Made by a program: the position numbers and the translations under genes. The notes under the pieces were generated by a model that did not search any database, was not told where the DNA came from, and was given only the letters and a program-made list of their open reading frames with translations. This document shows, in pieces, positions 1 to 64,000 of a DNA stretch of 64,000 nucleotides; within the stretch, counting starts at the first letter, position 1, and each line of letters begins with the position of its first letter. The DNA is from Utricularia gibba (taxonomy: Eukaryota; Streptophyta; Magnoliopsida; Lamiales; Lentibulariaceae): positions 124,001-188,000 of the forward strand of contig NEEC01000004.1 of NCBI GenBank assembly GCA_002189035.1, given 5' to 3'.

Positions 1-2
1 CA

Positions 3-185
3 TGCCACCTGGACTCCGTCGCCGGGCAGTCCGCTCCGGTGGGCCTGGATCATGAAGCCGCGTCTTCGGTCGGATGCAGCGCCGCCGTTGCTCCCTTTAA
101 CGATGATGGGCTCCCCGTGGCGTACACAATGATCAGCTCCGGCATCAATGGCATGGACTCCATTTTCCCTCCCAGGGGTTTTTAG
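3..185 (+). CDS. C-terminal end of an unidentified protein (5' truncated by window edge)
   Basis: One frame is open from base 3 to a TAG at 183-185, giving about 60 residues ending in SIFPPRGF. The piece is rich in Ser, Ala and Gly, with small acidic patches, and has no motif I recognise. GC content is clearly higher than in the AT-rich DNA that follows at 186-300, which fits the tail of an exon followed by a 3' UTR. The other plus frames stop earlier. A short minus-strand frame also starts here (ATG at 161), so the strand is not certain. No function can be assigned. Confidence 0.4.
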   Translation, partial: CHLDSVAGQSAPVGLDHEAASSVGCSAAVAPFNDDGLPVAYTMISSGINGMDSIFPPRGF

Positions 186-453
186 TGTAAATTTGTGCGA
201 GCGCAAGCTTTTTAGTCTATGAAACGTGTATTTTTGTTCCACTTTTATTTACTGATAAAATAAATGATTTTCGATTAAATAATATGTTTGTTATTTCTTT
301 ATTTAATGATATAGTAGGTTGGAATCTCGAGTGGGCCGCATTTATGGGCTATAATCGCGTGTTGGGCTACTTGATTTTGGGCTTATGGGCCCATTTTACG
401 TTAGGTGTCTTCGCGAGTACCTCCATTGATTTCTCTCCGACGAGACGCAGGAG
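186..453. other. Intergenic: 3' flank of first gene and promoter of STR8-like gene
   Basis: AT-rich spacer with no ORF of note. The part from about 320 to 450 is more GC-rich and is probably the promoter and 5' leader of the gene starting at 454. No clear TATA box was seen. Confidence 0.5.
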
Positions 454-2206
454 ATGATTTCTCTGGCGCCTCATCCTCTACTGCACTACACAAGAACCGC
501 TGCGGCTTCGGCGGCCGCCCGTAGAATTCTTGCTTCTGCGGCCTATGCGTCAAGCGTTGAAGTCCCTCTCTCCGTTTTGCACTCTTCATTGAGAAAGTCC
601 GTCTGCGCAATGTCTCCAAATCCATCAAATGTTTATAATATTGCTAATTCGGCTGGGGTTTCGGCGGATTTTCAAGAACGTAATTGCTGTTATCTCACAA
701 GGAACTCTTTTCTGAGTGGCGCTGATGAAGGAGTTGGCGAAGGCGGGGAGTGTTCTCTCGTGGTTGTCTCTTTTTATAAATTCGCTGATTTCCCCACTGT
801 GCTGATATGCGAAAGCCGCTGAAGGACCTCTGTGAGAAGATGGTAGCTTTGGGTTTTTTTTTTTTTTTGTTTTGTTTTGATTCTTGTTCTGTTAGCTTTG
901 GGTTGAACATTGGGTGGTGTAGACACATTTTGAACTTATTCATTGTTAGTCCGAAATTGGAATTATGTGCATCTCTAAGCTGATGCCCTCAGCTTGTTTC
1001 AGGAGGTATTATCCTTGCTCCAGAAGGAATCAATGGAAGCATATGTGGAACCCGGGATTCAGTCGAGTGCGTGCTTGCCTTCATCCAATCCGATGAGCGT
1101 CTTAATGGCCTTAGGCTTATTGAGTCGCCAGTTAGTCCGGAAGAAGAAGCTATTCACCACGGGCATATGAATAGCTCTCCTCTAGCTGCAGGCGAAGATG
1201 CCCCGTTTAGGTGGGATCATGTGAGGGTTAAGCTGAAAAAGGAGGTACTTTACTTCGACCCAAAAGATAACCGTTCAGATTTGCTGATGATTGATGCCAG
1301 TCTAAAATTGCTTGTAGATTGTCACACTCGGTATGCCATCCGTATCACCCATTGAGAGAGTTGGAAAGTATGTGAGCCCGAGGGAATGGAATGAATTGAT
1401 CAATGATCCAGATACAGTAAGTACATTAGCCTCGAATGAGATCTTGCATTGTTCTGTAGGATGAATCTTCTTGGATTTTCGAAGCTGATCTGAAGAATTC
1501 GTCACTCAATCTTGACAACCTAGGTTGTTATAGACGTGCGAAATGATTACGAAACTAGGATTGGGAAGTTCAAACGGGCTATTGATCCTTGCACTAGAGC
1601 ATTCAGAGAGTTCCCATCCTGGGTGGATGAACATTTCAAAGTAGATGAGGCTGAAAATCATGCATCTTCACTCTCAAGCGCCGAAGAAAAAGCTCATGAT
1701 ATGGAATCCAAGGTGCCCCGAGTGGCCATGTACTGTACTGGTGGAATCCGCTGCGAAAAAGCTTCAAGCTTTCTCCTAAGCAAGGGTTTCAAAGAGGTAC
1801 GATCTTTGGAAAACTGAACAGGGTTTTTACGGGATGCAAAATGAGATGAGAATACTCTCTGCCCACTCAGGTTTACCATCTACAAGGTGGAATCTTGAAG
1901 TACCTCGAAGAAGTTCCGGAGAAGGAGAGCCTGTGGGAGGGTGAATGTTTTGTGTTTGATAAACGAGTGTCAGTCGACCATGGCCTGGAGCAGGGGACCT
2001 ACAAGCTTTGCTACGGATGCAAGAAGCCGGTAAGTGACGCCGACATGGAAATGCCGGAGTGGGAATATGGTGTCTCTTGCCCGCACTGCTACCACTCAAA
2101 ATCAGTTGAAGAGAAGGAGAGAGCAAGAGCAAGACAGAGACAGTTTGAGAGATGGGGCATCATTGGTGGCCCGGACAAAGGCCGGAAACCAGTGAGAGCA
2201 GAGTAA
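454..2206 (+). CDS. STR8: TrhO/UPF0176-type rhodanese-domain protein, plastid-targeted (STR8-like)
   Basis: Five exons: 454-842, 993-1244, 1318-1416, 1524-1796, 1871-2206; about 449 aa. The N-terminus is Ala/Ser/Arg-rich like a plastid transit peptide. Next comes the UPF0176 N-terminal domain ([37 protein letters not shown]), then a rhodanese domain ([14 protein letters not shown]) with the active-site loop CTGGIR, then a C-terminal Cys cluster (CYGCKKP, CPHCYH). Bacterial TrhO makes 5-hydroxyuridine at tRNA U34; the plant homologue is Arabidopsis STR8 (At1g17850). Its role here is inferred. Oddity: after FADFP at about 793 the frame runs into a stop at 820-822, while the conserved [14 protein letters not shown] continues one frame away (from 795). 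One base is missing near 793-796; no intron fits. Splice sites are standard GT-AG. Confidence 0.88.
793..796 (+). other. Apparent 1-base deletion in STR8-like exon 1
   Basis: Homology continues on both sides of this point but the reading frame drops back by one base. Restoring one base gives a 450-codon open frame over all exons. Family consensus here is FPDHAD, so the lost base may be a G after CCC. Confidence 0.75.
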
Positions 2207-2665
2207 CAGAGTTGAGGGAGGATATGGATGGTGGCTAATGTTCTTCGAGCTGAACAGATTCCCCATTTCGTTTTTTTTCTTCCTTGCTTGGAAGCCTTTT
2301 GATCGGATGTAGAAGAGAATCCTCAAAGACCCCAGTCTTCTCTCACGCCTTCATGAAGAAACTGGATTCATTTGAGATCGATGGAAAGCAGCTCGCCGGT
2401 GGCCGATCACCGGCAGCGATGCGCCCTCTAATTTCAGACCGCATCTGTGATGGGCCACTCTCCGTACTGGGGCGGGCTAACATTTCCCATTGTTGGGCCC
2501 GATCAGAAGCCGCAATTATGGGCCCAACTACATTTCATCCCTTTGTTTCGGGCCAAAATTTGATAACGAGGCGGCTTTCAGCGTCACTTTCGGACAAGAG
2601 CTTCTACCGTCGCTCCATATGCGGCTTCTGATTCCTCGCTCCTTTCGTCTAGACGAAAGCATACG
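2207..2665. other. 3' UTR of STR8-like gene and promoter/5' leader of the hydrolase gene
   Basis: A plus-strand frame is open over 2284-2631, but it does not resemble any family and is not in frame with the downstream gene. I treat it as non-coding. No other feature seen. Confidence 0.5.
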
Positions 2666-4894
2666 ATGATGAGCTTGTGCTCATTATTTCACTGGCCCAT
2701 GTTTTCGTGGAAACAACCAAAATTTGCAGCCTGCCGTGGTGTGCTTGCTGGAAGTTTGCATGCCGCTGGAGCTTCAGGTTCAGGAAGAGGCCTTTCTTGT
2801 TCTTTTGATGACCAAGAACGGAGATGGGAAATGGGTTTCTTGACTGCTTCCGCTGCAGCGGCTTCTGCCCCGCTTGACAGCTCTAGTGCTGAATATTTAG
2901 GTAAAATTCCAATCATCTCAGGTTCTCTGCAGGCTACGGGCTTCGGTTTTTGAAAGCTTTTAGTATAAAGGGTCATCCTTGGCGCTCCTTAGGAATTTGT
3001 TTACTTATATTCTGTATAGTATAACTGGGTTTATTGATTAAACTGTAACGTTACCTGTAAGATGTCTGGATAGAATTCCCTTAGACTGATGATTCTTGGG
3101 TTCTCGCAATTTCAGACCAATTATCTAATAACAAGGATGAAACATTAGCCAGCATCGGCCAGGATGAAATAGAAGATCCCTGCCTTCTAGCTGATTCTGA
3201 TAGCTGTTTCTGTGAATTTAACGGTGTACAAATACACCACAAGATCTGTCATGGGGAGTCGTCAGGATCTCCTATATTTAACTTAGATGCAACTCAAGAG
3301 TCCTGTGACAGTTCTACGGAGGTTAACATCCCAATTGTTCTGTTGCATGGTTTTGGAGCCTCTGTCTTTTCGTGGAACAAAGTTATGAAGCCCTTAGCAC
3401 TGGCCACTGGTTCTAAGGTTCTGGCATTTGATAGACCTGCCTTCGGTTTGACATCGAGAGTGAATGCTATCAAGCTTTTGTCACATGGAAACCAAGATTC
3501 CAGACCTTTGAATCCTTTCTCAATGACATTCTCGGTTTTGGCGTCCTTGTTTTTCATTGATTTGCTATCTGCTGAGAAGGCTATTCTTATTGGGTATGTC
3601 TGCTTCCATGTTCTACTTTGGTTGTTTCCACTTCATTTCTATATAAATGTCCCGGAAAAATCATTGGTGATTGTAGACTTTAGGCTTCTTTGGCATGTAG
3701 ACATGAATTAAGAGATGAGTTCCATCACTTTGGCCTGTAGAAGTACTTGTAGGCTTTAGACTTCTTTGGCCGGTAAATATGAATTATTCATTTTTCCTTT
3801 GTATGATAGGATGTATTTTGTGGTGCTCATCCAGTTGCCAATGAACTTTTCTTTGATAGTAAAAGAACTTTTGAGATTGTTACTCATACAATCTCTTGAA
3901 GACAACCAGGCATTCAGCGGGTGCCCTTGTAGCAGTAGATGCATACTTTGAAGAACCGGAGCGCATAGCTGCTCTGATCCTTGTAGCACCTGCAATTTTT
4001 GCCCCACTAATGCGAAGTGCAGCCAAACAACAGTCCCGGACGGAAAGTCCTCCGAAGCAGAATTGGTTTTCCTGCCTTCTTGATGCCGTGTCAACCGCTT
4101 TCAAACATGTTGCAGCTGCAATGGCGAGGATCGTTCGATGGATAGCAGATATGATCAGTTTTCTTTACAGAAGTGCTTTAGCATCATTCTTGCGCTCTTC
4201 ATTTGGAGTTATGGTGGTAAGGAGTTCCCTTCTTTTAGATTGCACTTATCATCCATTTCTACATCAATATGACAGGAGATGAGATTCCGCATAGTAATAC
4301 TTTCAGGTAAGGATGCTGATCAACAAGTTCGGAATAGAAGCTGTCCGCGCAGCATGGTATGACCGAAACCAAATTTCGGATCATGTTCTACAAGGTTATA
4401 CCAAGGTGATTCAGTAATCTTACTTACAGAATGGATCATATTTTAACCAAGGCTAGTTTCTTAATACATTGAAACTCATAGCCACTGAAGCTGAAATTCT
4501 GGGACAAAGCGTTAGCTGAGTTTGCTGTGGCAATGCTAGCAGATCCTGCATCTGAGTCAAAGCTTCCTCTAGGAAAGAGGCTCAGCCAAATCTCATGTCC
4601 AGGTTCTAAGCCTATCTCCATCACCATATTTCGAGCTAACTAGCCAGCTTCTGATTCCGTTTCTGATCAAATTTGATAGTTTTGATCATCTCCGGCGACA
4701 CCGATCGCCTCGTCCCCGTGTGGAACTCCGAAAGGCTTTCGAAATCCATTGCAGGATGCTGCTTCCAAGTGATCAAGAACTGCGGCCACTTGCCCCAGGA
4801 AGAAAAGCCTGATGAATTTGTGTCCATTGTTGATACCTTCCTCCGCCAAGTGTTTGGCGTTCCCCAGGAGAACCCCCAGCCATCACCTGCATAA
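2666..4894 (+). CDS. Alpha/beta-hydrolase superfamily protein, probably plastid-targeted
   Basis: Six exons: 2666-2900, 3116-3593, 3910-4216, 4307-4405, 4482-4602, 4680-4894; 484 aa, all frames join. An Ala/Ser-rich leader precedes the fold. Alpha/beta-hydrolase signatures are the oxyanion segment VLLHGFGASVFSW, the elbow GHSAG (Ser nucleophile; split by the 3593/3910 intron), an acidic residue in LIISGDTDRLVP, and a catalytic His in NCGHLPQEEKP near the C-terminus. The pattern matches plant proteins such as At3g10840, whose substrate is not established to my knowledge. The region between elbow and acid (about 290-380) is an expanded cap with a hydrophobic stretch (MISFLYRSALASFL). The start at 2666 (MMSLCS) is the first ATG of the long frame; an upstream start cannot be excluded. 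Confidence 0.85.
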
Positions 4895-5688
4895 AATGTT
4901 CATTCTTAACCCTATCAACTTTCAAATGTGTGTATTCTGATTTTTTTTTTCAAAATTTTTTAATTAAATGAATTTTAGTATTTTCTTATTTTTTTTATCA
5001 ACCTATCTGTCAAATAAATGTTTAATTATAGTTATATAACTTTTTATTTAAATATATTATCAATTAAGTTATTCTTTTAAATATATTTTAATAAATGTGA
5101 ACGAGGCCGTCTAGCAGGCCCATATGGACACGGTAAGCCCATTTCCATTAGATTTTTTTTTTGGGGGGGGGGGGGGGGGATTTATGGTAGGTAATTGATA
5201 GACACATTGAACTGTCCTATCTGGACACTTTTCCGTTGAGTTGGTCGGAATGGAGAAGGTGCATCCTTGACAGAGGTGTTGTACTGCGGTAATGAAGGGG
5301 AAACAAACGGTCTCTGTGTTGCTGCTTCTCCTTTACTTGCAGTGAAGGCCATGGGAATCAAACGAAAACAATGCTTCATCATCAAAGAGCACAACGAATC
5401 CGAGAAGAGAGGCTCGAGTTATTAGCACAGGAGGACCTGAGAAGAGAATCAGAAAGAAAAACCTGGATGGACTCCATGATAGCACTTGACACTTAATACG
5501 TGTGGGTATGCAATATGCATGCATGAGGAGGCGCACGAAACCAACGTAATAAAGTGGGGGGAAAGAGACGAAAAACTTTGCTGGATTTCGTACGTCCAAA
5601 AAAGTTGGTGTTACAGAAATCAGATGCTTTATCTCTATAAAATTTGACCCGTTTCCCTCTCTTGGACAAAGGAGTCATTCTTCATTCA
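4895..5688. other. Intergenic spacer with poly-G tract
   Basis: AT-rich DNA at 4920-5100, then a G17 run at 5163-5179. The stretch 5200-5640 has overlapping short frames on the minus strand, none with recognisable content, and probably holds the MYB gene promoter and leader. Confidence 0.5.
5163..5179 (+). repeat. Poly-G homopolymer (17 G)
   Basis: Seventeen consecutive G after a T-rich stretch. The length in a consensus sequence is unreliable. Confidence 0.9.
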
Positions 5689-6570
5689 ATGGATGGGCGG
5701 CCTGATTTCCAGGGTTCCTCACACTTTGGACCGGAGGAATCTACATGGAGTTTTGCAGACAACAAAGTATTTGAAATTGCTTTGTCGGAAATCACCACAC
5801 TCAACCATGATTCGCCATCCTTTTTCGATGAAATAGCTAGGAAGATTCCATGGAAGTCTGCCAGGGACATCCAAAACCACTACCAAGCACTCGTTCACGA
5901 CCTTGAAATGATCGAATCCGGACCCTTTCCGGTGCCGGATTACTTCGCCTCCAGGAGTGGAACCACCGAGGGGAACAGCACTTGGTCTGCTGTTGGAAGA
6001 ACGAAGATTGGCCAACCACATCGTAAAGGAGTGCCGTGGACTGAAGATGAGCACCTGTAAAAAAAATTATGTCCTTCGCCGTGTTGTGTTCTACTGATTC
6101 AACCCAAGAATATGCGATTCTTCTCCTTCTGAAATTTTGTTTTTTACAAATTCCAGTTGAATTTGATGCATACTGATAGTGTTGGGAAATTCAGGTTATT
6201 TCTGATGGGACTTCAAAGGTACGGGAAGGGAGACTGGAGAAGCATCGCGAGACACTACGTTACGACGAAAACCCCAACACAAGTTGCGAGCCACGCTCAG
6301 AAGTACTTCCGGAGGCAGGCGAGTTCGACTCCGGCCGAGAAGCGACGGCCCAGCATTCACGACGTTCAGGTAGTGAACACCCCAGCCCTGATAGAGCGGC
6401 TATCAGTTTCCGGCCTTGTGCCTAGTTTTTCAACCCAAATTCCCTTCTTATCTGATGGCGGTCTCAGTTTTCCGATGATCAGCGGCGGCGGATTTGCACC
6501 GACGGATCCCCTTTTTTTCAATCCTTACGGAATTGCAACCAATTACTCTGCACCGGCGTTCTGGTTTTGA
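5689..6570 (+). CDS. DIVARICATA-type R-R MYB-related transcription factor
   Basis: Two exons, 5689-6056 and 6195-6570; 247 aa. The first MYB-like repeat (about residues 17-70) contains [15 protein letters not shown] and [19 protein letters not shown]. The second (about 110-165) starts [10 protein letters not shown] and continues [19 protein letters not shown] to the signature SHAQKYF, typical of DIVARICATA/RADIALIS-related and I-box-binding plant MYBs that bind GATAA-type sites. The exon junction falls inside the second repeat between CT and G of one Leu codon, as expected for this family. The C-terminus is hydrophobic and Pro/Ser-rich without a known motif. The start is MDGRPDFQG; an in-frame frame opens upstream (5644) but the ATG at 5689 best suits the family. 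Confidence 0.9.
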
Positions 6571-6883
6571 AATAAGGGGATCTCTCTGGTGCATGTACAT
6601 GGAAGGTCGTGTGTCGCTTCTGAAGCCCATTGTCACTTGTAATTCCTCTGCTTAAAATGCCCTGTTTTACAGAAATAAATACTAATAAATAATTTGGAAA
6701 TTATTGACTTATTCATCCATTATATAAAAAAAAGAAAATATTCAAGGGAAAATAAATTAATAAATACAAGAAAACATATTAGCCATATATTTTTTTAATA
6801 TATGTATATATTTTCTATTTATATTAAATGATATATGGCAAATAATCCGCCTAGCATTTAGGCATATACCACTGGGCTCGATA
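6571..6883. other. Intergenic between MYB gene and rubredoxin gene
   Basis: Strongly AT-rich (6670-6850), with TATATA-like stretches around 6786-6835 that could serve the downstream gene. Nothing else seen. Confidence 0.5.
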
Positions 6884-7434
6884 ATGGCTTCCTCCACAGC
6901 CGGACCTTCGGTCGCCTTCTTCACCATCTCCGGCCCTCTCCGGCGCCTCCGCGGATTCTTCCGGCAAATATCCGACTTCCGATTCCGAAGCCAGTTCGCA
7001 GGCCCAGGATTGTACTGAGATCAACCGACGTCTCCAAGGAAGACAAGCAGGAGCAGCCGATTTCCCTCCAAGTAGAGGAGCCCGAGGCGAAACTCGACAA
7101 GCGGAGGCTAGAGGAGAAATTCGCGGTGTTGAACACCGGAGTATTTGAATGCAGATCTTGCGGTTACAAATACGAAGAGGCTACAGGGGACCCTGGGTAC
7201 CCGATCCCGCCCGGGATGCCCTTCGATAAGCTTCCCGACGATTGGCGGTGCCCTACCTGCGGCGCGTCGCAGACATTTTTCGAAAGCAAGAAAATGGAAA
7301 TCGCGGGCTTTGCCCAGAATCAGGAGTTTGGATTCGGGGGTAACTCCCTTACCTCTGGGCAAAAGACTTTGCTCATCTATGGCAGTTTGTTTGTAGCGTT
7401 TCTGTTCTTCTTATCCGGCTACTTCATCCAATGA
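6884..7434 (+). CDS. RBD1: Rubredoxin-family thylakoid protein (RBD1-like)
   Basis: Single exon, about 183 aa. The mature part has a rubredoxin domain with two Fe-binding knuckles, CRSCGYKYEE and CPTCGAS, separated by the typical GDPGYPIPPGMPFDKLPDDWRC, followed by a linker and one C-terminal membrane segment (TLLIYGSLFVAFLFFLSGYF). Plant and algal RBD1 has this layout and acts in photosystem II assembly at the thylakoid; that role is inferred by family. The likely start is ATG 6884 (MASSTAGPS), giving a Ser/Pro/Arg-rich transit peptide, but that frame ends near 7016. The rubredoxin frame lies one base back and has no ATG before it. One missing base in 6930-6950, for instance in the CCC at about 6933, would join them. 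The rubredoxin domain itself is intact. Confidence 0.85.
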
Positions 7435-8050
7435 TCCAAATTGAACAACTTGGCTTTTCTGCAATTTCAGAATTCAATATGCTATTGAATTGTGGGTTAC
7501 TGTTCCTGCCTGATGGTGTAATTTTGCAATCACAGAATCTCCATGTCTTCATCTACTTCTCTGTTTCCGTTCCTGTAGCTCTTTGTGAGCTCATTCAGAA
7601 CTGCTTCCATTAGGAAATGGGATGCATTTGATCTGAGCTTGAGCCTTCTTCCTTAGTCTGTGTTGTCACGAATGAGTCGGGCTTTTCTTCTCCACATGTC
7701 CCATCAATTTGAAGCTGAATATCTCTTGTTTACATGGTGGGCATCGGACACGGGACGTACTCGCACGGATTCGGCTACGCGTCTGCTTTGGAAAACACGG
7801 ATCGAGATATTATGTAATAATTGAAAATAAACGGGGAATTAGAAAAGAACCGTAAATGATTTTTTTACTTTAAAATGTTATTTTTTAACCTGTCCATTTG
7901 AAAGAAATCGGAAAAAGGTTTATAAAGAGAATCGAGGCAGTCTTCGACGCTAAGAATTCTCTCCTGCAGTTGCGAAGCGTTCCAGGGATTCAGGTTCCGT
8001 TGTTTCATGTAGCTCGAATATACTGCTGGAAGGGAGAAGCCGCTGCATCA
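7435..8050. other. 3' UTR of rubredoxin gene, spacer, 5' leader of LRAT gene
   Basis: No gene recognised. A frame is open across 7898-8050 into the LRAT gene, but it has no ATG before 8051 and resembles nothing known, so I read it as leader. Confidence 0.5.
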
Positions 8051-9135
8051 ATGGTGGGACTGTTCTCTAACAGGATTGGAAGAGATGATCTGAAGCCCGG
8101 GGATCACATATACTCTTGGAGGAATTCCTATCTCTACGCTCATCATGGTCTGTTTCTTTCTAACGCGTGTTTCTTTTGTTTATCTGGACTGGATCCCCAA
8201 ACCCTGTTTGTCGTGCGTGTGTGGATTGGGGATACGCGGTTACCTTCTTTCTCTTTTTTTTTTGTTTTTGTGGGAGGTGATTTCTAGGGATTTTGATAAG
8301 GCGTTAATAAATTTGATTTATTTAGAATCTCAGATTCATGCTTGGAGAAGCGATCATGGTTTGAAGCTACAGTTCTTTGTGTTGTGTATGTTTCGCATGT
8401 TTTTCTATGAAGTTTCTTTCCATATCGTTTCTTCTGCGGTAAATTCATGATCTTTATGTTACGGCATGTGTAGGAGTATATATTGGAGATGGAAATGTGA
8501 TCCATTTTACTCGTGGAGCGGGCCATGAGATCGGTACCGGAACATCGTTGGACCGATTTCTCTTCAGTTCATCCGCATCCCAATCAAAGGTTGCCTGTCC
8601 CAGATGTGGTGATCAGTCAGGTTCTAATGGAGTCATCTCCTCTTGCCTCGACTGTTTTCTCGCCGGCGGTGAACTCTATTTATTCCAGTACGGTGTGTCA
8701 CCTGCATTGTTTGTTGCCAAGGCTCGAGGAGGAACGTGCACTCTTGCGAAGTCTGATCCACATGATGATGTAATCCACCGTGCTATTTATCTCCTTGAAA
8801 ATGGTTTTGGTGGTTATGATCTTTTCAGGAACAACTGTGAGGACTTCGCCATATACTGCAAAACGGGTTTACTTGTGTTCACAAATGTAAGCGTCGGTCG
8901 AAGTGGACAAGCCTCCACTTTTCTTGCAGCTGCCAGCACGGTTGTGTCATCTCCACTACGCTTCATGAGCTCAGGTGCAGTTGGCTTGGCCCTTGCAGGG
9001 GCCGGTGTTTACAGCATCAGTCGATATGTTTCAGATATTGGGGTAAGAAGGGATGTTCGTAAAGTCCGTGTTGAGGATCTTGTTGCAAGCACTTCCGGCG
9101 TTCACGCCACACAAGCAGCACCTCAAGCTGTCTAA
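8051..9135 (+). CDS. LRAT-domain (NlpC/P60-like) protein
   Basis: Two exons, 8051-8147 and 8474-9135; 252 aa. The LRAT domain covers about residues 8-150, with LKPGDHIYSWR, the His-bearing YAHHGVYIGDG and the catalytic-Cys motif NNCEDFAIYC near residue 142. This matches plant LRAT/NC-domain proteins, a permuted papain-like thiol fold that in animals has acyltransferase or phospholipase activity. The substrate in plants is not known to me. Between the His and the Cys is an insert with a Cys pair (CPRCGD) and CLDC. A C-terminal hydrophobic stretch (about 185-210: FMSSGAVGLALAGAGVYSI) could associate with membranes. The intron splits a Gly codon (G|GA). The start ATG gives MVGLFSNRIGRDDLKPGD, the usual length before the domain. 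Confidence 0.85.
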
Positions 9136-9497
9136 GAAAATTCAGTGTATTGTTCTGTGTTATTTATGAATGTGGCCTGCCTTACAGTATTATCAACGCA
9201 GTAGAGTTTAACCACCAAACCAAGCTCGGAGTGGATTGGCGTTGTTCTCTACGCCTAGATGAAGTGCTGTGTGTGAAGTTATTATAAGAGCCTTGTGCTC
9301 AAGACTCCTGTGTTCCTTCTGTTATTCTTGCTATGCAGGAAGATCATTTACTCTTGTACCAGCTTTGTTCTTAAGAATCTTTTGCTTTTGTGTATTTTGT
9401 GTATTCGCCTGCGAAAGCTTGCAATTACGATTGATGAAGTCAAGGACATGATTTTCCATCAGAAACCGATGATCAACAGAGCAGGGAAATAAAATTT
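9136..9497. other. Tail-to-tail 3' UTR region (LRAT + / PORR -)
   Basis: T-rich 3' flank shared by two converging genes. Nothing else seen. Confidence 0.55.
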
Positions 9498-10672
9498 TCA
9501 GCCATTTTCTAACTCAGATTCAAAACCGTCTGTATCATCGTCTCTGTTCAGTCCACGACGACCCAGAAGCACAAGATGAAGGTGTTTCCTTCGAGCTGCA
9601 TATACTGGGTTGGGTTCAATCAAGCAACCTCTCTCATATGCCTCCCTCAAGAATACAGTGTGCCTTTTTCCTTGGTTGACAAATAGAATATCCCTGGGTG
9701 ATCAAGGAACAAGTCTCTTACATTGAATTCAATCTGAAACCATTTCCTGAACTGGCTAAACTTCTCCACTTCAATCATCTTCTCCACTGTCAAGCTTAAG
9801 AATTCGTGCATGATCCCAACTGCTCTTTTCTCTTTCCTCAACAATGCATTCTGATGCTTCTTCCCCTGATCCAAACCCACAGCCTCGTAAGGACCAGTGT
9901 ATGGTAATTCTTGCCATTTCTTGACCTTAGCCTTGAATGTCTTCTTTAACCGCATCCCAGGAGGAAAACCTTGTTTAAAGCTGAATCGCAGGTTAGTTCT
10001 GTCTAATTTGCAGTCTTCTTTGCAACATTCTACGACTCTCCAGTTATCAACCGCAGGAACCAAGCAATCACTGTGTTTTTCACTGTTATTCAGCACCAAA
10101 TAATGAGTATTGGTCTCGTTTCCATCATGAAGCGAGAAGATATCAGCATTAGCCGAGATAACAGAATCCTCGAAGTCATCAGGGAGACCGAGTTCCCTCC
10201 ACACCTTGAAAATGGCTCTAAGTGGGACCTTCTTCGTCGGAGACATCGATAGAAGCTTCACCAGACGGGCTACGGCGAGAGGGAGTGAATCGTTAATGGC
10301 ATTTGATTCTTCGCGAATGATTCCAAGGGCAGTGGGTGTGAGTGTGCAATATGGGCTAAGATTATCTCTGTGGCGGAAAATTTCGAATATGTGGGGGTAG
10401 TTCCGAAGGAAGGCGGCGGGGCCGCGATTGAGATGGAGTCTCTGAGAGAGACGACTGAGGAAATCGAGAGAAACGGAAGGTGGGTTAGCGTTGGAAGCGA
10501 GGATTAGGTCTTGAATGGAGAAGACCTTAAGCAAGTGCTTATATTTCTCCATTAATTTTTCGAATTTCGGATCTCTGGGTCTGGAAGCGACGTACTCGGC
10601 TGAGGAAGTTTTCGACCGGCGGAGAAGGCCGGCGGCGGGTAACTTGATTTGCTGTAGAATTTTCGCTGCCAT
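9498..10672 (-). CDS. PORR-domain organellar RNA-binding protein
   Basis: No intron; about 391 aa read from ATG at 10672 (MAAKILQQIKLPAAG, a basic organelle-targeting leader). The plant organelle RNA recognition (PORR) domain fills about residues 30-350, with RDPKFEKLMEKYKHLLKV, LNRGPAAFLRNYPHIFEIF, LPDDFEDSVI, the block PYTGPYEAVGLDQGKK and the end block HTVFLREAYERG..LIEPNPVY. PORR proteins (e.g. WTF1) act in group II intron splicing in plastids or mitochondria; the target here is unknown. An upstream in-frame ATG (10834) gives a non-organellar N-terminus and is less likely. The frame breaks at about 9670-9675 (plus CC): the apparent protein ends at 9647, but the conserved HTVFLREAYERG block continues one frame away to a stop at 9498. 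One G is missing on the coding strand. Confidence 0.88.
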
Positions 10673-11322
10673 TCCCAGTGGCGGCCCCCGAGTATCAGCC
10701 TCAGTGCCCCCAACCCCAGGGACACTCGTAAGCTTGAAATATCGAAAAAAAATTAACCTTCTGCATTTACTGGTATCCTTTCTATTCGCACCGGATTCCT
10801 CAAGGGCGTCATCTTTTCCCCGCATCTTTTCCATTTCTTCCCAATTCTCAGCCCACTTTTCCTAATTTCGTTGTTTTCGAGTTAGGGCTCTTCGACGCAT
10901 TGTGAGTTGATCTTTGGAAGCCGAGAAATTTGATTCTCAGATCAATTTTCAATTCCATATCACCTGGGTCGACTCACGTCCACGTATGCACTCTGTTCTG
11001 CCTAACCATTGGTTTAGAGCTGTTAAGATCATTTCTGATGAATTTGTTGTCTTTACTTTTTTTGTGTTGTTTACAAATTGCTCTGATCCTCCCTGTTCTG
11101 CCATCTTCAGCGATCAAAATCTGAAAGTTTGTAAAAGAAGGCGTTTGTTTTGTATTCTTGTGGCTATACCTTGAATTCCTTCGCTTTTGGCCCCAATTTG
11201 GTGCTTCTGAATTTTTTTTTTTCTACGGTGAAATTCTGGGTATAAGAAATTGTCTGGAGGGAGTCAGTGATGGATGTGGCTTTTGAACTCATGTACACTG
11301 TGGGATTAGTTTTGTAGATAAA
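10673..11322. other. Shared head-to-head promoter region (PORR - / phosphoglycerate mutase +)
   Basis: Divergent genes are separated by 650 bases. Pyrimidine-rich DNA follows from about 11040, and the mutase 5' leader may hold an intron. No coding frame with recognisable content. Confidence 0.5.
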
Positions 11323-13143
11323 ATGGTGAACTCTGAGCAGGCGAAGAGAAGAGTTGCCTTTGTCCTTGTTGATGGTATTGGCGATGTATCGCTGCCGAGA
11401 TTCAATTACAAGACTCCTCTGCAAGTGGCTAGCACACCCAACTTGGACGCCATCGCATCAGCGGGTGTTAATGGACTCATGGACCCTGTTGAAGTAGGAT
11501 TAGCGTGTGGAAGTGATACTGCCCATCTTTCATTACTGGGTTATGATCCAGGGTGTATTATCGGGGCCGAGGTGCATTTGAATCGATGGGTGCAGGGCTT
11601 GCCATGTCCCCAGGAGATATTGCTTTTAAAGTATGTGATTCTCCATCTTTTCACAACGTGTGTTTGTTCCAGTCCTAAGCACATTCTTGCTTTTTGATCT
11701 AACACTTGATCTTTTCCTTGTTTTATATTATCTTGCAGTCGAACTTTGCTACCCTCGACGAGAAAACTGGAGTTGTTACCAGTAGGAGAGCCGATAGGCA
11801 TTTTGAAGAAGAAGGGCCAGTGCTGTGCGCAGCTTTGGATGGGCTGAAGATTCCTACTTTTCCTGAATATGAAGTCAGGGTCAGGTGTGCGTGTGTGTCC
11901 TCATCAATTAGACATTGATTCCCACATAACCGTGAAATCCCATTACAGATTTCTGTCTCTGGCAATATGATTGTTTTCAGATATGCAACAGAGCACAGAT
12001 GTGGTGTGGTTGTCAAAGGACCTAACTTAAGCGGCAATATATCTGGAACAGACCCGTTGAAGGATAACCGTCTCCTTTTACAAGCTGAACCTCTTGATGA
12101 CTCAGAAGAAGCCAAGAACACTGCTGCAGTTGTCAACGACTTATCGAAGGAGATTTCCCGCATCCTTTCTGCTCATGACATCAACAAGAGAAGGATTGCA
12201 CAAGGAAAGAATATTGCTAATGTTGTCCTCCTGCGAGGATGTGGAATTCGGATTGAGGTAACCTTGGAATCTCCTAGTTGATGCGCCCCTGTTACTCAGC
12301 TTGCTTCTTTTTCTTCCTCTTTTTGTGTACAATGAACCAGGTTCCCCAGTTTGAAAAGATGCATGGTTTATGGCCCTGCATGGTCGCTCCAACGAAAATC
12401 ATTGCTGGCCTGGGCTTATCTCTTGGTATTGACATCCTCGAGGCACCGGGCGCGACCGGAGACTACAGAACGCTGCTAACATCCAAAGCAACCGCAATAG
12501 CGAATGCACTCTCAGCTCCCCTAACCCCCTGTCCTAACGTCTTTGTACCTGGAGAATCAGAACATAAACCCGGCCGATCAGATGGGTACGATTTTGGGTT
12601 CCTTCACATTAAGGTGAGCTTCTGTGCAATCCTTCCATTACCCATCAACATTTTAAAAACCTGCTGTCAAACTGTTCGTAGGCGATAGATGACGCCGGCC
12701 ATGATAAAGCAAGCATCTTCAAAGTGAAAGGCCTTGAAGCTGTTGATAAGGCTATTGGGCAGATGTGTAAGCTGCTTTGGCAATCAGAGTCCAGAGGCAA
12801 GTTTCAGTATTACATCTGTGTGACAGGGGATCATTCGACTCCAGTCGAGTACGGTGACCATAGCTTCGAGCCTGTCCCGTTTGCTCTGTGTCGCCTGAGA
12901 GACTTCGTGGATGCTTTGGGTGGGGAGTCCCGGCTTCAGGAGATCAATCTGGAACCATTTCCGCTCCCCTGTGTGGATGAAAACTCAGAGGACAGCTGCC
13001 CTGCTGCTGAAGAGGGACACGGGGAAGCTTTCAAAGGTGACGGTGTTTGGGAGTTCAGTGAGGTTGCTGCTGCAAAAGGGTGTCTTGGTCGATTTCCGGG
13101 AAGTGAAATGATGAATGTCATAAAGGCGTATCTCAGTCTCTGA
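11323..13143 (+). CDS. Cofactor-independent phosphoglycerate mutase, archaeal (ApgM) type
   Basis: Five exons: 11323-11630, 11739-11884, 11981-12257, 12341-12613, 12682-13143; 488 aa after frame repair. A member of the alkaline-phosphatase superfamily that would interconvert 3- and 2-phosphoglycerate. Visible signatures are the metal-binding VLVDGIGD near the start, CGSDTAHLSLLGYDP with the nucleophile loop, KGPNLSGNISGTDP, LRGCGIRIEVPQFEKMHG, IDDAGHDK and the metal site VTGDHSTPVEYGDHS. This class is separate from the main plant glycolytic iPGAM; Arabidopsis has At3g30841/At4g09520-type homologues of uncertain role. Near 11551-11553 (GGG) the frame shifts: the expected GVYYRGRGAFESMGAG follows GYDP only if one G is restored. 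No organelle leader is evident, suggesting a cytosolic protein. The last exon carries a short low-complexity insert (about residues 428-455). Confidence 0.88.
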
Positions 13144-13566
13144 TTATGTAGACAGGCGGTTGCAGCCACAGCTTCTGAACTGAAGTGAAATGCCCTGATG
13201 AATAATGGTATCCGTCCGTACTTGTTGAATTTATTTTGTCATTAAATTCTAAAATATCACAAAATTGAAAAAGAAAAGATATTTCGGTTGGGCCGGTTGG
13301 GTTGGGTGAATGTTACTCCTCTTCTGCAGTCGTCGCTGGAGTTTCACTTGACTTGGGCCAAGTGGCTTCCTGTTTCTGGCTGTGGGCATGTGACTGGGCG
13401 GTGCATCTTTGGGCTACGACGCTACGCCGTGCCCGTCCCTATCTCTACTTTTTTCGGTCGCTTTGATTTAGAAAATGTGTCGGGCTTATCAGGGGTTTTG
13501 TTACGTCTCAAATTTTTATTCTGGCGGCAATTTTCAACTGTATTGTGCTTCTGTAAAGCTAACACT
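13144..13566. other. Spacer and 5' leader of NBS1
   Basis: A frame is open from 13288 to 13677 but crosses the NBS1 exon in another frame, and its translation resembles nothing. Treated as promoter and leader. Confidence 0.5.
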
Positions 13567-16500
13567 ATGGTTTGGGGTCTCTTTCCGATCGACCCACTTC
13601 CAGGTAGGCTCTTTTTTCTGCGAAAAACTCTACAACGCCGTGTGGTACTCTCAATCGCCGAGGGCGGGCCTAAATGATGCTTTGTATGAATGATGTCCTT
13701 GGAGCATGAACGGAGCTTTGGGGAATCACTTCACTCTGTTTAAAATATTAGCTTTTTTTTTCTCTAAAGTAGTGATGTTTACTGATTTTCAATTTGCATT
13801 TGCTTTAGGCGAAACCGGATACTATATTTTCCAGAAGGGTGTGTATCAAGTAGGCCGAAAAGGTATTTTACTGCCAATTAGTTGTTATTTGAGGTAAATG
13901 CTGTTTGGGATGTCATCCGTGTGCTCTGGAATGGCTTCATCCATTCTGAACTGGAATGTTGATTGCCGAATTCATGTTGTTCAACTGGTTAAGTTGAGAT
14001 GTGTTGCATTCGGCCACATGTGATTATGATTGAGTGTTCTAGTTATTTGGACAATTGAGGTACTAAAAGTCTGAAACAGATATTCCATGTCTGACTAACA
14101 GGTTGTGACATTATTGTGGACAAGGATAAAGGCGTTTCGAGGGTTCATGCTGAAATCATTGTAGAAGAAATGATTTGTGTGGATCTGTCAGCACAGAGGC
14201 AGTCAAATGATTCTTCCAAAGTTAGGATAAGAGACTGCTCCAAGTATGGGACTTCCATTACGACGTGTGCTGGATCTATTAAAAAAGTTCATGAACTTGC
14301 AAATAAAGAAACAGAGCTGATGGATGGGGACGTGGTTAAATTTGGAACTGGAGCTGCAAGATTTAAGTAATTGAGTTTTCATGTTCTACTCATTCTTTGC
14401 TTTACGTTTATCATTAATTGCTTGTTTTTCACTATGATGAATTTGAATGTTGTAGTGACATTTTACAGGTTCTCTTTTGTGCCTCTTATATTTTTTACTT
14501 TATTGTCCAATGCATCCACTGCAAATAAATTGCGAGAAAATGTATTATTGATGGGTAAGAACTGTTTCAAATACTTTCTGGTTACGCTTCTTAGACTTTT
14601 CTCAAAATATAGCTGAAGATATTATATTTCTCATGCAGGTTCCAGTGTCACTCAGGCTTTGAGTTCTCAGACCACACATGTGATCTGTGATGATGTGGTT
14701 TCCTTTAATGATGCAATACTTGATGCTATTTTCGCTCGAAAGGAATTAGTTAAGTGCAGCTGGATAGAGGTATATTACCCATAACGCTTAATGAATTGGA
14801 ATTCCCCTTCCTCTCTGTGTCTCATCCTATTAGTGAAGAAGATGCACGTCACTTACAAAATATGCGCACCATCTGATTTTGGTAGAATTTTTCTGAATCT
14901 TTGTACTTCTTCACATCTTTTATGTTAGTTGCTCACTTCTTTCTTTTACATATATGCATGCCCACACATCATGTGTGGAAGTGATTTTACAATTTTTTTT
15001 TTCAAAATTTCTTCAGCGCATGCTTATTATTGCATTGCGTTGTCAAGGCAATTGCAGGAAGTACTATCAGTAGTGAACTACCCAGCACCTACTTGTGAGT
15101 TTTCTCGGCTTGTTCTCAACATGTCTTGAATGCATTCCTTGGCCTACTGCTTTCTGTCTGGTTTATGCAAGTTTTCCCCTGCAGGCATGCCCCAAATTTA
15201 ATGTTTCAAGGGGTTTCTCTCAGTGCTGTTCCGCCACAATCTAGAGAGACATGTCTGGACGGATATACTTTTGTCCTGGATTCCATTAAGAAAGTATGTC
15301 TCTTTATTTCATGCTTGCTATACTTAAATTTTTCCTAAATATTTGGTCTGCTGAGTGTTCTTGACTCCGAATGTCAATAATGCATCTCTCTCATAAATGG
15401 ACAGATTTCCTCAAGCATGATTACCCTTCTGATCTCCTACTGACTTCCACTTCCCCTGTATTATCTCGCAGTACAAACTCAAAGAGAAGTTCCCGCAGTT
15501 GTTGGAGTTGGCCAGTGCAAAAGTTTGCATTAAACGTGAAGAGTCTTCCAGCAATGTGGGTAAACCATTTTTTTTCTTTTATTGGATATTTTATTTCCTG
15601 AACTATATCTCCATAATTGGCCTTTGCTACCCTCAACTAACTTGTAGCGCAATCTGGTTTTTGTGATCCCGGAAAGCAATACATCTAGAGCTGAAAGTTG
15701 TACAAGCTTGGCAAAGGTGAAAGAGACAGAATTAGTTATGGCTGTTATTTCGGGACATTTAGATCAATCTGTTATTGCCTCACCTCATGGTAAACCCTTG
15801 TGAATAATCTGCCAATGGTTTTATGGGGTAGTGCATAACTAATTTTCTGGAGTACTCCATATTGCAGAGATCGTTACATCTTCAGGTTCATCCGACGAAA
15901 CGGTAGTAGCGGAATCTGACATGGAAATGGAAACTGCCACTTCAATGGAAACATCGAACGCATTTTTGGCTGAAGCTGGAAAAGAAGCGGAAGTAGAGAT
16001 TAGGAAAACCAAGCCTTACGAAAATCCCGTTCTAATTGGAGAACCTGGTGATGATGGCAGTAGGAAGAATATTCTCCCAAAAAATACTCAACTTGAGTTC
16101 CTTGGGAATCGTCATGTTGAGGCTACAACTGCTTTGAAGTCTGATAAGTTGCTGCAAGATAGAGGGGAAGGTAATTTCATCATCCTTAAGGACAAGGGTG
16201 TTGCTTCAGAATGTCCAGGTCTTGAGGTGATATTTAGTCCAGAGCTGATTGTCAGGCGACAATGTGGAAATTGTACCACAGATGGTGAGCCAACAAATTT
16301 CAAGCGTTTTAAGAAGGTAACACGCCTCATAAATAGTATGGATGTGCACTTCATTATTTGAGCTGCAGAATCACCTTATGCTGGTCTTTCCTTTCTTGTT
16401 AGACGAATACTCCATCAGGGAACAGCTTCACCAACCTCATCCCGTTCTCAAAGCATCCATATCAGTATGTTTCTATGATTCTTTCGCTTAGATAGTTGAT

Positions 16501-16796
16501 TCATCCACGATTAATCTAGCATCACTGTGCCTCTTACATTCATCAGGGAAGCCAACTATGGAAGCAATGATATAGCTGAAGCCTACAGAGAGGAGAAGAA
16601 ACGGAAGCAAATGGAAGCTGCGTCGGAGGACTTGTTCAACAATGACAAGGTTTATTCTTTGTGCACTGCATGCCAATTCCCAATCTTTCATCTTTCTACA
16701 TTCTCTAATCCTTTTTTCTTCCTTACATCTCATTACGCGATCCAGGTAAAAAGAAGAAACTCTGGTTCTATTCTCCGGTTCTTAGATCCTGCTTAG
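13567..16796 (+). CDS. NBS1: NBS1 (nibrin), MRN complex subunit
   Basis: Thirteen exons, starting 13567-13603, 13809-13862, 14102-14366, 14469-14554 and 14639-14769 and ending 16746-16796; 539 aa with all frames joining. The N-terminal FHA domain (about 1-120) shows QVGRKGCDIIV, GVSRVHAEI and CSKYGTS. One or two BRCT-like repeats follow (THVICDDV, TCLDGYTFVLDS). The C-terminal half is acidic and Ser/Thr-rich and carries the MRE11-binding motif TNFKRFKK; the C-terminal helix EEKKRKQMEAASEDLF matches the ATM-interaction end. NBS1 brings MRE11-RAD50 to DNA double-strand breaks and activates ATM, in the nucleus. Exon 6 (15048-15094) is my weakest call, chosen because it keeps the frame and matches the SELPS segment of plant homologues. 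Confidence 0.9.
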
Positions 16797-17090
16797 TTTA
16801 GTGCATTCAGATGCTCTGGCCCAACCATGGTTCCCCATTGTAGAAGGATGAACCGGTTGCCTTGTCCATCGGAAGGGATGATGTTTGACTCCCACCGGCG
16901 GTTTCTCAGCCGCTAATAATGTTGCAGTTCATATGTTACACTCCTCGAAACGAAATGGGCATTTCGGAGACTGAGTTTTATGGATATTGCTTCTGCATAA
17001 AACAACACAATATGCAGTGATGGAATCCCAACCGGAAGGTAGGGTTTGGATTCTTTCGACAACAATGGAATTTTATTGTGAAGAAACAGT
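16797..17090. other. Tail-to-tail 3' UTR region
   Basis: Converging 3' ends of NBS1 (+) and the MGSCFSKK gene (-). Nothing further seen. Confidence 0.5.
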
Positions 17091-18879
17091 TCAAGAAGAG
17101 ACAGCAGCGGGAGTAACTGCTGTAGAACAAGGAACCTGAATAATCCCATTTCTGGACTTTTGTCGCTGAGGAGAAACGGAGTCTTTCTTCTTGGAATTCA
17201 AAGTTCTTTTGTTGACTTTAGTTCCGCTCCGCCTCGTGTCCCCAGAAGAAGAAACCCATCTATCAGTCGACTCCGCTGAATTTGGCTCCTTTTTGGATGC
17301 AGAAAAAGCGGTTTTTCGCTGAACCCCTGCAATCTTGTTACTGCCTGAAGATTCTTCTTCTCCGATATTGCCCCTGCCACCATTCACGCACTTTCGAGAG
17401 CTGGGCGCCGTCTGATCTTGGGTATCAATAATCATAGACTCGAAAACTGGCTCCCCTATTTCATCCTTCATATTTCCTGCCGGATTAGATTCCGGAGCTC
17501 TCCCGTTTGCACAATGTTTACGCAACTTTTCTCTTCTGTGATCTTCCATCAGAGATGTTGAAAAGTTGGAACCGACGCTGGAGTTAAGATCAGCCACTGC
17601 TTCAAGAATGCTACATGCCTTTGTGACACAAGTTGGCAGCGAGATATCAGATGGGGCAACGTCCTTTTGATGAAAGTTTTGGATATCTTCTAGAAGAAGA
17701 GCTGCGTACGATGAAACATTGGTATCTTCAGGATTGAGGTCGAGGTCTCGCGAGAGACGAGACGACCTGGTTCTGGCAAATCCCTGGTGAACTTTCGGGT
17801 CTAAGAGGATAAGCTCCTCATTTTTGGTGTTCTTGAAGCCCGTGTTGTTTTGCTTATTGACGTGAGGCACCTGCGTATCCCATTGATGCATTTGTTACAT
17901 GAAAATGGGTTCAGAAGCTAGAGAATGGTGAATTGATGTTGCTACTGACCTGGGAGCTGATGATGGTGTCGATTTCAGTGAGTGGATTCCTTCGGAAAGG
18001 AGAATGCTCTGCTTTTTTTGAGTTGCTCCGGCTGAGACATTGTGCTTGTTGATTATTCTCGTTGAAGGTCCTCGCACGCGCCGGGGAACGAGCACGAGGA
18101 GATGCGGTGCCGGCGGAGTTTCGCTTTACGGGGGTTCTCTTCACCGCCGTGGGATTCGAATCAGCGTTGATACTCTTGTCCATCGGCACGGTGGCAGGGA
18201 CGGAGACCATTTTTCCCGGGTTGGTAGATTTGGCATTTATTGCACTTGAGTTTGAATTTGAATAATTCCGACTTGAAACTGGGGACTGGGATCTCCGACC
18301 CGGAGATCTACTCACGCGCCTCCCTCCGCCGCCGCTTCCTCGTTCTCTGCTTCCGGGCCGCCGTTGATTTGAAGTCTGGGTTTTCTCTCTTTCTCTACTT
18401 GGTGACCTCCTCCCCTGTGACAGCCTATGGCGGTTGTCTCTTTCCCTCGCCACCATATCTTCATCTCCGGCAGCGGCGTTGCTCCCTCCTAACTTTGTCG
18501 GTTCGTTGTCGAAATCGCAACTTCGCCCTGAAGCCAGGTTCTTTCTTTCATCATTTTCTGCCCTGGTGGTGGAAGAGTTTCGGCTGAGTCTCCCGCACTG
18601 GATCAAAATTGCGTCCACCTCTTCCTTGGAGCAGCTCGGTATCCTCGCAGGATCTCGTACAACGCCGTCAACTGCAGAATCTGCTTCGGGTTTCTTGAGT
18701 TCGCCGGAAGGCTGCAATTCGTGGCCTCTCCGGTGCTTGATGATGAAAACCTCTTTCTTGACGAATGTTTCTTCGGGGAGTTTCGTTTTCACCAACTGGG
18801 ACTCACATTTAGGTCTCTCTTGCCTGATTGCCGCCGTGGACGGCACACCGCGACTCTTCTTGCTGAAACAACTCCCCAT
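17091..18879 (-). CDS. Uncharacterised plant protein with N-myristoylation signal and basic Ser/Arg-rich region
   Basis: Two exons, 18879-17950 and 17870-17091; 569 aa. It begins MGSCFSKKSRG: Gly2 with Ser and Cys nearby is a good N-myristoylation and palmitoylation signal, so plasma-membrane attachment is likely (inference). A short charged segment with VDAILIQCGRLSR (about 85-100) is followed by a long basic, disordered Ser/Arg/Pro region (about 140-290: RRSPSREREK, SRSPGRRSQSP). The C-terminal exon has a conserved-looking block around LDLNPEDTNVSSYAALLLEDIQNFH and VTKACSILEAVADLN. Similar proteins exist across plants, often named after SRRM by their composition only; I know of no function. 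The SR-like part alone should not be read as a splicing role. It lies head-to-head with the DJ-1 gene (387-base gap). Confidence 0.8.
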
Positions 18880-19266
18880 CTCAGATTGGGGGATAGCTGA
18901 AAAATCAGCCAGAGACTGACAAGGGAACTTATTAGGGTCGGAGCACGGCGCCCAAAAAGAAAACGCAATAATGCGATTCGCCGGAGCTGGGGACGAAGAC
19001 TTTCAAAATTTGCTGTGGCGGGTGAGTGAAAATCTATCAACCAAAAAAAACAATTGCAATCAGGCCGCACAAAGGACATTCGGCCCAAATGCAATTATAA
19101 GCCCAGATGAGGCCCAAGGAATTCTCGCACTTTGTTCTTTTTTTTTCATTTTCTAAATCTACAAAAGGAGGCGAGCTCTATCCACAACTCCAGGCACGCT
19201 TTAAGAGACTCCAGAAGGTCCATCGTCTTCCACTCGAGGGCGATCTTGATCTGGTTTGACATTGAG
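18880..19266. other. Divergent promoter between MGSCFSKK gene (-) and DJ-1 gene (+)
   Basis: 387 bases separate the two start codons, so regulatory DNA is probably shared. Small frames on both strands lack recognisable content. Confidence 0.5.
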
Positions 19267-20694
19267 ATGGTACCGAGAAGAAAGTACTCTTGTTAGTCGG
19301 CGATTATGTCGAGGACTACGAGGTGATGGTTCCGTTTCAAGCTCTATCGGCTTACGGATTAAAAGTTGACGCCGTTTGCCCCGGCAAGAAATCCGGTGAC
19401 ATTTGTCGTACAGCCATCCATGACGCTCTTGGCCACCAGGTTTTCCATATACTTCGACCAATTGTTTGACTCCATTTCGATTTTGTTCGTCACTGCTCCG
19501 CTTGATATTCTCCTTTCTGCGATGTGCGCAGACGTATTCTGAATCCAGGGGTCACAATTTTAACCTGAACGCTACGTTTGATGAAATAGATCCATTGAAG
19601 TACGATGGGCTCGTCATCCCAGGGGGCGCGCTCCTGAATACCTTGCCATGAATGAATCTGTGTTGACTTTGGTTAAGGAATTCCAGAAATCCGAGAAACC
19701 GATTGCATCCATCTGCCATGGTCAGCTGATCCTCGCTGCAGCTGATGTTGTCAAGGGCAGGAAATGCACTGCTTACCCTGCTGTTAAGCCTGCACTGATC
19801 GCAGCAGGGGCTCATTGGGTAGAACCAGAAACTCTGGCTTTCTGTACGAAAGATGGGAATCTCATAACTGGTGCTACCTATGAAGGCCATCCCGAGTTCA
19901 TTCGCCTCTTCATCAAAGCACTCGGCGCAAGTATATCTGGTTCTGGTAAAAGGATACTCTTTATCTGCGGGGTAAGAATAAAATCCATCAACTGGTTCAT
20001 TCCCATATGTTACCAATTCACTGTCCATGTCTATGCTTCATATGTATCAGGACTACATGGAGGACTACGAAGTAATGGTTCCATTTCAGTCTCTTCAAGC
20101 TCTGGATTGCCACGTCGATTCAGTGTGCCCCGGAAAGAAAGCTGGTGAGATATGTGCAACTGCTGTTCATGACTTCGAAGGTGATCAGACCTACAGTGAG
20201 AAACCAGGCCACAATTTTACGATCACAAAGAGCTTCGACTGCGTGGATGCCTCAACATACGATGGGTTAGTGATTCCGGGAGGACGGGCACCCGAGTACC
20301 TGGCATTGGATGAGAACGTTGTTCAGTTAGTTAGATGGTTCATGGAGTCTCGGAAACCAGTTGCATCCATTTGCCATGGCCAACAGATTTTAGCTGCCGC
20401 TGGTGTTCTGAAGGTGAAGTCTTTTATTCAATTCGGGTGTTTCATGGCTGTGGCTTACAAAGTTGCTGTCTTTTTACATTTTTTTAGGGTAAGAAGTGCA
20501 CCGCGTACCCAGCAGTGAAGCTAAATGTGGTTCTCTCCGGGGCTACTTGGCTGGAGCCGGATCCGATTCACCGGTGCTTTACGGATGGGCATCTGGTCAC
20601 CGGAGCGGCATGGCCAGGCCACCCAGAGTTCATAGCACAGTTCATGGCTCTTCTTGGCCTCAGTGTATCTTTTCGAGGGCAGGCCAAGGTGTAG
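19267..20694 (+). CDS. DJ1D: Tandem-domain DJ-1/PfpI protein (DJ1D-like)
   Basis: Four exons: 19267-19439, 19532-19971, 20051-20413, 20488-20694; 394 aa after repair, the usual length for Arabidopsis DJ1D. Two DJ-1/PfpI domains each have [15 protein letters not shown] or its counterpart, DGLVIPGG, and the nucleophile-elbow Cys in ASICHGQ. Plant DJ-1 homologues have glyoxalase III-type activity on methylglyoxal and protect from carbonyl stress; the localisation here is probably cytosolic. Two frame breaks occur. First, the only ATG in a fitting place (19267) is one frame off from [11 protein letters not shown]; one G missing in ATGG would fix it. Second, at 19622-19626 (GGGGG) domain 1 should read [11 protein letters not shown] exactly as in domain 2, but one G is lacking. 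The 3' UTR meets the snoRNA transcript coming from the other strand. Confidence 0.87.
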
Positions 20695-20846
20695 CTTTGA
20701 TGGCACTTTCCTTCGTCTTGAGAATAAAAATTTACTCCCAGAATAAACATTGATCTTGTTAATTGTCAAAAGGCATCACTGGGTTGAATTTCAAGTTATA
20801 GGAACTACGGTTCCGCATTCCTACATTTCAAGGGTGAAAACCTAGA

Positions 20847-20948
20847 AATGGATCAGATTTCTGGCATGGATTCCTCCAGTTAAGGAGAAAAGTAGTAGCG
20901 CAGTATATTCAGCTTCGATCATTTGGGGAAATAATCGTCATTTCCATT
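20847..20948 (-). ncRNA. Box C/D snoRNA candidate, copy B
   Basis: Read on the minus strand, AATGGA is followed by box C TGACGA (20940-20935). The molecule ends with box D CTGA (20856-20853) and TCCATT, which pairs perfectly with AATGGA as the terminal stem. Length is 102 nt. An internal CTGA after ATGATCGAAG is the likely D' box. The block upstream of D' (ATTTCCCCAAATGAT) is nearly the same as in copy A, so both probably guide the same target. I could not identify the target rRNA site. Confidence 0.65.
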
Positions 20949-20997
20949 AACACGACACAGCATAAGAAACAATCTATCAAAAAAGTGAATAAGGTAG

Positions 20998-21108
20998 AGA
21001 TGGATCAGAATATCTGGCTTGGATTTTCTCCCTAGGAAGAAAATACATAAAGAGCGCTCAGTAATTTCAGTTTCGAATCATCTGGGGAAATACTCATCAC
21101 CTCCATCT
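20998..21108 (-). ncRNA. Box C/D snoRNA candidate, copy A
   Basis: On the minus strand the order is AGATGGA, GG, box C TGATGA (21099-21094), a guide region with ATTTCCCCAGATGATTCG, D' CTGA, and a second region ending in box D CTGA (21008-21005). TCCATCT then pairs with AGATGGA over seven bases. Length is 111 nt. Box C is a perfect match to RUGAUGA. About 50 bases separate it from copy B, to which it is clearly related along its length, so the pair arose by local duplication. A fitting promoter lies upstream (21447-21483). Confidence 0.72.
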
Positions 21109-21446
21109 CCGTAAAAAGGATTCAAAAGAAAAAAAACGAAAAACCAGTATCTTCCAGATCCAGATATCGACAACAAAAACGAGAGAAAAATTTCACCGAT
21201 TCCGACTTTGCTCCTCCGAAACGGCGGAGATCCATTAAAAAGACAAACGGCTGGTTAACAATATAGCGTCGTCTCATACACAACGCCCAATTCAATAACG
21301 GGGCGCTGGTAATCAGTAATCGACGCGGTTACCTGCGGCCTAGAGAGGAGAAAGCGAAAAGAAGGAATACACTACCGCGGCGGCGGATAAGGAATAGCAA
21401 CACAGTAGATTCGAAAGCATGGAGACCTGGAAGCGACGGGGAGAGA

Positions 21447-21483
21447 TTATATAAGCGAAGGCAGCCAGCAGCGGAAACCCTAA
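21447..21483 (-). promoter_or_regulatory. Telobox + TATA promoter of the snoRNA transcript
   Basis: AAACCCTAA (21475-21483; TTAGGGTTT on the minus strand) lies about 20 bases upstream, on the minus strand, of TTATATAA (21447-21454). This pairing is typical of plant ribosomal-protein and snoRNA cluster promoters. The DNA from 21420 down to 21110 would be the 5' part of the snoRNA host transcript. It has no long ORF. Confidence 0.6.
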
Positions 21484-23185
21484 TCTCTTATTCCCGTAGA
21501 TTTGGTACTATTACTTCGCCGCATTTTGGGTAATTTGTTTTTCAACTTTCAAATCATATATATTTTATTTAAAAAAAGAATATCCTCGAAAAAGAGGAAA
21601 AATAAGCCCAAATAAGATGTTGAACCGTTTCTTTTTGGGCTATATGAAGTGTAATGGGCTTCTACATGGGCCGTACGAGAGGACTGGATAAAGAGTTCGA
21701 CATCCCAACCAACGTGGCCCAGCGGGAGTAATAAATAATTCAACATTTCAAACAAAAAAAAGAAGTAATTACAGTCCAACAATAAATAATAAAATACAGA
21801 AAAAAAATCGTGATGGTACATAATAATTAAACATTCATAATAAGTAATTCCCTAAAGTCAAATTGCGTGACAGCCCTCCATTCATAAACAAAAAATCCGG
21901 AGTCCGATACTTGCAGCGCCAAATACTCTAAATGTCGGGGTCAACCCATTTGCTGCTCCCTTAAATACCACAAAATACGAGTGGCCAGGAGTTTTTCCAA
22001 TTAAAGAATTCGGTCTAAACCCTCGTAGGTAAAGAAACGTGTGTGGCTGGAAACCAGGGGCGCAGTGAGGGAACGAGGCAGTGACGTGGCATAAAAGCAC
22101 ATAAAAAGTTCACATGTGGGGCCTCCGATCATAGTGATCAGCCACGTCAGCTCCATCCTCATCATCCAGAACCGCTTTTTCCGCTTTTGGCTCCTCCACA
22201 TGTTCCCATAAATTCCATTGTTCTTTTTTTTTTTCTTTTGGCTTCTGATTTTTGCGGCCGGAGATATTTCTACTCCTCATTAAAAAAACCAAAAAACAAA
22301 ACAAAAACCTGTTGTTTACCACCCAAAACTACAATAACTTTTTCAATTGTGAATTTTTCGGATTGAAATTGTATTTTTTTTCATAGTTTAATTTTAATAT
22401 TATGTAAAACAGTGTTAACTGTGAATCGTCAAACTGTATGTCTGAGGGGGAGCGACCATGGATTTTGAGGTTTAGGTGGGAAAACTGAACGAGAACACAG
22501 AATTAATTACTTAAACAAGGAGCCGAGACTTGAGCCGGGTCCAAGGGCTACCGGCCACTAAAATGATAACACGTGGAGGGGAATTGTGGAGAAACTATAT
22601 TTTTCTTTTTTCCCCCCTGTTTATGGCTAAAGAAAAGTGAAAAGCGGTATGGAGAAAAAAGGACAAGTGACCAGGAAGGGCCACGTAGCCTCAATATGAG
22701 CCACAAAGAAGTGGATTGCCGAAAAAGCCCTCAAAGCATTTCGCTTTTCTGCACTTTGTCTCCGCTGACGTGGAGCCTCTGGGCGTACATATCTTCTCTT
22801 TATTCGCCTGGAGTGTCATCATTTTCTTGCTTCAGCACAATTGTCCGCTTCGTTCTTTCGTTTCTCTGCCTCCGCCAAAACATTTCGGCTTTCATTTTTT
22901 TGGTTCCTACTTTTGGTCCATACCTTTTCCTGATTTTTTAAGGTACTTTCGCTGTTTTTGGAGCTACCCTTCTCAGATCTATCCCGGTCAGGTGTGTTTC
23001 GAGAACAATGTTCTTTTTTGCTGCTTGTTGTGGAGAAATCTTAATGGGTAAAGTTTGGTTTTTCAAGGATCGAGAACAAGGAAAGCAATAGCAATTCAAA
23101 CGGAATCTGCTTTTTGGGAACAGGATTTTGTTCCAGCAAAGGATTTTTTTCAGTGGGAAACTTGGAGTTGTATTCGTCTGCTGCC
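21484..23185. other. Intergenic, upstream and 5' leader of the REVEILLE gene
   Basis: AT-rich up to about 22560. A perfect G-box CACGTG lies at 22570-22575, and several CACGT/ACGTGG cores nearby (22085, 22142, 22682, 22767) fit a light- or ABA-responsive promoter. From about 22900 to 23180 the DNA is T-rich and probably transcribed leader, perhaps with an intron. Frames here lack recognisable content. Confidence 0.5.
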
Positions 23186-24850
23186 ATGACTACTCAGGTG
23201 GGTTTTATGGATTATGAACTTGGTTTGGTTTGTGGGTGTTTTCGAGGAGTAGCTTTCATTGCTTTTATAGATTTTTTCCTTCGCTTTCTGCTCTGGATCT
23301 CTGTTGAACTTTGCAAGAATTGGGCTTGTGCTTCTTCGTTTTGTAGATTCCATTTCTGGGATACGCCTATTTTAGCCTGTAGAAGCTAGGCTGTGGAAGT
23401 TTCCCCTGCAATTAGGCTGTAGAAATTTTCGAATCTTGCTGAAATTCTTTTGCCTTCTGATTGTCCGATTCAGGAACAACAGAGCTTTGATGGATTTGAG
23501 GCAACATCGGCCGTAATCCGATCAAAAGATCAGTCGAATCCTAGCGATGTTTTCTCTCCCAAGGTTAAAATCATTTCTAGAAAAGTTGATGATTTCATTC
23601 AAGTTTGCCCTTGATCTGTTTCTAATTCTTTTTTCGACGTTTGTTTGTTCAGGCGAGAAAACCCTATACCATAACTAAACAAAGAGAAAAATGGTCTGAT
23701 GAAGAGCATAGCAGATTTATCGAGGCATTGAGGCTTTATGGCCGCACATGGAGGAAGATTGAAGGTTGTTATATGAATGCTCTGTTGTTTTGAAAGAGAT
23801 TTCTATGATCTAATCTGTGATTGATCTGATTCGACAGAGCATATTGGCACTAAAACTGCAGTGCAGATCCGAAGCCATGCTCAGAAGTTCTTCTGCAAGG
23901 TTGTACCTTTATTCATCGCCATTGTTACATGCTGCCAAGTCTCTGTTGTGTTTGTCATTATTGATGTCTTTATTTTCATCTTTGTGATCAGATGGTTCGT
24001 GACTCTAATATGGGCGATGCCGATCATGTGGACATAATTGAAATACCGCCTCCTAGGCCTAAGAGGAAGCCAGTGCATCCTTATCCTAGGAAGCAAAATG
24101 CTTCCAGTAAACCAGGCTTAGCAGTGGAGAAACCAGTGAAATCGGCTTTGGAAAGTCCTCCGGAGCTGGAGAATCAGTCCCCTAAGTCTCTGCTATCTGC
24201 ATTAGCTTCAGAGTCATCCGGTGGGACTGATTCATTTGTGCCTAACAGTAGTCCATCTTCAGCCACATCACCCCTTGTCAACAAGATTGGCGACGTTTCC
24301 TGCTCCGGAGTTCTGCGTGATGGGGAGGATGAACACTCAAGCCTTGATGATCAAATGCTTGAGGTAATCGATCACACATGGCTTCTTCATCACCCAACAG
24401 CCATTTTGATGTTACTGTTTCCATGTTTAGCAGGAGCCAGTAACAGAAGATCCAAATGAATCAAGTGGGAAGTTCCTCAAACTGTTTGGCAAGACATTAG
24501 TCATCGCTGAAACCGGTGGACCATCGAGTTCCATAGCCATATCATCCCATGAACAAGCAGCGGCCTCGATTCTGATTCCCGTGAGAGTCATTCCTCTGAA
24601 ATTCGCCATGATGAACGAGACCCATATGGATGTTTGCTACCCCATTGCCTTGCCATGGTTGACGCTCTGCGCCAATTCCTCTACACTGCCTTGCGAGGAT
24701 ACCAAAGAGCAGTCTTCCACTGACTCGAATTCTGATTCAGCCTCTGGTACAACCCAACTCTCACGAAAGGCCAGCAAGACCCCAACCACAAATTCAAGGA
24801 AAGGCTTCCGGCCATACAAAAAGATGTTTACCAGAGCAGGATCCCCATGA
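23186..24850 (+). CDS. REVEILLE-type (CCA1/LHY-like) single-MYB transcription factor
   Basis: Six exons: 23186-23197, 23474-23563, 23653-23764, 23838-23899, 23992-24363, 24434-24850; 354 aa. The single MYB repeat (about 40-92) reads REKWSDEEHSRFIEAL, YGRTWRKIEEHIGTKTAVQ, with the signature SHAQKFF. A Pro-rich segment follows at once (IIEIPPPRPKRKPVHPYPRK), the hallmark of the RVE1/RVE2/RVE7 and CCA1/LHY group. The C-terminal KGFRPYKKMF corresponds to the conserved GFVPYKRC block of RVE1/2/7, so I place it in that subgroup. These proteins bind the evening element and link clock and auxin or chlorophyll pathways. The tiny first exon (4 codons) is normal for the family. The frame is intact. Confidence 0.9.
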
Positions 24851-25685
24851 AAAGAGGATGATCAATCTCAGTGTATAGGAAGAGATGAGTCAGTGATACA
24901 TAGCTGATGCCATGCTTCTTTTTGTTCTTTTCAACTCCCTATGTAAACTACAAAGAATTTTGCAGAGACCATACAGGTGAAGGGGTCTCATCGTGTCCCA
25001 GATGTACTCAGCACAGTTGCCATATATCTTAATCATGTTGTTTTCTCGAAATAGCTATACCCTCTTACAGGATTATGCAGAGCTTGTCCAAGTTCATTAG
25101 ACCCTGCTGATCAAACGTTGTTGTCGTGGTGGGCAGAAGTGTAACATAACTGCAAGTGTGGGTGTCTGATTAGAATGAAGATAAGAATCGAATTGGAGTC
25201 ACCCGTACCCTATCTCTTCTACCTCACAAACTGCACAGGATATATCCTGCATTTTCTTGGATCATATTCTCCTCTCCACTGATTTTATTCTTCTGTTTTA
25301 TTTTTATTTTTTAAAATTACATATTCAATTTCTTTTTAATAAAATTACGTGCCTTACCGGTATGTATCACACCAATTGTGATACCGACAAAAGTGAAAAG
25401 AAAAAAAAGATTAAAAAATCGAATATATTTTTAAAATATACTTCCCTCACCTCGCTTTTTTCCCTTCTTTTTTTGTTAAATATCGTGACAAACCAAAAAG
25501 ATATTCGGATGCATATTCCAAAGGCCTTTACCCTTTTCACTGAAATAAAGAGAATTCTAATAGAAGGAGAATGGCACGTGGCAGCGGAGTGGAAACTCTA
25601 TTGAATAAAGCGAGCTTAACTGCTCACCTTCCCTGTGCCGTCTCGTGCTACCTGTTTAGATCTCTGCGATTCATAGGGCGATAAC
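24851..25685. other. 3' UTR of REVEILLE gene, spacer and UGPase promoter
   Basis: AT-rich. A perfect G-box CACGTG at 25575-25580 lies about 105 bases before the UGPase start codon. The frame at 25257-25604 is low-complexity and not believed. Confidence 0.5.
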
Positions 25686-29356
<3,671 letters not shown>

Positions 29357-29668
29357 TTCAAGAGTGTGCTGCATCGCGCGTACTGAGCTTTTGAATGATA
29401 GGAACATGGGAAAATAATTTTCCTTCTTACGGATTGTGAGCAAAAACTGCTGGAACCTATTTTGTGAATCCGTTGTCAATTTCCCTTCAAATGAAGTTCC
29501 TCATATATTGTTTCTTGAGAGAGAAGAGGGGGTGGGGGGTGAACAACTTCTTTCTTTTATGTTTCTAACCTTTTCCTCCACATTTGAACTGTACATTGAA
29601 GAATGATATTTCAGGTTTCAACAACTAAACTAAGTCATCAGGTATGATGTTGGCATGAACGAATCCTT
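29357..29668. other. Tail-to-tail 3' UTR region (UGPase + / HD-ZIP IV -)
   Basis: Short spacer holding both 3' UTRs. Nothing else seen. Confidence 0.55.
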
Positions 29669-32411
29669 CTAGTCAAAATAGTTAAGAGCCTCTTTTATCC
29701 TCTGAATTGTGGAGCTTACCAGCGTGTGAACTGCTGCCACTGACTCCATATTCAGTCGCCTCCTTAGTGTACCATGGCAGACTAGTATCTGGAACGAAGC
29801 TGTCAAAAGCGACCCACTGGAGCCTCCCTCCCCTGAGCTGGTTGAGGCCCCGAACCTATTTTCACCACGACCATCACTGGAGATCACGAAACCTGATGGC
29901 AGAATTGGCACTCTCATCGTATCCTCCCATTAACAACTGAGACCACTGCTTCTAGACTTAATGGTGCATAGGTAATCAGTGCCCCTTGATTACTGATGCT
30001 GCTTTCTTGCAGCATCAAGATGTTAATCTCTCTAGGAACAAAAGGCTGCCTCCATGTATAAATCTTAGGTTAGTGACCTTGTATTAGAAGGTGAAAATTT
30101 AACTGTGTGAAAAGTGATGAGTGTGACCTGAAGAATGGAGACACAGTTCCCAGGATGTGCTCCAGTAGGTATTTCTGCAACTAAACTCACAGGGTTCCCA
30201 CCTGCCAGTATGTCCCACTGCCACAGATTTCAGACAAAAGGATTATTTTTCAATGCAGGGGCGTGAAGGAAAAAAAAAAATAGTTACTTTTTTACCATGT
30301 ACCTTAGCTCTTGCTTTCTTATCATTGAAGAAGTGAACAAATCCTCCATGGAAAAGGGAAGCCAGAAGGAGCTAGAAGCAGAAACCATGAAGCCTTGAGG
30401 TTGCCCAGGTCCGCTTCTCTGAAGAGATAATCTAACCCCACTGTTTCTAAATTCTGAAAGTTGTTGAAATTCATCTTTATCTGGTGTGCTCAGGATTTCA
30501 CAGAAGTTCTTCACCATTCGGTGGGACAGCTGCATCAAGTTTCTACATCCTTCAATCGATCCGATCACTGAATCAAGGTACAAGATGACACTCTTCTTAG
30601 CACAGTATCAAAATTATTCTAAGACAGAGTTGAATGAATACATGCCTCCTCCAACGTCTGTGTTAGTCAGTGCCATTGAAAATGCAAGTCTCTCACACAT
30701 CATGTGTAGTGTAGTTATCCATCTTCTAGCTCCATATGCTTGACCACCAAACACTAGATCTCTATACAGACGGTCAGTCGAGAGTTTGTCGTCCACTTGA
30801 ACATGCTCGATCCATGTAACCTGAAATGACCATGATCATCTTCTGTATTACTTATCTCCACGCATCAGTATTATTCTCACCTTTGATTTTCCATTTGATA
30901 AATCTTCAATCAGAAGCCCCGAAGGAAGCTTCCAAGATCGACCAGAAGCAGCATCATTGGCCCCTTTTACAAAGTCATATGATGCATTCACCATGACCCA
31001 TGTGTTTGGTTTCAGCTGTTGGCAATACCGAATGATGAAGAATTCTCGAGGAGCCACAAGTGGAGACAAGATGTGCGTCTTCTCGTACACCTTTTAGTTC
31101 ACAGGTTAGTTTCTTCAACTCGACATTAAAGCATGAATTCCGAAAACTTACCATTTGTAAAACCCCACCCACGCTTCCAGTATCAACCACATCCACACAC
31201 TCTGCTTTCGTAACAATGGTAGCAAACATATCTTTCCATTTGTTCTGCATGCCACAGGTTAGAAAAATCAGTGTGAAAAATGATAGATAAATCTGTACAC
31301 TCTAGGCTTCATACCACATCAAGAAGAATTTCAACCAAATGTGCTGCACTCATATCCACCTCTCCGGAATCTTTTGAGGATTCCGAACGGGCGCTGGAGC
31401 TTCTAAAATGATTTGGTTTTGGGAAAAGCTTATCATAACTATCCCTATGTAGTGTTTGTCTCCCATCTTCCCTAGCTTTTATCCACACTGGCTCATTTAC
31501 ATGTAAGAGCTTGATGAGTTCATTCATGGCGCCGATGGCTCTCTCAATAACGATGGAAGTCCCTGGATGCTGATGGATCATGTATTTCCCCATCACTTCT
31601 GTGGGAAATTCCTGTCCTTGCCCCAGAATACTTGCTGGAATGTCGACTCCAGGAAGCATATTTGGATTTCCCATTTGATTCGAAATGAAGCTAACTGCTC
31701 TTTCATGCTGGAAATCATGCATAGATTCAGTCAGTTTTTGCTTGTTTTTGTATAAATTTTCATGTAAGTAGTTTTTATAAACAGTACCTCTTCTTTAAGC
31801 CTTGCATTCTCTGATCTCAGCGTTTTCAGATTATGGCTTCTCTCCTTATCACCTATGCCTGGACCATTACAAACTGGACAAGAGATGTTTCTAAGTGAAT
31901 GCTGAAGTGTAAGGTTCTCACAACGGATTCTTTCATTTTCTTCCCTGAGGGAATCATTGTCTGCTTTCTCATTCTGAGCCTGAAATGAAACAGTTGGAAG
32001 CATGAGCATCACTGCTTAGAAGCCAGCAGCAGCAGCAGCAGCAGCAGCATCGGTGGTAAGTGCTGTGCATCAAGAACAGAACCTTCATGTGCGTTCTTTT
32101 GTTTTGAAACCAGAACTTTATCTGTTTAGTGTCGAGGCCGAGCTCCCTGCTTAACTGTTGCCTTCTGTTCCTATCAGGGTGGGGGCATTCCTTGTAGAAA
32201 CTGCATCAAAACCACAATCTTTGTTAGAAATGCACAGAAACCAGGCTCGTCTGAAATGTAAGCTCAACAGTAGTGTTGATTACTCTTCAAGCCTCTGAAC
32301 CTGCTGAGCAGAATGCCGATGATACTGCTTCTTGACCCGTTTTGAGCTCGAAGAACTTCCTTCTTCACCCGAACCATTTCCCTCATTGGATACACCCATC
32401 TCCTTCTGCAT
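29669..32411 (-). CDS. HD-ZIP class IV homeodomain-START transcription factor
   Basis: Ten exons: 32411-32284, 32200-32083, 31979-31788, 31707-31315, 31244-31152, 31090-30881, 30820-30646, 30567-30296, 30217-30128, 30045-29669; 682 aa after repair. The homeodomain (about 25-82) has [27 protein letters not shown] and [11 protein letters not shown] zipper-loop-zipper follows with the loop Cys pair CPVC. The START domain (about 200-420) has [17 protein letters not shown] and WIEHVQVDD, and the SAD region reaches the conserved tail [30 protein letters not shown]. The family controls epidermal and trichome identity. At 29926-29928 (plus CCC) one G is missing on the coding strand: [16 protein letters not shown] is restored by adding it. 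Intron 7 uses a GC donor (AG|GCATGT). The start at 32411 lies below a TATA box; ATG 32399 is an alternative. Confidence 0.92.
32023..32050 (+). repeat. (CAG)n / (CTG)n trinucleotide repeat in an HD-ZIP IV intron
   Basis: About nine tandem CAG/GCA units lie in the intron between the homeodomain exon and the zipper exon. Confidence 0.85.
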
Positions 32412-32488
32412 CCAGGATCCGCAACCGTATATGGTGTGAAAACTTTGAATCGTGGGACCAAGAGCATGGATGCACCAGTGCATGGCGC

Positions 32489-32500
32489 CCAATATATAGA
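32489..32500 (-). promoter_or_regulatory. TATA box of the HD-ZIP IV gene
   Basis: On the minus strand TTCTATATATTG lies about 80 bases upstream of the ATG at 32411, at a sensible distance for a short leader. This helps choose the start codon, because the open frame extends upstream to 32531, past the TATA box. Confidence 0.55.
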
Positions 32501-33853
32501 AGGACAAAAAATAAAGAAGATCCAGAGCCATTATGTAAGTTCCTTATTTGCTAAAGCAGTGGATTTTGCTGACAAAAATGGACACAATACAGAAAATAGA
32601 AAAGCTCTTAATTTACATATTTTCTTCATTCATTTTATGTGTTGCTGAATTTGGTTTACTTGATAAAAACACCAAACTCATTCACACCCTGCCGATCAGT
32701 CTGCGCGCTCTATTGGGTCGGGAAGTGGATCCTTGTAATTGGGCTTGGGCATAACATTTAGCCCATCGCTTCATGAACAGTTACATTTTTGGGACTTTTA
32801 TGTACTTATTTTGTTTCCTAGCGACTCCATAATGCGCGCATTTAATGTCGCCCCACATGTCATCTCTAACACATCAATATCTCATTTTGATTGGATTTGA
32901 AACCGTCAATGCTTCAATTATTGATATTTTGATAAATTACATTCTTGCCCACCTCTCGAACATGGAAGGTTCGGATATTTTAACTTATAATTGCTTTAGA
33001 GAAAAAGTTGTTGTCACATGCGAAGCATAAAATTTTATAATTGAATTTATTTTAAAAAAATATACATATACAATATGATATTTTTCAAGTTGTGAGACTA
33101 GCGATAGTGATCTGAGACATAAGTTTGTATTCTATTATAACTCATGTATTAAATCTTTGATTTTAATATAGATGAATCTCAAATGCTGTTATGAATTTTG
33201 ACTAAAAAACAAGAAGATATTGAATTTATGTTATAAAAGTTAAATTAATTTATAATTCCAATATTGTTTACAATATAAAAAATACAAGTCTTAATAAAAT
33301 CAAAATCAGTTTGACTTAAAAACGGGTATTAGAACAAATAATCTAATATCAAAAAATTAAAATGATATTATAAAGTATTTAATGTATTATAAATAACTAG
33401 TAATAAATTTGATCTAATATTTAATAATATCATCTACCTTTTTTATGAATGTTAGCTTTACACATATTTATCAAATTTATCAAATCCTTAATTTCAATAT
33501 ATATTGCATAAATTATCTGAAAAATTCAATTCTAACATTTCAGGTTGGCATGTAGACGGGGTTAGACGAGGCATAGGTAGTCTTTCTTGATCCCAACATT
33601 GTCTGAATGAATGCTCCCGTGTCAAAGGAATGAATGATAATTATTAGGAAAGCAAGAGGTATTTCGCGTACAAAATACAGAAGCGTGTTGAATAATTCAG
33701 TCAATAGAGAGCTGCCACGTGGTTGCCTTCCCCAATATATGATCATCGAGCTCGCTTACTAGACAGCAAGCCATTCATCCATAGGCGTCGCCAGGAAGAC
33801 GCAGACATCATTTTTCTTCCTCTACTCTGATCGTTGAAAATTCTCTCGCCGCC
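32501..33853. other. Intergenic between HD-ZIP IV (-) and GAD (+), divergent promoters
   Basis: Very AT-rich at 33030-33530 without any ORF of note. A G-box CACGTG at 33716-33721 lies about 135 bases before the GAD start codon. No repeat family was recognised. Confidence 0.5.
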
Positions 33854-35903
33854 ATGGTACTCTCCAAGACCGCCTCTCAATCCGACGTCTCCGTCCACTC
33901 CACCTTCGCCTCACGCTATGTCCGCGACTCTCTCCCCAGGTAACTAACCAGTCAATCCACGCCAGATCGCCGATCTTTTTTTTTCTTAGGTTTCAGAATT
34001 AGATCTTGTGCCTCTCCGTTTTTTTTTCGAAACCGATTGTTTCGTTTGTGGATCTAAAGGTTTAAGATGCCGGAGAATTCGATTCCGAAGGACGCTGCGT
34101 TTCAGATTATCAACGACGAGTTGATGCTGGACGGAAATCCGAGACTGAACTTGGCGTCGTTCGTAACGACGTGGATGGAACCGGAGTGCGATAAACTGAT
34201 AATGTCGGCAATCAACAAGAACTACGTTGATATGGACGAGTATCCTGTTACTACTGAACTTCAGGCGAGTCTATTTCTTCTCTTCGATTTCCATTCCGGA
34301 ACACCAGATCTAGTCAACAAAGCTTGTCAGTATTAGAATTAACAAATATTAACTTGATCTACGGTGTAGGATAATGTTGATTTAATCTCACGTCATATTC
34401 ATTAATAATGCTTTGAGTCCTGCTTTCGCACCATGTTTGACCTTCTGGACCACTGTGTGATCTGCCGTCTAATTAGGAAAATTAATTTAAATACAAAATT
34501 GTCTGATTTTTTTATTAATTAATCAAGCTTACATTAGTTCTGGTGATGGATGCAGAACCGGTGCGTGAACATGATCGCGCATCTCTTCAACGCGCCGCTG
34601 GGGGACGGAGAGGCGGCCGTGGGTGTCGGGACGGTGGGTTCATCAGAGGCCATCATGTTGGCTGGTTTGGCGTTCAAGAGAAAGTGGCAGAACAAGATGA
34701 AGGAACTGGGGAAGCCTTACGACAAACCCAACATCGTGACCGGCGCTAATGTTCAAGTCTGCTGGGAGAAATTCGCCCGCTATTTCGAAGTTGAGCTCAA
34801 GGAAGTCAAACTGAGAGATGGGTACTACGTGATGGACCCGGAAAAGGCCGTGGAATTGGTTGACGAGAACACAATCTGTGTTGCCGCTATCTTGGGCTCC
34901 ACTCTCAACGGCGAGTTCGAGGATGTGAAGCTTTTGAACGACCTCTTGGTTGAGAAGAATAAGAAGACGGGGTGGGACACGCCTATTCATGTGGATGCGG
35001 CGAGTGGCGGATTCATCGCCCCCTTTCTTTACCCTGAATTGGAATGGGATTTTAGATTGCCGCTGGTGAGGAGCATCAACGTCAGTGGCCACAAGTATGG
35101 TCTTGTCTACGCGGGCATTGGTTGGGCTATCTGGAGAAGCAAAGCTGATTTACCTGATGAACTCATCTTTCATATCAACTATCTCGGCGCTGATCAGCCC
35201 ACTTTCACTCTTAACTTCTCCAAAGGTATGCGAATTCGAATCTGAACCCGACCCCAACTCGAATCTGAACAACTTCTCCCTTCTAATTTGCAGGGTCGAG
35301 CCAAGTCATTGCTCAATATTATCAGCTCATTCGCCTGGGTCACGAGGTAACATAAAACTTGTTACACGGCAGTTTCTGAATGGCATTTATGTTTTACATG
35401 TCGTGGGAAAATATTTGCAGGGATATCGTAATGTGATGGAGAATTGCCAAGAAAACGCCTTGATACTACGAGAAGGCTTGGAGAAAACCGGGCGCTTCAA
35501 CATAGTTTCCAAGGACAACGGTGTTCCTTTGGTGGCATTTAGCCTCAAGGACCACACCCGCCACAATGAGTTTGAAATATCCGACATGTTGCGCCGCTTC
35601 GGCTGGATTGTTCCGGCATACACCATGCCGCCGGATGCTGAGCATGTCACTGTCCTGCGTGTTGTGATCCGCGAAGACTTCTCCAGGACCCTAGCTGAGA
35701 GGCTGGTGATTGACATTGAGAAGGTTCTCCACGAGCTGGATACTCTCCCATCCAGGGTGACCGAGAAGCTCACCGGTGGCAACCCTGTGGGGTTACCCCC
35801 TCCTGCCGTCGTTAAGAAAACCACTGAGGATGTGCAGAGGGAAATTACAGCAGCTTGGAGGAAACTTGTTGCGGACAGGAAGAAGCAGGTTGGTGTGTGC
35901 TAG
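33854..35903 (+). CDS. GAD: Glutamate decarboxylase, calmodulin-regulated plant type
   Basis: Five exons: 33854-33939, 34060-34264, 34556-35225, 35294-35346, 35421-35903; 498 aa, the normal plant length. PLP-dependent group II decarboxylase making GABA from glutamate in the cytosol. Visible are the N-terminal [17 protein letters not shown], the substrate/PLP blocks [32 protein letters not shown], and the PLP Lys in [15 protein letters not shown] (Lys near residue 276). The C-terminal tail [17 protein letters not shown] has the Trp and Lys cluster of the Ca2+/calmodulin-binding autoinhibitory domain, so Ca2+ control is likely. Intron 2 has a GC donor (CAG|GCGAGT) at 34265-34266 and otherwise normal borders. 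The upstream G-box may add stress control. The frame is intact. Confidence 0.95.
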
Positions 35904-36215
35904 AGGAGCTTCCCTCTCATTATTCCAAGTCTATCAAACCTGCTATGCGTATGGTGTCCGCTTTCTGTATCGGTGGTGCTTATTCTGCTTGCCTTCCCTC
36001 GGCAAGTGACTGAAACTTGAGTTACTTTTCCCATCTTCAGTAAGAGGCTTAAAAAAAAAAGAGAGAGAGCAACCTACGAGCATAGGTATGTAATTCTTAC
36101 ACAGATGCATTTGTTCTCACAAATAGCGACACAGAGTTGAACCACAGGTCCAGAAAGAGTCTGAAGAAATACAAGCCAAACTGAATGACAGGGAAGAACC
36201 TTATTTCAAGGTTGT
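35904..36215. other. Tail-to-tail 3' UTR region (GAD + / PRP38 -)
   Basis: Contains a short A10 and GA tract near 36050-36068. Nothing else seen. Confidence 0.55.
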
Positions 36216-38218
36216 CTACCTCCAACTGGAGCCACCGAGCCTAATGACCTCTTCGGTGCCACTTGGCCTGGAGGAGACCTTGTCTTCATCCTCCTTCTGA
36301 TTGCTCAAATCACCATATAGATCCTTAAGCTTCGCCAGATTGCTTGATGTCCTCTCCTTTGTTGCGTTTCTCGAAGGACTTGACCGACTCTGATCAAGTT
36401 CACTCCTTCCATAGGCACTTCGGCTCCGGCTACGACTCCGGCTCCTGCTCCGCCTGTGACCACGGTGTCGCTCATCACGGTCACTCCTACCAGCATCCCG
36501 TTTGTGGTGGTCTCGGGGCCCCTATCGTATTCAGACCTCCTATCTCTATCTCTGTCGTTGTCCCTGTCCCTGTACCTATCATGGTCCCTGTCTCGATCGC
36601 GATCACTCCTCCCCCGATCCCTATCTGACGTGTCATGGCTTTGGCTCCGCTTCCGAGCAGGAGAGCGCTTAGAATCATCATCTCGATCGTATGATGGAGT
36701 GGCAGTGCGGCGCACAGGAGATGAATCTCTTGTAGAGGCACGATGGGGAGCACGCTGACCGAAGGACACTGAGAGGGAAGCCTTGACAGAAGGCGGCCTC
36801 CTTGCAGTCTCTTCAGACCCGCGGGTGGTTTCACCGGTAACACCACAGTGTTTTGTCGGCAGCTTCATATTTCCAAGATTGGCTACAACAGTCCGCATTA
36901 CAGGGACAGGGATGCGAGGGAACAAGGTGTCAAAGTAATACTGCAAGTGTTAAAAAAGTCCTTCAGAACCAACTATAAAAGAATAAAGTAGGAGAGAAAA
37001 TGCTAACCTGTCCAAGAAGCAAATCGCGCACATACACACCCATTGTAGTCATTCTACCATTGGAACCAGGTGAGAATTCCTGAAATACATTGTGATGGTT
37101 CATGAAATATGATTAAACTTGGATATGTATACCAGCCGACTTCAAGGAAAAAGTTCTATAAATAAAAAGAAAGAAAGCAATCGCCATGGAAAAATTATTT
37201 AGAAAATTACAGAAGATTATTCCTGAGTGAACAAGAACTTCAGATCGACTCCAAGACCCCCCGCACCTAATCACTGACTACCAGTAAAACAAGGACGAAA
37301 ATGAGACACGAAGACTGAACTTTGAGTGAAAAAACCTAAGTACAGAGATATTTCCCAAAACAATGTTTGCCACACAAGCATTTTCACCTGCACAGGAACC
37401 GTGCCGATGCACCACTGAAGAACTCTAAAAACCTTCCACCCTGAGACATGGGGAATTAGAAACACAAAATGGAAGCACAAAAACTGCTGAACGCTGACAC
37501 GAACTCATGGCCAAGAGTATGCGAGTGTATGACAGCAAGTGCAAATACAATATTACAAGAACAAGGCTGCTACTTATTAGATAACATTTTGAGAACAATT
37601 TGCGCCATCAGTCAGCCAAATGGATAACAAATGTCTTTCCCTACCTCATCATCCTTCAGGTACGGTTCATACCAACTCCATAATGTCTTTGGCTCTGCAA
37701 CATACCTAAGATAAAGAAACCCAATCTACAAGGGAAATGACCGAATGAGAATTTTTACCATTACGAGTGACAATCCAACACCAAATTAACTAAGTGCAGC
37801 AAATGATAGAGATATATTCCTATATGAAATTTCCAGTTTCAGGCAAGTTTGGTTGGAAAGTTATCCTACAACAGGAACTCATCACCGAACAATGAAAGAT
37901 ATAGTATCAGAAGAATAATGTACTCACTGCTCTGATATAAGGCGAATCAGGATGCTTCAACAAGCCATGCATCTGTTTCACTGTGAGCTTCATCGTGAAG
38001 AATTTGTACAAAAGGCAAAATGCAGTTGATGGTCCTCTGCAATTGCCAGTCATCCATGGCTCAACATGAGTTACCGTCACATAGATCTCATCTATCACTT
38101 CATGATAAGTTTTTAGTCTCAAAAGGTCTCGAAAGTAATCAGAAGATAGTATATTCATGCAAAGGACCTTCTCCAACAGCTGATCAATTGGCCTGTCCGT
38201 TGACTTTATCTCAGCCAT
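36216..38218 (-). CDS. PRP38-family pre-mRNA splicing factor with RS/RD-rich tail
   Basis: Four exons: 38218-37928, 37725-37645, 37079-37008, 36940-36216; 389 aa after repair. Residues 1-175 are the PRP38 domain (DYFRDLLRLKTYHEVIDEIY, EPWMTGNCRGPSTAFCLLYK, HPDSPYIRAIGFLYLRYVAEPKTLW, GVYVRDLLLGQYYFDTLFPRIPVPV). PRP38 acts in the U4/U6.U5 tri-snRNP for spliceosome activation; the plant member with an RS tail resembles human PRPF38B and SRL1. The last exon encodes Arg/Asp and Arg/Ser dipeptide repeats (about 270-350) and a conserved end, SNLAKLKDLYGDLSNQKED. At 36515-36522 (plus GGGGCCCC) the frame breaks: as written the tail becomes TTTNGMLVG..., but adding one base keeps the RD/RS repeats and the end block to a stop at 36216. 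Confidence 0.9.
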
Positions 38219-39539
38219 ATTGAATAACCCAGTACCTACAACGACACCAAACGGCACCAGAATCAGGAAAAAGATTTGGTGTAATGAAACTCCAGCTAAA
38301 TCAGATTCAGATGAGTGCTTCATGATCCATCAAACTCTCCAAACTGAATAGAAAACTAGAACTCGCAAAATATCACACAGATTGATCTAAATGTAAAAAA
38401 GGTCGAAAATTTGACTCTTTTGGTGAAAAACGTACAAAGAACGATACGGCACCAGAATTGAAAAAAATAAAAATAGAAACAGCTGAAAAAACATGATCTT
38501 CCCACGGCATACCAACAAAAAATGAAGAATCCAAGAAAGAACACACGTGCCCCAATTCTTGCCAATAACCCAAAATCGCACGTCACCTGAATAGGGTTCG
38601 GAGAAAACGGCAAAATCTCAAAAAAAATCAGGTTCGCGAAGAATCCAAGTCAAAAGACGAATCTCTGAAAAACCTTTATCGTCTGAATCAATGGATTTAA
38701 GTGCCGGAGAGAAGACCCGCGAGCTTCACTTCAAACCCTATCTCGACAAACACACTAACCGCGAGTAATTTTCCTTGGGATTTCAACATGTATCTTACCT
38801 TTTAGACGGGAAATTGGGGTTGGGCCCATTTGTTTGTAGGCTACAGTACACATTGCATGAGGCCCAACTTGAAACCAAACTGGGCTTCTCCAGAGTGGCC
38901 CTTCGTGTAGCAACGCATTCTTTGATACATATTAACTTATCAATTAGATGCATTTAGTAATCTCATTATATCATTTTTTATTTCAAAAAAATTCTTCCTC
39001 CAATTATTTATCGATATTTAAATTATATTATATATAAATTTAATTATAAAACTTTATATCAAATAGTAATAAATAATTATTCATTAAAAATATTAATATT
39101 CTTTTTAAAAATGTAAATTAATCATAACTATATTTACTACCAAATAAACTAAAACATTCTGAAATAAATGGTTAACTTTTTAGTTATTAAAAATTCCCAT
39201 GTGAGATATCCGGTCCATGTTTTAAAACCCGTTTTGGATCGACCAGGACACTCGGGCCGCCCGATGCCCAGAAAATTGATTGTAGGAGTAAAAGAGTAGA
39301 CACGTAACTAAAAAGAAAATGATCACGATGATGATGATGATCTTATGAATGGCTGTTCCCAGCAAGGAAATGTACTCAACTTTGATACAAAGAGGGAAAG
39401 ATCAAATGTCCAGGCAAGCTAGATTATTTCTACAGGTATGTCTGGTGATTTCTCTTTGACCGGAAAACCTGGACATTTGATATTTCTCTTCCATACTTGG
39501 CCTTTTACGCCTCGATCCTAGGAGATGATTCGCCCCTAA
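38219..39539. other. PRP38 5' leader/promoter, AT-rich spacer and KANADI downstream region
   Basis: 38219-38770 is probably the PRP38 leader (it may hold an intron) and promoter. 38930-39200 is strongly AT-rich. An imperfect inverted repeat lies at 39394-39488 (listed separately). No coding frame was recognised. Confidence 0.5.
39394..39488. repeat. Imperfect inverted repeat (21-base arms, about 53-base loop)
   Basis: Arm 39394-39414 (core ATCAAATGTCCAGG) and arm 39468-39488 (core CCTGGACATTTGAT) are reverse complements with two mismatches in 21. A transcript would fold into a hairpin. It lies just below the KANADI 3' end. The mature sequence matches no miRNA I know. Confidence 0.6.
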
Positions 39540-39645
39540 TCAGAACTGGACTTCGCAGGTCCCTTTTGACGGTGTTTTCCTGCAGCAGGAGGGAATGTGG
39601 TAATGGGAAAACCTGTTTCTGGGATGTGAAAAAACGGCTGGTATT

Positions 39646-41892
39646 TTACCTTACAAGATGATGATCAGGAGATGCTGAGAAGGAAGATGATCCCATCGGG
39701 CCGGCTGGTTCACCCGCATTCATTTGCAGCCACGAGTCTCGGCTACTGAAAGCAATGGAAGCAAGTGTTTGGTTCAGTGTTTGCTAACTTGCCATTCCAT
39801 CACCTGGCACAAGTAGCCAGATGAAGCTGGCGACTTAGTGCCACTAAGTCAGCTCATAAACTTGGATGAGTATTTCATAACGTGTTATAAACTCAGTTCA
39901 CATAGTTTTTCGGAGATCCAAATGATTTTAGAACAGCTCATTATCACAGAGGAGGAAAAGTAAAAGCTGATGGAAAGGAACAGACACCAGCGTACACACC
40001 ATAGAGAAAACAGACTAATCAAGTTGATAGTCTCTAACCTCGAAGAGTTGCTCCAAAGTGTTGCATTCGTGGATGGGTGATTGGTATCTGCCTCTTGTTG
40101 CTGATGATTTCTCCGATCGTTAAACTGCCGGTTTCTGATGGGGCGCTCGCCGCCACTGCCAACGGTAGAGAGATCATCCTCACCGGATCCATCAGAATAC
40201 CCTTCAAGTCAAAAAAAAATTAAAAAGTATCATCAATACACACCGAGAAAAGCCAAGTTATTGTACAAATTTCACCTATCACCAACCTTTTTTCTACCAA
40301 GAATAACTTAAACTTAACTAAACTTTCCCAATAACACCCGAATTCAGCAAAGTTTCGAAATCCTAAACCCTATCAGAGCTGGGTCTGGAGGATTCAGTGT
40401 AAAAAAGTTATCCAAGTAAGTTAAATTGCTTACAACATGATTAATAATCATAGATATAACGCATATTAATGATTCAGCTAACCCATTTATTAAACTTAGT
40501 CCACATAATATAATAATGTACGACAAGAAAATTCAAAGAAGAAACCTGAGGTAGGCGGAGGCTTGTCAGTGGTTTTAACAGTTCGATACATCTGCATGGG
40601 GATGACACACAGAAGAGGAATTAATTAAAAGAAGAAAATCAGGTAAAATGAAGGAAAAGGGAAAGTTGGATTAGTGAATTGAATTGTGATGGTTTTGTCT
40701 GTTTCCTGCAGAAGTTTAGGAATTGTGTCTGGGGATTGACAAGAATGATGTAGTAATGAGGTGTAATGCATTATTGAGAAATGATGACTCCTCCTGCAGC
40801 ATGTCTCCCTCTTTTTCCTTTTTTTTGGTGAATTGTAATTGTGTTCTCTTTTCCCAATGCTACTTCTTCTTCTTCCCTTCAGCCCATTCCTTCTTTAATT
40901 GAAGTCATCGGCGACTGTGCCGGAGAAAATCAGATGGAGACGACGTCGTCTCCACCCACGGGATACAGAGACAGAATGTGAAGTTGATTACCTGCAGATG
41001 GCTCTTAACATGAGCGAGCGTGAGATCTTTTACATCCATGAGCTCCAGAACTGATTTCGGGGTCGCCCCTTTGAGAAAACAAACAAAGCTGTGTCATTAA
41101 AAAAATCCAAGAAAGGACAAGAAGGATTTGGGGTATAGAAGGAATGTTTTTACTTTCATGGCCGCCGAGAAGCTCGACTGCATGAACAAAGCGGGCGTGG
41201 AGGCTACTTGTCCACCTCATTCTCGGTGCTCTCATGCTCCGTTTCGGGGGAGTTTTGGGTAAAAACCGCGATCTCATATGATCATGGGGCTGTAGTGGAA
41301 TTGGGATGATGCCGGAAAAACCGCTTTGATATCCTGCGGCGAACCTCGAAGAGGCGGGGCCACCGTGGTAGTAAGGAGGAGGAGAAGCATTTGGCCGGAC
41401 GAGCATTGGATTCTCGGAAGCTCCTCCGCCTCCTCCTCCGGCGGCGAAGTATGGGTGAGTTGAAGGTGCAGAAGAAGAAGAAAACATTGGGTAAAAGCGC
41501 ATCTTGTTTGCACCCTCTTTCTGGTGGTCCAGAGGAGATAGAAACGAGAGCGGCCCCCGCTTCGACGAACCGCCATAAACCGGTATACCCTTAATCGGCA
41601 ACGGCGGAGGTGGACAAGAAGAAGAGGAATCAAAATCCCCATGGCGGTGTTGCTGGAGCTGAAGTTGACTTGAAGGGCGAAAAGGGTTTTGTTGTTTCAA
41701 GGTATTGGAAGCAAGGGAAAGCTCCGTCAGGGCGGCGCCGCCGTGGGATACATCGAAAACGGATTTATTGTGGGTTCTGGAGGGGGAAGAGGTGGCATCA
41801 CAGTTGGGAGGGCGAATTTGAAGGGAAAGATCAGGGATTTGACTTGAAGCAGAAGAAGAACATGGCTCTAAGAAAATCCCATCCATCGGCAT
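39646..41892 (-). CDS. KAN: KANADI-type GARP (MYB-like) transcription factor
   Basis: At least five exons: 41892-41154, 41068-40992, 40591-40546, 40201-40039, 39745-39646; 374 aa in this reading. The GARP domain (about 218-277) reads KRSMRAPRMRWTSSLHARFV, HAVELLGGHERATPKSVLEL, MDVKDLTLAHVKSHLQMYRT, the near-invariant KANADI sequence. The N-terminus MPMDGIFLEPC...PDLSLQIRPPN matches the KANADI start with its EAR-like DLSLQI repression motif. KANADIs set abaxial (lower-side) organ identity. I start at 41892 by family, although the frame opens 11 codons higher (41925). The 3' end is uncertain: exon 5 may stop at 39646 (VR*) or be spliced at 39650 to 39579 and stop at 39540. A long Gly/Pro/Ser-rich low-complexity region precedes the domain. 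Confidence 0.88.
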
Positions 41893-42265
41893 TTTTGCGA
41901 TTTCTTTCTTCCTCCCTTCACTCACTCAAAGATCTCTTTTGTACATAAAAGACAGCTTTTTGTGTCTGCAGATTTCGAAAACACAGTAACTCAAAACTCT
42001 AATTAAATACGCAGTAAATCACACCAAAGCTTGACCAGAAAACACTAGAAGAAGGAAGAAATCCCAGGCAGAACCCCAAAACACAAAACCTTCATAAAGA
42101 AACCCTTGAAAAAACAACCCCTCAATCTCCTCCAAACACAGTTAACAATTCAACTCCGGAAACGAACAGAGATGAAGATGATGAAACTGGGTAAGAAAGT
42201 CAAAAAAAACAAAGCTGAATTTACACCCTCAAACTTGAAAAGAAGAAGGCTTGTGTTTCCAATGA

Positions 42266-42288
42266 AGAAGAAGAAGAAGAAGAAGAAG
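42266..42288 (+). repeat. (GAA)n microsatellite
   Basis: Run of AAG/GAA units in the presumed KANADI leader or promoter. Confidence 0.8.
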
Positions 42289-45200
42289 GAGAAACATTTG
42301 CCGTCTGGGGAGGGAGAAGTGAAACAGAGAAGAAAAATTGGAACGGCAGGAGGGTGAAGCTGGAGGTGTAGTGTTGGGTTTAATTCCTCAAGAGTATATA
42401 TTGGACACTGACAGTAGAAAGAAGGTAGGCCTGAAAATAATAAATATAAACAAACTACTACTTTTACTATTATTATTATTTGGTATACACAAAAAATAAA
42501 TAACACAATTTCCCCTTTTTCCCTTTTCTTTGATTTTCATCTTCCCCGGGGGCACGACACACAGCACACCGTACAAACTTACCACAGAATCGCATAAAAG
42601 AAGTGGTTAGGAGAAGAAAACTACTAGTGATTCAACTCCCCACAATTTTCTACGCGGAATATGTTTCCTCTGGGGTGAATAAACCACACTCAATGCTACT
42701 GGTAAAATAGTCTTACCTTTACCGGGGTGAGTTATGGAGGTTTGACAATGCAAAACAAGCAAGTTCGGGTTAACCCCAAGTGGTAAATAACGAGGGATTT
42801 AAAATGTAAGAGGGAAGACATTAATCTTGTTGAAAATGCTTCTGTTTGCGTCTACTTTGATTAAAAAAAGTATATATTTGGAGGGTAGAGGAGCTAGGTT
42901 TTGGAAAGAGAGCAAGGATGGAGCAGCAGAAGTGGGATCTGGAATGGACCCAGATTCTGAAAACAACCAAGGGACAGAGAATTATCTTAAGTCTAGGATT
43001 AGGCAAATTAATCTGAGATTAATTGTAATACATATAATAGAATAAGTATATGTGTGTGCAACTAGAGCTTTTACTTTCTCTCAGGAATGAACCTAAACAA
43101 ACGATTGTATAATGGGGTAGGGGGAATCATAGGAGAGTTGATTCTTCCTCCGGTTAGGGTAGAGAAATCGATTACGTACCCGGTATTCCTCTCAAACATC
43201 TTGGCATATGAACAGGATTTACACACACATCAGAAAAACCTGTTCGAGTATGCCTCACTATGGTTATAGGATTCGTGTAGCAGAAGAAGATGCTGATTCT
43301 TGTTTCCCAGTTCCTATCGATATTCCCTTCTTCTACTGATGCATTCATTGTCGATTTTACATGATTTAAGAGAGCATCTTAGCAAATGTGTTGTTGTTTT
43401 TCTTTTGTAGATCAGATGCGTGGGTTGTCAGGGAGGGTACATGGGGTGGATGGCTACGAGGCATCTAGTCTTTGAAAGCTTGTACTACACCTTTTTTTAA
43501 GGAGTTAGGTTTGCATTTTCCTCACGTAATTTGAACACTTTCCGTTTTCTATCAAGAATCAATGGAGTTCATTCCAAGAGGTTTCATCTTTTGAGAGAAT
43601 ATTGCTCAAAGAATGTGTACGGGAAAGGAGTGGAAGAAGGAATGGCTCTACAGGGCTATTCACTGATACAGAAAAAGCCTCCAATTCCACATTCTACACC
43701 TCCATCCAACCCCAACCTTCACCAATTACTTCTCTTAATGAGAAATTTATTCACCACTGGTTTTGGAAAATTCCATTTGGTACTCAACTTTGTTTGATTT
43801 TCAAGAAACTTATGCTTTGACACATTGCTTTCAAGGAGCCCGAGCTCGATCCATCCACACATTAGACAAGTGATGGAACACAAGACCTTTATTAGAGGGG
43901 GCCATTTTATCTTTCTTTTTTTGAGTTATTGAACAAAAAATTAGATCAAGGGAACCATAGTCCATTTTGATCTACTAATATGATGATTTGGACCCCATTC
44001 GGGTCGGACGGGGCGTGACGAATGTATAGTGTATGATGCATGATAGGGATTTTTTCTTGGTCGAAAAATATATGCATGCATGTGTATACAATATGGATAC
44101 TGAGTATTTATTTTTGACGGGAGGCAACACTTGGGGGAATTAAATAAGAAAAAGGAAAAATACAAAAAAAAAACATTTTTTTAGTACGTGGGGTCAATTC
44201 GGATGTTATTGTACAAGAGATCGTGGGAAGTCTAGAAGGACAGTGGTCTTCTGATTGATTGTAAGTAACGCTTTATTGCATGAGCAACATGGCGTAAAAT
44301 ATTCCAATATTTTTAATTATTATAAACTCAATCAAATTGATGTTATTTCGTTTATTTCCAATTATCATCCCCAAATTGCCTCAAAATCCCTAACCTAGCT
44401 CCGAACCTAGGGTCTGTGATGGCATGGAGTGTTCCAATCTTGATGTCACGTTTTCGCTTCATATGAAACATCAAATAATATATATATTATTTTCTATATT
44501 TAAGTTTTGAATATAAAACATATCATATAAATTATGTATTAAATTACACATTTATGAAATAAATTATATAATAATGTTTACTTAATTATAGTATATAGTA
44601 TTATATTAATATGTACAGCATAAATGAACACTTCGTCTTATCATTCAAAGAGGGTGGTTTTTTTTTTTGCAATGGTTTTTAAAATGGGTTGAGCATCTAA
44701 ACATTAATATAAAGGGCTTGTTTGATATCCATGTAAAAGTCTTGATTACCTTGGATTTAACAAAAAAAATATGTGTTTGATTAGAAAAATAAAATAAACA
44801 CACTTGATTTTCTAAACCCTAGTTAAATACATATAGATGGATTTATGAAAACCCAACTCCTATGTGGGTTTAGGATTTCATGACTTTATTATTTTAAATT
44901 CACTACTTTTTATATAAGTAATAGGAAAATAAAAAGGATTTATTAAAGTTAATATTGTAATTTGTGTTTAATAACTATAAACCAAACACAATTTTTATCT
45001 TAGAAAAATGTCACTTTTGGAAAGGAATCGCCGCCCATTTGGATGGTTCGTGTTTTCGACACTCGAATCACGTGATGAGTTCCGGTTTCGTCAGCACTGG
45101 GTCTTGGACTTGATGGTTTAAGATGTCTGAAAGAAATTCAAGTTGGGTGTTGATGGGGTAAGTGCGGGGGAGAGTGCAGTGTAATACAAAGCCTCGACAA

Positions 45201-45471
45201 AAGAGTAAATATTGTAAGAAAAGAGAATTGTTAGAAAAAGAAGAAGGTGACATCCCTTTCAAGAGTTACAATGCGGTGTAGGAAATCCTCGCCATATGTC
45301 TGTCTTCCGTCCCGCAGCACACGACTGTAGATGCGCCCACAGGAATCCAGCCCTCTGCACCTGCCTGCGCTGATGCTCGCCTTCAATTCCCATCCGGATG
45401 TAATCAATTCTCTTTAACTTCACTGCACAGGCACTTACCCCCCACCGCACCTTCTCCTTCTTCCGACCTCT

Positions 45472-45502
45472 GTGTCTCTGTGTCTCTGTGTCTGTGTGTG
45501 CT
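45472..45502 (+). repeat. TCTCTGTG / TGTG microsatellite
   Basis: Repeated TGTGTCTC units ending in a short (TG)n run, in the gene-poor region. Confidence 0.8.
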
Positions 45503-47526
45503 TCTTTTTTGTTTTTTTAGTGCAAGGCTTGAAATATATGAACCATTCAAACATGGAAATACTTGGACCAACATGAAGAAAGAGTCAAAATTGTGAAAAT
45601 CCTGGTAAAAACCAAGGATGAGAAACGATATTTTTTTACTGGAAGAGCAAAAAGGAGGTGATGGGTATTGCTGTACGATCAGGACATCATCCCTTTTGAT
45701 CTGATGGGGTTGGGGGCATCCTGTAGAATGTAAATGCTTGTTCCTCTCTGTACTGCTCCAGTGTATTTGTATTGCAGGGTGTGTGCACTCCCCACCATGT
45801 GAAAAGTCAGGATGCCCCTTCATCGGTCTCCATCTACCAACTACTCCCAACTAAATGCACCCCCTCGATTCTATTCCCCGCTACAGCTTCTCCAAGGCTT
45901 TAAAACTCATACTAAGCATGTCGATTCAAGCCCCCAAACACAGTTACCCTAAACCCTAAACTGACACACTTGACCGCCAGTTCACAGAAACGAGCAGGTG
46001 ATTTCAGGATGTCGGGGGCGCTGGTGTTAGTGTTAGAAGACAAGAAAAGCCTAGACATGGAAGCACATGCAGAAACACACAGCCCCATTTGATGAGCACG
46101 TCTCACGCAATGGGAATGGCTGGAAAATGTGTGTGTTCGGTTCTGTGAGGTGGGGTAGAAGATGGAGGACGCAAACAAGACAGGGAACAAATAAAATACA
46201 GGGAGAGAGGGAGAGTCTATGTACGGGACTCGAAGTTGACATGAGATAGAGAGAGGGGCCCGCTCCCTCTCTCACACAAACACACAGTTCATCGAGAAAA
46301 GAGATGGAAATGGAAAAGAGACACAGACAGAAAGGCGCAGGACTGACTTTTTTATTCGCCGCAGTGGAAACAACACAGCAACAGAAGATAGAGAGAGGGA
46401 GAGCAGCAGGGTAAATGATTTTGTAATCGATTACTTTATGATTGAACACTCAGAGGAAACAAGTGAAAAAGCAATCCCAACCTCTGCTGTAGTAGGGTTA
46501 CTAGTTTCACATTCACATTCTTCTTATCTTTTCACCCCCATTTACCCATAAAGTTTGAAAGAACATGAAATGGTGGGTATTATTTCTAAACGCCATTGGA
46601 TCGGGTAGAATTCAGAACCAAACTAAACAAAAAAAAATTCACATTCCACAATGCAGCTACTTAGAGAGAGCCCTTTGGGTTGCCAATCTAACCCTAAAAC
46701 CGATACCTCTTTAGAAACCACCTCACAATTCCAGAGTGAGCTCAAAAGATAGAACTTTGGGATTATCCATGATTCAATCCTCATTGGAATTCGAATTTTA
46801 TTTTCCTAAAAAAGTTGAGAGGAATATGTTTTTTTATAAGATAGATAAACTTGGGGATCTGGTACCTGACCTGGGGGCAGTAATAGAGAGGGTTAAGTAG
46901 CTGACCGTACTGTCTCCTCCGCATTTAAAGCGCGCCATTCTGCACCCTCCTCAGTCTTTACTCACTCCCCGCCAATACCAAACTTAACTTATGGCATCTT
47001 TCTTTTTGCACCAACAGTATCCCTTCCCCCCACCCACGGAGGAGGGTCATATCTATGCTCTGTTGAACTCATTTCGAAGCTCCATTTGCCCATAAGAAGA
47101 TGCACGTGGAGGAGCATGAGACTCCAAGAGTTACACTTGTCGGTGTAAAAAACTCTAAACCCTAACCTCGTTGAATCTGAAAACAAATGGTCTGAGAGTA
47201 CAACGTTGTCGAATCATAAAGTCTAATGTTCATCGCCTAAGTCATCAACAGGTTAACTCCAATTCATTTGAACCATAAAAGGCCAGGCCCGGAAGGGAGT
47301 CATTTTGGGTCAAAGTGGCACAAGGCCCATATATTCGGGATGCGGATTGGCCCACGTAAGCCCAAATCCAAACAAGCTGCACCCTCGTTGTCTTCTTCGG
47401 TTTGACGGTGGGTAAAGATTCTTCATCATATTTCAGAATGATCATCAAATGAAAATTTCTATGTTATTACAGTAGAATGTTACATGAAATTTACAGAGCG
47501 AGCCCAAGAGTTTCGAGCTTTGCTCT

Positions 47527-50500
47527 TCAATGCTCATCCCTGACCAAGTACACTTTTTGTCCATCTAAAATCATGTCGGCATCTAAAATCCTACCTCCAT
47601 CTTCAGACAATATACAGTACCCTACTCCACCTTGCATTTGCATCTCCTTTGAGGCTTCACTGATCATTTCTTGGATGGTCGGAGGAACCCAGATTACGAC
47701 GCCGATTCGTCTCTTGCCTTCCGCGTCCCATGGATGAAATGGAAACACCGTGCATTTCTTCTTCCCTTCTACTTTCTCCTCTGTAACTGATAACTGTGAT
47801 ATCTGAACCTTCCTCGCCTCTTCCAGTAGCTTAATCATGTTCCCGTTTCCAGATTTGTGGCCTTCTTCAAGTGGAGTATTACCCCATCTGTTTAATATTG
47901 TTGATTTTCAGTCGCAGATTTTACCTTTTTTTTTTTTAAGGAAAGGAAGTTGACGAAGACTTCACCTATCTTTAGAGAAAACGCTGGCACCTGCTTCAAC
48001 AAGCACCTTTGCTATCAAATGCATTCCATGAGAGGCAGCGATATGAAGTGGGGTTCGATTATCATAATCCTCTGAGTTGGGATCTACACCGTTTGCCAGC
48101 ATCCTCTTAAGCAAATCAGCGTCGCTTTGCGCTACAACTGAGCACAGATAGCTCCCTGCATTCTCAATCTTCAACAAAGCCCCTTGTTTTGAAAGTATAC
48201 TTGCAACTTTATCGTGCCCATTCTTGATCGCTTCTAGCAGAGGCGTGTTGCCAAAATTATCTGTTCATTTCAAAGAAGAACCAAACTTCAGGGTTTGTTG
48301 AGGGTGGCAAGTGAATGAAAAGGAGTTTCCACCTTCAGCGTTGAAGTCCACTCCTTCTTGTACGAGGAAAAGGGTAATAGCTTCATATCCCGTGATGCAG
48401 CCATGTGCTACAAGAAAAGTAGATCAAGTGATGAATTAGTTTTTTGAAGTTGCAGAAGTGGGCATATCTGTAACTAGCACTACCAAAGGTGTTCTTCCAT
48501 CATAATCCTTGTTGTTGGGATCTGCCCCGGCACGTATTAGTCTTTTTAGTTTATCGAGATCACCACAATAAGCCGTGTTGTTGACTTTCAGAGCCAACTC
48601 AGCCTCTTGTTTTCCAATGTGGAATGTGATATCAGACTCCAACTGCTTCACGCGAAGATTGGATTCTTTTTCCTGTACATTATGCAAAAGTAACTTGGTC
48701 ATGATCAAGTAGAACGTGTAGATCCATCATCTGCTGCTTGTTACTTTACCTCCAACAAGTTGGTGAGAACTCTCCGGCCGTCGTGAAAGTAGACCTCGAG
48801 AATGTTGGAGAAAGACATCTTATCGATCCGTAGGAGGCGACATAGTTCGCAAACACGAACTGTGTATGGCTGTGGAATGTTGCAAAGGATTGAGATCTCT
48901 CCAAATATGCTGCATGGTTCTAAGAGAGAGACTGTCTCTTCTGATCCATCTGTACCAGTTCCGACCTCCTCCTGGAAAGATTGACGACTTAAGCATGGAG
49001 GAATAGCACACGAAGAAGTTGAGAGCATGTCCCTTGACGTTACTAACCACAACTCCATGGCAAACTATGTATAGTTGCTCCACAGCATTTCCTTGTTCTA
49101 CTATCAGCTCCCCTGGTAGGAAAAACTCCTCATGCACCCGAGTGACCTGCACAATATTCATCATTATGGGGTGCATATAGATGCCGAGATGCGTGAACGA
49201 AGAGCAGCAGAATCAACTAACAATTTGGTTGATGAACTCAGAGGAGCAGCCTCTGAAGAGAGTAGCATTCTCAACGTATGACTTGTAAAGCGTTCGTGAA
49301 ATCTACAATGCAAATGATAAGGAACATTAGGAATCACAAGAAGTGGTGAAGCCGACAATGAAAGCTACGAATCACCTCTGCGCGAATGGAGATGGGAATA
49401 TCTTGCAGAACCGCAGGATCGGTGTAGTTGCACTCGTATTGTAGACGAAGGTGGCCTTTAATCTGATCACGGAGTTCCCTCCCTAGTCCATTTCTGTTCA
49501 TAAACTTGGTGAGATCTGTCATTCTGTCTCTAAACTTCTCTGTTTTAGACCCTTTCACTATCAAAGCAGTCATGTTTCCTATCAGATATGCACCCAGGAT
49601 CATATCAAATGAAACGAAAATCATCACGAATATCATCTCCCGCACATTAACAGCATGTATGTCTCCATATCCTGCATTTCAAAGTTATGATCAATACCTC
49701 ATTTTCATATTGCAATCAAGATTCATATGTCTAAAGCAACTCACCTACAGTAGCCATGGTGACTATAGCAAAGTACAAAGATGTGATGTACCGTTTCCAT
49801 AGATCAATATCCCTGAAGTTTGCATACGAGTAATCTCCCAGTTTCAAGCTGCCAATCCATGTGTATCCCTCCTTAGCTTGAGGGATCGTGGTAGCCAGAT
49901 AGTAAAAGATGCAAGCAGCCGTGTGTGTGCAATAGAGCTCCACCGCAATAAGCTTAGCTATCCTTGTGAAGAGATAATTGATTCGGATATCTTTCTCCAT
50001 CCTTTGTAGAAAGTTTGTCACTTTTCGAACTCGAGTCAGCCGTATCCATAGCATATATCTGATCTCTTCTTTCCTTCCAAAGTGCTGAAACAGTTGAGGT
50101 TATTCAACAAGCAAAGATCAGTAAGCTTTCGTAAGATTACAATCACTGACATATCAGTTACCTTGTAAATAATATCCCATGGCAGCAAACCGATGAAATC
50201 AGGGATGAAATGGGATCGAAGGTACCTGAATACCAACCAAAGAATTCATGAATCATGGATTGGAAGCTACAATCCTAGCTAAGCCATCTGAAAACGGAGA
50301 TTACCGGAGAGCTATTCTGTTGTGGTTGTAGACCATTTTGTAGGACTGGCTGTCTCTGTAAGTCACAAAAAACTGCAGGATTACGTCGACCAGGAAAGCC
50401 AGTTGAGCCGCATTATCAAGAAAGAAGAGCTTTCGCGGCAGTCCTCTGAAGAAACCAAACTCGAATGGAGTGAAGAAGGAAGAGTAAATCGCCCACAATA

Positions 50501-50871
50501 AGATAAACATATCCCATGCTTTGTACCACCTACAAAGATCATTTCAAGCAACTGGTACACATGGAAACATATTGAAAGAATCCCAAAAGGGTAACTGAAT
50601 AGCTTGCCCATCAGATTTACCAATTTTCGGGGTCGATGAATAAGCCTTGGGAGAAACCTCTAATCCCATTGAGAACCGAAACAGCACTAAACTTCCGGCG
50701 AATCCCCAACTCGTTCTCTATCAACGTGAGTTGGCTACCTCTTGATGATTTCAGCCGCTCTCTTACTTTCTCCACCACGAAATCCTCATTCAGGCCAATT
50801 TCGCCGGAACTCCCATCCTCGTCGTGTCTTCTGTTCACGGGGAACGTCATCGATTTCATGAAAAACCCCAT
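47527..50871 (-). CDS. SKOR: SKOR/GORK-type outward-rectifying Shaker K+ channel, copy A
   Basis: About a dozen exons; reads from ATG 50871 (MGFFMKSMTF) to a stop at 47527, roughly 830 aa. In order: cytosolic N-terminus; S1-S3 (AWDMFILLWAIYSSFFTPFE; AAQLAFLVDVILQFFVTYRD); a basic S4 (LWIRLTRVRKVTNFLQRM); S5; the pore loop with K+ selectivity filter TVGYGD (split by an intron, G|GA); S6; the C-linker; a cyclic-nucleotide-binding domain (FGEISILCNIPQPYTVRV); ankyrin repeats (about 540-690); and a full C-terminal KHA domain (IGVVIWVPPTIQEMISEASK to YLVRDEH). It releases K+ to xylem or guard-cell exterior. One base is missing at 48389-48391 (plus CCC): the ankyrin exon HMAASRGYEAITLF breaks after ASR. 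Copy B keeps the base at the same place. Confidence 0.92.
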
Positions 50872-53430
50872 TTTATGGAGGCAACTGACCTATGGAGTGT
50901 TAGTTATACGTGATGACACCGGATCGTGGATTCAGGGGAATTGGTGAGGAAACCCGGCGACGATGCTCATCATATTTCGCGGGAAAAATGAAAAAGAAGA
51001 AAACGTTCTCTGTTTTCACGAGGCACTCACTCGCCCGTCACGAGACAGGTTGAAATGTCGTCGCCGGCGAAATGCGGTTGTGCGTAGACAGAGGATTCAT
51101 GAAGTAAAAATCAGCACCAACGGCTGCGATTTATATAGACGAGCAGTCTTTGCCAGATATTGCATGTACCACCCCCTCATATTACTCGAAAATACGAAAT
51201 TAACCCCAGATCCAATCTGCCGCTTTTAGCTTTTAGCATGATCGACAATATTTTTTATGTTTTAATCAAGAAAAAAACCGGCGCTTAAAATACCAGAAAT
51301 AACCTTCCACCCTTTTCGCATCTCTGTATTTAGAAATTTAAAATTTATTATAAAAGCCATGGCATTTTATAAGGTATTAGACATATGATCACATGTGGGA
51401 TGGTATTCATATACTCCAAAGCTGATATTAATTATATTGTCAATTGTATAAAAAAAATATTATTATTTATACTTTTCATGAAAATTGTACAAAATATATT
51501 ATTTTATGTTATTTTTCGCAATCGTAAGTGACTCGGCTTGCGAGTGATCTCCCATTCCTAGAACAAAATCTTAGAAAATATCGCACCTAAGGGAGGAAAT
51601 TAAATTTCTGGGTACATTTTTTCTGGGAAAATTAATTAAAGGTGTTTCACTGAATTCAAACCCCGTTGACCAAATTGAAAATTCAAAAAACTGAAACAAA
51701 CGTAGCTAGGAACACGATACTAGGAAGGGGCCCATTACGAGTGACGTGTCCGATTCGTTGACATTTATCCTAAGCGCATCCCGACACGTAAAGGTGAAAA
51801 AAGCAAGTGTCTGAGGTGTCTCCTTTCGGTGTCAGCCACGTCGGCTCAACCGCTTTTGACTTTACAACTCTACCTGCTCCACCCATTGAGGCCCAAGTTT
51901 TGGAAACCGGGGCACCTCAAACCCGGTTCCTTTATGCGTGAATTATCCATCCACCATTTTTTTATTATTTTTTCAATCATTTGCCTTTTTTTATATTATT
52001 GCTTCAAATATTACTATAATGTATAGTATTATATTTATTATACCATGTGTTTTATAATTTCTAAAAAAAATACTATCAAACTTTCTTGGTTCTCATTTCT
52101 CCTAACATTTATATAATACGAAGTTATTACCCACTGCAAATAAGTTGAATAAACGACATGTGATTCCGTATGTTATGTGTGCGTTATGCATAGTATGCGT
52201 AGAATTAGTTCGATATGCTTTGATTGAATGTAAATAGACGGAATTTTTTTCGAAAAAAATGATACACTAAGAATGTCAATGAAAATAAAACTAGCTGTAA
52301 AGATCATCTTATACATCTCACTTTGGACGATTAGAAATCGAAGGAATAAACAAAGGTTTACCATAAACTAGTATACTTTAGTAGAGCTAATAAAAAAAAA
52401 AGTATAATTTATGAGTTACCAATAGATACAATTGCATAAAATTAATGTTTTTAAAAGACTAAGTTGATATGAATAGATAAATAATTCATTACATATTTTA
52501 GAAAATTGTATAGGATAAGTTTTTTCTTAAATTTTGTAATTCTATAAATATGTATCGAGCATTTTATTTAAAAAATTAATGATAAAAAACATAACAGGAA
52601 GTTTTTTAGTTTTATTTCTAGTTTAGTAAGGAATTCTGATTTGGGCGTGCCCCTGCAGGATTTTGTAAGGTACAAGATTCAATGCATGTAGTCTATGGTG
52701 CATGTGTCTCCGTACTTCAAGTACCTGCTTGTTCTTATCAACAAGTCAGCTTCCACGATACTTAGCCTCACGTATCGTGCAAAATGACACTAAAGGCACG
52801 CGAATCTGAATAATATTCACCTATTTACCGTACTTAAAATGTGAATATTCTCAAGGTTGACCTAATCTCATACTAACTGCGATTATTTAACTCCTATTTA
52901 TACACAATTTTCTCATTGTGGATGATATTTAATTAGTTTACATTTCCACCCCTGGTTTTCGGACTCCCGGGATTCGATCAACATCTCCGCCGCATCGGAA
53001 TGTTCCCCGGAAAAGATTCTGGTCAGCTTTTTCAGTTCAGACTTAGAAGTCTTATGCCCCAAATGAGTAAAGAAAAGATGACTACTGATATAATTTGATA
53101 CAAATTAAAGTACACTTTTTTTCTATATAATTATAAAATTAAAAAATATATACTTTATAATTTTGGAAATGGATGCAATGAATTAATTATCCATTTATAT
53201 GTGTTTATGCAATTAACGATGCACAAACTCAAATTTTACAAAGCGGGCTCACGGTTATGAGCTTTTCAACGCTTATCTATGGCCAATCATCCCTTTTGGC
53301 CATCTACCATGATGTCAGCATCTAAAACCCTACCCACATTTTCACACTTTTATGATGTGTACTGACTGTTGCATTTCCATCTTCTTGGAAGCTTCGCTGA
53401 TCATCCCTTGGATGGTTGGAGGAACGCGCA
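50872..53430. other. AT-rich spacer between the two SKOR genes
   Basis: Promoter of copy A lies at about 50880-51200; the rest is AT-rich without a recognisable gene. The stretch 53239-53430 contains decayed remnants of the copy B KHA coding region (see finding). Confidence 0.55.
53239..53430 (-). pseudogene. Decayed KHA-domain remnant downstream of SKOR copy B
   Basis: Past the stop of copy B, the minus strand still encodes VPPTIQGMISEASKKMEMQ and, in another frame, GRVLDADIMVDGQK. These match the KHA domain of copy A (VPPTIQEMISEASKEMQMQ, GRILDADMILDGQK), but with a shift, an early stop and lost segments. Confidence 0.7.
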
Positions 53431-56400
53431 TTAGGATGCCGTTTTCATGTTTTCTTCAACTTCCTCCTCCATAACTGATGCTTGAACTCTCCTTGCCTCA
53501 TCGAGTAGCTTTATCATGCGGGCGTTTCCTGATCTGTGGCCTTCTTCCAGTGGAGTATTACCCCATCTGTGTAATGTTTTGCATTTTCAGTTTGCAGATC
53601 CTGTTTTATTTCAAGGAAAGGAGGTTGAAGAAGACTTCACCTGTCTTTATTTAAAACACTGGCTCCTGCTTCGACAAGCACCTTGGCGATCGAAAGCATT
53701 CCTTGAGAGGCAGCAACATGAAGTGGGGTTCGACCATCGTAGTCCTCTGAGTTGGGGTCTGCGCCATTTGACACCATCCTTCGTAGCAAATCAACATCGC
53801 TTCGAGCAACCACTGAGCACAGGTAGCTCCCTGCATCTTCAATCTTCAACAAAGCCCCTTGTTTTGAAAGTATACTGGCAACCTTATCGTGCCCATTCTT
53901 GATGGCTTCTAGAAGTGGCGTGTTGCCGAAATTATCTATACAAAAGAACCAGGCTTCATGGCATGTTACACCTTCAGAGCAGAAAGTGAATGAAGCCAAC
54001 TTCCTTCAGTTCTCACCTTCAGCGTTGATGTTCACTCCTTCTTGTAACAGGAAAAGAGTGATTCCTTCATACCCTCGTGCTGCAGCCATATGCTGCACAT
54101 GAATAAAGTGTTAGGGCTCCTTCGACATCTTTATCTTGAAAGGTGGTAAAGAAACAGTGAATGATAGTACCAAAGGTGATCTTCCATCGTAGTCTTTTAT
54201 ATTGGGATCTCCTCCAGACCATATCAGTTTTTTAAGTTGATCAAGATCGCCGTTATGCGCTGCACTATTGACTCTAAAAGCCAGTTCGGCCTCCTGTCTC
54301 CCGAAGTGGGATGTGATATCGAGCTCCCGTTTGTCCTGGTGCAGATTATGCTATTATAGTTCATGATTATGTACTTGGAAAACTGTGCTTGTTGCTGGTA
54401 CCTCCAACAAGTTGGAGAGGACTTTACGGCCGTCGGGAAAGTAGATCTCCATAATGTTGGAGAAGGACATCTTATCGATGCGTAGGAGTCGACATAGTTC
54501 GCAAACACGAACCGTGTATGGCTGTGGAACGTTGCAGAGGACCGAAATTTCCCCGAATACGCAGAATGGTTCCAAGAGAGATACTATCTCTTCCGATCCA
54601 TTTGCTCCCGTCACAACTTCCTCCTGGAAAGATCCACAGCTCAAGAACTGATCAGCGAATGCTGATTCGGGTACAAAACCCGTTAACATTACTCACCAGA
54701 ACTCCATGACAAAGGATATATAGTTGCTCCACAGCGTTGCCTTGTTCTAGTATCACTTCACCTGGGAGGAAGAACTCCTCATGGACCCTTGTGACCTACG
54801 CAAGGTGACAGAATTTGAATGTCCACAGGTTCGAATAACCAGTATTCAGATACCCACCGGAAATACACTTACAATTTGGTTGATGAAGTCAGGGGAGCAG
54901 CCTCTGAAGAGAGGAACATTCTCAACATACGACTTGTACAGCGTACGTGAAATCTACAAGGCCAAAGATAACGAGATTAGAGAATTGATGAAACAGATGA
55001 ATGAAAACTAGGAACCACCTCTCCGCGAATGGAGATGGGCAGATCTTGAAGAACAGCAGGGTTGGTGTAGTTGCTTTCATATTGCAGACGGAGATGGCCT
55101 TTAATCTGCTTACGGAGCTCCCTCCTCAGCCTGTTTCTGTTGATGAACTTGATGATATCTGCAACTTTGTCTCTAAACTTCTCTGTTTTCGACCCTTTCA
55201 CTATCAAAGCAGTCATGTTCCCAACCAGATATGCACCAAGGATCATGTTAAACGAAAGGTAGATCATCGCGAATATCATCTCCCGCACGTTAACCGGATG
55301 CGCGTCTCCATACCCTGCAGTTACAGCACAAGTGGACCATATCATCCAATACTTGCACAAGTCAACTATATCTGCAAAACAACTCACCCACAGTTACCAT
55401 GGAGGCTATAGAGAAGTACAAGGATGTGATGTACCGTGTCCACAGATCGATTTTCCTGAAGTTTGTATATGAGTAGTCCCCCATCTTCAAGCTGCCGATC
55501 CATGTATACCCCTCCTTGTCTGGAGGAGGGTGGTGGCCAGATAGTAGAAGATGCAGGCAGCGGTGTGAGTGCAGTACAGCTCCACCACAATAAGCTTAAC
55601 TATCCTTGTGAATAGATAATTGATCCGAATATTCTTCTCCATCCTCTGCAGAAAGGTTATCAGCCTTCGAGATCGAGTCAGCCGTATCCAGAGCAGATAT
55701 CTGACCGCCTCTTTCCTTCCGAAGCTCTGAGTGAGAGCAAAGATCAGTAAGTTTGTCTTATGATTGCAGTCACGTACAGATCATGTACCTGGTATATAAT
55801 GTCCCAGGGCAGTAAACCAATCACATCTGGGATGAAATAGGATCGGAAGTACCTGAAGAAAGCAGAATAGTAATCGACTCTTCAGGGGGTTTAGTCTAAG
55901 TAAACCAGAGAGGAGTACCGGTGAGCTATTTTGTGGTGGTCATAGACCATTTTGTATGACTGGGAGTCTCTGAAAGTCACAAAAAATTGCAGGACTACGT
56001 CGACCAGGAAGACCAGTTGAGCTGCATTGTCAAGAAAGAAGACCTTCCGAGGCAGTCCTCTGAAGAACCCGAACTCGAATGGAGTGAAGAAGGAAGAGTA
56101 AATCGCCCATAGTAAAACTAACTTATCCCATGCTTTATACCGCCTATAAAAGATCATTTGAAGCAACTCATTCATGGAATGCAATTTCCGAGGACGCAAA
56201 CAAGGGTAGTGAAAAAATTGCAAGCAACGAAAAGTTAGAAATGGTCATGAGAAAATATGCAGCTTACCTGTCATCGGGTTCGATGAAAAAGCCGGTAATA
56301 ACTGGATCTTTACTGAACTTCCGGCGAATCCCTAACTCGTTCTCCATCACCGTGAGTTGGTCGCCTCTTGACGAGTGTATCTCTTCTCTTACTTCCTCCA

Positions 56401-56497
56401 CCACATAATCGTCTTCCCGGCCCCTTTCGCAGGAAATCTCATCGGCACCTTCTCCTCCGTTCACGGGAAACGTCATATTCTTCTTGAAAAACGCCAT
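53431..56497 (-). CDS. SKOR/GORK-type outward-rectifying K+ channel, copy B (KHA-less)
   Basis: Same exon plan as copy A from ATG 56497 (MAFFKKNMTF). Present are S1-S6, S4 (LWIRLTRSRRLITFLQRM), the filter VGYGD, the C-linker (REMIFAMIYLSFNMILGAYL), the cyclic-nucleotide-binding domain (FGEISVLCNVPQPYTVRV) and ankyrin repeats including HMAAARGYEGITLF and RTPLHVAASQGM. It lies about 2.5 kb from copy A on the same strand, a tandem duplication. The protein ends early at 53431, after WGNTPLEEGHRSG...NMKTAS, because the segment joining the ankyrins to the KHA domain is deleted and the KHA is out of frame. A one-base loss at 55522-55530 breaks S5-pore coding: ATTLPPDKEGYTWIG is regained by adding one C, as copy A shows. 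Function is plausible if that break is an error, but regulation through KHA would be absent. Confidence 0.85.
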
Positions 56498-59348
56498 TTT
56501 AAGGAAGAAAGCGAGTCGTATGGCGAATTCAGGTTAACTGTTGTCGAGGAAATCCGGCGACCACGGTCGTCATAGTTCGCCGGGAAATGTGATAGTGAAA
56601 AAAGCCTGCGCTTCACGCGAAAATGAAGTGGCTTGCCCAGCGAAATGCGGTGGTAGCCGTAGGATTCATTTGAGTAAAAGGCAGCACCATTTGCAGCAGT
56701 TATATAGACGACAGCAGCTCCCAGAAATTGCATGTAATTCCCCTCAAACCAATGAAAGTAACCGTAGAATCATACCAACGAACGCTTTGGATTTTTGTTT
56801 TCTTTTCTTGGTTTCACGTACTAAAAATAGTTTTTATATGATTATTTACGTTTTTTATTTATTATGACTCTCGTATTAGCAAAAGATTCCACGCTAGTCA
56901 ACCATATTAAACTATATTTTTAAAAATTACTTCAAATTTTATTTTACCAAAATTGAAATTCTTATAAAATTAATTAATATCTGGATTGTAAAAAACAAAA
57001 ATATATTCTTATAAATAAATAGCATATTTACTTATGTTCATTGGTAACCATATTTTATAAATTTATAAATATATGCATTACAAGTAATTTGTATTACAAT
57101 AATATTTTATAATCATATTTTATGTTATTACTATAGTTTAAATGTTTTAAAATTGGAATACAAAATTAAAGTACTAAATATTATAAAGTAAAGTAAATTT
57201 ATTACATTATTATCAATACAATAAACAATTTATTTACAAATTGATATTAATTTTAATTTTTTATAAAAGGAACATATATAATTATAAATTCATATATCAA
57301 ATCATTTTTTATAGAAAAGTCATCCTTTCATACTTTTACGTGAAGTGAATGCATTCTCAAAAATCAAGTTTTATAGAAGATAATTTAGTATACGCTTGAA
57401 ATGTAGAAATAATTTTATGAAAATAAAATTGATGATGAGAAATGAATTAATTTACAAACCTAGCATTAGTGAAATTAAAAATTTAAGAGTATAAAATCGT
57501 TTCTAAATATAAAATTGTCAGAAAATGACGCCCTGAGAAAAATATTATCCTAACGATTAAACCGTCGGGTACGGTAGATATTTTCCTGCCAATATAAAAA
57601 ACCCTAGACAACCCCCAGAAAAACCCTAACCCTACAATGAAAGCTTCCTTCCCCACCTCGTCCAGATCGTTGACATTTTGTCATTTACCCTAACCCTTTC
57701 TTTTTTTGGATTAGGAAACCCTCGTTGACATTTACCCTATCCCTTTCTTTTTTTGGATTAGGACACCCTCTTCCGACAAGTTACATTCACTGAAGTAAAA
57801 GCATATGACGCGGCTCCAGCACGTTCTGCCACGTGGCTCAAAAGTACTGTTTGACTTCGCAGGTCCGCGTGCTCCCCAGGGGGCTGGAGCCTGGATTGAC
57901 AGGTAACAGCATGACCTGTTCATTTATACATGAATTTCCCTTCATTTAGCATCAACCTGACGCAGCGTAAGATATTTTGGCAGTTGGTATCTGAGTATAC
58001 GGAGAAACAGTCCCCAGAAGTGATTTACAGCCATTGCTGAATCATGTTGAGATGGTGATGGAGGAATCCTTGAGTGCTGCTGATACTTGTCTAAAACCTG
58101 TGGTGATCAGCTGTGTTAGTCCCCACGCAGCATCCGATCCGGTAGGGTGAAGAGCACCAGATACCGCCTTGAAATTCTGAATAGTAAACCCACCATGTTG
58201 CTGTCTGTGAGTGCAGCAGACTGTGGGAAGTGGGAGCTGCTTCATCATCATACAATGGACCTATCCAACTGAACTCACTACTTGCAGTTTTTAATGGGCA
58301 AGTTTGTTGTTTTTCATTAGGAGAAACCCTAACTGCCACCCAGTGGATAATCCTCCTGTTCAAACACCAAAAATGGGAATCATTTGAATTCCAATACCAT
58401 TTGTGTATTTGTTTACGTTTCCGAATACGTACGTGTTAAGCTACGTTTATTTGATAGAAATATTTAATTCGTAAAATATTTATATAGTTTTTCAAGTTAT
58501 GTTTAATTTATCTCATGAATTTTCTTAATTGATTAAATTTTATAAATCATAATAAAGATACATATTTATAAGAAATTATCTATTGAAAATAAATATGACT
58601 ATAATTATATTATATGTATGCATTTGGGTTGGGGTTGATGTCAATAGAAGAAGAGGGCCGTTATCTGGATTGGCCCAATTAATTTGTGGGTGGGTCGAAA
58701 ATTGGCCCATGGGCTAAGCCTACACATCTTATATGGGCTTTTCGTACGGGGTAATTATTGCGATGGTGCCCTTGCCTTGAAACCTGGGAAACTTTTTGAC
58801 CGTTGAGCAAAAAAGCGTGGGAACTAATCTTTTGATATCTGGTTTTTATGGTGTGTTTTTAGCTTCGAATAATGAAAATGGTTCGCATTGTCACTCAGAA
58901 TAGTGTTGTCGTGCTCGTTGTTGCAAATGCACGGAGCTGAAGACCAATGAGGGGGGGTATTTTGTGCGTTCAAGAACGGAGCTTTACGTTCCCGAAGCGC
59001 AGAACACGACACAGACCTTCAGAGCGCAAATCCGCTGGCTCCAGACCCCAACCAACGGCTACAAGTTTTGATTTTTACGGCATTCGAGGCTGTAAAGAGA
59101 GGGATGCCGTAAATGCAATAGAACCCAACAAAACAAAGGGGAAAAAAGCAGCAAAAAAGAGGAAAAGTATAGAACTATCGTGTTTAATTCTAACCGTTGG
59201 ATATTCATTCTCGCAAACAAGTTTCGTCACTGATGCTCTCCGTTTCCCTCTCTTTGTCAAGCTTCGCATTTCTTAAATGCAATTTTCACTTGTCCATTTC
59301 AGTCCCACTGTTCAAAGTTTCTTTCTTTTCTCCGTTTACTGGAGAAAA
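56498..59348. other. Intergenic, very AT-rich, between SKOR copy B (-) and GH17 (+)
   Basis: 56860-57530 and 58440-58620 are strongly AT-rich. A tandem repeat lies at 57669-57770. A G-box core CACGTG is at 57830-57835. Short frames such as 58091-58363 (minus) and 58947-59276 (plus) carry no recognisable content. Confidence 0.5.
57669..57770 (+). repeat. Direct tandem duplication (55- and 47-base units)
   Basis: Units 57669-57723 and 57724-57770 both begin GTTGACATT and end in ggattagga..ccctc. They differ by an 8-base indel and three substitutions. Both contain an ACCCTA telobox-like core and a long T run. Confidence 0.85.
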
Positions 59349-61103
59349 ATGGCCTTGCTCCTCTTCTTTCTCTTGATCGTTCTGTCAGTTTCTTCTGCTG
59401 ATGAAGGTTCGTTTCTGCCGTAACTTCAGCTCCCCTTTCTCTTCTGTGTTTTGCTTGTGGTCTTACGTAATGTGCTTCTTGTTGCATTGCAGAGGCTTTC
59501 ATTGGGGTGAACATTGGAACAGAGCTCTCGGATATGCCTCACCCCACACAAGTTGCTGAACTGCTGAAATCTCAACAGATTCGTCATGTACGCCTCTATA
59601 ACGCTGATAGGGGAATGCTTGTTGCTCTTGCCAACACAGGAATCAAGGTTTCAATTTCTGTGCCAAATGATGAACTTTTAGCTGTTGGGGATCCAATTCC
59701 TCAGCTGCGAATTGGGTTTCTCAGAACGTGGTCGCTCATTACCCTGCTACAAATATTACAACAATCTGTGTCGGTTCTGAGGTTCTGACATCTGCACCTC
59801 ATTTAGCTCCTGTCCTTGTGAACGCACACAGGTTCATACATTCAGCACTTGTGGCTTCAAATCTTGATCGAGAAATCAAAGTTTCAAGCCCTCTTGCTTC
59901 TTCCATTGTTCTGGACTCTTTCCCGCCTTCTCAAGCTTTCTTCAATCGTTCTTGGAACTCTGTTTTAGTCCCAATGCTTAGGTTTCTGCAGTCCACAGAT
60001 TCGTACTTCATGATCAATATTTATTCGTATTACGAATACATCCAATCCAATGGGATAATCCCATTGGATTATGCACTTTTGAAGTCTCTTCCTCCAAACA
60101 AAGAAGCTGTGGATGCAAATACACTGCTGCATTATACCAATGTCTTTGATGCTGTGGTGGATGCTGCTTACTTTGCAATGGCTGATCTTAACATCACCAA
60201 CGTCCCTGTTCTAGTGACTGAATCCGGTTGGCCGTCCAAAGGCGGTTCCAATGAGCCGGACGCGACCTTGGAGAATGCAGATACCTACAACAGCAATCTG
60301 ATCAGACATGTGCTTAACAAGACAGGAACTCCAAAGCATCCTGGTATTTCAGTTAGTGCTTATATCTATGAACTGTACAATGAGGACATGAAACCAGGGC
60401 CCCTGTCTGAGAAGAACTGGGGCTTGTTCGACGCAAATGGAGCTCCGGTTTACATCTTGCGGTTGGCTGGATCCGGCTCCGTGTTGGCAAATGACACTAC
60501 TCACCAGACTTATTGTACTGCAAGAGACGGGGTGGATTCAAGAATGCTCCAAGCTGCTCTGGATTGGGCTTGCGGACCTGGAAAAGTGGATTGCTCTCCT
60601 CTGTTACAGGGGCACCCCTGCTATGAACCGGATACCGTGGCCGCACACGCGACGTATGCATTCGATACGTATTATCATCAGTCCGGTAGGACTCCGGGGA
60701 CCTGTGATTTCAACGGGGCTGCTGCAGTCACTACCACCAATCCAAGTAGGCACAGCAAATGAAATCTTTATGTCGCTTTAGTTTCAGATTATGGGTAAGC
60801 TAATCCATCCCCAACGCATCATTTTTTCAGGCCATGGTTCCTGCATTTTCCCTGGAAGGTACACAGACTGGGATGTTTTCCATACCAGCAACAGGCATAC
60901 GGAATTCCATACAAACCTTTGGTACATTTCCTAATTCGTTTGCATCTTTGTGCAGCAGCAACCGCAACACGACCCTTTTGAGAAACAGCACCGCACCGGC
61001 ATCGGGTTTGAAAAGCTCTAGCTCACGGCCAGGGTTCTCCCAGGCATGCAGCACCTTGTACTTCGGCTTGATGGTTTCATGGATTGTTGCTGCAGCATTG
61101 TAG
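59349..61103 (+). CDS. Glucan endo-1,3-beta-glucosidase (GH17 + X8/CBM43, GPI-type tail)
   Basis: Four exons: 59349-59406, 59493-60745, 60831-60858, 60956-61103; 495 aa after repair. A signal peptide (MALLLFFLLIVLSVSSADE) leads to the GH17 barrel, with FIGVNIGTELSDMP, the acid/base-type TICVGSEVL, and the nucleophile region VLVTESGWPSKGG. Next is an X8/CBM43 callose-binding module with paired Cys (YCTARDGVD...LDWACGPGKVDC...CYEPDTV...GTCDFNGAA). The tail NPSHGSCIFPGS, an N-glycosylated Ser/Thr-rich linker and a final hydrophobic stretch (STLYFGLMVSWIVAAAL) fit a GPI anchor. Such enzymes trim callose at plasmodesmata and cell walls. At 59687-59690 (GGGG) one G is missing: SNSSAANWVSQNVVAHYPA continues one frame away. 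The 28-base exon 3 is small but its splice sites and phases fit. Confidence 0.9.
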
Positions 61104-61344
61104 CGTAGACATGCAACTGAAAGATTTTTGTTTGGTTGTTGACAATCACAAAATGAGGCACAATTGCCCGTTTAGTCAGACTTCTTTACATGCGCGGAAG
61201 CAAACAAACTTTTAAAGTGCGGGAGCCAGTAGGTCAGCAAGAAAACAATTCGGGTGTGCAAACATCAAGTTAAAACTGAAGCATTAACGAGAGGGCGTAA
61301 CTAGGGCAGTCTGAAAGGAGTTTGAGGAGGGAACTTCCAAGAAT
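61104..61344. other. Tail-to-tail 3' UTR region (GH17 + / ALY -)
   Basis: Short converging 3' region; nothing else seen. Confidence 0.55.
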
Positions 61345-63234
61345 TTAAGATTCCATGGCTTCAGCATGATAACTATCGAGCTCCTTGTCAAGCTCTTCTG
61401 CGGATTTTTTGACCCACTGAGCTCCGCCCCGTCCCCTGCGTGCCTGTGTCTGTCCGCGCCCACGTCCATGTCCCCTGCCGGTCATGGTTCCACGACTCCT
61501 AACCTGCCAAAATGTTCGATTTGCGGCAGAAACACCTCCTCTTGGAATAGATGGCCCAGTCCCGGCAGCCCTGTAAATGATACACGACCTGATAAACATA
61601 TCTGACAGACAGTGACCAACATAATCAAGCACTCAACCACCATCAAGAAAGAGCCCTTCAGCAAAAGGATTGTTTCACTTACGCCATGACAACTGTACGC
61701 CTTTGCCCGGTTGTACCTCCAACAACATTAACACGAGGTGATACAGCAGTGTCAATACTGTCGCTCACTATCTCAAGTTTCATGGGCCTCCCGTCCAACT
61801 GAACATTGTTATATCGTCTCAGTGCTTGAATGACATCACTTCTCCGGAGGAAAATGACCTCAGCAGTGCCCTGGAAAAATCAGGACGAGGGAAAGAAATA
61901 AGGAACACGACGACCACGTCCGGACTAATTTGATAACATCAGCCACATAGCCCTCACAGAAAACACATCACTCGTTCATGAAGTGTACTTGTTAGTAATA
62001 TAAAGCACCATGGGGCGTGTAATCCAAAAAACTGAAGAAGCACCAAAATCAATCTTACACTTGGACGTCCATTTCTGTTGAAATGAACTGCATAACGGAC
62101 CAGCTCGCCAATCTCAGAGAAGAGCTCCTGGTTGGAAATATTTTTCAGTATGCGCCCAATACAAACCATTGCAAAAGTTGAAAACATTTGCTTAACAGGA
62201 TGCTTGTACCCTTATATCTTCATTTGTAACACGCATGTCCAGATTCGAAATATGCAATTTCGTACCAACTTCTCTACCAGACAAATCAGCTGCTTTAATA
62301 CTGTCTTCAACAAGACCATTATGCCAAGGCAAATTCTTGGTTGTTCGAATCGACTGATACAAGGAGACAGGGAAATCAATATACTTTACAACCAGAAAAC
62401 AGCATTTCACTTTTCATGTAAATGACATATCAGAAAAGTTCCAAGATGAAGACACCCCACAGGCTCAGAAAGAATTCTAACACCACTGCAAAATGAGGTA
62501 TGAAATTAGATATGACTGAGGAGATCCACTAGCAGACTGCGAGACAGCCAAACAGGCTTGGGCATTTTCAGAATGCCATTGATCCCTCAGCAAAAAAATT
62601 TCTCAAATAACCAAGACATCCACCAACTCCCCTTAAAAATTAAAGAACGAAACGATAGAGAGCCATCTGCTTATAAAAGTAGTAACACCTTGTCACTTTC
62701 CAGTTTTAGTTATAACAGTGAAAAGCACATCATGTGGGATCTGGGCTCTTCTAGATGTCATTCCAGATATAATCAAATCCACATTTCCATGGAAGGCATT
62801 CCAGTTATGACCAATAGGCAATTCGAACTGTACAAAATGTACCATAGGAGCTGCACAACCATCATATTCCACAAGGCGGACTCACAACTAACAGATTCTC
62901 TCACTGTTCACATACTGCAAGTTTCTCCATAAACCAAGGACATTCTTTTGTTTCTAATGCAACCACACAATCTTCATCGCGGTATTATAGCTTACGGATT
63001 TGTCAAGAAAATGCATAAGCTTCCATAATTCGGGCTTGCCTTGGCAATAGAAAATGCTGAAGGTCGAACATTTAGACCGAGTACATTTCTGCGTAGAGCC
63101 CCAGATACTCGGCCACCTCTCAATGCCCGTCCGCGCCCTCTTCCAAATTGAGCCCCTAAAAATGTTCTGCCTCCTCTATTAAGATTTCGCCTGTTCCTTA
63201 TCACATCATCCAAAGACACGTCCAAAGATGCCAT
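61345..63234 (-). CDS. ALY/REF mRNA export factor (THO complex subunit 4 type)
   Basis: Five exons: 63234-63040, 62353-62210, 62127-62059, 61870-61683, 61570-61345; 273 aa, frames all join. The N-terminal UAP56-binding motif LDVSLDDVIRNRR is followed by a Gly/Arg-rich region (GRGRGRALRGGR). The RRM (about 88-165) has RNP2 TKLHISNLDMRVTNEDIREL and RNP1 NGRPSGTAEVIF. A C-terminal RGG region (RGRGQTQARRGRGG) precedes the second conserved motif KKSAEELDKELDSYHAEAME. ALY proteins join the TREX complex and hand spliced mRNA to the export receptor in the nucleus. Intron 1 has a GC donor with a strong match (AAG|GCAAGC). An in-frame ATG three codons upstream (63243) exists, but MASLDVSLDD suits the family start. 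Confidence 0.92.
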
Positions 63235-64000
63235 TCGCAACAAGTCTGCATTTTTTTTACATAAGAACTACTTATAAAAAAAAATAAGAGAACGAATGAC
63301 GAACAATTATTTTAATCAGAAACAATATCAACTCATCATATACATAAGGTTAAATCGCGAACCAACAAAGAAAACAAAAAAAAAGATCTAACTCAAAACA
63401 AGATAAACAGTAGAGACTAAATCACACGAATATAATTAAGAAACAAGTAAAAAGGAATTGCAAACCTGAGATTGATAAAGCAGCAGTCTATCTATCGCCT
63501 TTCGATGTTGAGGAAACCGAACCCACCGCAAAAAGGTATCAGAAAACTAGGAATTCGAAATTTCGGAAGAGGGAAACAGTGCGAACTTTAGGATCAAAGG
63601 AATTGGGTAGAAGGGGAGCTGAGCGTCTGCAATTGTAGATCTAGGGTTCCAAAGGTCACTCAAAAGCGCGCAATCCCGCAGAGATACTTATGGTAAAAAG
63701 TTTCTCGGTCACTGGGCTTTTCCAGCCCAATATCATTTTGGGCTTCTAAACGCCATCTAAGGGGTATATTAGTAATAAACGAACATTCACCAGCATAATA
63801 TTCTGTTAATAAAAAACATGCAATTTTTTTATTACATTTAAAAATTAAAATACTAATAATTCATAACAAGATTATCCCAAAATCAATGAGTTAATGCGCT
63901 TTTTACATCATTAATTTTGTGTTTTTATTAATTCAATAGAACATGTTTAGAATGTGTATTAGGAAGATTTAGATTATGGTACCAACTATAAAAAAGTTGA
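63235..64000. other. ALY promoter/5' leader and AT-rich end of window
   Basis: 63235-63480 is A-rich and probably an intron of the 5' UTR (acceptor-like ends near 63240). 63480-63720 is the likely leader and promoter. From 63720 the DNA is AT-rich with no recognisable gene. Confidence 0.5.

Follow-up and report, generated by a model that had tools for sequence, protein, structure and literature searches.

On the minus strand of a 64-kb stretch of Utricularia gibba DNA (contig NEEC01000004.1; this whole stretch of 64,000 nucleotides is referred to as the window) two related blocks lie in tandem, about 49 nt apart (Table 1). Both were identified as members of the snoZ103 family (Rfam RF00149), which we take to be a curated family of box C/D snoRNAs from plants. 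When the whole window was scanned with Rfam 15 at the curated cut-offs, the RF00149 model matched over its full length both copy 2 (20848-20947, 85.4 bits, E 4e-16) and copy 1 (21000-21106, 74.7 bits, E 2.3e-13), each exceeding the family cut-off of 44 bits, and no other match was obtained in the window besides these two loci. With covariance-model E-values of this size for a 64-kb window, chance can be ruled out as the source of the resemblance. A genome-wide search with the same model gave at least two loci in the 100-Mb assembly (the counts may be lower bounds), both of which are the tandem pair described here.

An earlier note on this DNA, made without database searches, had proposed two tandem, homologous box C/D snoRNAs of a family that its author did not recognise, and had suggested a search of Rfam. 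The search was run and assigns both blocks to snoZ103, so that the proposal is confirmed in its substance, and the question of the family is answered by one that is known and not by a novel one; the tandem pair consists of new members of a family already described. Alignment to the RF00149 consensus showed that the family blocks UUUCCCCAGAUGAUCGA and UACUGNGC, as well as CAAGCCA before box D, are present. Copy 2 departs from them in having CAUGCCA and one altered base in a block, and copy 1 in having one inserted U (1 nt) in the conserved block and another insertion before box D.

Table 1. Features of the tandem snoZ103 unit and of its upstream region (positions are those of the window)
Feature	Position	Strand	Remark
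snoZ103 copy 1, box C/D snoRNA	20998..21108	-	111 nt including terminal stem; RF00149
snoZ103 copy 2, box C/D snoRNA	20847..20948	-	102 nt including terminal stem; RF00149
Box C TGATGA, copy 1	21094..21099	-	sequence
Box C TGACGA, copy 2	20935..20940	-	sequence
UUUCCCC, family-conserved antisense element, copy 1	21084..21090	-	complementary to 25S GGGGAAA at G2396; putative function
UUUCCCC, family-conserved antisense element, copy 2	20925..20931	-	sequence and consensus
AUGA, proposed box D', copy 1	21078..21081	-	+5 would lie opposite 25S G2396
AUGA, proposed box D', copy 2	20919..20922	-	putative
CTGA (box D' of the earlier note), copy 1	21067..21070	-	possibly in degenerate box C'
CTGA (box D' of the earlier note), copy 2	20909..20912	-	possibly in degenerate box C'
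Internal hairpin UUUUCUUCCUAGGGAGAAAA, copy 1	21024..21043	-	single-sequence fold
Internal hairpin of different sequence, copy 2	20871-20890	-	single-sequence fold
CCAAGCC upstream of box D, copy 1	21016..21022	-	complementary to 25S GGCUUGG, 17 nt 5' of GGGGAAA
CCAUGCC (broken CCAAGCC), copy 2	20863-20869	-	sequence
Box D CTGA, copy 1	21005..21008	-	sequence
Box D CTGA, copy 2	20853..20856	-	sequence
TATA box TTATATAA	21447..21454	-	sequence
Telo box TTAGGGTTT	21475..21483	-	sequence; motif definition from PMC4660826
Five Site II motifs (TGGGCY or complement)	21605..21721	.	at 21605, 21636, 21655, 21667 and 21716

Each copy has the box C, the box D and the terminal stem that together define the layout of a box C/D snoRNA, and a check of the minus strand bore out the boxes, stems and coordinates of the earlier note. 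Elsewhere in the window this layout of boxes and stem was encountered only once; mononucleotide shuffles gave an expectation of 0.28. The box C of copy 2 reads UGACGA, a form accommodated by the RF00149 consensus UGAuGA, in which the U is variable (lower-case). The terminal stems, AGATGGA/TCCATCT (7 bp) in copy 1 and AATGGA/TCCATT (6 bp) in copy 2, differ by one pair that has changed from G-C to A-U on both sides, and copy 1 has one extra outer pair. The compensatory change that had been claimed for these stems is real and amounts to one fully compensated pair, a single event in two sequences, which is weak evidence when taken alone.

The order of the blocks is the same in both copies and in the Rfam consensus, namely UUUCCCC, AUGA, UCGA, UACUGNGC, a GCCAGA element and CUGAUCCA box D with the stem, and UUUCCCC-N2-AUGA is invariant in all three. 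The CTGA previously taken for box D' is present in both copies, but it is not conserved in the Rfam consensus, which has CUAUGA at this place. The AUGA found slightly upstream of CTGA, which both copies share unchanged with the consensus, is likelier to be the box D', and CTGA or the UGA-containing stretch that follows could be part of a degenerate box C'. In single-sequence folds each copy forms an internal hairpin, located ahead of the D guide and after the middle of the RNA. The folding energy of copy 2 was low (z -3.1), whereas that of copy 1 was not unusual (z -1.0). C/D RNAs need little structure beyond the kink-turn and the terminal stem.

The deviations listed above raise the question of whether one or both copies could be decaying, non-functional pseudogenes that followed the tandem duplication. 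The TGACGA box C and the altered D guide (CCAUGCC) of copy 2 could be read as signs of decay, as could the two insertions of copy 1, the first of which falls in the conserved block. Nevertheless, the boxes and the invariant block are retained in both copies, as are a sequence able to fold into a hairpin and a terminal stem that pairs, compensated pair included; moreover the U of box C is variable in the family consensus and promoter motifs are present, and we regard loss of function as a most improbable reading of this pair.

Upstream of the copies lie a telo box and a TATA box, as the earlier note had reported, together with a cluster of five Site II motifs which it had missed. Site II motifs are absent from most 120-bp stretches of the window, and few stretches have five or more. 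Plant snoRNA clusters are documented to have a promoter that combines telo box, Site II and TATA box (PMC4660826), and all three elements of such a Telo/Site II snoRNA gene are found here upstream of the pair. In Arabidopsis and rice, polycistronic snoRNA genes likewise have a telo box, a Site II cluster and a TATA box ahead of closely spaced snoRNAs; those clusters are mixed, whereas the present unit holds two copies of one family and no other Rfam snoRNA occurs in the window. Since the two copies are only about 50 nt apart behind these motifs, the unit is most simply interpreted as a dicistronic snoRNA gene, and we consider it very probable that we are dealing with a plant-type dicistronic gene for two snoZ103 box C/D snoRNAs.

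A different gene arrangement would have both snoRNAs lodged in introns and spliced out of a noncoding host transcript starting at the same telo-box/TATA promoter, without any dicistronic precursor. On inspection, a donor-like CAGGTAA that such a transcript could use lies between copy 1 and the TATA box (near 21329-21335). However, nothing recognisable as a conserved exon or as coding sequence follows immediately downstream on the minus strand, and a convergent DJ-1/PfpI gene comes next; we hold the intronic arrangement to be unlikely. The DJ-1/PfpI gene itself (window 19266-20700, plus strand) has two tandem domain copies (Pfam PF01965, E 3.9e-28).

For the dicistronic gene, the motifs suggest that RNA polymerase II would transcribe the unit from the telo-box/Site II/TATA promoter and that the precursor would be cut and trimmed to yield the pair of snoZ103 box C/D snoRNAs. 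Each of these, closed by its terminal stem and by the C/D kink-turn, would be expected to assemble the usual C/D snoRNP with L7Ae/15.5K, NOP56, NOP58 and fibrillarin.

Among the papers searched, none that names a target for snoZ103 was found, and candidate targets were looked for by complementarity. The assembly contains only 408 nt of its own 18S, at a contig end, along with diverged fragments of rRNA, and no intact 45S coding unit turned up in it. The readable rDNA is a spacer with IGS repeats (locus L035, 4702-9930) that ends 408 nt into the 18S, and a search of the viral contigs with two 18S patterns gave no match. As the assembly is without intact rRNA genes, the targets used were the Arabidopsis 18S, 5.8S and 25S rRNAs and not the sequences of this genome. 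Comparison of these with the published Nm residues (PMC8053127) gave agreement at 35/35 positions of 18S (offset 0) and, under a single offset, at 61/74 positions of 25S, the first third of which shows small shifts. The U2, U4, U5 and U6 targets were taken from this genome. At the locus L003 (same contig) the snRNA genes for U4 (761-909, minus strand) and U6 (1501-1603, plus strand) lie about 590 bp apart in divergent orientation.

A methylation guide was taken to be one that forms at least 9 consecutive bp with its target under the D+5 rule, and with the snoR38 of this genome as positive control the known site G2816 was found with 13 bp. No duplex of snoR38 quality was obtained between the snoZ103 guides and the rRNAs or snRNAs, the best at a known Nm residue having 7-8 bp. 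The earlier note had named a lack of complementarity to rRNA or snRNA among the findings that would count against its reading, and here the outcome is divided: a strong guide duplex is absent, but one residue known to be methylated is matched over 7 bp. Several other matches were discarded. The D guide of copy 1 can form 8 bp, with a mismatch at +5, with the segment AACUGGCUUG of the peptidyl-transferase centre, at a site that is not a mapped Nm and with a pairing that is broken in copy 2. Matches to U2 and U4 were restricted to one copy, the U4 match falling on a stretch that resembles an Sm site, and a 17-mer match in viral contigs was taken as chance. Apart from these discarded matches, the conserved block of copy 1 can form 14 bp, 5 of them G-U, with 25S 267-280 (domain I), by means of an element that is not placed before box D and at a level within chance.

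Another match concerned the pre-rRNA spacer, and would make of snoZ103 an orphan or processing snoRNA whose family-conserved UUUCCCCAGAUGAUCGA base-pairs to the 5' ETS (external transcribed spacer) and aids early cleavage, in the manner of U3 or U14. When all tested targets are considered, the ETS site UUUGAUUGUUGGGGAAAG, about 360 nt upstream of the 18S, gave copy 2 its best near-continuous match (17 bp interrupted by one bulge), and likewise the consensus; in the readable rDNA spacer TTGGGGAAA occurs once only, and against shuffled ETS alone the frequencies were 2/1500 and 5/1500. Once the whole snoRNA and all targets are corrected for, however, p becomes 0.09 for copy 2 and 0.23 for the consensus, while copy 1 has its best match elsewhere (p 0.77). 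Moreover, the plant ETS evolves fast and is therefore unlikely to be what holds a block constant throughout the family. The 5' ETS was rejected as a target on failing the global correction, and a processing role of this kind appears to us quite improbable.

Among the weak matches, the one of greatest interest makes use of the invariant block and concerns 25S G2396. With AUGA as box D', the +5 position faces this residue in copy 1, copy 2 and the consensus, and the duplex of UUUCCCC with GGGGAAA comprises 7, 7 and 8 contiguous Watson-Crick pairs, respectively. In Arabidopsis, 25S G2396 is a mapped Nm (PMC8053127 Table 1). An extra 7-bp pairing with GGCUUGG, which starts 17 nt upstream of the start of the main site, is open to CCAAGCC of copy 1 and to UCAAGCC of the consensus, and is broken in copy 2 (CCAUGCC). 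Among shuffles that kept AUGA in place, 22, 36 and 29 of 1000 (about 2-4%) reached a main pairing of 7 bp or more at one of the known sites plus 7 bp or more of extra pairing. The candidate had been found post hoc, and we consider the pairing suggestive only. The main part of the duplex has 7 bp with +1 and +2 unpaired, and falls below the at least 9 bp of 100/104 assigned Arabidopsis sites (PMC8053127).

In Arabidopsis, G2396 already has SnoR28 as its assigned guide, through a main pairing of 7 bp and an extra one of 8 bp (PMC8053127), and snoZ103 would resemble SnoR28 in its candidate site and in having a 7-bp main pairing accompanied by an extra one. The Rfam family snoR28 (RF00355), which may or may not correspond to the SnoR28 of that publication, is distinct from snoZ103; its homologue in this genome occupies a separate locus (L036, 1501-1578), is without UUUCCCC and gave no fit to G2396.

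Our best guess for a target of the snoZ103 family is G2396 in helix H73, near the peptidyl-transferase centre. In the mechanism that we tentatively propose, UUUCCCC next to the box D' AUGA would pair with GGGGAAA in H73 and place G2396 opposite +5, and CCAAGCC upstream of box D would pair just 5' of that site. By analogy with other snoRNAs, this could guide 2'-O-methylation of G2396 and/or shield H73, the root helix of domain V, in early 60S assembly; the alternative outcome would be an orphan snoRNA without an rRNA target. To the action of snoZ103 at 25S G2396/H73 we give slightly less credence than to its contrary.

A precedent for such a role is offered by snR190 of budding yeast, snR107 of fission yeast and human SNORD12, which have been described as orthologues (PMC8536666, PMC11971394). 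These carry one antisense element ahead of D', which targets the guanosine of H73 (G2395 in yeast, G2396 in Arabidopsis), and a second one before D, and snR107 has a stem-loop after C'. In snR190 (box B) and snR107 (ASE2) the second element pairs with domain I of the 25S. Budding yeast snR190 is a chaperone and not a methylation guide, whereas its fission yeast and human counterparts guide methylation (PMC8536666, PMC11971394). The layout of snoZ103 is similar, with a candidate D'-side element that may be aimed at the H73 G and a putative second element before D, and its predicted internal hairpin recalls the stem-loop of snR107. On the other hand its pairing is weaker (7-8 bp), there is no convincing domain-I partner of the box B kind known from snR190, and no U14 is found in the window.

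No match of the copies to the Rfam SNORD12 or snR190 models was reported at E up to 5; snoZ103 is not filed with these snoRNAs, although it may work as they do. That it is their plant counterpart, holding 25S H73 (G2396) in the early pre-60S, with tandem copies that have diverged in the second antisense element, is conceivable but on the whole doubtful. As genes, the two copies are ordinary additions to the plant snoRNA catalogue and their value lies in the question of the target. If H73 is indeed where snoZ103 acts, then plants, fungi and animals would have in common a snoRNA serving the assembly of the peptidyl-transferase centre, and a conserved plant family for which no described function was found would gain a testable one.

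Elsewhere in the window a second dense Site II cluster was observed at 270-390, with six motifs in 120 bp, which is perhaps the promoter of another growth-related gene. Finally, an open frame on the plus strand (23825-24037) was seen by inspection to contain KTAVQIRSHAQKFF, typical of plant CCA1/RVE-like MYB proteins.
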